Assembly (NCBI GenBank): GCA_024691125.1
Contig: JAILNV010000007.1
Span: forward strand, 1 to 64,000
Reading direction: 5' to 3'
DNA: 64,000 nucleotides
Source: Lachnospiraceae bacterium
GTDB taxonomy: Bacteria; Bacillota; Clostridia; Lachnospirales; Lachnospiraceae
Position numbers and translations under genes: made by a program. Below the pieces are notes generated by a model. The model was given only the letters and a program-made list of their open reading frames with translations. It did not search any database and was not told where the DNA came from. Positions 1 through 64,000 of the stretch are shown one piece after another (position 1 is the first letter of the stretch; each line of letters begins with the position of its first letter).

Positions 1-22
1 TAGAAGTACGAAGTACTTTTTT
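1..22 (+). terminator. Rho-independent terminator-like hairpin of the upstream (out of window) gene
   Basis: AAGTAC-GAA-GTACTT followed by a T run; left side may extend beyond the window. Confidence 0.5.
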
Positions 23-49
23 CATTATATTGATCATAAGGGAGAATAT

Positions 50-1078
50 ATGATTACTGCAAAGAAAGTTTTCGGAATATCGGGATTTTCAAACAGCGGA
101 AAGACGACTCTGATAGAGAAGATCATTCCATTGCTTAAGGAGCATGGTCTTAAGGTGGCTGTGATCAAGCATGACGGGCATGACTTTGAAATGGATCGTG
201 AAGGCAAGGATACCTACAGGTTCACTGCGGCAGGAGCGGATTCGGTCATGATAAGCTCAGCTTCAAGGTATGCAAGGCTTGATGAGTCGGGACGTTCTCT
301 TGAGAAAATGCTTGATGACGCGAAAGATGCGGATGTTGTGCTTGCCGAAGGATATAAATATGCGGATATGAGAAAGATAGGTATCGCAGTTTCGTGGCTT
401 GACTACAGGCTTCCCTGCAATGTGGAAGACTACGAGGCCGTTGCCGTGGATGATAAGATGAATTTCATCAGATCGCTTGATGAGAATTCGGCAGACAGAG
501 TTAACGGCCTGTCGGTGTTTGATATCAATAATCCCAGATCAGTTGCGGATTATATTATAAATACATCGTTTATTAATGCAGAACAGGACAGGGATACAGA
601 AAAGGAGCCCGATTTTACACATTTTGACAGCGAGGGCAATGCGAGGATGGTGGATGTCTCTGATAAGGATGTTACTCACAGGAAGGCACGTGCCCGTGCG
701 AGGGTCCTGGTTAACAGGAGTACCTTTGAGCTTATTAAAAGCGGCGGGATCAAGAAGGGTGACGTACTGACTGTTGCTCAGATCGCGGGAATAATGGGAG
801 CTAAACGCACACCTGATCTTATTCCCATGTGTCATCCGATAATAACGGATGGGACAGAGTTAAGATTATCTCTTAATGAAGAATCCCTCAGTGTGGATAT
901 AGAATCCTCTGTAAGCTGTACCGGAAGGACGGGAGTAGAAATGGAGGCGATCTGTGCATGCACCGTGGCAGCCATGACGGTCTATGATATGTGCAAGGCA
1001 GTGCAGAGGGATATCGTTCTGACGGATATAAGACTGTTAAGTAAATCCGGAGGGATACACGGAGATTATGAGTTATGA
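50..1078 (+). CDS. MobB-MoaC fusion (molybdopterin-guanine dinucleotide biosynthesis adaptor + cyclic pyranopterin monophosphate synthase)
   Basis: N-terminal MobB P-loop GFSNSGKTTLIEKII; C-terminal MoaC motifs ARMVDVSDKDVTHRKARA, MGAKRTPDLIPMCHPI, DMCKAVQRDIVLTDIRLLSKSGG; RBS gggag. Confidence 0.92.
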   Translation: MITAKKVFGISGFSNSGKTTLIEKIIPLLKEHGLKVAVIKHDGHDFEMDREGKDTYRFTAAGADSVMISSASRYARLDESGRSLEKMLDDAKDADVVLAEGYKYADMRKIGIAVSWLDYRLPCNVEDYEAVAVDDKMNFIRSLDENSADRVNGLSVFDINNPRSVADYIINTSFINAEQDRDTEKEPDFTHFDSEGNARMVDVSDKDVTHRKARARARVLVNRSTFELIKSGGIKKGDVLTVAQIAGIMGAKRTPDLIPMCHPIITDGTELRLSLNEESLSVDIESSVSCTGRTGVEMEAICACTVAAMTVYDMCKAVQRDIVLTDIRLLSKSGGIHGDYEL

Positions 1079-1706
1079 TACGGATAAATATAAAATAGCG
1101 GTCGCAGTGTTTGCCGGAGGAAGATCCGTCAGGATGGGAATTCCCAAGGAGAGCATTGTCATCGAGGGTGATGGAAGAACCTTTCTTGAGAGGATATGCG
1201 ATGAAGCCAATGCCTGTGAACAGACGTTGATATCCGGGAAATATCTTTCCGTAAGACGCGGGCAGCGAACAGATACAGACGGTTTTACCGCAGTCGAGGA
1301 TGAGTATGATGACATAGGTCCTCTTGGGGGACTTATTCCTGTACTGGCATGCGCGAAAGAAGACGGAATGGATGCAGTGCTTATTGTTGCTGTCGACATG
1401 GTAAAATATGACCGGCATGAAATTGAGGAAATATGCCGGGCGTATGCCGGAGAGGATATTCTGATCCCGAGAACAGCTGACGGAAGGGTTCATCCTCTGG
1501 CCGGTATCTATTCAGTCAGGCTCCTGGAAAGCGCGCGCCGGCTTGCCGATGAAGGTAATTACAGGATGAGTGCTCTTCAGACTGACGATATACATATCAA
1601 ATATTATGATACGGCATCGGATGATGCGTACCTGAATGTCAACAGGCCTGAGGATCTGTCCACCATCAAGCAAGCTTGTGGTGTTGACAGGCTTTTGACC
1701 CTTTGA
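1068..1706 (+). CDS. mobA: Molybdenum cofactor guanylyltransferase (MobA-like)
   Basis: AVFAGGRSVRMGIPKE nucleotidyltransferase motif; overlaps the moaC end by 11 bp. Confidence 0.85.
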   Translation: MSYDTDKYKIAVAVFAGGRSVRMGIPKESIVIEGDGRTFLERICDEANACEQTLISGKYLSVRRGQRTDTDGFTAVEDEYDDIGPLGGLIPVLACAKEDGMDAVLIVAVDMVKYDRHEIEEICRAYAGEDILIPRTADGRVHPLAGIYSVRLLESARRLADEGNYRMSALQTDDIHIKYYDTASDDAYLNVNRPEDLSTIKQACGVDRLLTL

Positions 1707-1825
1707 TCATTTACATTTTATTAAAACAGGCGTATATATTTATGTAAGGGATAAAAGTTAATAAACGGTAAAGAGGCAACAGTAAGCCGTGAAAAGAAGA
1801 TTTAGAAGATAATGGAGGGTAAATA

Positions 1826-3292
1826 ATGAAGAAAAGACAATTAATTGCCGGGGCTGTAACTGTTTCGGCTGCAGTTATGCTCTCGGCCTGCGGTAAGGAC
1901 ATCACGATCAATATTAATGATAACGGTAATGTTATCGGTTCACTTATCTCGGGGAACGGAATTGAAGATTTGGTTTCGGGAAATGATGCGGATGAGACTG
2001 AACCTGCCGAAGAGGTATACAGCAGTACCGAAGGCTGGTCAGTGACTTACGATCCTGCTTTGTTTGCCGTTAACGAGGGCGAGGACGGAGACGTTACTTC
2101 TTTCGTTTATCAGGGTGAATCGGCCGGGACCAATATGGTTACCATATCTTATATTAAGGATAAGCAGCCGGAGGAGGCTATGTCCGAGCTTACAGACAGC
2201 TGGGGAGATCCCGAAGCGATAGAGAGAAGCGAAAGCTATTTCCCCGGAACGAATGATAAGTGGGGATATTGGAGATGTCTTCCCGCAGGAGAAGAGGGCT
2301 CGGGACTTACGGAACGGGTTTTCGCAGGTGAGTATAACGACGGTGTCCTGATGTTTGAATTTACAGAGCACAGAGGAAGTGATACATCGGCTCCCGATCC
2401 TGCTGCCACAGCGCTTCAGGCTTTGGTTGATTCGATAACCTTCGAGGATTTCGGTCCTCAGAATATGTATGACTATATTCCCGGTGTTTACGTGAGAACC
2501 TTTAATGAGGAGATTGAAGGCGAAGATATGACCTTTCAGGATACGGTAACCCTTAATGAGGATCATTCGGGTGTACTGAGCCTTCAGGACGATCTCTACG
2601 TAATGTGGGGAAGCAATATGCTCATCCAGGCAGATAATTCTTATGAATATACTGTAGAAGGCGACAAGCTCATGCTTAATCTGGACGGCGACTGGCTGGA
2701 GTTCACAAGGCAGGGCACAGATGATGAGATCAAAGCAGAAGATGAGCAGGCTGCGGATGAAGCATCCGATGAAGCAAAAGAGAATGATGAGGCTTCGGGT
2801 AAGCTGCCGGCATATAAGTATAACGGAGATGATAAGCTTACTGCAGCTGTATACCAGTTCATGATCGATGATTATGCGTCGCAGTACGATAAATCGGACG
2901 TTTCCATACCGTGTATCATGATAGTGGGTACGGATGAGAGTGATTCCGAAGATATCCGTGTCTATGGTGATTTCTGGCTACTGAACTACGATCTTGAAGG
3001 TGATACCCTTGAATGCAAGTCGGGCGGATCATATCCGGGATGTATACATTTTAAGAAGACCGACAGCGGATATGAAGCGCTTAAGATGGATATGGTGGAA
3101 GACGGTTCAGGCTATACTCCGAGTGCGAAGAAGATATTCGGAGATATGTATGAAGATTTCGAGAAGGTAAGCAGCGACGATCAGGCCCGCGAGAAAACAA
3201 GGGCTCAGATAATATCCGATTATGTTAAGGACAATAAGCTTTCCATCACCAAATACCATGATTTCGGATGGGATCCGGTCGTTTTAAACTAA
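1826..3292 (+). CDS. Putative lipoprotein, unknown function
   Basis: Signal peptide with lipobox-like LSAC (MKKRQLIAGAVTVSAAVMLSACG); strong RBS ggaggg. Confidence 0.75.
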   Translation: MKKRQLIAGAVTVSAAVMLSACGKDITININDNGNVIGSLISGNGIEDLVSGNDADETEPAEEVYSSTEGWSVTYDPALFAVNEGEDGDVTSFVYQGESAGTNMVTISYIKDKQPEEAMSELTDSWGDPEAIERSESYFPGTNDKWGYWRCLPAGEEGSGLTERVFAGEYNDGVLMFEFTEHRGSDTSAPDPAATALQALVDSITFEDFGPQNMYDYIPGVYVRTFNEEIEGEDMTFQDTVTLNEDHSGVLSLQDDLYVMWGSNMLIQADNSYEYTVEGDKLMLNLDGDWLEFTRQGTDDEIKAEDEQAADEASDEAKENDEASGKLPAYKYNGDDKLTAAVYQFMIDDYASQYDKSDVSIPCIMIVGTDESDSEDIRVYGDFWLLNYDLEGDTLECKSGGSYPGCIHFKKTDSGYEALKMDMVEDGSGYTPSAKKIFGDMYEDFEKVSSDDQAREKTRAQIISDYVKDNKLSITKYHDFGWDPVVLN

Positions 3293-3377
3293 GGTGAACG
3301 GTATGAATGATTTCATTCACTGTAAGAGGCCGGACTGATCATAAATGCACCGTCACGGTAAGTGAGAATTGACTAAT

Positions 3378-3413
3378 TCCCCGATAACGAGTATAGTTAT
3401 CGGGGATTCTTTG
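3378..3413 (+). terminator. Rho-independent terminator-like hairpin
   Basis: CCCCGATAAC-gagtata-GTTATCGGGG followed by attcttt. Confidence 0.65.
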
Positions 3414-3512
3414 TGCGGAACCGGGAAGAAGCCTGTCTGCCCGGTCTCAGAGCCGTAAATCAGGTATCGGAATCGTAAATAATAAGAAATAATAAGATAA
3501 AGGAGATATACA

Positions 3513-4556
3513 ATGGCTGATCTTAATGAATTAAGCGAGAAGCTGAGCAGTATAAAGGCTGAGATCAAGGCAGAGCTTGAGAAGAAAGAAACGTCTAAAA
3601 GTGTTTTTGAGTACAGAAAGACGATATTTGATTCCAAGACCGGTAAGATCGGAAGCCTTATGCGTGAAATGGGTAAGATCCCGAATGAAATGAAGGCCGA
3701 ATATGGTAAATGCGTCAATGAGATGAAGGCATGGGCGCAGGAAATGTTTGAAGAAATGGATGAGAAGTTCCGCAGGGAGGAGATGAAGCTTAGGTATGAG
3801 TCAGAGAAGCTTGATGTGACCATGCCGGCTGAGGATATTAAGATAGGATATCTGCATCCCAATACCCTTATAAGGAATCAGATAGTTGACATCTTCGGTT
3901 CAATGGGCTTCGAGATATATGAAGGAACGGAGATAGAAACAGATTATTATAATTTTACAGCGCTTAATACACCGGACGATCATCCGGCGAGGGATATGCA
4001 GGATACCTTCTATCTGTCCGATAAATTCCTGCTGCGTACCCAGACATCGGCGGGACAGATACATGTTATGGAGGCAAAGAAGCCTCCGATCAAGATAATT
4101 TCTCCCGGAAAGGTATTCCGTTCGGATGATGATGCCACGCATTCACCGATGTTCTCCCAGATGGAGGGGCTCGTTGTTGATAAGGGGATCACACTGTGTG
4201 ACCTTAAGGGAATGCTTGATGAATTCGTAAGGAGGATATTCGGCGAGGGTACGAGCACCAGACTGCGCCCTTCATATTTTCCTTTCACAGAGCCTTCGGT
4301 TGAAGTGGATGTAAGCTGCTTCCAGTGCCACGGCAAGGGCTGTAAGCTGTGCAAGGGTACGGGCTGGATAGAGGTACTCGGTGCAGGAGTGGTAAACAAG
4401 AAGGTACTCGAGGGCTGTGGCATTGATTCGGATGTTTACAGCGGATTTGCGTTTGGAATCGGTATAGAGCGTATAGCTATGCTTAAGTATGGCATCAATA
4501 ATATAAAGCTGCTGTTTGAATCGGATCTTAGGGTACTTGAGCAGATAAGAGAGTAG
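3513..4556 (+). CDS. pheS: Phenylalanyl-tRNA synthetase alpha subunit
   Basis: Class II motifs ([55 protein letters not shown]); followed by pheT. Confidence 0.97.
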
Positions 4557-4583
4557 TATAAAACAAGGTAAAGGAGATTGGCG

Positions 4584-7004
4584 ATGTTAGTTCCGTTAAG
4601 TTGGCTTAAGGAATATGTTGATATAAATATTTCGGTTGATGAGCTGGAAGAGAAGCTGTTCTCATGCGGCTTCGAGGTAGAGGAAAAATATGAGGTAGGA
4701 CATGATGTGAGCAAGGTGGTCGTCGGATATGTGGAGGAGTGCGAACCCATACCCGATACACATCTTCATTTATGTAAGGTTAATGCCGGTGAAGCGGGAG
4801 TGCTTCAGATATGCTGCGGCGCGGATAATGTAAGGGCAGGAGGTAAGTTCCCTCTTGCGCTTATCGGAGCAACCGTATATGCAACGGCCAAGGATCACAA
4901 GACGGTTGAAGGAGTAATGACGATAGGACAGGGTAAGCTGAGGGGTTATGACTCCTTCGGTATGCTCTGCTCGGGAGTGGAGATAGGACTTACAGAGGAT
5001 ATGTATGAGGGAGCCGGATATAACGGTCTTCTTGTACTGCCTGATGATGCTGAGACAGGAGCGGATGTTAAGCCGATAGTAGGTCTTGACGACTGGATCT
5101 TTGATATCGCGATAACTGCCAACAGACCCGACTGCCAGAGTATCTACGGAATCGCACGAGAGGTGGCTGCAGTGCTTGGTACAGAGCTTCATGAGCCGGC
5201 ACTTGATTATACGGAGACGGAGGTTAAGAAGGACGGCTTTACCGTTAATGTTGCAGCTCCCGATGTATGTCCGAGGTACATAGGGCATTATGTTTATGAT
5301 GTGAAGATTGCTCCGAGTCCTGCATGGATGAGGAGGCGTCTCGCTCTTATAGGTCAGACTCCCATATCGAATCTGGTTGACATAACTAATTATATCCTTA
5401 ATGAATTAGGACAGCCCATGCATGCTTTTGACTATGCATATCTTGAGGGTGATCAGATAAACGTAAGATGTGCCGAAGACGGAGAGAAGATAGTTACCCT
5501 TGATGAGAAGGAGCTTACATTAAACAGCAGTAATCTGGTGATCTGTGACGGCGTCAAGCCGGTTGCGCTTGCAGGTATAATGGGAGGACTTAATTCGGAG
5601 ATACTTGATTCCACGACTGAGGTTCTTTTTGAGGCGGCCAAGTTCGCAAGAGACAATATAAGAAAGAGCTCAAGGGCTCTCGGGAAATCATCGGATTCAT
5701 CAGCGAGGTTCAGTAAGGGCGTTGATGAGTATACAACGGTTATGGCAATGAAGAGAGCGCTCCATCTTATTGAGGAGCTTAACTGCGGCAAGGTGAGCTC
5801 AACGCATGTGGATACCAATACAGGCAATTCTATTGAGGCATCAGAGCTTAAGGTCAGCGTGAATAAGGTGAACGGAGTACTCGGTATCACCGTTCCGACT
5901 GAGGATATTTTACGAATACTGAAGGGTCTGAATTTCGATCCCGTACTGAATGGGGATGAGCTGACGATTAAGGTTCCTGCCTACAGAGAGGACATGGAGT
6001 CATATCAGGATGTTGCCGAAGAGGTTATACGTATGTATGGCTATGATCATATTAAGGGTACATTCATGCCGACAGCAGAGGTGACTCTGGGCGGATATAA
6101 TCTCGAGCAGAGGACCGGACTTAAGATAAAAAGGGCTTTGTGCGCGGCCGGAGCAAGCGAGGGAGTTCATTACTCCTTCTTCTCACCTTCATCACTTGAT
6201 CTTCTGGGACTTCCGGAGGACGCATGGGAGCGTAAGGCTATCAGGATAATGAATCCCATAAATGAGGATCTGTCTCTTATGAGGACAACACTCGCACCTC
6301 AGATGATACAGGCAATGCAGAGGAACCAGAAGAAGGGAATACTTGAAGGCTGCATATATGAGATCGGAAATATATTTGTACCGAAGTCACTTCCTCTTTC
6401 GGAATATCCTGACGAGCTTGAGACAATCTGTATAGGGTGCTTCGGCGAGGATGAGGATTTCTTCTCACTCAAGGGTGTTGTCGAGGTGGTTGCGGATACT
6501 CTCGGAATAGAATTCGAATACGAAGCGGCAGAAAAGCCCTTCCTTCATCCGTACAGAACCGCAAGGATCCTTTGCAGCGGAGACGATGTCGGATATCTGG
6601 GACAGATAAGATATGAGCTTATAGATGAGCTTGATATGAGGGTTGATTCCTTCGTCGCCCAGATAGATCTGTATAAGCTTAAGAAGTATTATGCAGGTGA
6701 ACGGATATTCACACCCCTCCCCAGGTTCCCTGAGGAGAAGAGGGATCTGTGCTTTGTGGTGGATAAGGACATAACCTGCGCACAGATAGAGAAGGAAATA
6801 AAGAAGAGCTGTGAGCTAATTACCGATGTTAAGCTGTTCGATGTTTATGAAGGAATGCAGCTTGGGATAGATAAGAAGAGCATGGCATTTACGGTTGTTT
6901 ATACACCGGGTGATGAGGAGCTTACATCCGATAAGGTGGATGGCTATGTATCAGGACTCCTTGATACGCTTAAGGATAAGTATGGCGCTGTGTTAAGAAG
7001 CTGA
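4584..7004 (+). CDS. pheT: Phenylalanyl-tRNA synthetase beta subunit
   Basis: Full-length PheT similarity (WLKEYVDI..., tRNA-binding domain, B3/B4, C-terminal FDX-ACB). ORF track starts at TTG 4578, but ATG 4584 fits RBS aaggag better. Confidence 0.97.
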   Translation: MLVPLSWLKEYVDINISVDELEEKLFSCGFEVEEKYEVGHDVSKVVVGYVEECEPIPDTHLHLCKVNAGEAGVLQICCGADNVRAGGKFPLALIGATVYATAKDHKTVEGVMTIGQGKLRGYDSFGMLCSGVEIGLTEDMYEGAGYNGLLVLPDDAETGADVKPIVGLDDWIFDIAITANRPDCQSIYGIAREVAAVLGTELHEPALDYTETEVKKDGFTVNVAAPDVCPRYIGHYVYDVKIAPSPAWMRRRLALIGQTPISNLVDITNYILNELGQPMHAFDYAYLEGDQINVRCAEDGEKIVTLDEKELTLNSSNLVICDGVKPVALAGIMGGLNSEILDSTTEVLFEAAKFARDNIRKSSRALGKSSDSSARFSKGVDEYTTVMAMKRALHLIEELNCGKVSSTHVDTNTGNSIEASELKVSVNKVNGVLGITVPTEDILRILKGLNFDPVLNGDELTIKVPAYREDMESYQDVAEEVIRMYGYDHIKGTFMPTAEVTLGGYNLEQRTGLKIKRALCAAGASEGVHYSFFSPSSLDLLGLPEDAWERKAIRIMNPINEDLSLMRTTLAPQMIQAMQRNQKKGILEGCIYEIGNIFVPKSLPLSEYPDELETICIGCFGEDEDFFSLKGVVEVVADTLGIEFEYEAAEKPFLHPYRTARILCSGDDVGYLGQIRYELIDELDMRVDSFVAQIDLYKLKKYYAGERIFTPLPRFPEEKRDLCFVVDKDITCAQIEKEIKKSCELITDVKLFDVYEGMQLGIDKKSMAFTVVYTPGDEELTSDKVDGYVSGLLDTLKDKYGAVLRS

Positions 7005-7083
7005 CTACATTATTAAAGTCACAGGTGCCGCAGGGATAACGGGAACCCGGAACGCTTTTACGGCAGCCTGTAAAGGAGATAAA

Positions 7084-8523
7084 ATGGAAACGAAAAACGC
7101 ATGGGAATCATACTCTGCCAAACAGCTTAAGGAGCTTGAGACTGTAAGCGGAGAGTATATTGATTTTATAAGCAGATGTAAAACAGAACGCGAATGTGTA
7201 GACCGCATCGTAGAGGAAGCCGAGGCTGCCGGTTTTAAAGAGCTTAGCGCACTGATCGCCGGGAATGAGGTCATAAAGAAAGGGGATAAGGTATATTCGG
7301 TATGGATGAATAAATCTGTTGCCCTGTTTAATATCGGTTCGAGGCCGTTAAGTGAAGGCATGAACATCCTGGGTGCACATATAGATTCCCCGCGTCTTGA
7401 CGTAAAGCAGAATCCTCTGTATGAAGACAGCGGATTTGCCTATCTGGATACGCATTATTATGGCGGCGTCAAGAAGTATCAGTGGGTGACTCTTCCGCTT
7501 GCTCTTCATGGCGTTATAGTCAGGAAGGATGGGACGACGGTCATCGTAAACATCGGAGAGAATGAGGACGATCCCGTATTCTTTGTTTCGGATCTGCTCA
7601 TACATCTTGCACAGGAGCAGATGGAAAAGAAGGCCAACAAGGTTATCGAGGGAGAAGCTCTTGACATACTGATCGGGAATAAGCCTCTTATTGTAAAGGG
7701 AAGAGGCGGAAAGAAAGATTCCGGCAAGGAAGGTGAGGAAGAGAAATCCGGCGTAAAGGATAAGGTTAAGAATAATCTCCTTGAAATACTGAAGAGTACC
7801 TATGGTGTTGAGGAAGAGGATTTCCTGTCGGCAGAGATTGAGGTGGTTCCTGCCGGGAAGGCCAGGGAAACAGGCCTTGACAGAAGTATGATCCTTGGTT
7901 ACGGCCATGATGACAGAGTATGTGCTTATCCGTCTCTTCGGGCAATCCTTAATGCCGGAGAGGTGGAGAGAACGGCCTGCTGCATTCTTGTTGACAAGGA
8001 AGAGATCGGCAGTGTGGGAGCGACCGGAATGAAGTCGCATTTCTTTGAGAATATGGTCGCGGAAATACTTAATCTGAGCGGTGATTATTCGGAGATACTG
8101 CTTAAGAGGACTCTTGCCAATTCATGCATGTTAAGCTCTGATGTGAGTGCGGGTTATGATCCTCTGTATGCATCCGTGTTCGATAAGAAGAATGTATGCT
8201 ACTTGGGACACGGTGTCGTATTTAATAAATTTACGGGTTCAAGAGGAAAGTCGGGCAGCAATGATGCGAATGCAGAGTATATCGCATATCTTCGTGATCT
8301 GCTTGATAAGGATAAGGTTTTCTATCAGACGGCAGAGCTTGGCAAGGTGGATATAGGCGGAGGCGGAACCATAGCCTATATACTTGCTCTGTACGGAATG
8401 AATGTGATCGATGCGGGCGTTGCGGTTCTTAACATGCATGCTCCGTGGGAATGTATAAGCAAGGCTGACCTGTATGAGGCATACAGGTGTTATATGGCAT
8501 TTTTAAAAGGACAGGGACTGTGA
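7084..8523 (+). CDS. M18 family aminopeptidase
   Basis: [74 protein letters not shown] motifs. Confidence 0.92.
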
Positions 8524-9548
8524 TCAAAACATCAGATTTTTATTTCGAACTTCCGCAGGAGCTGATTGCCCAGGATCCCCTTGAGGACAGGTCTGCGTCA
8601 AGACTTCTTGTACTTGATAAAAACACGGGTGAAGTCGGTCACGACACATTCAGGAATATCGGGGATTATCTTAAGCCCGGCGACTGTCTTGTACTTAACA
8701 ACACTAAGGTTATACCGGCAAGGCTTCTCGGTGTGAAGGAGGATACGGGAGCTCACGTGGAGGTGTTCCTGCTGAAGCGTCATGAGGATGACGTGTGGGA
8801 AACACTGGTAAAGCCCGGAAAGAAGTTAAGGCCCGGAGCAAGAGTGAGCTTCGGAGACGGCCTGTTAAAGTGCGAAATCCAGGAAGTGGCAGATGAGGGG
8901 AACAGGCTTGTGAAATTCTTCTATGACGGCATATTCGAGGAAATCCTTGATAAGCTCGGCGAGATGCCGCTTCCTCCGTATATTACCCATAAGCTTAAGG
9001 ACAGGGACAGATATCAGACTGTGTATGCCAGATATGAAGGATCTGCCGCAGCACCGACAGCGGGACTACATTTTACTAAGGATCTTCTGGCGGAGCTTGA
9101 AGCCAAAGGAATAGATATAGCATATGTCACCCTTCATGTGGGACTCGGAACCTTCAGACCGGTCAAGGTTGACAACATCCTTGAGCATCATATGCATTCC
9201 GAAATGTATATGATAAATGCGGAGGCTGCAGAAAAGATAAACAGAGCCAAAGAGAACGGACACCGTGTTGTATGCGTCGGTACAACAAGCTGCAGAACGG
9301 TTGAAAGCGCAGCCGATGAGAACGGAAGGATAGCTGCTTGCAGCGGTGATACGGATATATTTATATATCCGGGTTACAGGTTTAAGGTTCTTGACTGCCT
9401 TATAACGAATTTCCATCTTCCCGAATCAACGCTTGTGATGCTTGTAAGCGCTCTTGCGGGACGGGAGAACGTTCTTAATGCCTACGGTGAGGCAATAAGG
9501 GAACGGTACAGGTTCTTCTCCTTCGGGGATGCGATGTTTATTCACTGA
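8520..9548 (+). CDS. queA: S-adenosylmethionine:tRNA ribosyltransferase-isomerase
   Basis: [18 protein letters not shown]..., [39 protein letters not shown]; likely GTG start overlapping the upstream stop. Confidence 0.96.
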
Positions 9549-9565
9549 ACCGTTCGGGCGGTTCA
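9546..9565 (+). terminator. Short hairpin after queA (possible terminator)
   Basis: TGAACCG-ttcggg-CGGTTCA. Confidence 0.35.
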
Positions 9566-9612
9566 TTTCACGAGGTATATTCCACGGGGTATATTTCACG
9601 AGGTATCGGATC
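9566..9612. repeat. Three degenerate tandem copies of TTCACGAGGTATA-like unit
   Basis: ttcacgaggtata / ttccacggggtata / tttcacgaggtatc in the queA-PilZ gap. Confidence 0.5.
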
Positions 9613-9641
9613 ATATAAATACAGAGGTGAGGAGGAAGCTT

Positions 9642-9980
9642 ATGGAAGAAAAGAGAAGAAGCAGGAGAATGGTGCTTAACGCGCATCTGACAATGAATCC
9701 CGTAGGTGAAGCAGGGGGAGACAAGGTACCGGTCGACATTATTGACATAAGCAAGGACGGACTGGGCTTTGCCTGTGATACTCCGCTTGCAATGAATGCG
9801 ATATATGAGATGGATCTGACCATCTGGACGAAGGATGTTATCCATACTTTTATAAATGTCACACGTTTTGACGGCAAGAGCAATATGTACGGTGCAACAT
9901 TTACCGGCATGAACGGAAGCGATCAGGATAAGATCAAGATATATGAACTGTTTGACAGAGCTGCCAGGGAGCTTGGCTGA
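9642..9980 (+). CDS. PilZ domain protein (predicted c-di-GMP binding)
   Basis: RRSRR (RxxxR) and DISKDG (DxSxxG) motifs; RBS aggagg 5' of ATG 9642. Confidence 0.88.
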   Translation: MEEKRRSRRMVLNAHLTMNPVGEAGGDKVPVDIIDISKDGLGFACDTPLAMNAIYEMDLTIWTKDVIHTFINVTRFDGKSNMYGATFTGMNGSDQDKIKIYELFDRAARELG

Positions 9981-9991
9981 CGGAGATTCAG

Positions 9992-11551
9992 ATGGGAAAG
10001 AAAACAACGGTTCTGCTCATGCTTGACGGGCTGGGAATATCGGATGATAAAAAGAACAATGCATTTCATGAAGCAAAGACTCCCGTGCTGGATAAGCTTA
10101 TGAAGGATTATCCTATGGCCAAGGGACTTTCTTCGGGTATCGCGGTCGGACTTCCGAACGGACAGCCGGGAAACGCTGAAGTGGGATATCGCAATATCGG
10201 CGCCGGAAGGATAGTCTATCAGGAGCTTACAAGGATAAATAAAGAGATAATGCAGAGAAATCTGTTTAAGAACGATGTTCTTCTTTCTGTAACAGATCAC
10301 TGTAAGCGTAATGATTCCGCACTTCATATCATGGGCCTTCTGTCGGACGGCGGTGTTCATTCTCATATAAGGCATCTGTATTCGCTGCTTGAGCTTGCGG
10401 CAGGAAACGGACTGAGAAAGGTCTATGTTCACTGCTTTACGGACGGAAGGGATGCACCGGTACGCTCCGGCGCACACTATATTGAGCTTCTCCAGTCGGC
10501 AATGAGGGAAATAGGAACAGGTGAAGTCGCGACGGTCAGCGGCAGATACTATGCGATGGACCGGGATAACAATTACGACCGGATCAAAATGGTCTATCTT
10601 GCAATGACCCAGGGTGAAGGGAATAAAGCATCCAATGCAGTCGAAGCTGTACTTTCGTCATATGACATCGGCATAACCGATGAATTTATAAAACCTACGG
10701 TTATAGTTAACGGTGGTGTCCCGGTAGGCACCGTAAATGATGATGATGCGGTGATATTCTTTAACTACAGGTCGGACAGGGCAAGGGAGCTTACCAGAGC
10801 CTTCTGTGAAGACGAATTCCGTATGTTCAAGAGAGAGAGACTGAATAACGTCAGGTTCGCATGCTTTGCCGATTATGATACGTCGATTGAAAACAAAGAG
10901 GCTGCTTTTACCGCTCAGCCGGTTGCCAATACTCTGGGTGAATACATAAGCCTGTGCGGAGGGACTCAGCTGAGACTGGCGGAATCCGAAACGGCCGCAT
11001 ATGTGACTTCGTTTTTTGACAGCAGACAGGGAGAGCCGTATGACGGCGAGGACAGGATGATAATACGTTCCCTTAAGAAGGTTGAGAACTATGCAGAAGC
11101 TCCGGCGATGAATTCTCCGGCAGTCTGTGAAAGACTGGTAAGTGAGATAGACAACGGCAGATATGATTTCATATTATGCAGTCTTGCCAATGCCGATGTG
11201 GTGGGGCATACAGGTGATATGGAAGCTTCGGCCAGGGCCTGCGAAATCGTGGATGAATGTGTAGGGAAGATTTATGAAGCGGTTAAGAGAAACGAGGGCG
11301 TTATGTTTATATGCTCCACTCACGGAAAAGCCGAACAGCTTAAGTATAATCCGGCGCCGGGACGGGAGGAACCCTTCACGGGCCATACCATGAATCCGGT
11401 TCCCGTAATCATGGTAAATTATACAGAAGGGGTCGGGCTGAGAGATATAGGCTGTCTTGCCGATATCGCACCGACAATACTTGAATCAATGGGCATCAGA
11501 AATCCCAAAGAAATGACGGGAAAATCACTCATTATCCACTTAAATGTCTGA
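9992..11551 (+). CDS. 2,3-bisphosphoglycerate-independent phosphoglycerate mutase-like protein, probable pseudoenzyme
   Basis: GpmI architecture (LMLDGLGIS, GLLSDGGVHSHIRHL, CFTDGRDAPVRS, VSGRYYAMDRDNNYDR, FFNYRSDRA, ANADVVGHTG, GHTMNPVPVI), but catalytic motif reads GNAEVGY and ADHGN reads STHGK. Confidence 0.9.
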   Translation: MGKKTTVLLMLDGLGISDDKKNNAFHEAKTPVLDKLMKDYPMAKGLSSGIAVGLPNGQPGNAEVGYRNIGAGRIVYQELTRINKEIMQRNLFKNDVLLSVTDHCKRNDSALHIMGLLSDGGVHSHIRHLYSLLELAAGNGLRKVYVHCFTDGRDAPVRSGAHYIELLQSAMREIGTGEVATVSGRYYAMDRDNNYDRIKMVYLAMTQGEGNKASNAVEAVLSSYDIGITDEFIKPTVIVNGGVPVGTVNDDDAVIFFNYRSDRARELTRAFCEDEFRMFKRERLNNVRFACFADYDTSIENKEAAFTAQPVANTLGEYISLCGGTQLRLAESETAAYVTSFFDSRQGEPYDGEDRMIIRSLKKVENYAEAPAMNSPAVCERLVSEIDNGRYDFILCSLANADVVGHTGDMEASARACEIVDECVGKIYEAVKRNEGVMFICSTHGKAEQLKYNPAPGREEPFTGHTMNPVPVIMVNYTEGVGLRDIGCLADIAPTILESMGIRNPKEMTGKSLIIHLNV

Positions 11552-11590
11552 AAAGTAGAAAAAAATCAAACTAAATATATAAAACCCTCA

Positions 11591-11639
11591 AAATAATGTT
11601 GATTATTCACAAAAACTATTGCGATAATCAACATTATTT
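11591..11639. promoter_or_regulatory. Perfect 16-bp inverted repeat (17-nt spacer) overlapping a putative promoter
   Basis: AAATAATGTTGATTAT (11591-11606) / ATAATCAACATTATTT (11624-11639); right arm lies inside the spacer of TTGCGA-N17-TACAAT. Confidence 0.6.
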
Positions 11640-11647
11640 AGTACAAT
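11619..11647 (+). promoter_or_regulatory. Putative sigma-A promoter for the EF-G-like gene
   Basis: TTGCGA (11619-11624)-N17-TACAAT (11642-11647), ~54 nt upstream of ATG. Confidence 0.45.
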
Positions 11648-11700
11648 ATTAAAGGTGTATTTCAACTGCATCAAAAATACTATTTGGAGGGTACAATTAT

Positions 11701-13797
11701 ATGAATGTTTATACCGGTGACAAGATCCGTAATGTGGTTTTGCTGGGTCACGGAGGCTGTGGAAAGACAACTCTTGTTGAGGCAATGGCTTATCTTTCCG
11801 GAATAACCACGAGGATGGGCAAGGTAAGTGATGGAAATACCATTAGTGATTATGATAAAGAAGAGCAGAAGAGACAGTTCTCTATAAGCACATCTGTAGT
11901 TCCTATCGAATGGGAAGGAAATAAGATCAATGTTCTGGATACACCCGGTTATTTCGATTTCGTAGGTGAAGTGGAAGAGGCGGTTGCCGCAGCGGCAGGA
12001 GCCATTATCGTTGTGTCCGGGAAGGCAGGAATAGAAGTAGGTACCGAGAAAGCATGGGAAATGTGCGATAAGTATAATCTCCCGAGGATAATCTTCGTTA
12101 CCGATATGGATGTTGACAATGCAAGCTTCAGACAGGTTGTTGAAGATCTTACGGCAAAGTACGGCAAGAAGATAGCGCCCTTCCATCTTCCGATAAGAGA
12201 AGACGAGAAGTTCGTCGGATATGTAAATGTAGTTTCCGAGACCGCTTATAAATGGGAGAAGGACGGAAAGGCTACCGAATGTGAAGTTCCCGAATACAAC
12301 AAGGAGAATCTCAGCAAGTTCAGGGATATCCTCATGGAGACAGTAGCAGAGACCAGCGAGGAATTCATGGAGAGATATTTCGGCGGTGAGACATTCTCGG
12401 AGGATGAGATAAGGGCAGCTCTTAAGGCTAACATCAACGACGGAAGCATAGTTCCGGTTACCTGCGGTTCTTCGATCCTCTGCCAGGGCGTATATACGCT
12501 TATCGATGATATAATCAAGTATTTCAAGAGCCCCGATACAAGAAGTATAGCGGGTATCAATGTAAAGACAAACGAAATATTCGAAGCCAATTATGATTTC
12601 AGTAAGCCCAAGTCGGCGATCATCTGGAAGACAATAGTGGATCCGTTTATCGGAAAGTACTCACTCATTAAGGTATGCTCGGGCGTTATCAAAGCTGACG
12701 ATACCCTCTACAACAACGATAAGGATGTAGAAGAGAAGATATCCAAGCTCTATGTGCTTCGCGGTAACAAGCCCATCGAGGTTAAGGAGCTTCATGCAGG
12801 CGATATCGGAGCAATTGCCAAGCTTACGGCCGCAAGGACAGGCGATACGCTGTCAACCAAGGCTACGACCATTCAATATGCACGTACCGATATCAGCAAG
12901 CCTTATACATATATGAGATACAAGGCTAAGAATAAGGGCGATATCGACAAGATCTCGGGCGCTCTTCAGAAGATGATGCATGAGGATCTGACTCTTAAGA
13001 ATGTAAATGACGCCGAGAACAGGCAGACACTCCTTTACGGAATGGGCGACCAGCATCTTGAGATAGTAGCAAGCAAGCTGTTAAGTGAATACAAGTGTGA
13101 GATAGAGCTTACAGAGCCCAAGGTTGCTTACCGTGAGACCATAAGGAAGACCTCCGATGTGGATGCCAAGTATAAGAAGCAGTCGGGCGGACACGGACAG
13201 TACGGTCATGTTAAGATGAAGTTCGAGCCTCTGGGCAACATGGATAAGGCATATGAATTCGAACAGATAGTAGTCGGCGGAGCAGTTCCGAAGAATTACT
13301 TCCCGGCTGTTGAGAAGGGGCTTGCAGAGTCGGTTCTCAAGGGTCCCATGGCTGCATATCCGGTAGTAGGTGTTAAGGCTATCCTGTATGACGGATCATA
13401 TCATCCGGTTGACTCTTCGGAGCAGGCATTCAAGATGGCTACGATCCAGGCTTTCAAGAAAGGCTTTATGGAAGCAGGTCCCGTTCTGCTTGAGCCTATC
13501 GCTTCACTTAAGGTTACTGTTCCCGATGATTACACGGGAGATGTTATGGGAGATCTTAACAAGAGACGCGGACGTGTGCTCGGTATGAATCCCATAGGCG
13601 GCGGTAAGCAGACGATAGAGGCGGAAATCCCAATGACAGGGCTGTACGGATACTGTACGGTACTTCGCTCAATGACAGGCGGACGTGGTGTTTACGAATA
13701 TGAATTCCTCCGCTATGAGCAGGCTCCGAGTGATGTTCAGGAGAAAGAGGTTGCAGCAAGGGCAAGCAAGCTTACGGACGAAGGCGGAGAAGATTAA
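11701..13797 (+). CDS. Elongation factor G-like protein (EF-G-2/FusA2 type translational GTPase paralogue)
   Basis: GHGGCGKTTL, DTPGYFDFVGEVEEA, SGGHGQYGHVKMKFEP, GSYHPVDSSEQAFKMA, RRGRVLGMNP. Confidence 0.9.
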   Translation: MNVYTGDKIRNVVLLGHGGCGKTTLVEAMAYLSGITTRMGKVSDGNTISDYDKEEQKRQFSISTSVVPIEWEGNKINVLDTPGYFDFVGEVEEAVAAAAGAIIVVSGKAGIEVGTEKAWEMCDKYNLPRIIFVTDMDVDNASFRQVVEDLTAKYGKKIAPFHLPIREDEKFVGYVNVVSETAYKWEKDGKATECEVPEYNKENLSKFRDILMETVAETSEEFMERYFGGETFSEDEIRAALKANINDGSIVPVTCGSSILCQGVYTLIDDIIKYFKSPDTRSIAGINVKTNEIFEANYDFSKPKSAIIWKTIVDPFIGKYSLIKVCSGVIKADDTLYNNDKDVEEKISKLYVLRGNKPIEVKELHAGDIGAIAKLTAARTGDTLSTKATTIQYARTDISKPYTYMRYKAKNKGDIDKISGALQKMMHEDLTLKNVNDAENRQTLLYGMGDQHLEIVASKLLSEYKCEIELTEPKVAYRETIRKTSDVDAKYKKQSGGHGQYGHVKMKFEPLGNMDKAYEFEQIVVGGAVPKNYFPAVEKGLAESVLKGPMAAYPVVGVKAILYDGSYHPVDSSEQAFKMATIQAFKKGFMEAGPVLLEPIASLKVTVPDDYTGDVMGDLNKRRGRVLGMNPIGGGKQTIEAEIPMTGLYGYCTVLRSMTGGRGVYEYEFLRYEQAPSDVQEKEVAARASKLTDEGGED

Positions 13798-13824
13798 AAC
13801 AGATTATTTCTACGGGGTTACAAA

Positions 13825-13857
13825 GAGGGCTCGTGCTTGCACGGGTCCTCGCTTTTG
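13825..13857 (+). terminator. Rho-independent terminator
   Basis: GAGGGCTCGTG-CTTG-CACGGGTCCTC (12 pairs incl. GU) then gcttttg. Confidence 0.65.
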
Positions 13858-13937
13858 ATTGAGGAACCCTGTACTTTATGATATACTTTATACAGCTGAA
13901 TGTAGAGCTTGCCGACAGTCTGCAGGGAGCAGGGTAT

Positions 13938-16718
13938 ATGAAGTTGAAATCAATACAAACGAAAATAGTACTTGTTATAACGGCGATAATGATCATAGTG
14001 ATATTTGCGTTCGGTTTCACATCGTTAAGACGTACCAATGAAGTTCTGGATGCCGATTCCGATAAGATACTGAGCCTGATGGCTGACCAGAGCTACCGTG
14101 ATCTTGAATCGATGCTTAATTCCGTTGAACAGTCAGTGGATACCATATACAACTATGCTGAGAAAAGAGCCGAATCCTACGGGAATTTTCTTACAGATGA
14201 TGCAGAGCGGGAAAGATTTACCTATGATGTTTCGGAGCTTGGAAAAAGTATTGCCGAGAAGACGCCCGGCGCGGTATCGGTTTATTTAAGATATAATCCC
14301 GAGAAGTACGACCCGAAGGATGGATTCTGGTATACGCTCAATGTAAAAGAAAAGGCCTGGAATTCGGCAGAACCCACGGATATAAGTATGTATGACAGGG
14401 AAGATGTCGAACATGTCGGCTGGTATTATATCCCGGTAGAAACGGGAAGACCGCTCTGGATGAACCCGTATTACAACAAAAATATGGGGATAGATATGAT
14501 ATCCTACATAATTCCCTACAGGCATGACGGAACGGTTGTCGGCGTAATAGGAATGGATATAGATATAAAGTATCTGAGGGATACGGTACGCAGTATCCGC
14601 ATATATGAGAGCGGACGGGCTTATCTGGTATCATCACAGGGGGACATCATCTTTCACTTTGACCATCCCGACGGAGTAAGGAGCACTGAGCTTACGGATG
14701 AGCTTATGCCGTTTATAAAGAGTGTCCAGGAGGCAGATATAAACAATGTACATACCATAGTCGGTATTGACAATGTTAAGCGTAAGCTGATATCAAAGCG
14801 GCTCAGAAACGGAATGATACTTGGCCTTGATACACCGGTCGATGAGATCAATACTCCGAGCATCACACTTACCAGACAGCTCCTGCTTATCTCGGTGATA
14901 ATATTCGTGATGGCGATCGTTATCTGTCTTGTCTGGATCCGTACGATCATAGCTTCGCTTAAGCGTATGACAAGGGCTGCCGAGCATTACGCCAACGGTG
15001 ATTACAGTGATGCCATGGATACAAACCGTGATGATGAGATAGGCATATTGTCGCGCTCGCTTCAGACAATGTCGAACTCTCTTAAGAGCCAGATAGAAAT
15101 AGCAGATACGGCTAACAGGTCGAAGAGTACCTTCCTTGCAAACATGTCCCATGAGATCCGCACGCCCATAAATGCGATCCTTGGATTTGATGAAATGATC
15201 TTAAGGGAAACAGAAGAGGAATCCGTAAGGTCATATGCGGTCAATATAAAGAACAGCGGAAGAACGCTGCTTACTTTGATAAATGATATACTTGATTTTT
15301 CAAAGATAGAATCAGGCAAGATGGAAATAGTTCCGGTCGAATACGATCCGGTACTGCTTATAAACGACATGCTTGACATGGTTGAATTCAGAGCCGGAGA
15401 GAAGGGTCTTAAGGTTAACTGCAATATAGACCGGGGGATACCGTCAAGGCTGTACGGTGATGATATCCGTATTAAGGAAGTGCTCACCAACCTTCTGACA
15501 AATGCGGTAAAATATACAAGCGAGGGAAGCATTACACTGACCGTAAACAGACTGTCTTATGATGCATCAAGCGTGCGCCTCCATTTCTCGGTAAGTGATA
15601 CCGGAATGGGAATAAAGGACGAGGACAGGGAACATCTGTGGGATTCGTTCAGCAGGCTGGATATGGCTCAGAACCGGGGGATCGAGGGTACGGGGCTGGG
15701 TCTTCCGATAACAAGAAAATATATTGAATTAATGGGTGGGACCCTGAATATAGACAGCAGTTACGGACAGGGGTCGGATTTCTATTTCGACCTGGAGCAG
15801 GGGATCAGGAATATAACGCCTATAGGCGATTTCGAACAGGCCAGACGGACAGTGAGGGAAAGGGTAGATGTATACAGCGAAGGATTCGAGGCTCCGGAAG
15901 CAGATGTTCTTATAGTTGATGATATCGATCTTAATCTTGCCGTGTTCAAGGGGCTTCTTAAGAATTCCGGAATGAGGATAGATACTGCCACAAGCGGACC
16001 GGAAGCAATAGCCAAGATGCATGAAAAGGAATATGACATTGTATTTATGGATCATATGATGCCGGGTATGGACGGGATCGAAGCTCTTGAAAGGATCCGT
16101 GAGGATAAGGATATACTAAGCAGGGATGTACCTGTGATAGCACTTACCGCAAATGCCATCTCGGGAGCCGGACAGAAGTATATGGAGGCAGGGTTCGCGG
16201 ATTACCTGAGTAAGCCGATAGATGCGGATATCCTTGAAAAACAGCTGCTTAAATTTATCCCGCAGGAGAAGATAATTTCTAAAAAGTTAAAGGAAGGCCG
16301 GATGGGTGAAGATACAGTAAAGAATGAAAGCGTAAGTGCAGAATCGGAGGCTAAGGTGAGAAAGACGATCGACAGGGATAAGGGTCTTGCATGCTGTGAC
16401 GGAAGAGAAGAGGTCTACAGGATCGCAGCGGAGATGTTTGTGGAGGATGATTATGAGGCAGGGTTAAGCCGTGCATACGAGGATGGTAACTGGAAGGATT
16501 ACAGGACCAGGGTGCATGGTGTCAAATCATCGGCCCAGATAGTAGGGGCAACGGAGCTTCATGAACTGGCTCTTAGGGCGGAGACATCCCTGAAGGAACA
16601 GGCGGAGAAGTCCGGGGGCGTTGAATCGGAAACGGATTTCGTAAAAGATAATCATGCAGAGATCATTAAGCTGTTAAGAGAAGCAACGGCAGAGCTTAAG
16701 GAATATCTGGATGCCTGA
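13938..16718 (+). CDS. Hybrid sensor histidine kinase (Cache-like sensor, HAMP, HisKA, HATPase, REC, HPt)
   Basis: FLANMSHEIRTPINAILGF (HisKA), GTGLGLPITRKYIELMGG, REC VLIVDDIDLNL...VFMDHMMPGMDG, HPt RVHGVKSSAQIVGA; two TM segments. Confidence 0.93.
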   Translation: MKLKSIQTKIVLVITAIMIIVIFAFGFTSLRRTNEVLDADSDKILSLMADQSYRDLESMLNSVEQSVDTIYNYAEKRAESYGNFLTDDAERERFTYDVSELGKSIAEKTPGAVSVYLRYNPEKYDPKDGFWYTLNVKEKAWNSAEPTDISMYDREDVEHVGWYYIPVETGRPLWMNPYYNKNMGIDMISYIIPYRHDGTVVGVIGMDIDIKYLRDTVRSIRIYESGRAYLVSSQGDIIFHFDHPDGVRSTELTDELMPFIKSVQEADINNVHTIVGIDNVKRKLISKRLRNGMILGLDTPVDEINTPSITLTRQLLLISVIIFVMAIVICLVWIRTIIASLKRMTRAAEHYANGDYSDAMDTNRDDEIGILSRSLQTMSNSLKSQIEIADTANRSKSTFLANMSHEIRTPINAILGFDEMILRETEEESVRSYAVNIKNSGRTLLTLINDILDFSKIESGKMEIVPVEYDPVLLINDMLDMVEFRAGEKGLKVNCNIDRGIPSRLYGDDIRIKEVLTNLLTNAVKYTSEGSITLTVNRLSYDASSVRLHFSVSDTGMGIKDEDREHLWDSFSRLDMAQNRGIEGTGLGLPITRKYIELMGGTLNIDSSYGQGSDFYFDLEQGIRNITPIGDFEQARRTVRERVDVYSEGFEAPEADVLIVDDIDLNLAVFKGLLKNSGMRIDTATSGPEAIAKMHEKEYDIVFMDHMMPGMDGIEALERIREDKDILSRDVPVIALTANAISGAGQKYMEAGFADYLSKPIDADILEKQLLKFIPQEKIISKKLKEGRMGEDTVKNESVSAESEAKVRKTIDRDKGLACCDGREEVYRIAAEMFVEDDYEAGLSRAYEDGNWKDYRTRVHGVKSSAQIVGATELHELALRAETSLKEQAEKSGGVESETDFVKDNHAEIIKLLREATAELKEYLDA

Positions 16719-16810
16719 TGGGCTTGACAGTGCAGGAATGTATGGATAGAATGGATACGTTGAGCATCTGTTGACTGTTCAGTACAAATTATAAAAAGAG
16801 AGGCAATAAA

Positions 16811-19234
16811 ATGGCTACACCGTACAATCATGCTGCCGTTGAGAAGAAATGGCAGGAATACTGGGAGAAAAACGAGACCTTTAAGACTGATGTACATGAT
16901 TTCTCCAAACCTAAATATTATGCGCTTGATATGTTCCCTTATCCTTCGGGAGTGGGACTTCATGCGGGACATCCGGAAGGGTATACCGCAACCGATATAA
17001 TGTCGAGAATGAAGAGGATGCAGGGATATAATGTACTTCATCCCATGGGATACGATTCATTCGGTCTGCCTGCAGAGCAGTATGCCGTAAAGACGGGTAA
17101 TCATCCCAACGGCTTTACGCAGGAGAATATAAAGACATTTTCCAAACAGCTTAAGGAGCTTGGATTTGATTATGACTGGAGCAAGATGGTAGCTACTTCT
17201 GATCCTAAGTTCTATAAATGGACCCAGTGGATATTCAAGCAGCTCTATCTTGACGGATATGCCAAGTACATAGATATGCCTGTCAACTGGTGCGAAGAGC
17301 TGGGTACCGTTCTTTCCAATGATGAGGTAATAGACGGTAAATCGGAGCGAGGAGGATATCCCGTTGTACGTAAGAATATGAAGCAGTGGGTTATAGACCA
17401 GCCCGCCTTTGCAGAGAAGCTCCTTGAAGGACTTGATGAGATCGACTGGCCGGTATCTACAAAGGAGATACAGCGTAACTGGATAGGACGTTCAGAGGGT
17501 GTCGAGGTCGATTTTGAAATAGTGGGAGGCGGTAAATTCTCCATATATACAACCTGTATCGAGACCATATTCGGTATTACCTTCATGGTGCTCGCGCCGG
17601 ACGGAAAGATAGTTCAGGAGCTCATGCCGAGGATCGAGAATAAGAAAGAGGTTCAGGCATATATAGACGAAACCCTTAAGAAGAACGATATGGACAGGAC
17701 CGAGCTTAACAAGACGAAGTCGGGCTGTGAGCTTAAGGGACTGTCATGTATTAATCCCATAAATGGTAAGGAAGCCAAGCTGTTCATCGGAGATTTCGTA
17801 CTTGCAAGCTACGGAACGGGAGCCGTAATGGCTGTTCCTTCACATGACCAGCGTGACTTTGAATATGCTCAGGCTCATAATATCGAGATGCTTCAGGTTA
17901 TTGACGGACGGGATGTGAGCGAATGCGCTTTTGAGAAGCATGATTATCTCGGAAAGGGCTGTAAGCTCATCAATTCCGGGGAATTTACGGGAATGACCGT
18001 GGAAGAGGCCAAGGAAGCCATAACTGATAAGCTCGTTGCTATGGGAGTGGCAAGAAGGACGGTTAATTACCACTTCAGGGAATGGATATTCGCACGTCAG
18101 CGTTACTGGGGCGAGCCCGTTCCGGTGGTTCATACCGAGGATGGAAAGATCCATGTACTTGATGACGACGAGCTTCCGCTTATCCTGCCCGAGCTTGAGG
18201 ATTACAAGGGTAAGAACGGTAAGGCTCCTCTTGAGAATGCAGAAGAGTGGAAGAAATACGATCATAACGGCATAAAGGGTGTTCGCGAGACCTCCACAAT
18301 GCCGGGCTCTGCCGGATCAAGCTGGTATTTCTTAAGATATATCGATCCTGATAACGATAAGGAATTCGCAGATCAGGAGCTGCTTAAGCACTGGATGCCT
18401 GTGGATCTGTATATCGGCGGACCGGAGCATGCCGTAGGCCATCTTATGTATTCAAGAATATGGAACAGATATCTGTATGATAAGGGTCTTTCACCTGTAA
18501 AAGAGCCGTTTAAGAAGCTTGTTCATCAGGGTATGATCCTTGGTGAGAACGGTATTAAGATGGGCAAGCGTTTCCCGGAATTTGTTGTCAACCCGAGTGA
18601 TATAGTAAGAGAGTACGGAGCCGATACACTGAGACTGTATGAAATGTTCATGGGACCTCTTGAAGTGAGCAAACCTTGGAGCCAGCAGGGTGTGGAGGGC
18701 GCGAGAAGGTTTATAAACCGTGTGTGGACATTCTTTACCACCCCGGAGAATATCGTAGATGAACCCGTTCCTTCACTTGACAGGCTGTATCATAAGACGG
18801 TTAAGAAGATAACCGATGATTTCGAGAAGCTTGCATTCAATACGGCGATATCACAGATGATGATCTTCGTAAATGCTCTGTATAAGGAAGGAAAATGTCC
18901 GGCAGAATATGCAGAGAGCTTTGTAAAGATGTTTTCATGCATTTGCCCGCATGCCGGTGAAGAAATATGGCAGAGCCTGGGACATGAGAATACTCTGGCT
19001 TATGAGCCGTGGCCTTCATATGATGCACAGATGTGTAAGGATGACACGGTTGAGATTGGCGTTCAGGTAAACGGCAAGGTTAAGGGAACGGTTGAGATAG
19101 CAGTGGATGAAGCAAAGGATGATGCCATAGCAAAAGCAAAGGAAGCAGACGGTGTGGCAAGGGCAATAGACGGAAAGACAATAGTAAAAGAGATATATGT
19201 GCCCGGAAAGATCATAAATATAGTTGTTAAATAA
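16811..19234 (+). CDS. leuS: Leucyl-tRNA synthetase
   Basis: DMFPYPSGVGLHAGHPEGYTATD (HIGH region), PMGYDSFGLPAEQYA, WYFLRYIDPDN; KMSKS position reads KMGKR. Confidence 0.97.
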   Translation: MATPYNHAAVEKKWQEYWEKNETFKTDVHDFSKPKYYALDMFPYPSGVGLHAGHPEGYTATDIMSRMKRMQGYNVLHPMGYDSFGLPAEQYAVKTGNHPNGFTQENIKTFSKQLKELGFDYDWSKMVATSDPKFYKWTQWIFKQLYLDGYAKYIDMPVNWCEELGTVLSNDEVIDGKSERGGYPVVRKNMKQWVIDQPAFAEKLLEGLDEIDWPVSTKEIQRNWIGRSEGVEVDFEIVGGGKFSIYTTCIETIFGITFMVLAPDGKIVQELMPRIENKKEVQAYIDETLKKNDMDRTELNKTKSGCELKGLSCINPINGKEAKLFIGDFVLASYGTGAVMAVPSHDQRDFEYAQAHNIEMLQVIDGRDVSECAFEKHDYLGKGCKLINSGEFTGMTVEEAKEAITDKLVAMGVARRTVNYHFREWIFARQRYWGEPVPVVHTEDGKIHVLDDDELPLILPELEDYKGKNGKAPLENAEEWKKYDHNGIKGVRETSTMPGSAGSSWYFLRYIDPDNDKEFADQELLKHWMPVDLYIGGPEHAVGHLMYSRIWNRYLYDKGLSPVKEPFKKLVHQGMILGENGIKMGKRFPEFVVNPSDIVREYGADTLRLYEMFMGPLEVSKPWSQQGVEGARRFINRVWTFFTTPENIVDEPVPSLDRLYHKTVKKITDDFEKLAFNTAISQMMIFVNALYKEGKCPAEYAESFVKMFSCICPHAGEEIWQSLGHENTLAYEPWPSYDAQMCKDDTVEIGVQVNGKVKGTVEIAVDEAKDDAIAKAKEADGVARAIDGKTIVKEIYVPGKIINIVVK

Positions 19235-19284
19235 ATTATTACGGTGAACGAAACAGAAATTCGTTCACTCTAATATAAGAAAGG

Positions 19285-19316
19285 AAAAGGACGTCCTCAG
19301 GGATGTCCTTTTTTTA
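19285..19316 (+). terminator. Rho-independent terminator of leuS
   Basis: AAAAGGAC-gtcctcagggat-GTCCTTTT + T run; preceded by a second perfect hairpin GTGAACGAA/TTCGTTCAC at 19244-19268. Confidence 0.8.
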
Positions 19317-19363
19317 CGATACATCCATCGCTATATGCAGATACAATATATATGCATTATCAC

Positions 19364-19391
19364 TTGATTTTTCATCAATATATAGTAAAAT
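19364..19391 (+). promoter_or_regulatory. Putative promoter of the sortase/surface protein operon
   Basis: TTGATT-N16-TAAAAT ahead of the sortase gene. Confidence 0.4.
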
Positions 19392-19435
19392 AGATGTGTA
19401 TGTTTAGGCGTTGAAAGGGGAGCCGTAAGGGGGAA

Positions 19436-20233
19436 ATGGCAGGGAAGAGCAGAGGAAAAAAAGAGAAGCTGAGGAAGCTTTTCAGGACATTATGCGGATT
19501 CGCGGCGATACTGTGTCTCGGATATTTCGCCGTTTATGTATATATGTCACGCAGTTCGACCGACAGGTCGGAGGGACTGTCTGCCATCAAAGATAAGAAT
19601 ACGGATCAGACGCTGCCGGTTTCCGTTCATTTAAATGAGGATCCGGAAAAGCCGGAAATGCTTGAGAAATTCAACAAGCTTTACCTTAAGAATAAGAGTA
19701 TCGTCGGATGGATCGAAATAGAGGGTACGGAGATTGATTATCCTGTACTCCAGTCCTCCAATGAGGAGTATTATCTGGATCATAATTTTGATCAGGAGAA
19801 GGATAATAACGGTTCCATATTTATAGATAAGGAATGCAGTATCTGGCCACGAAGCCAGAATATAATCATATACGGCCACAACATGAAATCCGGTAAAATG
19901 TTCGGAACTCTTGACAGATATAAGGACAGGGATTATTGCGAAAAGCATCCTGTTATCAAATTTGATACGCTCTATGAGAGCGGAGAGTACAGGGTTATGT
20001 ATGTATTCAACGAGGTCGTGCATGAGGAAGCGGAAGTGACCTTCAAGTACTATCAGTTTATTAATGCCAATTCGGCGCAGGAATACAGATCGAATATGAG
20101 TGAAATGGCTAAGATGTCGTTATATGATACAGGGATAGAATCTTATTACGGCGACAGTCTGATAACACTTTCTACATGCGATTATTCCGGTGGCGCGGAA
20201 CGATTTGTTGTGGTTGCCAAAAAGATAGGATGA
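19436..20233 (+). CDS. Class B sortase
   Basis: N-terminal TM anchor; IYGHNMKSGKMFGTL (His) and TLSTCDYSGGAERFVVVAKK (TLSTC...R) motifs. Confidence 0.93.
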   Translation: MAGKSRGKKEKLRKLFRTLCGFAAILCLGYFAVYVYMSRSSTDRSEGLSAIKDKNTDQTLPVSVHLNEDPEKPEMLEKFNKLYLKNKSIVGWIEIEGTEIDYPVLQSSNEEYYLDHNFDQEKDNNGSIFIDKECSIWPRSQNIIIYGHNMKSGKMFGTLDRYKDRDYCEKHPVIKFDTLYESGEYRVMYVFNEVVHEEAEVTFKYYQFINANSAQEYRSNMSEMAKMSLYDTGIESYYGDSLITLSTCDYSGGAERFVVVAKKIG

Positions 20234-20259
20234 GAGTCAGTATAAAATGGGAGTATGTT

Positions 20260-23200
20260 ATGGCGGATAAGGGAAAAAAGAGTGTTAAAAAGAGAAAGAG
20301 ATTCCGGATCAGGAAAAGGGCAAGGATGACGATAGCTTCCCTGCTGCTGGTTTCCGCGCTTATAGTATCGCTGATACCTACGCAGACAAAGATCCAGGCA
20401 TATGTCGATCCGACCGTGGATGTCATGTCGCTTGATGCGGTCATAAATAATTATGCGGTGTTCAGTGAATCCGATACATCGGTAACCGCAGACAGCGGAA
20501 CGGATATATATATGGCATTTCCGCTCGGAGAAGAAATGACTATAACCGATTATAACGGATCGGTGCATACCTATTATGCGATAAATATGTCGGGAATGAC
20601 AGGGACCAATGCGGTGCCTGTGTTTGAGATGGGAACGAAGACCGTGAGCGGGGGCAAATATTCGGCGCTTATCGAGTATATCGGATACAGGAACGAATAC
20701 GATACCGATACGATAGATCTGACCAAAAGTGTCTGCTTTAATAAAAGAAACAGTAGTGAACTGTCGTCTTTTTATGAAAAAGCGGATGGCGGTAAAGTGA
20801 ATTACTGTACCGAGGAGTATTCCAATTATACGGACAAGCTGGGTAATAACTATAATATCCTTCATATAAAGAAGCTTGAGCTTAACTTTGATCCTTCGGA
20901 TGAAGAACAGGTAGAGTGGACCAATGCACATCCGGACCCTGTCGCAGATGACTGGTACGGACATTTCGGGGTTATAGCAGGTACGGATCAGTACATCGAC
21001 AATCTGTGCCTTGATAAGTGCAGTGTTGATTACCTTTGCGACAATTCTTTTGAAAAGGCCACTCCGAAGACAATAAACATACCGGCTGAATTATATGAGC
21101 TTGGAAACTGTACCTTTAAGGACTGTCCCAATCTCAGTGATGTGCATATAGGAAACAAAGTAAAGACAGTCGGGCGTGAATGCTTTGCCGGCTGCGGGAA
21201 CCTGAAGAGCCTTAATATAGGTGACTGTTCATATCTTGAGACGATCGGCGATGCGGCATTTGCCGGCTGCGGCTTCAATTCACTTCAGCTTCCAAATAAC
21301 CAGAACCTGAAGATAGGAGCGGGAGCATTCTACGGCTGCTACAGTCTTAATGACAGTCTTGATCCGTCCCAGGGAATGTTCGGCAAATATGTACAGGCGG
21401 GTTCGAACGGTGTGGCAAAGATAGGAGCCTATGCTTACGCCAACTGTACTTCGCTTACGGATATGGCAATGTATGCAAGGCTTCAGAGCATGACTACAGG
21501 AGGAAGTGAGGATTCGGCGTTTGAAGGATTCTTCGCCGGCTGTACATCACTTAAGCATGCAGAGCTTCCGGCAACATACGGCGATGCATCATACAGCAGT
21601 TCCACAGCCGCTACCTTGGGGCAGTATACCTTCCAGAAGTGCAATAATCTTGAATATGTAAGGTTTAACACACATAATTCAAGACCGTATGATGACTACC
21701 AGTTCGTAACAACCTCAACGCTTGATTATGCGATGGCCGAGAATGAGAATTACAATATGCCTACCGTTGCTGATTCGTTTGTGATATGGGGACCCAATCC
21801 ATATCCCGCATCAACGGATGAGGCTGCCGCACATATAAGCGCCCAGGATTTTTCAAATACATATATGTATTTTGATACGGAAGGCAACAAGGTATATGAG
21901 CTGAATCTCGGTGGTTATGTTTTCAATTTCAACAACGGAAGGATCAATAAGATAATCCCTACCGAAAATGCAAAGCCTACGCTTGTCATTCCATCAACCA
22001 TCGGTGATGAGGGTATTACGGCGATAGGTGATTATGCATATGACAGTGAAAGTAAATATGCCGATAAGCTCGAGAAGCTTACCATACCTGATTCAATAAA
22101 GACGATAGGAGGATATGCGTTTAAGAATCTGCCTAAGCTTGAGAAGGTATATATAAACACAGCCGGAGTGGATGTCGGAACAGGTGCCTTTTCCGGTAAT
22201 CCCAATCTGCTCTATGTAAGATTCGGTCAGACAAATGGCGACGGAGGCACGAAGATAGGTGATAAGGCATTCTATAACTGTCAGGAGCTCCTTGAGGTTG
22301 ACTTCAGGGATGACGCTTATGATTCGGATGCCATCTTTGATGTAAATGTTACTTCAATAGGTACCGATGCGTTTAAGACCAACAGACAGAGCTCATTTAA
22401 CGACAGCGCCCTGGAAGATGCCGGCCTTAACAGACTCGGAAGCGATAAGAGCAGTGTGAGCGGCCTGTGGCTTGTAATGAAAGGAAGTACCGAACGCAAT
22501 TACGTTCCTTACTGTTTTGCGCTTAATCTGAGTACTGACGGAATGACCGGTATGGCTTCAAAGACCCGGGGACTCAGAGCAATAGTTCCTGCTCTTGACC
22601 ATACGAGAGTTCTTCCGCTTGGGCTCTGTAATCTGTTTACCGTTAAGGTTTATGCGGCATCCGGAGGCAATAAGGTAAGTACCAAATACAACAGCTATAT
22701 AACCTATGCAAGCGGCAATCCCGATAACATATCGATGAGATATAATGAAGATGAGTCCAAGGGAGAAGTGGGCGTAAGCCTGATAACCTACCCGACACCC
22801 GAGACCACTGTGGGTAAGCTTTATGATGAGAGTGGTGAAGTAGTCGGAAATGTGTATGCAAAGGACATTATTCAGAAAAGTCAGTCGGGAGAAGAGCCAC
22901 AGGTTACCGAAAGGAATATACTGTCAAAGCTTCAGAATATTGTTGTCCCGGACGGAGTGGATCTGATCGATGAGACAGTTAATTCAATGGATCCCACTAA
23001 GGAATACCTAAGGGGAATAAAAGCTACGGTAGGAGAAGAAGAGAACGGTGTAAATACAATAACATTCAATCTGAATTCACTGCCGGATGAAGAGGGGCTT
23101 TTTACCGAGGATGATTATCTGACCAATGTGTTCTTCAACGAGGATGTAAGGCATCTTGGAACCCTGCCGTTCCTAAGCGCGGAGAAGCTGGCAAATGTTT

Positions 23201-24768
23201 CGTTTAACGCAGAAGGAAATATGGAGGATGCTACTGAGGAAGATCCGTATTACTGGTGTGAGAACGGGATCATTTACAGCTATGACGGAAAGGATATCAC
23301 ACTTGAAGAGGTACTCCACGCACGCGGTGATGCTGAGTCAGGTATTCCCGACAGTGTAATAAACGGGACCAAGGATCCGCAGATAAATAATATTACAAAG
23401 ATCGCCGAGGGAGCATTTAAAAACTGTGAACACCTTCAGGAGGTTGATCTTAGTTCTGTCGAGAATCTCAAGACCATCCCCAAGGACTGCTTCTACGGAT
23501 GTTCGCTTCTTGATGATATTACATTACCCGAAACCGTGAATAATATAGACAGCGGAGCGTTTATGGGTTGTGATGACAAGGTGGATGTCCTGATACCCGG
23601 AACCGAGGTATATATTTCGCCCACTGCCTTCGATAAGGAAAAGAAACCTACTATAATAACCTATTCAGACAGTTCTGCGTACAGATACGCTTTGGATAAC
23701 GGAATCAATTATAAGCTTCTTGATAACAGATATCTTGTCAAATTCATCGACTGGGACGGAACGGTACTTAAGACGGAATATGTAACGACCGGAGATGATG
23801 CAGTGCCGCCTGTTCCGGATCCGGTAAGGGATGGCTATACATTTACTGGATGGCTTCCCGGATATACCAATGTAACCGAAGATCTGTCCTGTGTGGCTCA
23901 GTACGAACAGAACAGCAGTACTACAACAACATCTTCGTCCACATCAACCACCAAGTCTTCATCCGGCGGTGGTGGTGGCGGAGGCGGCGGAAGCTCCAGC
24001 AGCAGTGCGAGCAGTTCAAGCTCCAGCAGTTCCGGCAGCTCCAGCAGCAGTTCAAGCAGTTCCTCATCGAGCAGTACTAACATTAATTCATCATCTGTTC
24101 CGATAGTGATAAGCGGATATGCTGCAATACCGCCTTCAACAGGCAGCGCCCAGGCAGGAACGGCAGTGAACCATAATCCGTCACCGTCAGGAAGAACATC
24201 CGTTGTTTCTTCAGCCGACGGAATAACGGATAAGGGCAAGATGTCCGCAAATGTTAACGGATCCGCGGATAATTATGTCGTAAAGATATCGGAGACGCCG
24301 GAAGCGGAACAGTCGGCTGTCACGGCTCTTACGAAAGAGTTCGGATCATTGGCAAATATTAAATATTTCCCTATGGATATCAGCCTGTATGATTCTACGG
24401 GAAAGACCAAGATATCGCCGGTTCCCGAAGGTGTGTCCGTCAGCGTTACGATACCCATACCGGATGATCTTGCAATATACGGCGGTAATGCCAAGATAGC
24501 AAGTACGGCAGGCGGTGCGCTTGATAAAATGACACCCAAGTTTACGGTTATTAATTCGGTACCGTGCATGAATTTTACGGCCACTCATTTTTCGCCCTAT
24601 GTTGTATATGTTGATACGGCGAATCTTTCGGCTACAGGTACGCTTGATACCACACCAAAGACGGGTGATATGATACATCCCAAATGGTTTCTGGTCATCG
24701 GACTCGTAATGGCAGCGCTGTTTATGTTCCTTAAGAAGGATAAAGAGGAACTGACGGCTGTCGCTTAG
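20260..24768 (+). CDS. Large cell-wall-anchored BspA-like leucine-rich repeat surface protein with Listeria-Bacteroides-type repeat, poly-Ser/Gly linker and sorting signal
   Basis: Multiple BspA-type LRR units (e.g. IGDYAYDSESKYADKLEKLTIPDSIKTIGGYAFKNLPKLEKV); VKFIDWDGTVLKTEYVTTGDD...DGYTFTGWLPGYTNVTEDLSCVAQY; C-terminal TPKTGD-TM-KKDKE. Confidence 0.9.
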   Translation: MADKGKKSVKKRKRFRIRKRARMTIASLLLVSALIVSLIPTQTKIQAYVDPTVDVMSLDAVINNYAVFSESDTSVTADSGTDIYMAFPLGEEMTITDYNGSVHTYYAINMSGMTGTNAVPVFEMGTKTVSGGKYSALIEYIGYRNEYDTDTIDLTKSVCFNKRNSSELSSFYEKADGGKVNYCTEEYSNYTDKLGNNYNILHIKKLELNFDPSDEEQVEWTNAHPDPVADDWYGHFGVIAGTDQYIDNLCLDKCSVDYLCDNSFEKATPKTINIPAELYELGNCTFKDCPNLSDVHIGNKVKTVGRECFAGCGNLKSLNIGDCSYLETIGDAAFAGCGFNSLQLPNNQNLKIGAGAFYGCYSLNDSLDPSQGMFGKYVQAGSNGVAKIGAYAYANCTSLTDMAMYARLQSMTTGGSEDSAFEGFFAGCTSLKHAELPATYGDASYSSSTAATLGQYTFQKCNNLEYVRFNTHNSRPYDDYQFVTTSTLDYAMAENENYNMPTVADSFVIWGPNPYPASTDEAAAHISAQDFSNTYMYFDTEGNKVYELNLGGYVFNFNNGRINKIIPTENAKPTLVIPSTIGDEGITAIGDYAYDSESKYADKLEKLTIPDSIKTIGGYAFKNLPKLEKVYINTAGVDVGTGAFSGNPNLLYVRFGQTNGDGGTKIGDKAFYNCQELLEVDFRDDAYDSDAIFDVNVTSIGTDAFKTNRQSSFNDSALEDAGLNRLGSDKSSVSGLWLVMKGSTERNYVPYCFALNLSTDGMTGMASKTRGLRAIVPALDHTRVLPLGLCNLFTVKVYAASGGNKVSTKYNSYITYASGNPDNISMRYNEDESKGEVGVSLITYPTPETTVGKLYDESGEVVGNVYAKDIIQKSQSGEEPQVTERNILSKLQNIVVPDGVDLIDETVNSMDPTKEYLRGIKATVGEEENGVNTITFNLNSLPDEEGLFTEDDYLTNVFFNEDVRHLGTLPFLSAEKLANVSFNAEGNMEDATEEDPYYWCENGIIYSYDGKDITLEEVLHARGDAESGIPDSVINGTKDPQINNITKIAEGAFKNCEHLQEVDLSSVENLKTIPKDCFYGCSLLDDITLPETVNNIDSGAFMGCDDKVDVLIPGTEVYISPTAFDKEKKPTIITYSDSSAYRYALDNGINYKLLDNRYLVKFIDWDGTVLKTEYVTTGDDAVPPVPDPVRDGYTFTGWLPGYTNVTEDLSCVAQYEQNSSTTTTSSSTSTTKSSSGGGGGGGGGSSSSSASSSSSSSSGSSSSSSSSSSSSSTNINSSSVPIVISGYAAIPPSTGSAQAGTAVNHNPSPSGRTSVVSSADGITDKGKMSANVNGSADNYVVKISETPEAEQSAVTALTKEFGSLANIKYFPMDISLYDSTGKTKISPVPEGVSVSVTIPIPDDLAIYGGNAKIASTAGGALDKMTPKFTVINSVPCMNFTATHFSPYVVYVDTANLSATGTLDTTPKTGDMIHPKWFLVIGLVMAALFMFLKKDKEELTAVA

Positions 24769-24794
24769 GCTCTGGTATAAATGGGGTAAGCATT

Positions 24795-27700
24795 ATGGGG
24801 AGAAGAATAAGAAAAATCATAGCCATACTTTTGTGTATTACGTCCGTGATAATCTTATGTATGCCGTTAAATACTTCGTATGCTTCGGTTCAGGTGGGTG
24901 ATTTTACCGTTGACGGGGATGTGCTTGTCAAATATAACGGAGGGGAGGAGAACCTCACCGTTTTAAGCGGAGTTACCACCATAGGGAAGGAAGCCTTTTC
25001 AGGGAACAAAACAATAAGAAAGGTCATACTTCCGGACACCGTACGCAAGATTGATTTTGCTGCTTTTGAAGATTGTACGGAGCTTATGCAGGTTGTGGTA
25101 CCTTCGGGAGTAAAGGAGATAGGTTCCAGTGCGTTTTCCGGCTGTGAGAACCTGCGATTTATCAATATCCCCGATAAATGTTCCAAGATAGGTTCCGCCG
25201 CCTTCGCGAAATGCGACAGACTGTCCGATATAGCTGTCTTGGAAACCAATCCTTACTATATATGTTTGGACGGTGTACTGTATACAAAGGACGGAACAAA
25301 GCTTGTACAGTATCTTGCGGGACGTCCGAGCTCGGTGTACAACATGCCTTCTTCCGTGAGTACGATAGAGGAGTATGCATTTTGGGGAGCTTCGCAGCTT
25401 GCCGATCTGTCTATATCATCATCGGTACGCGAGATTCCCGAATATGCCTTCGCCAATTGTCAGGGCCTTAAGAATGCAGTACTCCCTTACAGTGTTTTGT
25501 CATTGAGAGCATATTCCTTCAGTGACTGTGACAGCCTTGAGAATGTTGTTTTACCGGAATCGACCGGATACATAGATCCCACCGCATTTTATCTTACCAA
25601 TGATGTCGAGCTTGATTATTATGATCCGGAGGCGGCAAAGAAGATAATAGAGGATGCAGGTGTGACCAGGGAAACCTTTGACGAATATGTTGAAGGAGTT
25701 ACAAGAAACGATTACAGTATCTTTGTATCGGGCTCGGCAGGTGAGAAAGCCTATCTTAGCGAGATGCCGTACTCAGGCACGGAGACTCCTGAGGAGAGTA
25801 ACGAGAGGATGCAGGGTACGGGCAGTGCCCCGGCACAGGGGGAGCTTGCTTCGGCAGTTGTAAACGGCGGTGAAGCCTTCCTGATGGTACCGAGAAACGT
25901 AAATGTAAGAGGATATGACATAGGAAATGCAGACGGCGAGGATTTAAACCAGCCTGTTTTCACAGATCCTTACATAACGGGAACATGCAATATAACCGGC
26001 AACATACTGGCAGGTTACTATGGGAATGACGAAGTTCCTGTATTACCGGCCGGACTGAGAAAGATAGGCAATCGTGCTTTCTATATGAATTCCGTTGCAA
26101 AGGAAGTGGATATTCCCGCAGGTGTGAACGATATAGGAGATTTCGCATTTGCAAGATCAAATATTGAGAAGGTAGATATCCCGGAGGGAACACAGAGAAT
26201 AGGATATGCCGCATTCTATAATTGCGGCCTGCTGTCCGATATAAACATTCCGGATTCGGTTAATACGATCGAGCTGGGCGCCTTTTACGGATGTAGATGG
26301 TATGATGACCTTATGAAAAAAGGCGGAGACAGTGATTTTGTCGTGGCAGGTGACGGAATACTCATAGGCTACAAAGGGAATGGCGGGAGCGTCTCGATAC
26401 CCGCCGGTATCAAAGTCATAGGTGCCGGATGTTTTGCGGACAATAAAGCTGTTACGGACGTAATACTTCCGCAGGGGCTTACCGTGATAGGCGAAGAAGC
26501 ATTTATGGGATGCAGCGGTATACACGAAATATCGTTTCCCGATTCCGTTGCATATATAGAAGACAGGGCTTTTAAAAACAGCGGTCTTAAACAGGTGATC
26601 ATTCCCCAGGGTATACGCAATATCGGCATAGGTGCATTTGACAGGGCCGGTGTAGTGAGTGAGGAAGACAGTACGGGAGCTGTTGTATTTTTGGGCAATG
26701 AGCTTCCGAAGGTAAGCTATAAGAATACTGCGACAAGACTTTCGGCGACTGATCTGAGGACACCTTCGTTTGACGGATTTTACAACGCCATCGTAGGCAG
26801 TGATGCCGATATGGCGGAAGACAGTATCCTCTCACCGAGGGAATTCGGTTTCAGAGGACAGGTATATGTCATAACAAGCGATGCATCGGCCGATACCGGC
26901 GAACTCCGTCTTATAAGCTCGTTTGCCGAGCCGCAGGACGATGACGGAAATGTTGTAATAGATCCCCATGTTACGATAAACGGTAAGAATTATATTATGA
27001 CCGGCGTGAGCGATGATGCTTTTGATGATTACAGGAACAGTACCGGAAGTAATATAGGGTATGCAAAGAATGTAAGTATTAAGGGGAATACGTCTCCGGA
27101 GCTTAAGACAAAGCTGGAAGAACTGTCCCGTATGCTTAAGAATAATCCCGTAGACTTAAAGGAAGGCCGGGAAAACGGTTCGTGGAATGTTATCAACACC
27201 CATATGGATGAAGGCATAAGTCCCGACAAAGACGGAGCTTATGCATATATTTCGGCGGATAAAGGCAATTATCATATGACAATAAGTACCGCGGATGACA
27301 TGTCCGGCATATGTAATGACGCTTTTATAAACAAATTCGGAAGCCTTGACGGAATATCGATGGTTCCGCTTGATATTAGCCTCTATGAGGATAAGAGCGG
27401 TGTCAGTATCAAACGTCTGTCAGGCAAGAATGTGGATATTGAGCTGCCAGTACCGATAGCCATGGTATCAGAGAGTAATATAATGATCGGTGCTTTGAAT
27501 GATAACTATGAACTTGAGACCATACCTTCACAGATAGTGAATCATGGAGGGAACGATAAGATCAAGTTTGTTGCGACACATTTTTCGACCTTTGTGGTAT
27601 ATACGAGCCAGGACCAGGTTAGTGTACTTAATACCGAAACGGAACAGGATCTCTCATTGCCGGTTCAGTATGCGGTAATAGGTACTTTAAATAAAAATGT

Positions 27701-27803
27701 AGGAAGCTTCAGCCTGCGCTGGTATTTTGCTGTGATACTTCTGTCATTTGCGGCAATTCTTTTGCTCTGCAATGTACGAAGCGGCAGGAAAGGACAGGAC
27801 TGA
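24795..27803 (+). CDS. BspA-like leucine-rich repeat surface protein, C-terminal TM, no recognisable PxTG sorting motif
   Basis: Repeated LRR units (VTTIGKEAFSGNKTIRKVILPDTVRKIDFAAFEDCTEL...); shared pre-anchor domain with the upstream protein; C-terminal hydrophobic segment + RSGRKGQD. Confidence 0.88.
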   Translation: MGRRIRKIIAILLCITSVIILCMPLNTSYASVQVGDFTVDGDVLVKYNGGEENLTVLSGVTTIGKEAFSGNKTIRKVILPDTVRKIDFAAFEDCTELMQVVVPSGVKEIGSSAFSGCENLRFINIPDKCSKIGSAAFAKCDRLSDIAVLETNPYYICLDGVLYTKDGTKLVQYLAGRPSSVYNMPSSVSTIEEYAFWGASQLADLSISSSVREIPEYAFANCQGLKNAVLPYSVLSLRAYSFSDCDSLENVVLPESTGYIDPTAFYLTNDVELDYYDPEAAKKIIEDAGVTRETFDEYVEGVTRNDYSIFVSGSAGEKAYLSEMPYSGTETPEESNERMQGTGSAPAQGELASAVVNGGEAFLMVPRNVNVRGYDIGNADGEDLNQPVFTDPYITGTCNITGNILAGYYGNDEVPVLPAGLRKIGNRAFYMNSVAKEVDIPAGVNDIGDFAFARSNIEKVDIPEGTQRIGYAAFYNCGLLSDINIPDSVNTIELGAFYGCRWYDDLMKKGGDSDFVVAGDGILIGYKGNGGSVSIPAGIKVIGAGCFADNKAVTDVILPQGLTVIGEEAFMGCSGIHEISFPDSVAYIEDRAFKNSGLKQVIIPQGIRNIGIGAFDRAGVVSEEDSTGAVVFLGNELPKVSYKNTATRLSATDLRTPSFDGFYNAIVGSDADMAEDSILSPREFGFRGQVYVITSDASADTGELRLISSFAEPQDDDGNVVIDPHVTINGKNYIMTGVSDDAFDDYRNSTGSNIGYAKNVSIKGNTSPELKTKLEELSRMLKNNPVDLKEGRENGSWNVINTHMDEGISPDKDGAYAYISADKGNYHMTISTADDMSGICNDAFINKFGSLDGISMVPLDISLYEDKSGVSIKRLSGKNVDIELPVPIAMVSESNIMIGALNDNYELETIPSQIVNHGGNDKIKFVATHFSTFVVYTSQDQVSVLNTETEQDLSLPVQYAVIGTLNKNVGSFSLRWYFAVILLSFAAILLLCNVRSGRKGQD

Positions 27804-27816
27804 ACGGAGGAGTGAA

Positions 27817-29238
27817 ATGAAAAACGAAAACAGAGCTGTAAAAATGAACACAAACAATAATCTGTTGGAGCTGGAGGAGCATATGTACATCCTGGCGGAT
27901 GTGGAGACGCCCAATGTGTTCAGAAACCTGTTCCCTTATGAGGAGGTTCCTAAGATCGCATTTAACGACAGGATAGTTCCTCACAACATGCCAAGGGAAA
28001 TATGGATAACTGATACGACCTTCAGAGACGGCCAGCAGAGCCGTGCACCTTATTCAACAGAGCAGATCGTTACAATATATGATTATCTGCACAAGCTTGG
28101 CGGTCCGAACGGAATGATAAGAGCCTGTGAGTTCTTCCTTTACAGCAAAAAGGACAGGGATGCAGTATACAAATGTATGGAGAGAGGCTATCAGTTCCCG
28201 GAAATAACCAGCTGGATAAGAGCCAGCAAAGAGGATTTCAAGCTTGTTAAGGATATCGGCATGAAGGAAACCGGAATTCTGGTAAGCTGTTCTGATTATC
28301 ATATTTTCTACAAGCTTAAGATGAACCGCCGTCAGGCCATGGAGCATTATCTGAATATAGTGAGGGACTGCCTTGAGGAGGGCATAAGTCCCAGATGCCA
28401 TCTTGAGGATATAACAAGGGCGGACATTTACGGATATGTGATCCCGTTCTGCCTTGAGCTTATGCGTCTCATGGATGAATATAAGATACCGATCAAGGTA
28501 AGAGCCTGTGATACCATGGGATACGGAGTCAATTATCCCGGAGCCGTGATCCCCAGATCCGTACAGGGTATCATTTACGGACTTAACAAGCATGCGGGGG
28601 TAGATCCGCATCTCCTTGAGTGGCACGGACATAATGATTTCTATAAGGCTGTTTCCAATTCGACAACAGCATGGCTCTACGGCTGTTCGGGAGTCAACTG
28701 TTCACTCTTCGGCATAGGTGAGAGAACCGGAAATACTCCGCTTGAAGCAATGGTATTTGAGTATGCGCAGCTGAGGGGCAACCTTAACGGAATGGATACT
28801 ACCATAATTACCGAACTGGCCGAATACTATGAAAAAGAGATCGGCTACAAGATTCCGCCGCGTACTCCTTTCGTCGGTGAGAATTTCAACGTTACACGTG
28901 CGGGCATACACGCTGACGGACTGCTCAAGAATGAAGAGATATATAATATTTTCGATACCGAGAAATTCCTTAACAGGCCGGTGCTGTGCGCAGTATCAAA
29001 TACTTCGGGACTTGCCGGGATAGCTCATTGGATAAATACCTATTATAAGCTTCCGAAGGAGGAACACCTTGACAAGAACTGCGAGCTTGTGAAGCGTATT
29101 AAAGAGATAGTGGACAGTGAATATGAGGATGGACGTGTGACCGTTATGACCAATGACGAGCTTGTAAGCATTATATCGCAGACATGCTCCGACCTTTCGA
29201 TACCGCAGCTGAAGCTGCCTAAGGAAAGAAAGCATTGA
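27817..29238 (+). CDS. HMGL/isopropylmalate-homocitrate synthase family protein; candidate (Re)-citrate synthase
   Basis: ITDTTFRDGQQSRAPYS, LEWHGHNDFYKAVSNSTTAWLYGCSGVNCSLFGIGERTGNTPLEAM; next to icd. Start at ATG 27817 with RBS ggagg. Confidence 0.8.
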   Translation: MKNENRAVKMNTNNNLLELEEHMYILADVETPNVFRNLFPYEEVPKIAFNDRIVPHNMPREIWITDTTFRDGQQSRAPYSTEQIVTIYDYLHKLGGPNGMIRACEFFLYSKKDRDAVYKCMERGYQFPEITSWIRASKEDFKLVKDIGMKETGILVSCSDYHIFYKLKMNRRQAMEHYLNIVRDCLEEGISPRCHLEDITRADIYGYVIPFCLELMRLMDEYKIPIKVRACDTMGYGVNYPGAVIPRSVQGIIYGLNKHAGVDPHLLEWHGHNDFYKAVSNSTTAWLYGCSGVNCSLFGIGERTGNTPLEAMVFEYAQLRGNLNGMDTTIITELAEYYEKEIGYKIPPRTPFVGENFNVTRAGIHADGLLKNEEIYNIFDTEKFLNRPVLCAVSNTSGLAGIAHWINTYYKLPKEEHLDKNCELVKRIKEIVDSEYEDGRVTVMTNDELVSIISQTCSDLSIPQLKLPKERKH

Positions 29239-29300
29239 ATAAAGGAAACATACTTTTATACTAACAGTAAGCGCGGAATTAGCACAAAGAGGAGGATAAG

Positions 29301-30512
29301 ATGAGTAAAATTGAAATGAAGAATCCCATTGTAGAAATGGACGGAGATGAGATGACCAGGATCCTGTGGCAGATGATAAAGGATGAACTTCTTATACCGT
29401 ACATAGATCTGAAAACAGAATACTATGATCTTGGCCTTAAAAACAGAAATGAGACTGACGATCAGGTTACGAGGGATTCGGCCAATGCAACCTTAAAGCA
29501 CGGTGTTGCCGTCAAGTGCGCAACGATCACACCCAATGCCGCAAGGATGGAAGAGTATAACCTTAAGCAGATGTGGAAGAGCCCTAACGGTACTATCCGT
29601 GCCATCTTAAACGGAACTGTTTTCCGCACGCCCATTATAGTTAAAGGTATCGAGCCCTATGTGAAGAACTGGAGGAAGCCCATTACCATAGCAAGGCATG
29701 CATATGGAGATGTCTATCTTAATACTGAAATGCATGTTGAATGTGCAGGTACCGCAGAGCTTGTATTTACAGCTGCCGACGGTACGAAGACCACTCAGAC
29801 CATCCATGAGTTTGACGATAAGGGCGGCGTGATCCAGGGAGTTCACAACTGTACGCCATCTATCGAAGCTTTTGCACGCTGCTGCTTCAATTATGCGCTT
29901 GACAGCGGAAAGGATCTGTGGTTTGGAGCGAAGGATACCATTTCGAAGCAGTATGACCATCATTTCAAGGATGTTTTTAATGATATTTATGAAAAGGAAT
30001 ATAAACAGAGCTTTGAGGAAAAGGGTATTGAATTCTTCTACACTCTTATTGATGATATAGTAGCCAGGGTTATACGTTCCGAAGGCGGAATGATATGGGC
30101 ATGCAAGAATTATGATGGGGATGTGATGAGCGATATGGTATCAACGGCATTCGGCTCTCTTGCAATGATGACATCAGTTCTTGTATCTCCTACGGGTGTA
30201 TATGAATATGAAGCTGCTCACGGAACGGTACAGAGGCATTATTACAAGCATCTTAAGGGTGAAGAAACATCCACCAATTCCGTTGCAACGATCTTTGCAT
30301 GGACAGGAGCGCTTAAGAAGCGTGGCGAACTCGATGAGCTTCCTGAGCTTGTTGATTTTGCGACAAGGCTTGAAAGAGCAACGATCAATACGATTGAATC
30401 AGGAAGGATGACAAAGGATCTTGCATTGATAACTACGATCAAGGATCCCGTAGTGCTTAACAGTACCGATTTTATTAAAGAGATAAGAAAGACATTGGAT
30501 AAGGAAGGTTGA
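29301..30512 (+). CDS. icd: Isocitrate dehydrogenase (NADP-type, homodimeric)
   Basis: NPIVEMDGDEMTRILWQMIKDELLIPYIDL, TITPNAARMEEYNLKQMWKSPNGTIRAILNGTVFR. Confidence 0.96.
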   Translation: MSKIEMKNPIVEMDGDEMTRILWQMIKDELLIPYIDLKTEYYDLGLKNRNETDDQVTRDSANATLKHGVAVKCATITPNAARMEEYNLKQMWKSPNGTIRAILNGTVFRTPIIVKGIEPYVKNWRKPITIARHAYGDVYLNTEMHVECAGTAELVFTAADGTKTTQTIHEFDDKGGVIQGVHNCTPSIEAFARCCFNYALDSGKDLWFGAKDTISKQYDHHFKDVFNDIYEKEYKQSFEEKGIEFFYTLIDDIVARVIRSEGGMIWACKNYDGDVMSDMVSTAFGSLAMMTSVLVSPTGVYEYEAAHGTVQRHYYKHLKGEETSTNSVATIFAWTGALKKRGELDELPELVDFATRLERATINTIESGRMTKDLALITTIKDPVVLNSTDFIKEIRKTLDKEG

Positions 30513-30516
30513 GCTA

Positions 30517-31155
30517 TTGGAAACGAGAGAAATATCACGGGCTGTGATTAGCCGACTGCCGCGATATTACAGGTACCTTGGAGAACTCAACGATGAAGGG
30601 GTGGAGAGGATATCCTCGCAGGAGTTAAGCAGTCTGATGAAGGTTACCGCATCACAGATAAGACAGGATCTGAATAATTTCGGGGGCTTCGGACAGCAGG
30701 GATACGGATATAATGTTAAGTTCCTCTATGATGAGATAGGAAATATCCTTGGCCTTGACAAAAAGCATAATCTGATACTGATAGGTGCGGGAAATCTGGG
30801 TCAGGCACTGGCCAATTACGTTAATTTTGAAAAAAGAGGATTCCTGATCAAGGGGATTTTTGATAAAAACAAGGATATACACGGAAAGCTTATCAGGAAT
30901 ATCCCTGTAAGACCCATGGATGAGATAGAGAGCTTCATGAAGGAAAACGATATTGATATCGCTATTCTGACCATTCCGAAATCAGGGGCTGTTGATATGG
31001 CCAAGAAGCTGGTTTCATACGGAATAAAGGGTATATGGAATTTCGCGCATGTGGATCTTAATGTTCCCGACAATATAGAGGTTGAGAATGTACATCTTTC
31101 GGAGAGCCTTATGAAGCTTTCCTATAATCTGGCAAACATTCAGGATAACAGATAG
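30517..31155 (+). CDS. rex: Redox-sensing transcriptional repressor Rex
   Basis: RLPRYYRYLGEL...QIRQDLNNFGGFGQQGYGYNV wHTH; Rossmann LILIGAGNLGQALANY; probable TTG start. Confidence 0.95.
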   Translation: METREISRAVISRLPRYYRYLGELNDEGVERISSQELSSLMKVTASQIRQDLNNFGGFGQQGYGYNVKFLYDEIGNILGLDKKHNLILIGAGNLGQALANYVNFEKRGFLIKGIFDKNKDIHGKLIRNIPVRPMDEIESFMKENDIDIAILTIPKSGAVDMAKKLVSYGIKGIWNFAHVDLNVPDNIEVENVHLSESLMKLSYNLANIQDNR

Positions 31156-31187
31156 AATTTGACAGATAAGAAAAAGAGGTGGATGAT

Positions 31188-31835
31188 ATGCCCATTTCAG
31201 AAGAAAAATTCAAGGCGGCGCTCGCCGATAAGCATATACCGGTTTTGATTTTGGATAATAAATGGCATAAGCTTTTCAAAAGATCCGGAACCACTCCGCA
31301 GATAGAAGAACTGGAGAAGGAACTGACCGCACTTCTTAAACGGCAGGGGAAGCTGAACAGTGAGATGAAAAGCATTAAGAAGCTTAAGAGTGAACTGATG
31401 CAGAACATAGTCAGCAGTATGGACGGAGCAGATGAAAAAGCCGAGAAGAAGGTAAGCGAGAGTAAGCGCCTGATCAATGAATCCAATGAAAAGATGGAAG
31501 CCTACGAGGATGAGCTTTTAGAGCTCCCGCGTGAAATAGACCGCGTAAACCGGGAGCTTATGATACAATCGATGGCGCTGTGCTATGATCAGCTGTCGGA
31601 GAATACAGACGAAATAGAAAAGATAGCCGACTGGATCCATCAGATAAGAATAGAGCTCAAAAAAAACATAATCAAAAAACAGGAAAAAGAATTCTTAAAT
31701 GCTGAACTGTATACATATATGCATGATATCTTCGGCCCCGATGTTATGGAGATATTCGACATGCGATATGAACCGACACTGAAGAAGCCTGAGAAGAAGG
31801 AAGAGGAAACAACAGAGAAAAAAGGAGAAGCGTGA
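31188..31835 (+). CDS. Conserved hypothetical coiled-coil protein
   Basis: Intact ORF between rex and nnr; heptad-rich; RBS gaggtgg before ATG 31188. Confidence 0.7.
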   Translation: MPISEEKFKAALADKHIPVLILDNKWHKLFKRSGTTPQIEELEKELTALLKRQGKLNSEMKSIKKLKSELMQNIVSSMDGADEKAEKKVSESKRLINESNEKMEAYEDELLELPREIDRVNRELMIQSMALCYDQLSENTDEIEKIADWIHQIRIELKKNIIKKQEKEFLNAELYTYMHDIFGPDVMEIFDMRYEPTLKKPEKKEEETTEKKGEA

Positions 31836-31839
31836 CCAG

Positions 31840-33351
31840 ATGGAATACATATTAACTGCCGATGAGATGAAAAAGTGTGATGCATATACCATTGAACATT
31901 TTGGTGTTCCTGCTGTTGTTTTAATGGAGAGGGCGGCACTCAAATGCGTGGCGGCAATCATGCGTGAGAATTTTGACTTAAGACGTGTGCTTGTTGTATG
32001 CGGAAGCGGTAACAACGGGGGAGACGGTTTTGCGATAGCAAGGATACTTAACGAAAGAGATATTAAGGTTGATATCCTGTTTGCCGGTTCGCTGCTCCAG
32101 ATGAGTCAGGAAACGAAGATAAATTATGAGTGCTGTGTTAAATACGGTATTCCCATAAGGTCGGCCGTAAAAGAGGATGAATACACGCTAATAATAGATG
32201 CCGTATTCGGAGTCGGGCTTAATAGACAGCTTGAAAAGGAGACTGCCGAATTTATAGATGGGATCAATACATTTAAGGAAAACGGCGCCAAAATAGTATC
32301 TGTTGATATTCCCTCCGGAGTAAATGCGAGCACGGGTGAGATTATGGGTGCAGCCGTAAAGGCAGATGTGACAATAACCTTTGCGTTTTATAAAAAAGGA
32401 CTATTATTATATCCCGGAGCAGAATACACGGGGAAGCTTACGCTTGTCAACATAGGGATAACCGATGAATCGCTGAGCGCCATAAAGCCTTCCCTTAAGT
32501 GCCTTACAAGGAGAGACCTTATAAACGCAAAGCAGCTTAAAAGACCCAACAGGTCTCATAAGGGCACCTTCGGAAAGGTGCTTGTGGTTGCGGGAAGAGA
32601 GAATATGTCGGGATGTGCCCTGCTTGCCGCGCTGAGCTGTTTCAGATCCGGAGCCGGAATGGTAAGGGTGATAACCCATGTCAATAATAAACAGGCGCTC
32701 AATGAAAAGCTGCCGGAAGCCATTATAGATACCTATGAAGATATTATAGATACGGTTAAGCTTTCCGAAGCAGTGAAATGGGCTGACGTGACCGCGATAG
32801 GACCGGGTATAGGAAGGGATGCATTGGCCAGGGAGCTGTTTGAGTTCGTTTTCTTTAAATCATCCGGACCTTGTGTCATTGATGCGGATGCCATCAGCCT
32901 CTTAAAGAAATACAGAATGACTCTTAAGAACGGTACGGACAGGGATATAATAATAACCCCTCATATCGGAGAATTCTCCCGCTTCACCGGCGTGGAGAGG
33001 GACAAGGTCATGAATGACATAGTGAACGTAACCCTGGCCTGTGCGAGGAGTTATAATATCACATGCGTAACCAAGGATGCGAGGACCGTAATAGCCTCAA
33101 AGGAAGGTGAATGCAGCATAAATCTCTCCGGAAATAACGGAATGGCAACGGCGGGAATGGGCGACTGCCTTCTTGGGATCATTGCCGCATTTGTGGCAAG
33201 GGGTATGACTCCGTTTGATGCAGCTGTTTACGGGTGCTATATACACGGATGCGCCGGAGATAAGGCTGCTGTCAAAAGGGGTAAGAACGGACTTATGGCA
33301 AGTGACCTTATAGAAGAATTAAAGGATTTTTTGGAGGGATCCGATGAGTAA
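31840..33351 (+). CDS. nnr: Bifunctional NAD(P)H-hydrate epimerase / ADP-dependent NAD(P)H-hydrate dehydratase
   Basis: GSGNNGGDGFAIAR (YjeF_N); KGTFGKVLVVAG, TPHIGEFSR, GMATAGMGDCLLGIIAAF. Confidence 0.95.
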   Translation: MEYILTADEMKKCDAYTIEHFGVPAVVLMERAALKCVAAIMRENFDLRRVLVVCGSGNNGGDGFAIARILNERDIKVDILFAGSLLQMSQETKINYECCVKYGIPIRSAVKEDEYTLIIDAVFGVGLNRQLEKETAEFIDGINTFKENGAKIVSVDIPSGVNASTGEIMGAAVKADVTITFAFYKKGLLLYPGAEYTGKLTLVNIGITDESLSAIKPSLKCLTRRDLINAKQLKRPNRSHKGTFGKVLVVAGRENMSGCALLAALSCFRSGAGMVRVITHVNNKQALNEKLPEAIIDTYEDIIDTVKLSEAVKWADVTAIGPGIGRDALARELFEFVFFKSSGPCVIDADAISLLKKYRMTLKNGTDRDIIITPHIGEFSRFTGVERDKVMNDIVNVTLACARSYNITCVTKDARTVIASKEGECSINLSGNNGMATAGMGDCLLGIIAAFVARGMTPFDAAVYGCYIHGCAGDKAAVKRGKNGLMASDLIEELKDFLEGSDE

Positions 33352-34465
33352 GAAACGTGTTGTCGCAAATGTTTCTCTTGATGCCATAGAGAATAACATA
33401 AGGAGCATGGAGAACCTTATATCTCCCGGAACCAAGATAATCGCGGTGATCAAAGCCGACGGATACGGTCACGGGGCATTGCAGATCGCTGTAAGGCTTG
33501 AACAGATAGAGTGCGTATTCGGATACGCGACCGCGACTGCAGAGGAGGCTTTCAAGCTGAGAAACGGAGGAATAAGAAAGCCGATACTTGTGCTTGGATA
33601 TACATTTCCCGAGAATTATGAGGAAATGATACGCCTTTCCATACGTCCTGCCGTTTTCAAGGCTGAAACCGCGGAACAGCTTAACATTGCAGCTCATTCA
33701 GTACATAAGAAATGCCTGGTGCATATTAAGGTTGATTCGGGAATGTCAAGGATAGGTGTTCCGTGTAACGATGAGGGTATATCTGTTGCCGAAAAGATAT
33801 CATCCTATGATATGCTCGAGGTCGAAGGCATTTTTACCCATTTTGCACGGGCCGATGAACCTGATATGAAGCCTGCATATGACCAGCTGCACAGGTTCGA
33901 AGGATTTCTGGAAAAGTGCAGAGCCATAGGTATTGATCCGGTATACAGGCATTGCTCAAACAGTGCAGCCATTATAAGAATGCCCGAAGCAAATATGGAC
34001 CTTGTCAGAGCGGGGATCACGATGTACGGACTGTGGCCTTCGGGTGAAGAGGAAGATAATATACGTCTGGAACCTGCGATGGATGTGAAGAGCAGTATCG
34101 TATACATAAAAACGCTTGAACCGGGAACCGAGATAAGCTACGGCGGAATATTCAAAACAGATAAAAGAACACGGGTGGCAACGATTCCCGTCGGATATGC
34201 GGATGGATATCCGAGGTCACTTTCCAATAAGGGATATGTTCTGATAAGAGGCAGGAAGGCTCCCATTCTGGGGCGGGTATGCATGGATCAGCTTATGGTT
34301 GATGTTACCGACATACCGGAAGCCAGTGAATATGATGAAGTCACACTGCTTGGCAACTCGGAGGGCAGCACGATAACAGCGGAGGAGCTCGGGAAGCTGT
34401 CAGGAAGATTCAATTACGAGCTTGTGTGCGAGATATCGGACAGAGTGCCCAGAAAATATGTGTAG
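33344..34465 (+). CDS. alr: Alanine racemase
   Basis: IAVIKADGYGHGA (PLP Lys), VDSGMSRIG, GRVCMDQLMVDVT. Confidence 0.96.
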   Translation: MSKKRVVANVSLDAIENNIRSMENLISPGTKIIAVIKADGYGHGALQIAVRLEQIECVFGYATATAEEAFKLRNGGIRKPILVLGYTFPENYEEMIRLSIRPAVFKAETAEQLNIAAHSVHKKCLVHIKVDSGMSRIGVPCNDEGISVAEKISSYDMLEVEGIFTHFARADEPDMKPAYDQLHRFEGFLEKCRAIGIDPVYRHCSNSAAIIRMPEANMDLVRAGITMYGLWPSGEEEDNIRLEPAMDVKSSIVYIKTLEPGTEISYGGIFKTDKRTRVATIPVGYADGYPRSLSNKGYVLIRGRKAPILGRVCMDQLMVDVTDIPEASEYDEVTLLGNSEGSTITAEELGKLSGRFNYELVCEISDRVPRKYV

Positions 34466-34562
34466 CGGGTCAGAACCGTCATCGGTCATTAGGAACTTGA
34501 TAGATGAAGTAATAAATGATATTATATACTTTAGTGCAAAAAAACAAATATGAGGTGTAACG

Positions 34563-35291
34563 ATGTCAGGACATTCAAAGTTTGCCAACATAAAGCATAA
34601 GAAAGAAAAGAATGATGCGGCAAAAGGAAAGATTTTTACTATTATCGGAAGAGAGATTGCAGTTGCGGTTAAGGAGGGCGGACCGGATCCGAATAATAAT
34701 TCAAGACTGCGCGATGTGATCGCCAAAGCCAAGGCTAATAATATGCCAAATGATACGATCGACAGAGGGATCAAGAAGGCAGCCGGAGACGCCAACAGTG
34801 TAAATTACGAATATGTTTCATATGAAGGCTATGGACCCAACGGAATAGCTATCATAGTTGATGCCCTTACAGATAATAAGAACAGAACGGCAGCCAATGT
34901 AAGAAGCGCGTTTACCAAAGGAAACGGAAGCGTGGGTACGCAGGGCTGTGTATCATTTATGTTTGATAAGAAGGGACAGATCATAGTAGATAAGGAGGAA
35001 TGCGATACCGATCCGGATGATCTTATGATGATGGCGCTGGATGCGGGAGCAGAGGATTTCTCCGATGAAGAAGACAGCTATGAGATCATAACCGATCCCG
35101 ACAGCTTCAGTGATGTAAGGCAGTCACTTGAAGAACAGGGTGTTCCAATGATGTCGGCAGAGGTGACAATGATCCCTCAGACCTGGGTGACTCTTACAGA
35201 CGAGACCGCGATCAAGAACATCCAGAAAACCCTCGATCTTCTTGATGATGATGACGATGTACAGGCAGTATATCACAACTGGGACGAGTAA
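34563..35291 (+). CDS. YebC/PmpR (TACO1) family regulator
   Basis: [55 protein letters not shown]. Confidence 0.97.
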
Positions 35292-35427
35292 TTCGTTACA
35301 GCACACATAAATCCGTAAAAACTGCATGATCGTGCTTGCACAGATCATGCAGGGTTTGCGGATTTGGGTATTGGAACAATACCCACCACGAAAATCGCGA
35401 AGCGATTTGAGGGGGTGCTGTAACGAA
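35292..35427. ncRNA. Candidate multi-branched structured RNA / intergenic structured element
   Basis: 13-bp closing stem (35292-35304/35415-35427) enclosing stems 35309-35315/35359-35365 plus 35322-35331/35343-35352, 35366-35373/35377-35384 and 35392-35398/35402-35408, all perfect. Confidence 0.45.
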
Positions 35428-35459
35428 AGCAACATCCAGAAATGGCGAAGCGATTTGAG
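35397..35459. repeat. 15-nt direct repeat GCGAAGCGATTTGAG (two copies)
   Basis: 35397-35411 and 35445-35459 identical. Confidence 0.85.
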
Positions 35460-35463
35460 TATT

Positions 35464-35503
35464 TATCATAAGGGGGACCGCTTGCGGTGGATTCCTTATG
35501 ATA
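35464..35503. repeat. 40-bp palindromic hairpin element, copy 1
   Basis: TATCATAAGGgggACCGCTTGCGGTggattCCTTATGATA; reverse complement recurs at 55362-55401 with 38/40 identities. Confidence 0.85.
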
Positions 35504-35569
35504 TCAGGGGGTGCTGTGCATCTGCCATATCGTGAAAACTGTAATAGTAAATATGTAAAAGGAAATAAT

Positions 35570-36346
35570 ATGAGTATAGAAAACGACCTGACAGGCATGC
35601 TGTTTGACAACATGTCCCTTATGAAGAAGTTCAATAAGGACACATATGCAGATGCTTTCAATACCTATTACGAGAATTACAAACCACTGTTTGATTCGAT
35701 AGAAAAGAACTGTAAAGATGCTGATGACAGAGACTCCTATTTAAGGGATCTTGCGACTTCATTTGTAAACAGAGCTGTTTCCGAAGAAGAAAGCATAGAA
35801 AAAAAGAGTGACAGGGAACATTTCATAATAGACCATAATTCGGTTCTTGCTGTCTATGTTCTGCCTGCCCTGCTGGAGGCACGAAGCGCTGAGCTTAAGT
35901 CTTTGGCTGATGAGATAGTAAAACAATGGAATGAAGCTTTTACAAGATATACCATAAGCTCGGGAACCTTCGCTGAGATAGACGGTGGGTTTAAGCGCAA
36001 GCTGTGCTATATTACGACGGCAGTATGTGAGAGCCTGGGGAAATCCGATGACTGTTATGAGTTAAAGACGTTAAGAGATTACAGGGATAATTATCTTTTA
36101 TCGAATGAGGACGGCGTCAGGGTTGTTGATACATATTACAATATAGCTCCAACCATTGTAAACAGGATAGGCAAAAGCGGAGATTCGAAGAATATATACA
36201 GGAATATTTTCAACGAGTATATCAATCCTTGTATAGATCTTATCGAAAACGGAAAGCTTGATGAGTGCGAGAAGCTGTATTCCGAAATGGTATACTCTCT
36301 TAAGGAAAGATATATGGATAACAGAACTGAAAGGCAGGATGGATAA
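35570..36346 (+). CDS. CFI-box-type hypothetical protein
   Basis: CYITTAVCESLGKSDDCYELKTLRDYRDNYLL motif; ATG 35570 with RBS aaagga. Confidence 0.7.
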   Translation: MSIENDLTGMLFDNMSLMKKFNKDTYADAFNTYYENYKPLFDSIEKNCKDADDRDSYLRDLATSFVNRAVSEEESIEKKSDREHFIIDHNSVLAVYVLPALLEARSAELKSLADEIVKQWNEAFTRYTISSGTFAEIDGGFKRKLCYITTAVCESLGKSDDCYELKTLRDYRDNYLLSNEDGVRVVDTYYNIAPTIVNRIGKSGDSKNIYRNIFNEYINPCIDLIENGKLDECEKLYSEMVYSLKERYMDNRTERQDG

Positions 36347-37620
36347 TGAAGGATTATAATATAGGGACATTATGTGTACAGGCGGGATGGAAGCCTAAGA
36401 ACGGCGAGCCCAGAGTACTGCCCATATACCAGAGTACTACATTTAAATATGAAAGCTCGGACGCCATGGGAAGGCTGTTTGATCTTGAGGACAGCGGTTA
36501 TTTCTACACAAGGCTTCAGAATCCCACGAATGATTATGTCGCTGATAAGATTTGTAAGCTCGAGGGCGGAGTTGCTGCAATGCTTACATCATCCGGGCAG
36601 GCTGCCAATTATTATGCGGTCTTTAATATAGCGGAAGCCGGTGACCATGTAATAATGTCTTCGAAGGTATACGGCGGTACGTTCAATCTTCTTACGGCTA
36701 CAATGAAGAAGATGGGAGTAGAGTGCAGCGTAGTGGATCCGGATGCGGATATCGAAGAAATAAATGCACTTTTCAGACCCAATACCAAGTGCGTTCTGGC
36801 TGAGACGATAGCCAACCCGGCGGTTGTAATACTTGACATAGAGAAGTTTGCCAAGGCGGCACATGATCACGGAGTACCGCTCATTGTTGACAACACATTC
36901 CCGACACCGATAAACTGCAGGCCTTTTGAGTGGGGGGCAGATATAGTAACACATTCAACCACCAAATATATGGATGGCCATGCAATGTGTGTGGGAGGCT
37001 GTATTGTGGACAGCGGTAATTTCGACTGGACGAAGTACGCGGATAAGTTCCCAGGTCTTACTACACCCGATGAGACTTATCATGGTATAATATATACGGA
37101 AAAGTTTGGAAAGGCTGCATATATCACCAAGGCGACATCTCAGCTTATGAGGGATCTCGGATCGATCCAGTCACCTCAGAATGCTTTCCTTCTTAATGTT
37201 GGACTTGAGACACTTCATCTTCGTGTGCCAAGGCACTGCGAGAACGCGCTCAAAGCTGCAAAATACCTTAAGGATCATGAAAAAGTTGCCTGGGTAAGTT
37301 ATCCCGGACTTGAAGATGACAGGTATCATTCTCTTGCCATGAAGTATATGCCGAACGGTACATGCGGCGTAATGTGCTTCGGAATAAAAGGCGGCAGAAG
37401 CGCAAGTATTGATTTTATGGACAGGCTTAAGCTTATAAGTATAGTAACTCATGTGGCTGATGCGAGATCGTGCGTCCTTCATCCCGCATCACATACACAC
37501 AGACAGATGACTGATGAACAGCTTATAGAGGCAGGTGTTCAGCCGGATCTTATCAGGTTCAGTGTAGGTATAGAGGATGCAGACGATATTATAGCGGATC
37601 TCGAACAGGCACTGGCTTAG
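36346..37620 (+). CDS. metY: O-acetylhomoserine (thiol)-lyase, PLP-dependent
   Basis: VLPIYQSTTFKYESSDAMGRLF, YTRLQNPTND, VTHSTTKYMDGHA (PLP Lys), VTHVADARSCVLHPASHTHRQ. Confidence 0.92.
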   Translation: MKDYNIGTLCVQAGWKPKNGEPRVLPIYQSTTFKYESSDAMGRLFDLEDSGYFYTRLQNPTNDYVADKICKLEGGVAAMLTSSGQAANYYAVFNIAEAGDHVIMSSKVYGGTFNLLTATMKKMGVECSVVDPDADIEEINALFRPNTKCVLAETIANPAVVILDIEKFAKAAHDHGVPLIVDNTFPTPINCRPFEWGADIVTHSTTKYMDGHAMCVGGCIVDSGNFDWTKYADKFPGLTTPDETYHGIIYTEKFGKAAYITKATSQLMRDLGSIQSPQNAFLLNVGLETLHLRVPRHCENALKAAKYLKDHEKVAWVSYPGLEDDRYHSLAMKYMPNGTCGVMCFGIKGGRSASIDFMDRLKLISIVTHVADARSCVLHPASHTHRQMTDEQLIEAGVQPDLIRFSVGIEDADDIIADLEQALA

Positions 37621-37638
37621 TGATGGCGGATTATTCAT

Positions 37639-40230
37639 ATGGACTTTAAAAAGGAACTGGCGACAAAGATAATAAGTATTGCGGCTCTGGTGGTACTTGG
37701 TTATATATTCTTTATATCCGTATACAACCAGATAATCGTACAAAGCGGAGGATTCTTCTATGTGATCATATTTGGCGGAATCCTTATTCTTGCGTTTGTA
37801 CTTCTGAGCCTTGTGACTAAGATACTCGACATTTCGGATGAGGTTAACGATAATTTCATGTGGAATATTGTTGAGATCGTCATGCTTTGCTTCAGTGCAT
37901 ATCTGTTTCTTATTTTCAGGCTGTCATATAAATCATCGGTGCCGGCGGAAGAGACCATCATATACCGTGCAGCCGCACTGATGAAAGAGAAAGCCTTAAG
38001 TACCAAGGGAATGGATATGATATCGCATCTCATAACATATCCCTCACAGTATGTTTACGCACGTGTTCTTGCTGCATTTTTCAGGATAACGGATACGGGA
38101 TCCGGAGCATTCGTGACTCTTAATGCCATTATCCTCATCCTTACGGCTTTTGTAATGGACAGGGTTGTAAGAAGAATAGCGGGACGCGCCTGCGGACTGC
38201 TTGCAGCAATATGCACGCTGTTTATTCCGTCGCAGTCCTTTGCGGTATATTCGTACAGCAGCGAATTCTTTCTCTGCTTTGTCATGATACTTACCTTTGA
38301 CATACTGTTACTGGTAACAGATGGTAAGAAGAGAGACAAGAAGAGGATGATCGTATATGATGCGATACTGGGACTGCTTCTCGGGCTTTTATGCTTTACA
38401 GAGCCGCTCACATTTATATGCATAATAGCATTTCTTTTATATTTCCTTTACAGAAGGAAGGTAAAGGATCATTATCCGTGGCATGCATTTGCAGTTGTTT
38501 GCGGTGTGATGCTTGTGACACTGCTGATCTTCAATATATCTAAATCATCTGTCCTCAATAAAGGCTTTGGGGATGTGGTTGGAGGATCGTTCACGAGATT
38601 TTCTGTTTCTAAGAATCCTGAAACAGATGAAAAGTATACCTTTGGTGAGATATTCAAGCGTTTTCACAGTAATCTTGATAACCAGAATACAAACGTAAAC
38701 GATAACTACCTCTTCCTGGAAGGAAAGGACGGAGAGGCTTATACAAAAACAAACAGCGCATGGTTTACCCTCGGCACTCAGATGAGCTATATGTTTATTA
38801 TCGTAATGTCAATAGCATGCGCATATTATATGCTGAGGAATAAACACAGAGAAGTGATCCCGTGTCTTCTGCTTCTGTTTGGAAGCTTTATTATGCTTTT
38901 TTACCGCTCTACGAAGGAGAACAGTACGTATTATCTGTTCGAGGTCCTGATGATCATCGGGTGCACCGGACTTCATTATATGTATATGAACCATCATTCG
39001 GATATTCCCGTGCTTCTTAGCGAAATGGCCAATTCACCCACGATGAGTCCGGCAACGCTGGCAGGAACGCTCGCCCGTGCGAAGGCACTTATATTTGTTG
39101 ACCACAGCAGAGATAAAGAGGCTAAGATCGAAATAAGTGAAGCACAGGCAATAGCTCAGAATTCAATGGATGATCAGTTCACGGCGGACAGCTCTCCGGA
39201 TCAGGGGAACAGAGTAAATGAAAACATAGCATCCGAATTCAGTATTTTCTCGGGTGGTGTGTCCGATTACGAGGACGGTGTGTTCGGAGGACAGGTCGGA
39301 GATATGTTCGGAACAGTTCCGAAGCCCGAGGCAGTTCAGCCGGAAGAACCGGTCAAGGTCGGAACGGGAGATTTTATCGCACAGAGCCTTGATGATATAG
39401 GAAGGCTTGCGGAACAGTATACGGAAGATTCGGCAGGCGGATATACCGATGATGCATATGAAGAGTATCCCGAGGAGTATGCGGATACATATGATGAATA
39501 TTCGGACGAACAGGGTGGCTATACCGAAGAATATGAGGAATATCCGGAAGAGTATGAGGAATATCCTGAAGAATATGAAGAATATCCCGAAGACTATGCG
39601 GAAGATTACGGGGAATATCCGGAGGACTATACAGAAGAGTATGAGGACTATCCTGAGGAGTATGAGGACTATCCCGAAGAGTCAGGCGGAGAATACGGAC
39701 AGTATACCGAAGAACAGCCGCAGCAGTCCGGTGAATATCAGCAGCAGACAGTTGAATATCAGCAGCCGCAGGATGTGCAGAAGCAGGATGAAGGACAGCC
39801 GAGAAAGAAATCGGCGTTCAGCAATACATCGCATGCTCTTGGATTCAATATGGAGAATGGTTTCTTTGATCATGGATTTAAGGAAGGTATTGATTATGAG
39901 ACCACATACTTTGATGAGCCTGAAGCCGATATAGATGAACCCTTACCCGGATATGAGGATGGTCTGTCCATATATGCGGAGGATGACTGGTTTGCTGACG
40001 AAAACGATAATCCGATGCAGAATCCCGGTGCAGTGCCTGCCGCAGAAGAGGCTTATTCCGAATCCGTACAAATGCCGGATGCAGTACCGGCAGCCGAAGA
40101 ACAGCCGGTAGCAGTTGAAACGGCAGAAGCGGCTCAGGGATCGGAGACAGGTACCGGTACCGGACCCGTAAAGAAGAGGGTTATTAAGAAAAAAGTTGTG
40201 AGACGTGTAGTTAAGAAGACTAATTCATAG
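37639..40230 (+). CDS. Polytopic membrane protein (glycosyltransferase-like N-terminal half) with acidic EEYEEYP repeats and basic C-terminal tail
   Basis: Many hydrophobic TM segments in the N-terminal half, then Glu/Tyr/Pro repeat region and KKRVIKKKVVRRVVKK tail. Confidence 0.75.
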   Translation: MDFKKELATKIISIAALVVLGYIFFISVYNQIIVQSGGFFYVIIFGGILILAFVLLSLVTKILDISDEVNDNFMWNIVEIVMLCFSAYLFLIFRLSYKSSVPAEETIIYRAAALMKEKALSTKGMDMISHLITYPSQYVYARVLAAFFRITDTGSGAFVTLNAIILILTAFVMDRVVRRIAGRACGLLAAICTLFIPSQSFAVYSYSSEFFLCFVMILTFDILLLVTDGKKRDKKRMIVYDAILGLLLGLLCFTEPLTFICIIAFLLYFLYRRKVKDHYPWHAFAVVCGVMLVTLLIFNISKSSVLNKGFGDVVGGSFTRFSVSKNPETDEKYTFGEIFKRFHSNLDNQNTNVNDNYLFLEGKDGEAYTKTNSAWFTLGTQMSYMFIIVMSIACAYYMLRNKHREVIPCLLLLFGSFIMLFYRSTKENSTYYLFEVLMIIGCTGLHYMYMNHHSDIPVLLSEMANSPTMSPATLAGTLARAKALIFVDHSRDKEAKIEISEAQAIAQNSMDDQFTADSSPDQGNRVNENIASEFSIFSGGVSDYEDGVFGGQVGDMFGTVPKPEAVQPEEPVKVGTGDFIAQSLDDIGRLAEQYTEDSAGGYTDDAYEEYPEEYADTYDEYSDEQGGYTEEYEEYPEEYEEYPEEYEEYPEDYAEDYGEYPEDYTEEYEDYPEEYEDYPEESGGEYGQYTEEQPQQSGEYQQQTVEYQQPQDVQKQDEGQPRKKSAFSNTSHALGFNMENGFFDHGFKEGIDYETTYFDEPEADIDEPLPGYEDGLSIYAEDDWFADENDNPMQNPGAVPAAEEAYSESVQMPDAVPAAEEQPVAVETAEAAQGSETGTGTGPVKKRVIKKKVVRRVVKKTNS

Positions 40231-40257
40231 TTTTGGATAAATTCATTAAAATTAGTG

Positions 40258-40286
40258 TTGCATAATCGGTGATTTTTTAATATAAT
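40258..40286 (+). promoter_or_regulatory. Sigma-A type promoter for tRNA-Thr
   Basis: TTGCAT-N17-TATAAT, 21 nt before the mature tRNA 5' end. Confidence 0.75.
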
Positions 40287-40307
40287 TTTTTGGTAAGTCA
40301 ATTACAG

Positions 40308-40380
<73 letters not shown>

Positions 40381-40395
40381 GTGACTGTTATTTGG

Positions 40396-40435
40396 GGACA
40401 ACACGGGCGCCAGCTTCGAAGTTGTCCTTTCTATT
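40396..40435 (+). terminator. Terminator downstream of tRNA-Thr
   Basis: GGACAAC ... GTTGTCC followed by tttctattt. Confidence 0.65.
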
Positions 40436-40510
40436 TACTAAATTAATGCTTTATGATAAATTAGATGGTAATTATATGATTCCAACACAGAAAGTAAGAG
40501 GATAATGTAA

Positions 40511-41929
40511 ATGGCTCAATTGTGGGGTGGAAGATTCGAAAAGGAAACGGATGAGCTTGTATATGCTTTTAATGCGTCAATATCCTTTGACAAAAAGCTT
40601 TACAAGCAGGACATAGCCGGAAGCAAGGTACATGCAAGAATGCTTGCGAAACAGGGTATAATTACCGCTGAGGATGAGAAGGCAATACAGCTGGGCCTTG
40701 ATTCCATCCTTGATGATATCGAATTCGGCAATATTGAGATAACCGATGAATATGAGGATATCCACAGCTTCGTTGAGGCTAATCTTACTGAAAGAATAGG
40801 AGAGGCAGGAAAGAAGCTGCATACCGGAAGAAGCAGGAATGATCAGGTCGCTCTTGATATGAGAATGTATACAAGGGATAGGGTTCTTGAAACAAGAGGG
40901 CTTATCATACAGCTTCTCAGCACTCTTGATGATCTGATGGAGAAGCATATAGATACATACATGCCGGGATTCACGCATCTGCAGAAGGCGCAGCCCGTTA
41001 CTCTGGCTCATCATCTTGGAGCATATTTCGAGATGTTTAAGAGAGATTATCAGCGGCTCTATGATATATTTGACCGTATGAATTTCTGCCCGCTCGGAGC
41101 AGGAGCCCTTGCAGGGACCACTTATCCTCTGGACAGGAAATATACAGCCAAGGCACTTGGATTCTACGGACCTACATTAAACAGTATGGATTCTGTATCT
41201 GACAGGGATTATCTGATAGAATATCTGGCAGCTGCCTCAACAATAATGATGCATCTGAGCCGTTTCTGCGAAGAGATAATTATATGGAACAGTAATGAGT
41301 ACCGCTATATTGAAATAGATGATGCATTTTCCACGGGGAGCAGCATAATGCCTCAGAAAAAGAATCCGGATATAGCAGAGCTGATAAGAGGCAAGACCGG
41401 AAGGGTATACGGGGCGCTTATGTCACTGCTCACAACAATGAAAGGAATTCCGCTTGCGTATAATAAGGATATGCAGGAAGACAAGGAACTCGTATTTGAC
41501 GCCATGGATACAGTGAACGGTTGTCTTATGTTATTCAACGGCATGATCAGGTCGATAAAGTTCAATAAGGACATAATGGCAGCCAGTGCAATGAACGGAT
41601 TTACCAATGCCACAGATGCAGCAGATTATCTTGTAGGGAGAGGAGTTCCGTTCCGGGATGCGCATGGTATCATAGGACGGCTTGTGCTTTACTGTATAGA
41701 AAGGAAATGTTCCATTGATGAGTTGTCCTTAGAGGAGCTAAGGGAGATATGTCCGAAGTTCGACGAAGGCGTATATGATGCCATAAGTCTTAAGACCTGT
41801 GTCAGGAGAAGACTCACAATGGGTGCTCCGGGCCACAGGGCAATGGAGGAAGAGATCCTTTCATGCAGGGAATTCCTTAAGAAGGCTAAGGAAGCAGAGA
41901 ATGAGGTAAACAGTTTTTACAATGAATGA
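40511..41929 (+). CDS. argH: Argininosuccinate lyase
   Basis: LWGGRFEKETDELV, HTGRSRNDQVALDMR, GSSIMPQKKNPDIAELIRGKTGR. Confidence 0.97.
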   Translation: MAQLWGGRFEKETDELVYAFNASISFDKKLYKQDIAGSKVHARMLAKQGIITAEDEKAIQLGLDSILDDIEFGNIEITDEYEDIHSFVEANLTERIGEAGKKLHTGRSRNDQVALDMRMYTRDRVLETRGLIIQLLSTLDDLMEKHIDTYMPGFTHLQKAQPVTLAHHLGAYFEMFKRDYQRLYDIFDRMNFCPLGAGALAGTTYPLDRKYTAKALGFYGPTLNSMDSVSDRDYLIEYLAAASTIMMHLSRFCEEIIIWNSNEYRYIEIDDAFSTGSSIMPQKKNPDIAELIRGKTGRVYGALMSLLTTMKGIPLAYNKDMQEDKELVFDAMDTVNGCLMLFNGMIRSIKFNKDIMAASAMNGFTNATDAADYLVGRGVPFRDAHGIIGRLVLYCIERKCSIDELSLEELREICPKFDEGVYDAISLKTCVRRRLTMGAPGHRAMEEEILSCREFLKKAKEAENEVNSFYNE

Positions 41930-41994
41930 TGAAGTGATGAAACAGAAGCTATATCATTCTTTAACAATAATACCGGGAAAGTGAGGAGATTATT

Positions 41995-43080
41995 ATGAGT
42001 GAGAAATTAAAGGTAGGAATACTTGGCGGAACGGGAATGGTCGGACAGAGATTTATATCTCTTCTTGAGAACCATCCATGGTTTGAAGTAGTTACGATAG
42101 CGGCCAGCGCAAGGAGTGCCGGCAAGAGGTATGAGGATGCGGTAGGAGACAGGTGGAAGATGACCACTCCCATGCCGGAGGCTGTTAAGGATATTGTTGT
42201 AATGAATGTAAGTGAGGTTGAGAAGGTTGCATCTACCGTCGACTTTGTATTCAGCGCAGTGGATATGACAAAGGATGAGATAAGGGCGATAGAGGAAGAG
42301 TACGCTAAGACCGAGACTCCCGTTGTTTCCAATAACAGTGCCCACAGGTGGACTCCGGATGTTCCTATGATAATTCCCGAGATCAATCCCGAGCATGTTG
42401 AGGTTATAGAGGCACAGAAGAAGAGGCTTGGAACGACCAGAGGCTTTATTGCCGTAAAACCTAACTGTTCAATACAGAGCTATGCTCCCGTACTTGCAGC
42501 ATGGAAGGAATTCGAACCTGTTGAGGTTGTGGCTACGACCTATCAGGCTATTTCGGGTGCTGGCAAGACCTTTAAGGACTGGCCGGAAATGGAAGGAAAT
42601 ATCATTCCTTATATCGGAGGCGAGGAAGAGAAGAGCGAGCAGGAGCCTTTAAGGATACTCGGTAAAGTCGTTGACGGTAAGATAGAGAAGGCATCTTCAC
42701 CGCTTATAACGACCCAGTGTATAAGGGTGCCGGTGTTAAACGGACATACCGCAGCGGTATTTGTAAGGTTTAATAAGAAGCCTACGAAGGAACAGCTTAT
42801 TGAGAAGATGGTGAGCTTCTCGGGTGAGCCGCAGAAGCTTGAGCTTCCGAGTGCACCGAAGCAGTTCATACAGTATCTTGAAGATGATAACCGTCCTCAG
42901 GTAACGATGGATGTTGATTATGAAAGAGGAATGGGTGTATCTATCGGCCGTCTTCGCGAGGATACGTTATTTGATTACAAGTTCGTAGGCCTTTCACATA
43001 ATACCGTAAGAGGAGCTGCGGGCGGAGCTGTACTGTGCGCAGAGCTTTTAAAGGCTAAAGGTTATATTCAGGCGAAATAG
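41995..43080 (+). CDS. asd: Aspartate-semialdehyde dehydrogenase (archaeal/fungal-type)
   Basis: VGILGGTGMVGQRFISLL; VKPNCSIQ (catalytic Cys); HNTVRGAAGGAVL. Confidence 0.95.
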   Translation: MSEKLKVGILGGTGMVGQRFISLLENHPWFEVVTIAASARSAGKRYEDAVGDRWKMTTPMPEAVKDIVVMNVSEVEKVASTVDFVFSAVDMTKDEIRAIEEEYAKTETPVVSNNSAHRWTPDVPMIIPEINPEHVEVIEAQKKRLGTTRGFIAVKPNCSIQSYAPVLAAWKEFEPVEVVATTYQAISGAGKTFKDWPEMEGNIIPYIGGEEEKSEQEPLRILGKVVDGKIEKASSPLITTQCIRVPVLNGHTAAVFVRFNKKPTKEQLIEKMVSFSGEPQKLELPSAPKQFIQYLEDDNRPQVTMDVDYERGMGVSIGRLREDTLFDYKFVGLSHNTVRGAAGGAVLCAELLKAKGYIQAK

Positions 43081-43109
43081 TCGTTTGTTTGCGTTAGGCG
43101 GGGGTTACA

Positions 43110-44489
43110 ATGGCATTTAAGCGTATTTCAGAGCTTAAGACACTAAACAATTATTATAACAGGAACGATAATCAGATAGTTGTCCTTTATGGAAGCAGAT
43201 ACAGCGGGAAGCATTCCCTGTTAAGGGAGTTCCTTAAGGGCAAGCGGTTCTTTTACTATGCGGCAAGAGCCTGCTCCGATGAAGAGCAGCTTAAGCAGTG
43301 GTATGACGAGCTGAAGGACGCTCTTCCAAGGAATGAACAGATCAAAGAGGGATATTCGGGCATTATCTCGACCATGATCGCCCAGAAGACAGATATAGGG
43401 AAGAGGATAATAGTTGTTGACGAGTTTCAGAATATAATAAAGGGCGGAAATGAATTTATGGAGGCTGTTGTACAAGGAGCCCACAGCAGGCTTAACCAGG
43501 TACAGAGCCCCGTATTGTTCCTGCTCTGTTCATCGTCTGTATACTGGGTAGAGAACCAGATGGTCGACAGGCTTAAGGAGCTTGCCTTTGAAATATCGGG
43601 ACTGCTAAGGCTTAACAACCTGAGATTTCTTGATTTCACCAAATATTTCAAGAATTATGACATGGAAGCAAGTGTTGAAGCCTATTCAGTAATAGGCGGA
43701 AGCCCCATGCTCTGGGAGCTTTGGGATGATGAGAAGACGGTAGCAGAGAATATATGCAGGCTGGCGCTTAAGGAAGGCGGCCCTTTATACGAATACGGAA
43801 ATAATCTTCTTCCGTCGGAATTAAGAGAGCCGGTTGTATATAATACGATCCTTTCGGCACTTGCCCAGGGAAAGAACAAGCTTAACGATATTTATAAATA
43901 CACAGGCTTCTCAAGAGCCAAGATATCGGTCTATCTTAAGAATCTTATAGAGCTTGAGATGGTAGCGAAGATAGATTCGGTTAATACTGCCGGACATGAG
44001 AATGTTCAGAAGGGTATCTACAGAATAGTTAATCCCTACGCAAGGTTTTGGTATAAATATATATTTAAGAATTATTCGAGGCTTGTATTTACACCTCCGG
44101 AGAAGTTTTTTAACCGTTATATTGCTCCGACCTTTAAAGCATATACGGCATACTGCTTTACGGACGTCTGTGCGGAGTATCTTGATATCCTGAATCAGAT
44201 GGATAAGCTGAGCTTTCGGTATAATCAGCGTGGTGTTTGGGTTGGCAAGGTAGGTACAATTGATACCGTGGCCACGGATGACAACGGACACACCCTTGTT
44301 GCATTATGTAACTGGGAGAATCCTCTTATGAAATATGAGGATTATGAATGGCTGATGTTCTGTATCAAGCAGGCCAAGCTCAATGTGGATGCGATATACC
44401 TGTTTTCGGCAGGGGACTTCGATCTGGAGCTTAAACAGGAAGCAATGATAAAGGATAATATAAGGCTGATCGACGGTTCTCAGCTCTGA
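43110..44489 (+). CDS. AAA-type ATP-binding protein with C-terminal DUF234-like domain
   Basis: P-loop-like YGSRYSGKHSLL, Walker B-like RIIVVDEFQN; C-terminal WVGKVGTIDTVATDD...LVALCNWEN. Confidence 0.75.
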   Translation: MAFKRISELKTLNNYYNRNDNQIVVLYGSRYSGKHSLLREFLKGKRFFYYAARACSDEEQLKQWYDELKDALPRNEQIKEGYSGIISTMIAQKTDIGKRIIVVDEFQNIIKGGNEFMEAVVQGAHSRLNQVQSPVLFLLCSSSVYWVENQMVDRLKELAFEISGLLRLNNLRFLDFTKYFKNYDMEASVEAYSVIGGSPMLWELWDDEKTVAENICRLALKEGGPLYEYGNNLLPSELREPVVYNTILSALAQGKNKLNDIYKYTGFSRAKISVYLKNLIELEMVAKIDSVNTAGHENVQKGIYRIVNPYARFWYKYIFKNYSRLVFTPPEKFFNRYIAPTFKAYTAYCFTDVCAEYLDILNQMDKLSFRYNQRGVWVGKVGTIDTVATDDNGHTLVALCNWENPLMKYEDYEWLMFCIKQAKLNVDAIYLFSAGDFDLELKQEAMIKDNIRLIDGSQL

Positions 44490-44514
44490 TAAATGACACA
44501 GAGGTACCTGTTAT

Positions 44515-47193
44515 TTGGGAAAGAAACTTATAATTACCGAGAAACCCTCCGTTGCCCGTGATTTTGCCAGAGTTCTTAATGTTAAGGGCAACAGGGACGG
44601 ATATATTGAAAATGATGAATATGTGATCTCCTGGTGCGTGGGCCATCTTGTCGGGATGCTGTATCCGGAAGAGTACGACATAAAATATAAAAACTGGAAG
44701 CTTCAGGATCTTCCTTTCCTGCCCAAAGAGTATAAATACGGTGTTCTTAAGCCGGTGGAAAAGCAGTACGGTATAGTGAACGGACTGCTGCACAGGGAGG
44801 ATATCGATACGGTATACTGGGCAGGCGACTCGGGAAAAGAAGGACAGACCATTGAAGAGAATATACGTAACTTTGGCGGCGTCCGCGACGGAATGAATGA
44901 GCTGCGTGTCTGGATCGATTCGCAGACGGATGATGAGATAATACGTGGGATTCGGGAAGCCAAAGCAATGAGCGAGTACGATAATCTCGGTAAGTCCGGA
45001 ATAATGCGTACGATAGAGGATTATGCCCTTGGTATTAACTTCTCGAGGGTACTGTCGCTTAAGTACGGAAGGATGATAAATGATGCCGCAGCCACGAAAA
45101 AATATGCTGCGATCGCTGTCGGACGTGTGATGACCTGTGTGCTCGGTATGGTAGTGAACAGGGAGCGCGAAATCAGGAATTTCACTGAGACGCCTTTTTT
45201 TCGTGTTATAGGCAATCTGACAGAAGAGAAGATAGCTGCGGAATGGAAGGCGGTTGAGGGCTCGCAATATCATAACAGCCCTCTTTTATATAAAGAGAAC
45301 GGATTTAAGAAGCGTGAGGATGCCGAAAAGCTTATAGAGGAACTTGACGGCAAACCGGCGGTGGTTGAATCGGTGGAGAGATCCACATCAAAGAAGAAAC
45401 CACCACTTTTGTTTAATATAACAGAGCTGTCTGCCGAGTGCGCCAAGCGTTTTAAGATAACACCCAATTCAACGCTTCAGATAGCGCAGGATCTGTATGA
45501 ACAGAAGTTTACCACATATCCCAGAACCGATGCCCGTGTGCTAACTACAGCAGTAGCAAAGGAAATAAATAAGAATCTGAACGGACTTAAGGCATATGAG
45601 CCTACAGCGAAATTCACTGAAAAGATATTAAATGACAGGCTGTATGCAGGCCTTGAAAAGACTCAGTATGTTAAAGATGCGGATGTGACCGATCACTATG
45701 CGATCATACCGACAGGGCAGACAAAGAATCTGTCAGGATTATCGGATCTTCATAAGAAGGTTTATGATCTTATAGTACGCAGATTCCTAAGTATTTTCTA
45801 TCCTCCCGCAGAGTATGTTTCGGTTAAGCTTACGGTATCTGTTGAAAAAGAGAAGCTGTTTTCGACGGCCAAGATACTTTCAAAAAAAGGCTATATGGAA
45901 ATAGCGGGCGTTACGAAACAGAAGGATGATGAGGAAGGTGAGCTTAGCGAGGACGGAAAGAAGAAGGTCCTTGCATGGATAGAGAAGCTTAAGAAGGGCG
46001 ATATGCTCGACGTTGATTCCTATGATATAAAGGAAGGTAAGACATCTCCGCCCAAACGCTATACTGCGGGAACAATGATGCTTGCGATGGAGAACGCCGG
46101 TAATCTTATTGAAGATGAGGAACTGAGAGAGCAGATCAAAAAGACCGGAATAGGAACCTCGGCGACCAGAGGCCAGATCATTAAGAAGCTGGTGGATATA
46201 ACATATCTTAATGAAAATAAGAAGACTCTGATCCTGACGCCGTCGAATCTGGGCGAAATGGTTTTCGAAGTGGTGGATATGAATATTCCCACGCTCCTTA
46301 ACCCTGAAATGACAGCCAACTGGGAGAAGGGACTCGAGGGTATAATCAACGGTACAGTGGACGCATCTGATTACCGTACTAAGCTCGAGGATTATATAAG
46401 ACGTGAAACCGACAGAATGATAGCGGGGGATATGATAACGACTCTCGCAGGAAGGATCAATCCGTTCACAGGCAAGGGAAGCAAAGGTGCAGCAACCCGT
46501 AAGCCTCTGGGACTCAAGTGTCCGAAATGCGGTGGGGAGCTTACGACAACATCTTTCGGATACGGATGCAGCAATTATTGGAACAAAGAGAACAAATGTG
46601 ATTTCTCTGTCGGTAAAATAGCCGGTGTAATTATAAGCGAGGAGGATTTTTCCGCGCTTATTAACAATGGAAGGACGAAGGTTATTGACGGCTTCGTAAG
46701 CTCGAAAAAGAAGAAATTCAGTGCTGCACTGAAGCTTGTAAGAGAAGAGGACGGTAAATACAGGGCTGTTTTTGACTTCGATAATTCAGGAACGTACAGA
46801 AGAAGCGGAAGTCCGGTGCAGGCTTCGGTTAGAAAAGGATCCGGAGAGACAGACGACAATAAAATAACTACAGATATGCAAACGCTTGACGGCCTGCTGT
46901 GTCCGGTATGCTCCGGGAAGCTGCTCAGGAACTCCTCCGGCGAATACATATGTGAGAATCATGGAAGGATATCGAATGGAAGCTGCAGGTTCATGATTGG
47001 GAGCATTCTTGGACACAGGGTTACAGAAGAAGAGCTTAATGAACTTGTCACTAATGGGATTACAGGTGTTATAAATGGATTTACCAGCAAGAAGGGTAGA
47101 CTGTTTGACGCAAGGCTTAAGCTTGACAGGGATGAAAAAGGAAACATAACAGGTATGTCTTTTGATTTTGACAGGACCGAAGCAAAAAATTAA
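44515..47193 (+). CDS. topB: DNA topoisomerase III (type IA)
   Basis: LIITEKPSVARDFA, AGDSGKEGQT (TOPRIM), FTTYPRTDARVL (active-site Tyr), GIGTSATRG; C-terminal zinc-ribbon/repeat modules; TTG start. Confidence 0.92.
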   Translation: MGKKLIITEKPSVARDFARVLNVKGNRDGYIENDEYVISWCVGHLVGMLYPEEYDIKYKNWKLQDLPFLPKEYKYGVLKPVEKQYGIVNGLLHREDIDTVYWAGDSGKEGQTIEENIRNFGGVRDGMNELRVWIDSQTDDEIIRGIREAKAMSEYDNLGKSGIMRTIEDYALGINFSRVLSLKYGRMINDAAATKKYAAIAVGRVMTCVLGMVVNREREIRNFTETPFFRVIGNLTEEKIAAEWKAVEGSQYHNSPLLYKENGFKKREDAEKLIEELDGKPAVVESVERSTSKKKPPLLFNITELSAECAKRFKITPNSTLQIAQDLYEQKFTTYPRTDARVLTTAVAKEINKNLNGLKAYEPTAKFTEKILNDRLYAGLEKTQYVKDADVTDHYAIIPTGQTKNLSGLSDLHKKVYDLIVRRFLSIFYPPAEYVSVKLTVSVEKEKLFSTAKILSKKGYMEIAGVTKQKDDEEGELSEDGKKKVLAWIEKLKKGDMLDVDSYDIKEGKTSPPKRYTAGTMMLAMENAGNLIEDEELREQIKKTGIGTSATRGQIIKKLVDITYLNENKKTLILTPSNLGEMVFEVVDMNIPTLLNPEMTANWEKGLEGIINGTVDASDYRTKLEDYIRRETDRMIAGDMITTLAGRINPFTGKGSKGAATRKPLGLKCPKCGGELTTTSFGYGCSNYWNKENKCDFSVGKIAGVIISEEDFSALINNGRTKVIDGFVSSKKKKFSAALKLVREEDGKYRAVFDFDNSGTYRRSGSPVQASVRKGSGETDDNKITTDMQTLDGLLCPVCSGKLLRNSSGEYICENHGRISNGSCRFMIGSILGHRVTEEELNELVTNGITGVINGFTSKKGRLFDARLKLDRDEKGNITGMSFDFDRTEAKN

Positions 47194-47268
47194 ACAATTT
47201 TTCAAACAACAGAGTACAATCAGCAGATTTTGTGATAAAATAATATTTACGTAGGCTTGGGAATATTA

Positions 47269-49848
47269 ATGACACTTGAAGAATTCAGACAATTAAGCAA
47301 AGACATAATATATCTTGACGGTGCAACGGGTACGAACCTTATGAAGAGGGGAATGCCCAGGGGTGTATGTCCCGAGACCTGGATACTTGACAACAGAGAA
47401 ATAATGGCAGGGCTTCAGCTTGAATATTTTGAAGCGGGCACCAATATTGTATTGGCGCCTACTTTTACTGCGAACAGGCTAAAGCTGATGGAATACGGGC
47501 TTGAGGAAAGGATCGGAGAGATCAATCGCGAGCTGGTCGGAGTGTCGAAAGAGGCAAGAGACCGGTTCTTAAAGAGCAATCCATCTGCAAAGGCTTATGT
47601 TGCTGCTGATCTTACCATGACGGGAAGACAGCTTAAGCCGATGGGTACGCTTGATTTTGAAGAGCTTGTTGATATATATAGGGAACAGCTTGGATATATT
47701 ACGGATGCAGGGGTGGATGTCATTATAGTGGAAACGATGACCTCGCTTCAGGAGACAAGGGCTGCGCTTATAGCGGCAAGAGAGACCTGTGATCTGCCTG
47801 TCCTGTGTTCGCTTACCTTTGAAGAAAACGGCAGAACTCTTTTCGGAACAGACGGTATGACAGCAGTGTCCGTTCTTGAGAGCCTGGGTGCTGCTGCTGT
47901 AGGAGCCAACTGTTCGACAGGACCCGACAGGATGGCTAAAGTGACAGAAGCCATGGCCGGTCTTTCGAATATTCCGATAATTGCCAAGCCCAATGCCGGA
48001 ATGCCTTCACTTGACACTGACGGAAACACCGTCTACAACGTGGGCCCGGATGAATTCGCAAATCAGATGCTTCAGCTTGTTGAGAGCGGGGCTTCCATAA
48101 TAGGTGGGTGTTGCGGTACGACGCCCGATCATATAAGGGCTTTACATGATCTTACGAAAGATTTAAAGCCTGTACCTCATAAAAGGGATGAGAACGTAAG
48201 GTTCTTATCATCAGAAAAAAGCACTGTATGTTTTGATACAGGATCAAGGTTCATGATCGTGGGAGAGAGGATTAATCCCACAGGAAAGAAGAAGCTGCAG
48301 GAAGAGCTTCGTAACGGCTCGTTTGAGATGGTGCATGATTTTGCTTTATCACAGGAGGAGAACGGAGCGGCGCTGCTTGACATAAATGTCGGAATGAGCG
48401 GAATTGATGAGATGGCGACAATGCTTACGGCCATTGAAGAGGTTACGACCCATGTTTCACTTCCGTTAGTAATAGATTCGAGCCATACCGATGTGATCGA
48501 ACAGGCGCTTCGCAGGTATCCCGGAAGAGCGCTTATCAATTCCATCTCTTATGAGAAGGTTAAGTTCGATAATCTGCTTCCGATCGCGAAGAAGTACGGA
48601 GCAATGTTCATACTGCTTCCGTTATCGGATGAGGGACTGCCGAAATCGCTGGATGAAAAGAAGCAGATAATAGGAAAGATACTGAAAAAGGCGGATGAAC
48701 TCGGAATTTCACGTAACGATATTATCGTAGACGGTCTCGTGGCAACTGTGGGAGCGAATAAGAAGGCTGCTCTTGAGACACTTGAAACCATAAGATACTG
48801 CAAGGAAGAGCTGTCACTTCCTACCATAGTGGGTCTGTCCAATATTTCCTTCGGACTGCCGGAGAGAGCCAATGTGAACTCGGCATTTCTCAATCTTGCC
48901 ATACAGAACGGACTTACGATGGCCATATCGAATCCGTCGCAGCATCAGCTTGTTGCGGGTGCGCTGGCAACAGACATGCTCCTTAACAAAGAGGATGCGG
49001 ATTTAAGATATATAGAATATATTAATTTTTTAAAGGAACAGTATCCCGATATGGCAGCCATGGGAACGATCGCGTTAAAGAGCGATTCCGTACAGGGCGT
49101 TTCCGGAAATAATGGCGCTGTTAACGTTAACAGCGGCATTTCGAAAAAGAATGCAGATAAAGGACATGCAGACACAGAACAGGCAGCAAAAAATAATACA
49201 GATAATAAAGAGAAGAATATTGACATAATAAAGAAGGCTGTTATTTCTGGCAACAAATCAGGAATAACAGATCATGTAAAGGAAGCGCTTGACAGTGGCA
49301 GAAAGGCTCAGAGCATATTGGATGACAGCCTTTTGCCAGGAATAAACGAGGTAGGATCACTTTTTGAATCGGGAAGATATTTCCTGCCGCAGCTTATTGC
49401 AAGCGCCGAAGCGATGCGTACTGCAATTGATTATATGGAGCCTTATCTTAAAAATGACGGGGAGAAAGAAGAGAAGGCCAGAATAGTTATAGCGACCGTA
49501 AAGGGAGATATCCATGATATAGGAAAGAATCTCGTGGCTCTGATGCTCAGGAATTACGGTTTCAAGGTTTACGATCTCGGAAAGGATGTTTCAAAGGAAG
49601 AGATAATAGGGAAGGCCAAGGAAGTAGATGCCGACATCATAGCACTGTCCGCACTGATGACAACGACCATGCAGGAAATGAGGGAGGTTATCAGGTGCGC
49701 ACGGAAGGAAGGTCTGAGAGCGAGCGTAATGATAGGGGGTGCAGTCATAACACAGGATTATGCCGATGAGATCAAAGCGGAGGGGTACAGCCGGGATGCG
49801 CAGGAAGCGGTCAAGCTGGCTGAGAGACTCATTAAGGCTTACAGTTAA
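47269..49848 (+). CDS. metH: Cobalamin-dependent methionine synthase without reactivation domain (homocysteine, pterin, B12 domains)
   Basis: LDGATGTNLMKRGMP, IIGGCCGTTPDHI (Zn Cys), GERINPTGKKKLQE, GDIHDIGKNLVALMLRNYGFKVYDLGKDV (B12). Confidence 0.92.
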   Translation: MTLEEFRQLSKDIIYLDGATGTNLMKRGMPRGVCPETWILDNREIMAGLQLEYFEAGTNIVLAPTFTANRLKLMEYGLEERIGEINRELVGVSKEARDRFLKSNPSAKAYVAADLTMTGRQLKPMGTLDFEELVDIYREQLGYITDAGVDVIIVETMTSLQETRAALIAARETCDLPVLCSLTFEENGRTLFGTDGMTAVSVLESLGAAAVGANCSTGPDRMAKVTEAMAGLSNIPIIAKPNAGMPSLDTDGNTVYNVGPDEFANQMLQLVESGASIIGGCCGTTPDHIRALHDLTKDLKPVPHKRDENVRFLSSEKSTVCFDTGSRFMIVGERINPTGKKKLQEELRNGSFEMVHDFALSQEENGAALLDINVGMSGIDEMATMLTAIEEVTTHVSLPLVIDSSHTDVIEQALRRYPGRALINSISYEKVKFDNLLPIAKKYGAMFILLPLSDEGLPKSLDEKKQIIGKILKKADELGISRNDIIVDGLVATVGANKKAALETLETIRYCKEELSLPTIVGLSNISFGLPERANVNSAFLNLAIQNGLTMAISNPSQHQLVAGALATDMLLNKEDADLRYIEYINFLKEQYPDMAAMGTIALKSDSVQGVSGNNGAVNVNSGISKKNADKGHADTEQAAKNNTDNKEKNIDIIKKAVISGNKSGITDHVKEALDSGRKAQSILDDSLLPGINEVGSLFESGRYFLPQLIASAEAMRTAIDYMEPYLKNDGEKEEKARIVIATVKGDIHDIGKNLVALMLRNYGFKVYDLGKDVSKEEIIGKAKEVDADIIALSALMTTTMQEMREVIRCARKEGLRASVMIGGAVITQDYADEIKAEGYSRDAQEAVKLAERLIKAYS

Positions 49849-49947
49849 TGACCCGGGAAGAAACTGATTCCCGCCACTTTGTTAAATAACCGTTGCGGAA
49901 TAAATAATGCAAGGGTGTTTAATATAAAAAAATAAAGGAGAAGGGTT

Positions 49948-51378
49948 ATGGCAAAAAGACGAAAGAATTCTCATTCTGCGGCTGCCATTAATGCGATCGC
50001 CGGTAGTGAAAAAGCTGTAGCCGATAAAACTGACAAGGCAAAAGAAGCTGTGTCAGAGGTGACAGAAGCGGTCAAAGAAACCGTAACGGAGGCCACGGAT
50101 AATATATCCGAAAAGGCAGAAGAAGCTGCGGTTAAGACTGAGGAAGCAGTAAAAGAGACCGGCGCCGAAGATGCAGTAAAAGAAGCTGCCGAAAAGGCGG
50201 AAGAGACCGTGGAAGAAGCTGCAGAGAAGACCGAAAATGCTGTAAAAGAGGTTGCAAAAAAGGCAGAGGAAGCTACAGAGAAAACTGAACATTCTGTTAA
50301 AGAAACAGTCGAAAAGACGGAAGAAATAACGGAAGAAGCAGTCGAAAAGACGGAAGAAGTAACGGAAGAAGCAGTTGAAAAGACGGAAGAAATAACGGAA
50401 GAAACTGCCGAGAAGGAAGAAGAAGCTGTTGAGAAGACAGAAGAAGCTGTTGAGAAGACAGAAGAAGCTGTTGAGAAGGAAGAAGAAGCTGTCGAGAAGA
50501 CAGAAGAAGCTGTTGAGAAAGCGGAAGATACTGTAAAAGAAGCCGAAGAAAAGGCTGAAGCCGCTGCAGAAACAGCAGATAAGACAGAGGAAGCGGTCAA
50601 AAAGACAGAAGAGGCTGCAGAGGAAGCAGAAGAAGCTGCCGAAGTAAAAGAGAAGGCTGCGGAAACAACTGTTAAAGAGGAGTCAAAAGGGGAAGCAGTA
50701 AAAGAAACAGCAACCGTTAACACATTAGATAAAGAAACAGCCGCAGTTACAGAGGCAGTAAAGGAGATAATCGTGGAAAATAACAATAACCCAAGAATTG
50801 AAGAATTATTAAACAACAGTGCAAAGAAGCTTTCAAAGAAGCAGCGTAAGGCAAATGACAAGGAACTCATCGATTGCATGAAGAACGATGACATGAAGGT
50901 GCTGGCAGCACTTCTTATGGATGTCAGGGATAAGAATGATTCCAAGCTTTCATATACCAAGGCTCAGGTTTATTTCGCAATGGCTACTTCAATACTTGCC
51001 CTTGTTCTTGTATGCTGTGTTTCGTGGGCAGTGTTGAGCATCATTCCCGAGATCAACAATATAACCAATCAGGCAAACGTTATAATGGGACAGGCTAATG
51101 AGACCATAGTCCAGGCCAATGAGGCAATAGCTCAGGCTAATGGCGTACTCACCGATGTTCAGCCTGTAGTAGCTAATCTGAATGAAGTAACCAACGACCT
51201 TGCAGGCGCTGACCTGACAGGTATGCTTGAAGATGTAGACGCTCTTGTTGTTTCAAGTGAGAAGAACATGGGTGAGGCTCTTCAGACAATAACGGAGATA
51301 GATATCAAATCGCTTAATGATGCAATATCCGACCTGAGTGCGATAGTTGCGCCGTTGGCGGGAATGTTTAGAAGATAA
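49948..51378 (+). CDS. Membrane protein with long N-terminal EKTEEAV-type repeat region, single TM and C-terminal coiled coil
   Basis: Repeated EKTEEA(V/I)TEE units; TM segment VYFAMATSILALVLVCCVSWAVLSII; C-terminal QANETIVQANEAIAQANG. Confidence 0.75.
   Translation: MAKRRKNSHSAAAINAIAGSEKAVADKTDKAKEAVSEVTEAVKETVTEATDNISEKAEEAAVKTEEAVKETGAEDAVKEAAEKAEETVEEAAEKTENAVKEVAKKAEEATEKTEHSVKETVEKTEEITEEAVEKTEEVTEEAVEKTEEITEETAEKEEEAVEKTEEAVEKTEEAVEKEEEAVEKTEEAVEKAEDTVKEAEEKAEAAAETADKTEEAVKKTEEAAEEAEEAAEVKEKAAETTVKEESKGEAVKETATVNTLDKETAAVTEAVKEIIVENNNNPRIEELLNNSAKKLSKKQRKANDKELIDCMKNDDMKVLAALLMDVRDKNDSKLSYTKAQVYFAMATSILALVLVCCVSWAVLSIIPEINNITNQANVIMGQANETIVQANEAIAQANGVLTDVQPVVANLNEVTNDLAGADLTGMLEDVDALVVSSEKNMGEALQTITEIDIKSLNDAISDLSAIVAPLAGMFRR
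50281..50530. repeat. Intragenic 21-bp and 33-bp tandem repeats
   Basis: GTTGAGAAGACAGAAGAAGCT x ~4 (near-identical) preceded by GA(A/G)GAAGCAGT(C/T)GAAAAGACGGAAGAA(A/G)TAACG units. Confidence 0.85.
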
Positions 51379-51406
51379 CGGAAAAGGCAGGAAGGTTTTA
51401 AGCTTT

Positions 51407-53023
51407 ATGTTAGGTGCTGATGCAATAGCAAGATGCCTGCTTGAAGAGCAGGTGAAGGTAATATTCGGATATCCGGGAGTGGCAATATGTCCTTTCTTCA
51501 ACAGTATGCTGTCAGTGGATATAGACAGAGTACTTGTAAGAACAGAACAGAATGCGGCACATATGGCAAGCGGTTACGCGAGAATATCGGGTAAAGTCGG
51601 TGTGTGTGTTGCCACATCCGGTCCGGGTGCTACCAATCTTATTACAGGGATAGCAACTGCTTATGCCGATTCTATCCCTCTTGTATGTATAACGGGTCAG
51701 GTTAATTCGGAACAGCTTGGTTCGGATGTTTTTCAGGAAGCAGATATAACAGGAGCTGTAGAATCATTCGTGAAATACAGCTATCTGGTTAAGGATGCCG
51801 ACGATATTCCGAGAATATTCAAAGAAGCATTTCATATCGCGTCCACCGGAAGAAAAGGTCCGGTACTCATCGATGTCCCCATCGATATTCAGAATGCCCC
51901 TGTAGGTAAGTTCTATTATCCTTCGGAGGTTAATCTCAGAACCTATAAGCCGACGGTAAAGGGGCATGTAGTACAGATTAAAAAGGTCATCAAGGCTATA
52001 GAGAAAGCCAAACGTCCCATAATATGTGCGGGAGGCGGAATACATCTTTCCAATGCGGCAAAGGAATTACGTGATTTTGCCCACAAATGCGGTATTCCGG
52101 TAGTAAGCACTTTGATGGGACTCGGTGTTATGCCCACAGATGATCCGCTGTATTTCGGCATGGTGGGCAACAACGGCAAATCATATGCCAACCGTGCGAT
52201 GAATGAGTCGGATCTTACGATCATGATAGGAGCAAGAGTAGCTGACAGAGCGATCTCGCAGCCCGATCTTGTCATGGATAATACGGTACTTGTACATATC
52301 GATGTTGATCCCGCAGAAATAGGAAAGAATGTAGGTCCTCATATACCTCTGGTAGGTGATATCAAGAACATACTTGAGGATATGGAGAAGTATGAAACTG
52401 ACTGCAGCTGCGGTGAATGGATAGACACTCTTAATGAATATAAGAGAAATGAACCGGAGCGTAAGGCTCCGCGTAAGGAATATGTGGATCCCGCAAAGTT
52501 CATTGCCATGCTGTCCGACAAGCTTGATGATGATGCAATATACGTTGCTGATGTGGGTCAGAACCAGATGTGGTCATGCGGATATCATAAGGTTAAGAAC
52601 GGAAGATTCCTTACATCGGGCGGTATGGGGACTATGGGTTATTCAATCCCGGCCGCGATCGGTGCCAGAGCCGCTGCTCCGGACAGACAGATAGTTGCCG
52701 TATGCGGTGACGGTTCTTTCCAGATGTCAATGATGGAACTGGCCACAATGCAGCAGCATAAGCTTCCGGTTAAGATAATCATCTTCCATAACGGATATCT
52801 TGGTCTTGTAAGAGAGTATCAGTATAATACTTATAAGGCTCATTATTCGGTAGTGGATCTTTCGGGTTCCCCGGATTTCGGTAAGCTGTCCGCAGCCTAC
52901 GATGTTCCTTTCTTCAGGCTTGAAAATATGGACAATGCATCGGAAGTCATAGATGAATTCCTTAGCATTAAGGATCCGGCGCTTATGGAGATAATGATCG
53001 ATCCGTTGGATGTTGTTAAATAA
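51407..53023 (+). CDS. ilvB: Acetolactate synthase large subunit
   Basis: RTEQNAAHMASGYAR (catalytic Glu), ATSGPGATNLITGIATAYADSIPLVCITGQV, GDGSFQMSMMELATMQQ (ThDP). Confidence 0.93.
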   Translation: MLGADAIARCLLEEQVKVIFGYPGVAICPFFNSMLSVDIDRVLVRTEQNAAHMASGYARISGKVGVCVATSGPGATNLITGIATAYADSIPLVCITGQVNSEQLGSDVFQEADITGAVESFVKYSYLVKDADDIPRIFKEAFHIASTGRKGPVLIDVPIDIQNAPVGKFYYPSEVNLRTYKPTVKGHVVQIKKVIKAIEKAKRPIICAGGGIHLSNAAKELRDFAHKCGIPVVSTLMGLGVMPTDDPLYFGMVGNNGKSYANRAMNESDLTIMIGARVADRAISQPDLVMDNTVLVHIDVDPAEIGKNVGPHIPLVGDIKNILEDMEKYETDCSCGEWIDTLNEYKRNEPERKAPRKEYVDPAKFIAMLSDKLDDDAIYVADVGQNQMWSCGYHKVKNGRFLTSGGMGTMGYSIPAAIGARAAAPDRQIVAVCGDGSFQMSMMELATMQQHKLPVKIIIFHNGYLGLVREYQYNTYKAHYSVVDLSGSPDFGKLSAAYDVPFFRLENMDNASEVIDEFLSIKDPALMEIMIDPLDVVK

Positions 53024-53074
53024 TCAATTGGATCTGAATAAATAATTTTATCCTGTAAATATGGATGGTAAAAG

Positions 53075-53560
53075 ATGAAGAGACTGTATTCTGTATTGGT
53101 TGAGAACAGATCGGGCGTACTGAGTAAGGTGGCCGGTCTGTTTTCAAGACGTATGTTTAATATTGATTCGCTGGCTGTCGGTGAGACCGATGATCCCGGC
53201 GTAAGCTGTATAACAATAGTATCGTCGGGAGAGCAGGGAACGCTTGAACAGATAGAAAAGCAGCTTAACAAAAAAATAGATGTGATTAAGATAAAGACAT
53301 TCTCGGAAGAGGAAAGCATAAGCCGTGAGCTTATCCTTGTCAAGGTTAAATACAACAAGGGTAACCGGAGGGAGATCATGGAGATCTGTGAGATCCTTAA
53401 CGCTTCCATAGTTGATATGAGTAAGAATCTTATGACCATACAGCTGTGCGATACACCGGAGAGAACAAGGCTACTTATACAGATGCTCGCTTCGATAAGC
53501 ATTGTAGAGGTGGCCCGTACCGGCACTCTGGCCCTTCAGAAATGTGCATTAAGCGATTAG
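53075..53560 (+). CDS. ilvN: Acetolactate synthase small (regulatory) subunit, copy 1
   Basis: ACT domain: LYSVLVENRSGVLSKVAGLFSRRMFNIDSLAVGETDDP. Confidence 0.92.
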   Translation: MKRLYSVLVENRSGVLSKVAGLFSRRMFNIDSLAVGETDDPGVSCITIVSSGEQGTLEQIEKQLNKKIDVIKIKTFSEEESISRELILVKVKYNKGNRREIMEICEILNASIVDMSKNLMTIQLCDTPERTRLLIQMLASISIVEVARTGTLALQKCALSD

Positions 53561-53602
53561 AATCAGAAAGATTATAAAGAAATATTGATTGGTGGTATAA
53601 AG

Positions 53603-54103
53603 ATGCAGAGAAAAGTTTTTCAGTTACTTGTAGACAATCAGGCGGGTGTTTTAAGCCGTATTTCGGGCCTTTTCAGCAGGAGAGGCTATAATATAGAGAG
53701 TATAACGGCAGGAACGACATCCAATCCGAAATACACAAGGATAACCATAGTGGCAAACGGAGATGAAGCGATACTTGACCAGATAGAGAAGCAGGTAGGT
53801 AAGCTTATAGATGTCAGAAAGGTATGGGAGCTTGAACCCGAATCATCCGTATACAGGGAGCTCATACTTATTAAAATAAGAGCTACAGATACCCAGAGAC
53901 AGGCGATCGTATCTGTGACAGATATTTTCCGTGCCAAGATCATCGACGTGGATATTGATTCAATGATAATCGAGCTTACCGGAAACCAGAGCAAGATAGA
54001 TGCTTTCATTAATCTGTTAAAGGGATATGAGATCCTGGAAATAGCAAGAACCGGTATAGCCGGTCTTACCAGAGGCTCGGAAAACATAACCATACTTGAA
54101 TAA
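53603..54103 (+). CDS. ilvN: Acetolactate synthase small (regulatory) subunit, copy 2
   Basis: ACT domain: FQLLVDNQAGVLSRISGLFSRRGYNIESITAGTTSNP. Confidence 0.92.
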   Translation: MQRKVFQLLVDNQAGVLSRISGLFSRRGYNIESITAGTTSNPKYTRITIVANGDEAILDQIEKQVGKLIDVRKVWELEPESSVYRELILIKIRATDTQRQAIVSVTDIFRAKIIDVDIDSMIIELTGNQSKIDAFINLLKGYEILEIARTGIAGLTRGSENITILE

Positions 54104-54179
54104 ACGGAACACGGAGATCAATTAATAAGTAAACAACCGGAGGCTATTACTGACGGTTAATATAAAATTAATATTTTAG

Positions 54180-55211
<1,032 letters not shown>

Positions 55212-55361
55212 TCCTTGCATTTACCACATATTTGTGTTAAATTATTGTTTGTTGCTGAATTCAGCGTAGTTTGTATGGATTGGCTGAATTTATAAGGTTA
55301 AGTAGATGGTCCTCTGTATTATCCAGGTATTAGAAGAATTGCGGTATTCCTGCCGCTAAGG

Positions 55362-55401
55362 CATCATAAGGAATCCACCGCAAGCGGTACCCCTTATGAT
55401 A
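55362..55401. repeat. 40-bp palindromic hairpin element, copy 2 (inverted relative to copy 1)
   Basis: CATCATAAGGAATCCACCGCAAGCGGTACCCCTTATGATA = reverse complement of 35464-35503 with 2 mismatches; ends 33 nt before rplS ATG. Confidence 0.85.
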
Positions 55402-55434
55402 ATACAAGAACATCAGGTTTTAAGGAGGTTCGGA

Positions 55435-55782
55435 ATGAACGATATTATTAAAAACATCGAAGCTGAGCAGATGAAGGAGACAGTTCCCGAGTTTGCGGTT
55501 GGCGATACCGTTAAGGTTCACGCCAAGATCAAGGAAGGTAACAGAGAGAGGATCCAGATCTTCGAAGGTACCGTACTTAAGAGACAGGGTGGAAGCAGCA
55601 GAGAAACATTCACAGTAAGGAAGACCAGTAACGGTGTAGGTGTTGAGAAGACCTGGCCGCTTCATTCTCCTTTTGTTGAGAAGATCGAAGTAGTAAGACG
55701 CGGTAAAGTAAGACGTGCTAAGCTGTTCTACTTAAGAGATCGTGTCGGCAAGGCAGCTAAGGTTAAGGAAATACTTAAGTAA
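55435..55782 (+). CDS. rplS: Ribosomal protein bL19
   Basis: [35 protein letters not shown] aaggagg before ATG 55435. Confidence 0.97.
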
Positions 55783-55821
55783 TCCCTTTGCCTGGAATAA
55801 TTTTCCATAAGGAATAATCTT

Positions 55822-55862
55822 AAGAGGGCAGATACTTGAATTGTATTTGCCCTCTTGCTTTA
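55822..55862 (+). terminator. Rho-independent terminator of rplS
   Basis: AAGAGGGCAGATAC-ttgaatt-GTATTTGCCCTCTT then gcttta. Confidence 0.75.
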
Positions 55863-55940
55863 ATCATTAATACTTTGCAGCACGGAGTAATCCAAAAGCA
55901 AAGGTGTGTCTGAAGTAAAGGTATCTGAAAGAGCGCTGAA

Positions 55941-56531
55941 ATGAAACGAAGAAATCTTGGGACGATAGAGCTCGATTATAAGCAGAAAGAAAAAAAGAAA
56001 ATAACAATGCAGTCGTTCTATGATTTTATATTCTGGATATTCGGGATAGCGGCGGCTGTTTTCCTCGGTGTTATGACGGTTAATTTCGTCGGGATCAGAA
56101 CGAGCGTTGTCGGAAGCTCCATGGAACCTGTTCTGTTTAACGGTGAAGAGGTTCTGCTTAACAGGATAATATATCAGTTCTCCGCTCCCAAGAGGGGTGA
56201 TGTCATAGCTTTCCATCCCAACGGAGACGAGAATACACATCTGTATGTTAAGAGGATCGTCGGTCTTCCGGGCGAAACAATACAGATAAAACAGGGCTCG
56301 GTATATATAAACGGCGAAATGAGCGCAATGGACATTGAGACGCTGGATGCGGGAGTGGCCGCAGAGCCCATGAAGCTCAGTGATGAAGAGTATTTCGTAA
56401 TGGGCGATAACAGGGAAAACAGTGAGGACAGCAGGAGCGCCAATATAGGAAATGTAACCCGAGAAATGATCGAAGGCAAGGTCTGGTATCATATGACGTA
56501 TGACGATATCAGGATGGGAAAGGTGGAATAA
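55941..56531 (+). CDS. lepB: Signal peptidase I
   Basis: GSSMEPVLFNGE (Ser), YVKRIVGLPGE (Lys), MGDNRENSEDSR. Confidence 0.95.
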   Translation: MKRRNLGTIELDYKQKEKKKITMQSFYDFIFWIFGIAAAVFLGVMTVNFVGIRTSVVGSSMEPVLFNGEEVLLNRIIYQFSAPKRGDVIAFHPNGDENTHLYVKRIVGLPGETIQIKQGSVYINGEMSAMDIETLDAGVAAEPMKLSDEEYFVMGDNRENSEDSRSANIGNVTREMIEGKVWYHMTYDDIRMGKVE

Positions 56532-57382
56532 TGAACTATCAGTGGTTTCCCGGACATATGACCAAGGCCTTCCGTATGATGCAGGAGGATATAAAGCTTA
56601 TTGACCTTGTGATCGAGCTTCTCGATGCAAGGGCTCCTTTAGCGTCAAGAAATCCGGACATAGATAATCTTGCTGCCGGTAAGGCAAGAATGGTGCTGCT
56701 TAATAAGGCAGACCTTGCCGATGAAGTATTAAATGAGAAATGGGTAAAATACTTCAGCGGAATGGGTCTTACGGTTGTGCTTATTAACAGCAGGGATGGT
56801 GACGGAATTAAGAAAATACTGCCTGCTGTTCAGGAAGCATGCAGGGAGAAGATAGAAAGAGACAGAAAAAGAGGGATAATGAACCGTCCGGTAAGAGCCA
56901 TGGTAGCCGGAATCCCCAACGTGGGTAAGTCAACCTTTATTAATTCACTGGCAGGACGGGCTGCAGCAAAGACAGGTAATAAGCCCGGTGTAACCAAAGG
57001 CAAGCAGTGGATCAGGCTTAATAAAAGCATAGAGCTTCTGGATACACCCGGTGTTTTGTGGCCGAAGTTCGAGGATCAGGATACAGGCAGGAGACTGGCA
57101 TTCCTGGGATCCATCAATGATGAGATAATAGATAAGAATGAACTTGCATGTGAGCTTATTGATTTTATCAAGGATGAAGGAAACGGATATGCAGGGCTTA
57201 TAACAGGTAAGTACGGGGTGGCTGAGGATAAGGTGAATCATCAGGTGCTTTCGGATATTGCAATGGTCAGGAAATGTCTTGTTAAAGGCGGGGAGCCGGA
57301 TACAGACAGGGCTTCAGGGATGCTGATCGATGATTTCAGAGGAGGGAAGCTCGGAAGGATTACTCTCGAACGCCCCGTTTAA
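56531..57382 (+). CDS. rbgA: Ribosome biogenesis GTPase RbgA/YlqF
   Basis: Circularly permuted G motifs: LLNKADLAD ... GIPNVGKSTFIN ... LLDTPGVLWPKF; WFPGHMTKAFRMM. Confidence 0.95.
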   Translation: MNYQWFPGHMTKAFRMMQEDIKLIDLVIELLDARAPLASRNPDIDNLAAGKARMVLLNKADLADEVLNEKWVKYFSGMGLTVVLINSRDGDGIKKILPAVQEACREKIERDRKRGIMNRPVRAMVAGIPNVGKSTFINSLAGRAAAKTGNKPGVTKGKQWIRLNKSIELLDTPGVLWPKFEDQDTGRRLAFLGSINDEIIDKNELACELIDFIKDEGNGYAGLITGKYGVAEDKVNHQVLSDIAMVRKCLVKGGEPDTDRASGMLIDDFRGGKLGRITLERPV

Positions 57383-57392
57383 TAGAGCTTAG

Positions 57393-57430
57393 ATGAGATC
57401 TTACGGGAATCCGCAGGGTCTCATTTGTGT
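57393..57430 (+). terminator. Terminator-like hairpin after rbgA
   Basis: ATGAGATC ... GGTCTCAT followed by ttgtgtttt. Confidence 0.5.
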
Positions 57431-57481
57431 TTTGGTAAACAAAAGAATGATTTAATATAAGGGAAGAGGGAATTATAAAAA

Positions 57482-58240
57482 GTGGAGAAGAAGATATCTG
57501 AGATCAAAGATCAGCTTGCCGGTATAAGCGATGATAAACTTAAAGAATTTATTGATGAATACAGTGAAGATGAACGCCCGGGAGTACAGGCTGTGATCGC
57601 CAGGGCACAGAAAAAATATGATAAGTATATTACTGAGCTTAAACGTATTGATTCCATGAAGGAATATGAGCGAAAATACAGTGAATATGCGCTTATCTGC
57701 GGGATAGATGAGGTGGGCAGAGGCCCACTTGCGGGACCTGTTGTGGCCGGAGCAGTTATACTTCCTAAAGAATGTTCCATTCTATATGTTAATGATTCTA
57801 AGAAACTGTCCGAAAAAAAGAGAGAGGAGCTTTATGATGTCATTATGTCAGAGGCAATATCTGTAGGTCTCGGATGCGTTGATAACATAAAGATCGATGA
57901 AATAAATATTTTGCAGGCTACCTATGAAGCCATGAGACAGGCCATAGGGAAGCTTTCACCACAGCCGGAGCTGCTTCTGAATGATGCTGTGACTATTCCC
58001 GGCGTATCGATCAAACAGATACCGATAATAAAAGGTGACGCCAAGAGTATTTCAATAGCTGCGGCATCCATAGTCGCCAAGGTGACAAGAGACAGAATGA
58101 TGGTGAAGTATGATGAGCAGTATCCGGGATATGATTTTGCGGGAAATAAAGGATATGGATCGGCTAAGCATATAGAGGCTATAAAGAAGTTCGGTCCCAC
58201 ACCCATACACAGACGAAGCTTCATAGGAAATTTTATATAG
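57482..58240 (+). CDS. rnhB: Ribonuclease HII
   Basis: ICGIDEVGRGPLAGPVVAGAVIL; DSKKLSEKKRE; KGYGSAKHIEAI; GTG start. Confidence 0.96.
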   Translation: MEKKISEIKDQLAGISDDKLKEFIDEYSEDERPGVQAVIARAQKKYDKYITELKRIDSMKEYERKYSEYALICGIDEVGRGPLAGPVVAGAVILPKECSILYVNDSKKLSEKKREELYDVIMSEAISVGLGCVDNIKIDEINILQATYEAMRQAIGKLSPQPELLLNDAVTIPGVSIKQIPIIKGDAKSISIAAASIVAKVTRDRMMVKYDEQYPGYDFAGNKGYGSAKHIEAIKKFGPTPIHRRSFIGNFI

Positions 58241-58332
58241 TTTTTTATAGTTTTGACCCCTGAATCATTTTATAGTAAACGAAAAAAATATTTTTCACTA
58301 TATAGAGAAACACTGAGAATACAGGAGGCAGG

Positions 58333-60279
58333 ATGGCTTTTAATCTGAATGCATTGAACGCATACCGGCAGACAGCCGGAATACAGAACGGCGGCAGCAA
58401 TTACAATACTTCCGCTGTTAATAATAATGTTCAGAATCAGGCTAATGTAAGTCAGGCATCCCGTCCTCAGGTGAGTATACAGACCGGTCAGGTGCTTGGA
58501 GGAGAAGTGGTTAATGTTAAGAACGGAGAGGTGACTCTGAAGCTTGACAATAATGCCACCTTAACCGCGCAGCTTGACAGGAATATGGATGTATCTGCGG
58601 GACAGAAGCTTGTATTCCAGGTCACAAGCAACGGAGAACAGACAACTCTTCATCCGCTTTATTCCAATCTTAACAATAATGCAATGGCTAATGTTGCTCT
58701 AGAGGAAGCCGGTATGAAGGCGACGGCATCCAATCTTGCGATGGTAACCGAAATGCTTGATGAAGGCATGTCGGTTAATTCGCAGGCTCTGCATGCAATG
58801 GCAAGGAGCATGGAAGCCAATCCGACCACAGATCCTGCAACAATAATACAGCTTACCAAGCTGGGGCTGCAGGTGAATGAACTTAATATAGAACAGTATG
58901 AAAATTATATGAATTTCGAGCATCAGATAATCAATGATGCGCAGAGCCTGTCTCAGGGGTTACGTGATCTCCTTGGCAGCGCTCCCACAGTACAGGCAGA
59001 ACAGGCAGCGGGTACGACATCGCAGACAACAGTGAATCCCGGAGCATTAAACCCCGCAATTATAACAGCAGGTACAGACGGGCAGGTCGTTATTTCAGCG
59101 GATACAGCAAACACCATCCTTAACGATGCACAGCTTCAGCTGTCCAATGACATTATGAGCCTTGTGTCATCGGGCGATAAGGACTGGAATGCAATACTGA
59201 ATAATCCACAGATAACCGGCACGGCTGCCCAGTCGATAGAGATAGCGGCCAACGGTCCGCTGGTGGTGACTCAGGAGGTTCCGTCTACAGTGCCTGTGGA
59301 GGTAGAAGACGTATGGGCTGTATCTTTAAATCCCGACAGCGAAGCAGAGCCCGAAATGAATACATCCGTAAATATGGGTGAGAGTACCGTTAATCAGGAA
59401 GCAGGCTCGGCACTTGGGCAGGAGCAGATGCCTGACGGTTCGTCACAGCTTATGAAGGGATTCATAGATGATCTGTCTAAGCTCGGAATGCCAGCGGATG
59501 AACTTAACAATATTACCAACGGAACCATGTCTGTAAACGAGATGCTTGATTTCGTCAAGACTCTTATCAACAATAATAATTCAGGCGCGGTGAAGCTGAA
59601 TAATTCCCAGATGGAGACACTGTCCAAGCTTCTTAACAACAGTGATTTCAAGCAGCTGGTAGGTGATCAGATCATGAAGCAGATGCTGCTTAATCCCGCG
59701 GATGTAGCCAAAGAGGGAAAGGTCGAGGAGTTGTACAAACAGCTTGCGGAACAGTCACAGAAGGCAATGGAGATCCTTAAGAATGCGGGTCAGGCCGGAA
59801 GTGAGGTCATGAAGAGCGCACAGAATATAAGTGATAATGTTAACTTCATGAACCAGCTTAATCAGATGGCTCAGTATGTACAGCTTCCCATAAGAATGAC
59901 CCAGGAGAATGCCCATGGTGAGCTGTATGTGTATACCAATAAGAAGAAGCTTGCGCAAAATGACGGAAACGTAAGTGCGCTGCTTCATCTTGATATGGAT
60001 AATCTGGGACCGATGGATGTATATGTGGCAATGCAGAATAACAAGGTTAATACTAATTTCTACCTTGCGGATGAGGCTGCACTAGATCTTATAGAAGCAA
60101 ATATTGGTATTCTTGATGCAAGATTGCAAAAAAAAGGTTATAATATGACTATGAGTGTCACAATGAAGAACCCACAGGAAAAGCAGAAGACTGTGGTCGG
60201 AGAGATGCTTAAGGAAAAGAGCAACGGAGTTGTGGGAGGTCCCATTGCGTCCAAACTGTCATTTGACGTGCGTGCATAG
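58333..60279 (+). CDS. Flagellar hook-length control (FliK)-like protein
   Basis: Asn/Gln-rich N-terminal region; C-terminal LLHLDMDNLGPMDVYVAMQNNKVNTNFYLADEAALDLIEANIGILDARLQKKGYNMTMSV resembles the FliK hook-length C-domain. Confidence 0.65.
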   Translation: MAFNLNALNAYRQTAGIQNGGSNYNTSAVNNNVQNQANVSQASRPQVSIQTGQVLGGEVVNVKNGEVTLKLDNNATLTAQLDRNMDVSAGQKLVFQVTSNGEQTTLHPLYSNLNNNAMANVALEEAGMKATASNLAMVTEMLDEGMSVNSQALHAMARSMEANPTTDPATIIQLTKLGLQVNELNIEQYENYMNFEHQIINDAQSLSQGLRDLLGSAPTVQAEQAAGTTSQTTVNPGALNPAIITAGTDGQVVISADTANTILNDAQLQLSNDIMSLVSSGDKDWNAILNNPQITGTAAQSIEIAANGPLVVTQEVPSTVPVEVEDVWAVSLNPDSEAEPEMNTSVNMGESTVNQEAGSALGQEQMPDGSSQLMKGFIDDLSKLGMPADELNNITNGTMSVNEMLDFVKTLINNNNSGAVKLNNSQMETLSKLLNNSDFKQLVGDQIMKQMLLNPADVAKEGKVEELYKQLAEQSQKAMEILKNAGQAGSEVMKSAQNISDNVNFMNQLNQMAQYVQLPIRMTQENAHGELYVYTNKKKLAQNDGNVSALLHLDMDNLGPMDVYVAMQNNKVNTNFYLADEAALDLIEANIGILDARLQKKGYNMTMSVTMKNPQEKQKTVVGEMLKEKSNGVVGGPIASKLSFDVRA

Positions 60280-60398
60280 CCGGTTTTGCGACCGATTATG
60301 GGCTCATGCGAAATTATAGTCGGATTGTACGCCGGACAGGCAGAATGCAGTGAAATGATTTACATGTGGGGAAGTTAGGGGTAACAGGGACAGGTTGT

Positions 60399-60698
60399 AT
60401 GGATGATAAGGACAAAAAGCCCAAGATCAGGCAGGCAATAGCGATAGAGTACGATCCGGGCGATATGGCGCCAAAGGTCATAGCGACAGGTAAGGGTGCC
60501 CTGGCTGATAAGATCATCGAGAAGGCCAGGGAATCGGACGTACCGCTGCATCAGGACAGCAAGCTGGCAAATACGCTTTCCAAGCTGGAGATAGGCGATT
60601 ATATTCCTCCGGAACTTTATGAAGTCGTTGCGGAGATACTTGTATTTGTGGACGAAATGGAGAAGATGAAGGGCAAGGTTTCCAAGATACGCCCGTAG
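60399..60698 (+). CDS. FlhB C-terminal-domain-like protein (FhlB/YlqH family)
   Basis: AIAIEYDPGDMAPKVIATGKGALADKIIEKARESDVPLHQDSKLANTLSKLEIGDYIPPELYEVVAEILVFV; no NPTH motif. Confidence 0.85.
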   Translation: MDDKDKKPKIRQAIAIEYDPGDMAPKVIATGKGALADKIIEKARESDVPLHQDSKLANTLSKLEIGDYIPPELYEVVAEILVFVDEMEKMKGKVSKIRP

Positions 60699-60796
60699 AT
60701 AAATATAGGATCAGAATTGACCGGAGAGAATTGGACAGATTGGGTTAATTGAGTCAAATACTCTGTTTATAAGGAAAAATATACTGAATAATAAGT

Positions 60797-61516
60797 ATGA
60801 GTGATACCGGAATAAGAATAAATAAATATCTGGCCGAATGCGGAGTATGCTCAAGACGCGGCGCAGATGAGCTTATAAGCAGAGGGCTTGTAACAGTAGA
60901 CGGGGAACCGGCAGAGAACGGCATGAAGATAATGCCGGGAATGAAGGTGGAAGTCAGGGGTAAGTCTGTTGCCGGGATGGATGATAAGGTATATCTTGCA
61001 TTCAATAAACCCCGTGGCATAGTGTGTACCGCTAAGAAGGATGATGAACGGAATGTGATCGATTATCTTAAGTATCCCGTCAGGATAACCTACTGCGGAC
61101 GTCTCGATAAGGATTCCGAAGGACTTCTTATAATGACAAATGACGGTGACCTTATAGATGCCATGATGCGTTCAAGGAATGAACATGAGAAGGAGTATAT
61201 CGTAACCGTAAATAAGACGGTAACGGATGCCTTCCTGTATCAGATGGGTAAGGGCGTCTTTTTGGAAGAACTGAACGTGACCACAAAGAAGTGCACGGTA
61301 AAACGTATTTCGGATAATACATTTTCAATAATACTTACACAGGGCTTAAACAGACAGATCAGAAGAATGTGTGAGCATTTTGACTACAGGGTACGTAAGC
61401 TTGTAAGGATAAGAGTGATGAATATAGAGCTTGGAAGTCTTCGGAAGGGAGAATGCAGGAAGCTTAATGAGGAAGAGATAAATAAGCTTAAGAAAGCATG
61501 CGGAGTAATGTGTTAA
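60797..61516 (+). CDS. RsuA/RluF-family rRNA pseudouridine synthase
   Basis: S4 domain IRINKYLAECGVCSRRGADELI; CGRLDKDSEGLLIMTNDG; GLNRQIRRMCEHF. Confidence 0.93.
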   Translation: MSDTGIRINKYLAECGVCSRRGADELISRGLVTVDGEPAENGMKIMPGMKVEVRGKSVAGMDDKVYLAFNKPRGIVCTAKKDDERNVIDYLKYPVRITYCGRLDKDSEGLLIMTNDGDLIDAMMRSRNEHEKEYIVTVNKTVTDAFLYQMGKGVFLEELNVTTKKCTVKRISDNTFSIILTQGLNRQIRRMCEHFDYRVRKLVRIRVMNIELGSLRKGECRKLNEEEINKLKKACGVMC

Positions 61517-61531
61517 AAGATTGCAGAGATA

Positions 61532-63625
61532 ATGATCATGGACAATAAAAACAAAACAGAAATAGACAGAATGAAGGAACTCATAGAGATACTCAGTGAA
61601 GCCTCAAGGGCATATTATGCCCAGGACCGTGAGATAATGAGTAATTATGAGTATGACAGATTATATGACGAGCTTCAGGAGCTTGAAAACAGAGCGGGTA
61701 CCGTGCTGGCAGGTTCACCAACCACACAGATAGGCTATGAGGCGGTAGATGAGCTTCCCAAGGAGCGCCATGAGAGCCCGATGCTCAGTCTTGACAAGAC
61801 CAAGGACAGAGAGGCGTTAAGAGCCTGGCTGAAGGATAAGGAAGGACTGCTTTCATGGAAGCTTGACGGGCTTACCATTGTACTTACATACAGGGAAGGA
61901 AAGCTTTTCAAGGCGGTAACACGCGGGAACGGCGAGGTGGGTGAGGTTATCACCGGAAATGCCATGACCTTTATCAATCTTCCGCATGTGATCCCGTATA
62001 AGGGAGAGCTTATCCTGCGTGGAGAAGCGGTAATAAGCTATACGGATTTCGAAAAGATAAATGAGCAGATTGAAGATGTGGATGCCAAATACAAGAATCC
62101 AAGAAATCTCTGTTCCGGTTCCGTCCGTCAGCTGAATAATGAGATCACGGCCGGGCGGAATGTCAGACTGTACGCGTTCACACTGGTAAAGGCAGATGAC
62201 GCCGAATTTAACAATTCAAGAAGGGAGCAGATGGAGTTCCTGCGTACCCAGGGATTTGAGGTGGTCGAATATCATAAGGTGAATGCGTCTGATATATTGG
62301 ACAGAATACAGTATTTTGAAGATGCGGTAAAGGATAATGATATTCCGAGCGATGGCCTTGTGCTTACATATGACGATATAGAATACGGCAGATCACTGGG
62401 ACGCACCGCCAAGTTCCCAAGAGATGCGATCGCTTTCAAATGGCAGGATGAGATACGGGAAACAAGGCTGCTTGACATAGAATGGAGTCCAAGCAGGACA
62501 GGACTTATAAATCCCATTGCAGTGTTTGAGCCTGTGGAGCTTGAGGGTACCACCGTACAGCGTGCAAGCGTACATAATGTAAGCATTGTCAAGGAGTTAA
62601 AGCTGGGAGTGGGAGACAGGATAACGGTTTACAAGGCTAATATGATCATTCCCCAGATAGCAGATAATCTTACGAAGTCGGGAATATATGATGACGGGTA
62701 TGAAAAGGCCGGTTCAGATGAACAAAGAGAAACTGATATCCCGGGTTACAGGGATGAAGAAAAGAACGCTGATGAACCGGGTGAAGGTAAGGATAAAAGC
62801 AGGAAGAGAGGACTGATACCTGACAGATGTCCCGCCTGCGGGAGTAAAACAGAGATACGGAAGATAAACGACACGGAAGCTCTTTACTGTACCAATCCCG
62901 AATGCCCTGCCAGAAAGATAAAGGGATTCGATCTTTTTGTAAGCCGCGATGCGCTTAATATTGACGGTTTGTCCGAATCGACACTTGAGAAGTTTATTGC
63001 ACAGGGACTTATTCATGAACTTGCCGATATATTCAGGCTGAATCAACATAAAAATACATTATGTAAACTTGAAGGTTTTGGTGAGAAATCATATAATAAC
63101 CTTATGGCGGCAATCGACAGATCAAGGAAAGTTCAGCTTCCGAAGCTCATTTACAGTCTCGGAATACTGAATGTCGGTCTGTCAAATGCAAAGATAATAT
63201 GCCGTGAATTCGAATATGATATAGATAAGCTCAGAAGAGCTGATGCGGAACAGTTAAGCTGTATCGACGGTGTCGGTGAAGTGATCGCCAAAAGCTTTAC
63301 TGATTACTTCAGCGATGAAAAGCATAACCGGGAGCTGGATGAACTGCTTAAGGAACTCACCATTGACATACCGGAGCTTGATTCATCCAATGAAGCGATC
63401 AACGGTAAGACCTTTGTGATAACAGGTTCGCTTGAGCACTTCGATAACAGAAATGCCCTGAAAGAACTTATTGAGAGTAAGGGAGGTAAGGTAAGCGGTT
63501 CCGTCAGTGCCAGAACTGATTATCTTATCAATAATGATTATGCGTCTTCTTCATCTAAGAACAGGAAAGCAAAGGAACTTAACGTTCCGATCATCACGGA
63601 GGAGCAGTTTATGGAGCTGATTTAG
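61532..63625 (+). CDS. ligA: NAD+-dependent DNA ligase
   Basis: KLDG (adenylated Lys), LRGEAVI, Zn cluster CPACG...CTNPECPA, C-terminal BRCT GKTFVITGSLEHFDNRNALKELIESKGGKVSGSVS. Confidence 0.95.
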   Translation: MIMDNKNKTEIDRMKELIEILSEASRAYYAQDREIMSNYEYDRLYDELQELENRAGTVLAGSPTTQIGYEAVDELPKERHESPMLSLDKTKDREALRAWLKDKEGLLSWKLDGLTIVLTYREGKLFKAVTRGNGEVGEVITGNAMTFINLPHVIPYKGELILRGEAVISYTDFEKINEQIEDVDAKYKNPRNLCSGSVRQLNNEITAGRNVRLYAFTLVKADDAEFNNSRREQMEFLRTQGFEVVEYHKVNASDILDRIQYFEDAVKDNDIPSDGLVLTYDDIEYGRSLGRTAKFPRDAIAFKWQDEIRETRLLDIEWSPSRTGLINPIAVFEPVELEGTTVQRASVHNVSIVKELKLGVGDRITVYKANMIIPQIADNLTKSGIYDDGYEKAGSDEQRETDIPGYRDEEKNADEPGEGKDKSRKRGLIPDRCPACGSKTEIRKINDTEALYCTNPECPARKIKGFDLFVSRDALNIDGLSESTLEKFIAQGLIHELADIFRLNQHKNTLCKLEGFGEKSYNNLMAAIDRSRKVQLPKLIYSLGILNVGLSNAKIICREFEYDIDKLRRADAEQLSCIDGVGEVIAKSFTDYFSDEKHNRELDELLKELTIDIPELDSSNEAINGKTFVITGSLEHFDNRNALKELIESKGGKVSGSVSARTDYLINNDYASSSSKNRKAKELNVPIITEEQFMELI

Positions 63626-63708
63626 AAGCAGAACCGGGGAATTCAGAGACAGTAAATATTCTCTGAGCAGACATGTAACATGTAAAGAGCAGTTTATGGA
63701 GTCGATAT

Positions 63709-64000
63709 ATGGAAAGATATGAGTATTCAAAAGAAACACGCGAGCTTCTTGAGAGATCGCTTATACCGTTTGCTATATACCAGTTTGTAAATAAAAGGGT
63801 GGTGACCCTTATACTGTCGGACGGATTCTGTAAGATGTTTAATTATGAAGATAAGGAAAAGGCATATTATGATATGGATCATAATATGTACTGGGGAACA
63901 CATCCGGATGATGCTTCACGGGTTGCGGATACAGCATACAGGTTTGCAACACAGGGCGGCGAATATGATGTTATATACAGATCCAGGGATAAATACGGTG
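63709..64000 (+). CDS. PAS-like N-terminus of a probable signalling protein (GGDEF/EAL-type?), truncated by window end
   Basis: ATG-started frame open to the edge: MERYEYSKETRELLERSLIPFAIYQFVNKRVVTLILSDGFCKMFNYEDKEKAYYDMDHNMYWGTHPDDASRVADTAYRFATQGGEYDVIYRSRDKYG. Confidence 0.6.
   Translation, partial: MERYEYSKETRELLERSLIPFAIYQFVNKRVVTLILSDGFCKMFNYEDKEKAYYDMDHNMYWGTHPDDASRVADTAYRFATQGGEYDVIYRSRDKYG

Follow-up and report, generated by a model that had tools for sequence, protein, structure and literature searches.

A block downstream of yebC as a probable immobilised copy of an IS66-type MITE with a conserved structured core

In the stretch of DNA analysed here, 64,000 nucleotides from a Lachnospiraceae bacterium (the window), the gene yebC is directly followed by a block of 136 nt that is predicted to fold into a multi-branched structure. 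The question raised by this locus is whether the block belongs to yebC, as a regulatory RNA would, or whether it came there as one copy of something more general. Taking all results together, we consider it likely that the block descends from a MITE with ends of the IS66 type and a conserved core of structured RNA, of which it is an old, immobilised copy.

Position and fold of the block

The first base of the block is the base directly 3' of the yebC stop codon, and the copy sits between two genes with the same reading direction. The minimum free energy fold of positions 35292-35427 is a closed multiloop with three hairpins (-74.1 kcal/mol). None of 200 dinucleotide shuffles reached an energy as low (mean -32.0, sd 3.3), which corresponds to a z score of -12.6. 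The four stems described in the initial annotation are all found in their places, and the calculated fold is the closed multiloop proposed there. Some details had to be corrected. The long hairpin is present and contains internal loops; the third hairpin is present as well and continues into a lower stem (35386-35413) that holds a tandem G.A / A.G step (CGA...GAG). The element does not end at 35427 but continues with a partial second 3' module. The parts are listed below, all on the + strand, with the basis of each assignment in brackets.

34563..35291, + strand: yebC, the host gene directly upstream; context only, outside the element (ORF)
35292..35304, + strand: P1, 5' arm of the closing stem (fold, copies)
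35309..35365, + strand: P2, long hairpin with internal loops and a G(CUUG)C tetraloop (GTGCTTGCAC) (fold, covariation, strand-biased mismatches)
35366..35384, + strand: P3, GAA-capped hairpin GGGTATTGGAACAATACCC (fold, yebC-site comparison)
35386..35413, + strand: P4, GAA-capped hairpin (AAATCGC-GAA-GCGATTT) over a tandem G.A step (CGA...GAG) (fold, covariation)
35415..35427, + strand: 3' arm of P1 (closing stem), corresponding to the inner part of the right terminal inverted repeat (fold, copies)
35440..35459, + strand: start of the second, partial 3' module (AAATGGCGAAGCGATTTGAG) (sequence, relatives)
35460..35506, + strand: 47-nt hairpin of a second mobile family (TATTTATCATAAGGGGGACCGCTTGCGGTGGATTCCTTATGATATCA), after the GAG of the second 3' module (sequence)
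35507..35517, + strand: end of the interrupted second 3' module (GGGGGTGCTGT) (sequence)

The 5' arm of P1 is likewise the inner part of a terminal inverted repeat, the left one, which reads TTCAGAACAG... in mobile copies and TTCGTTACAG... in the window. An intrinsic terminator (stem and T run) was not found at 35292-35427, and no promoter or terminator signal of the block rose above chance. The conserved gene at 35570-36346, which lies between yebC and a cysteine/methionine-metabolism-type gene at 36346, gave no Pfam match.

In relatives, the 3' module is found in one to three tandem copies. In the window, the partial second module (~35440-35517) is interrupted by a foreign hairpin of 47 nt with the core TCATAAGGGG-CCGC..GCGG-TGGATTCCTTATGA, which is inserted after the GAG of the P4 module without a visible target duplication. 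The same hairpin (loci L104, L105, L106, L108; L003, L016, L004, L005, L009) occurs across the bacterial family and at the same position in several other copies of the element. Comparison of an orthologous MITE copy (L134 with L219) showed an insertion of this kind, likewise of 47 nt, to be absent in G332 and present in G302. It may be a passenger of the Y1/IS605 type.

A dispersed family and its mobility

A BLASTN search of the block against its own genome returned only the self-match, suggesting a single copy in it. This was wrong, as a search with a covariance model built from eight copies revealed a dispersed family. The model found 29 matches in the window's genome, 20 of them with E<0.001, and 76, 61, 29, 26, 17, 13, 11 and 10 matches in sister species, where many lay at contig ends, as expected of recent repeats. 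Of the sampled genomes of the bacterial family, all of them drafts, at least a quarter hold the element (103 or more of 396 genomes and 99 or more of 333 genera, with eight candidates scored per genome). When 29 copies from other genera were folded independently, each took the same overall shape with a different sequence. The phages and plasmids searched held no match to the block, and the near-invariant P3 sequence gave only weak matches to viral contigs, probably by chance. Hence the structured element was correctly located downstream of yebC but is not private to this gene; it is one insertion among many.

The recent copies are nearly identical units of 142-143 bp (GTAACTATTCAGAACAG...CTGTTCTGAATAGTTAC). 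They have terminal inverted repeats of 17 bp (GTAACTATTCAGAACAG) and duplicate 8 bp of the target. Both ends were present in 53 copies, and in 21 of these the flanks form an exact direct repeat of 8 bp (0.5 on average and 4 at most in shuffles); the mean identity of the 8-bp flanks is 0.72 versus 0.39 in shuffles, with a signal at length 8 only. The same was seen in other genera, where the exact repeat flanks 15 of 39 copies and the signal is again confined to 8 bp. By these marks the recent copies are typical MITEs, transposed as DNA. The repeat part of the case that the initial annotation had named against itself, a non-transcribed genomic repeat, is therefore true: the family is dispersed and MITE-like, with inverted-repeat ends and 8-bp target duplications. 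The evidence for mobility covers part of the family, as the GTAACT end was not seen in the GAGCCATGC-type members nor in L265.

Several variants were seen beside these units. In L223, L233 and L230 the MITE is ~230 bp long and has two extra hairpins where P3 sits (AGCAGAACACTTAGCGAGG...). An extra insert in the tip of P2 (GCGACGCGAAGCTAGTCCTTTAGGGC) occupies the same place in L102 and L206, from two species, and points to further nested mobile hairpins. Many solitary GTAACTATTCAGAACAG ends with no partner nearby occur in G000 and G305 (e.g. L235-L242), often near genes; the window's genome holds 60 matches to this end. The solitary ends suggest frequent deletion of the MITE interior or a use of the ends at promoters.

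Transposons of the IS66 type (PF03050) with MITE-like ends are present in the same genus and family. The transposase gene of L248 (PF03050, 102 bits) starts inside an element whose left end, GTAACTATTCAGAAC, is identical to the MITE end over the first 15 bases. Among its nearest homologues the end GTAACT[AG]TTCAGA is exact in L294, L295, L297 and L310 and carries one change in L312 and L313; in L296 both ends of a 1.8-kb element are visible. The ends of a second IS66 subgroup read GTTACTGTTCAC/GTAAC, and those of parallel MITEs (L355, L356, L370) read GTTACTATTCACAG. The insertion sequence L303 is flanked by an exact 8-bp duplication, GCCGGAAT. Both 8-bp duplications (PMC3281130) and GTAA ends (PMC12888890) have been published for IS66 elements. 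An autonomous element carrying the 17-bp MITE end in exact form was not found; the best match is the first 15 bases mentioned above. A pair of ends 5.2 kb apart (L234) was considered as an autonomous transposon and rejected, as its interior consists of ordinary host genes. These sequence comparisons strongly support the idea that an IS66-type transposase moves the element in trans by way of its inverted repeats. The RNA domain was not found in the IS66 elements examined. Therefore the MITE is no simple internal deletion derivative of them, but rather cargo between IS66-type ends.

In the window copy, GTAACTATTCAGAACAG was not found within 3 mismatches, terminal inverted repeats starting with GTAA are missing and a target duplication is not recognisable. 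This copy thus appears to be an old, immobilised one that has lost its outer repeat ends and, because these are gone, would no longer be able to jump. Within the genus, 36 genomes gave a yebC match, and 30 full loci and one split locus from them were inspected. Among these loci the element lies directly 3' of yebC in seven species, including that of the window. The stem sequences of these copies differ while pairing and tips (CUUG, GAA) are kept, and P3 (GGGTATTGGAACAATACCC) is almost invariant. In other species of the genus the site either holds a deletion remnant (L023, L024) or is without the element (L026, L028). L024 (TTCGTTACGAA) was also considered as an empty site; since L023, a near relative, holds a larger remnant, a remnant left by deletion is the better reading. 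The window P2 is 97.8% identical to that of G302, though yebC is only 81.5% identical, and 68.1% identical to that of G305, though yebC is 89.3% identical. The long hairpin downstream of yebC has been swapped between species independently of the flanking gene (L019, L020, L027).

Conservation as a folded single strand

If the hairpins matter as RNA, compensatory changes and a preference for one strand should be visible in them. In an alignment of 66 sequences, 92% of the cells pair and 51 of 52 pairs show double-sided change. Compensatory double-sided cells number 1085 versus 313 in shuffles, and the covariation score of 0.730 drops to 0.103 or less when the structure is slid. This alignment was fitted to the model and hence leans towards it, but a small alignment made by sequence alone showed the same covariation behaviour. 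The covariation search suggested by the initial annotation thus yielded massive compensatory change in a fold containing all four helices. Compensatory pairs can, however, partly stem from palindrome-correcting mutation.

The strand test addresses this point with isolated mismatches in P2; the score by which the pairs were assigned makes no difference between G.T and A.C. Because a G.T in double-stranded DNA reads as an A.C on the opposite strand, both should be equally frequent under neutral change or under selection at the DNA level. In 70 mutually dissimilar representatives, G.U was found 28 times and A.C 3 times (p 5e-6), and G.A 41 times as opposed to one C.T. These p values are rough, as copies at orthologous sites are not independent. 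The model search itself slightly favours G.U over A.C; when the test was restricted to high-scoring copies the bias held (23:3). In recent copies the ratio of G.U to A.C is 18 to 2, or 8 to 2 when each change is counted once. As the recent copies score far above the search threshold and keep the bias, it was not made by the search alone. G.U exceeds A.C in all four helices. These results support the folded + strand as the target of selection, most simply in the form of RNA, although a folded single DNA strand could also produce such a bias. Covariation, strand-biased mismatches and a whole-model match to the Rfam family RF01699 thus uphold the description of the block as a folded RNA domain and not a simple terminator.

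Relative to upstream genes, the copies are evenly split between the two orientations (45:44), and downstream genes are mildly biased towards the sense direction (64:31). A strict leader would not give this pattern, nor would a strict 3' element, and no single cis-regulatory role is indicated.

Interpretation and relation to known elements

A possible course of events is the following. An IS66-type transposase would recognise in trans the ends, which double as the outer strands of P1, and paste the unit into A+T-rich intergenic DNA. Where a sense transcript runs through the copy, the RNA would fold into the three-hairpin domain. Long-term selection may then see the folded RNA, which could protect, process or insulate the host transcript or help the element itself. 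The support for a role of the transcribed fold consists of covariation and strand bias. At yebC, where the copy presumably cannot jump and the fold has been kept in seven species, the copy was probably kept or tolerated as a putative RNA module.

The other explanations differ mainly in what the fold would be for. A private cis-acting RNA of the yebC operon (riboswitch, leader or 3'-UTR element), conserved for the regulation of yebC, would account for the intact fold at this site in seven species despite sequence change. It is largely refuted by the many copies beside unrelated genes in the same genomes; furthermore, other species lack the element at yebC or have lost it by deletion, and the promoter and terminator signals of the block do not exceed chance. 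We thus regard it as highly unlikely. A purely selfish MITE, whose hairpins are DNA palindromes that serve transposition or stay perfect through palindrome-correcting mutation and have no role as RNA, agrees with the demonstrated inverted repeats and target duplications and with insertions in both orientations, and GAA triloops and CTTG loops are stable in DNA too. Yet neither double-stranded DNA nor neutral palindrome correction is expected to give the observed ratios of G.U to A.C and G.A to C.T. Moreover, core fold, CUUG loop and tandem G.A were kept across genera while the sequence was replaced, and the core fits an RNA family model, which makes this explanation unlikely.

The block could also be an ordinary, non-mobile member of RF01699, unrelated to MITEs that merely resemble it. 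The matches over the whole RF01699 model would agree with this, but a single model of the yebC copies joins MITEs, yebC copies and L265, which exceeds the Rfam cut-off, into one continuous family, so that we give this explanation little credence. Least plausible, to the point of being negligible, is that a RAYT (Y1) transposase moves the block as a REP/BOX-like repeat. Short palindromic intergenic repeats would be in line with it, but the target duplications of 8 bp, which refute it, and the long terminal inverted repeats both indicate a DDE and not a Y1 transposase, and the matching ends are found on IS66 transposons. The preferred reading therefore remains the immobilised MITE copy with IS66-type ends and a conserved RNA core.

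A bolder generalisation, which we put forward only tentatively and would not ourselves bet on, is that of a class of mobile RNA domains. Transposition of the IS66 type would have spread one ancient three-hairpin fold through many genera, selection would keep the RNA after insertion, and Clostridiales-1 would be the visible tip of the class. If this were true, the fold should have a common cellular partner, such as a ribonuclease, a helicase or a ribosome factor, and new copies would be ready-made regulatory modules in host transcripts. With a MITE whose fold appears to be under strand-specific selection across genera, it becomes a directly testable question whether bacterial MITEs turn into functional RNA modules. 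Structured-RNA scans of these genomes will keep finding copies as separate candidate RNAs.

The statement that the block matches no riboswitch class was nearly right. It has no match to a riboswitch aptamer model of any Rfam class, and in the Rfam scan every family stayed below its curated gathering threshold; yet the block is related to RF01699, Clostridiales-1. The window copy scores 27.3 bits (E 5.9e-4), below the cut-off of 48 bits, and both it and its relatives align to positions 1-166 of the 166 positions of the model. The relatives L094, L158 and L069 reach 44.3, 39.4 and 38.6 bits, and L265, found by the covariance model of the block, exceeds the cut-off with 51.7 bits. RF01699 shares with the window copy the closed multiloop, three hairpins in the same order and a long first hairpin with a GCUUGC tip. 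Weinberg et al. (2010, PMC2864571) list Clostridiales-1 as a candidate or probable RNA and not as cis-regulatory; their main text comments on it no further and does not speak of mobility, inverted-repeat ends or target duplications. The window copy is thus a sub-threshold relative of RF01699, and the mobile relatives that belong with it to one continuous family are MITEs of the IS66 type. This gives an orphan Rfam family a likely identity: at least part of the Clostridiales-1 kind would be a mobile element.

An IS66-related MITE is not mentioned in a review of prokaryotic MITEs (PMC10969869). The present family resembles IS66-family MITEs in its inverted repeats starting with GTAA, 8-bp target duplications, length of ~143 bp, lack of coding capacity, multiple copies and A+T-rich targets. 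It differs in that its core is a conserved fold not derived from the IS66 elements examined, and the window copy differs further in being without outer ends and duplication. Correia elements, ERIC and BOX have other hosts, sequences and ends than the present family. Like it, they are small intergenic repeats that move and give transcripts with stable hairpins; the cross-genus covariation measured here refers to the present family. For transcripts of Correia elements, cleavage by RNase III has been reported (PMC10969869).
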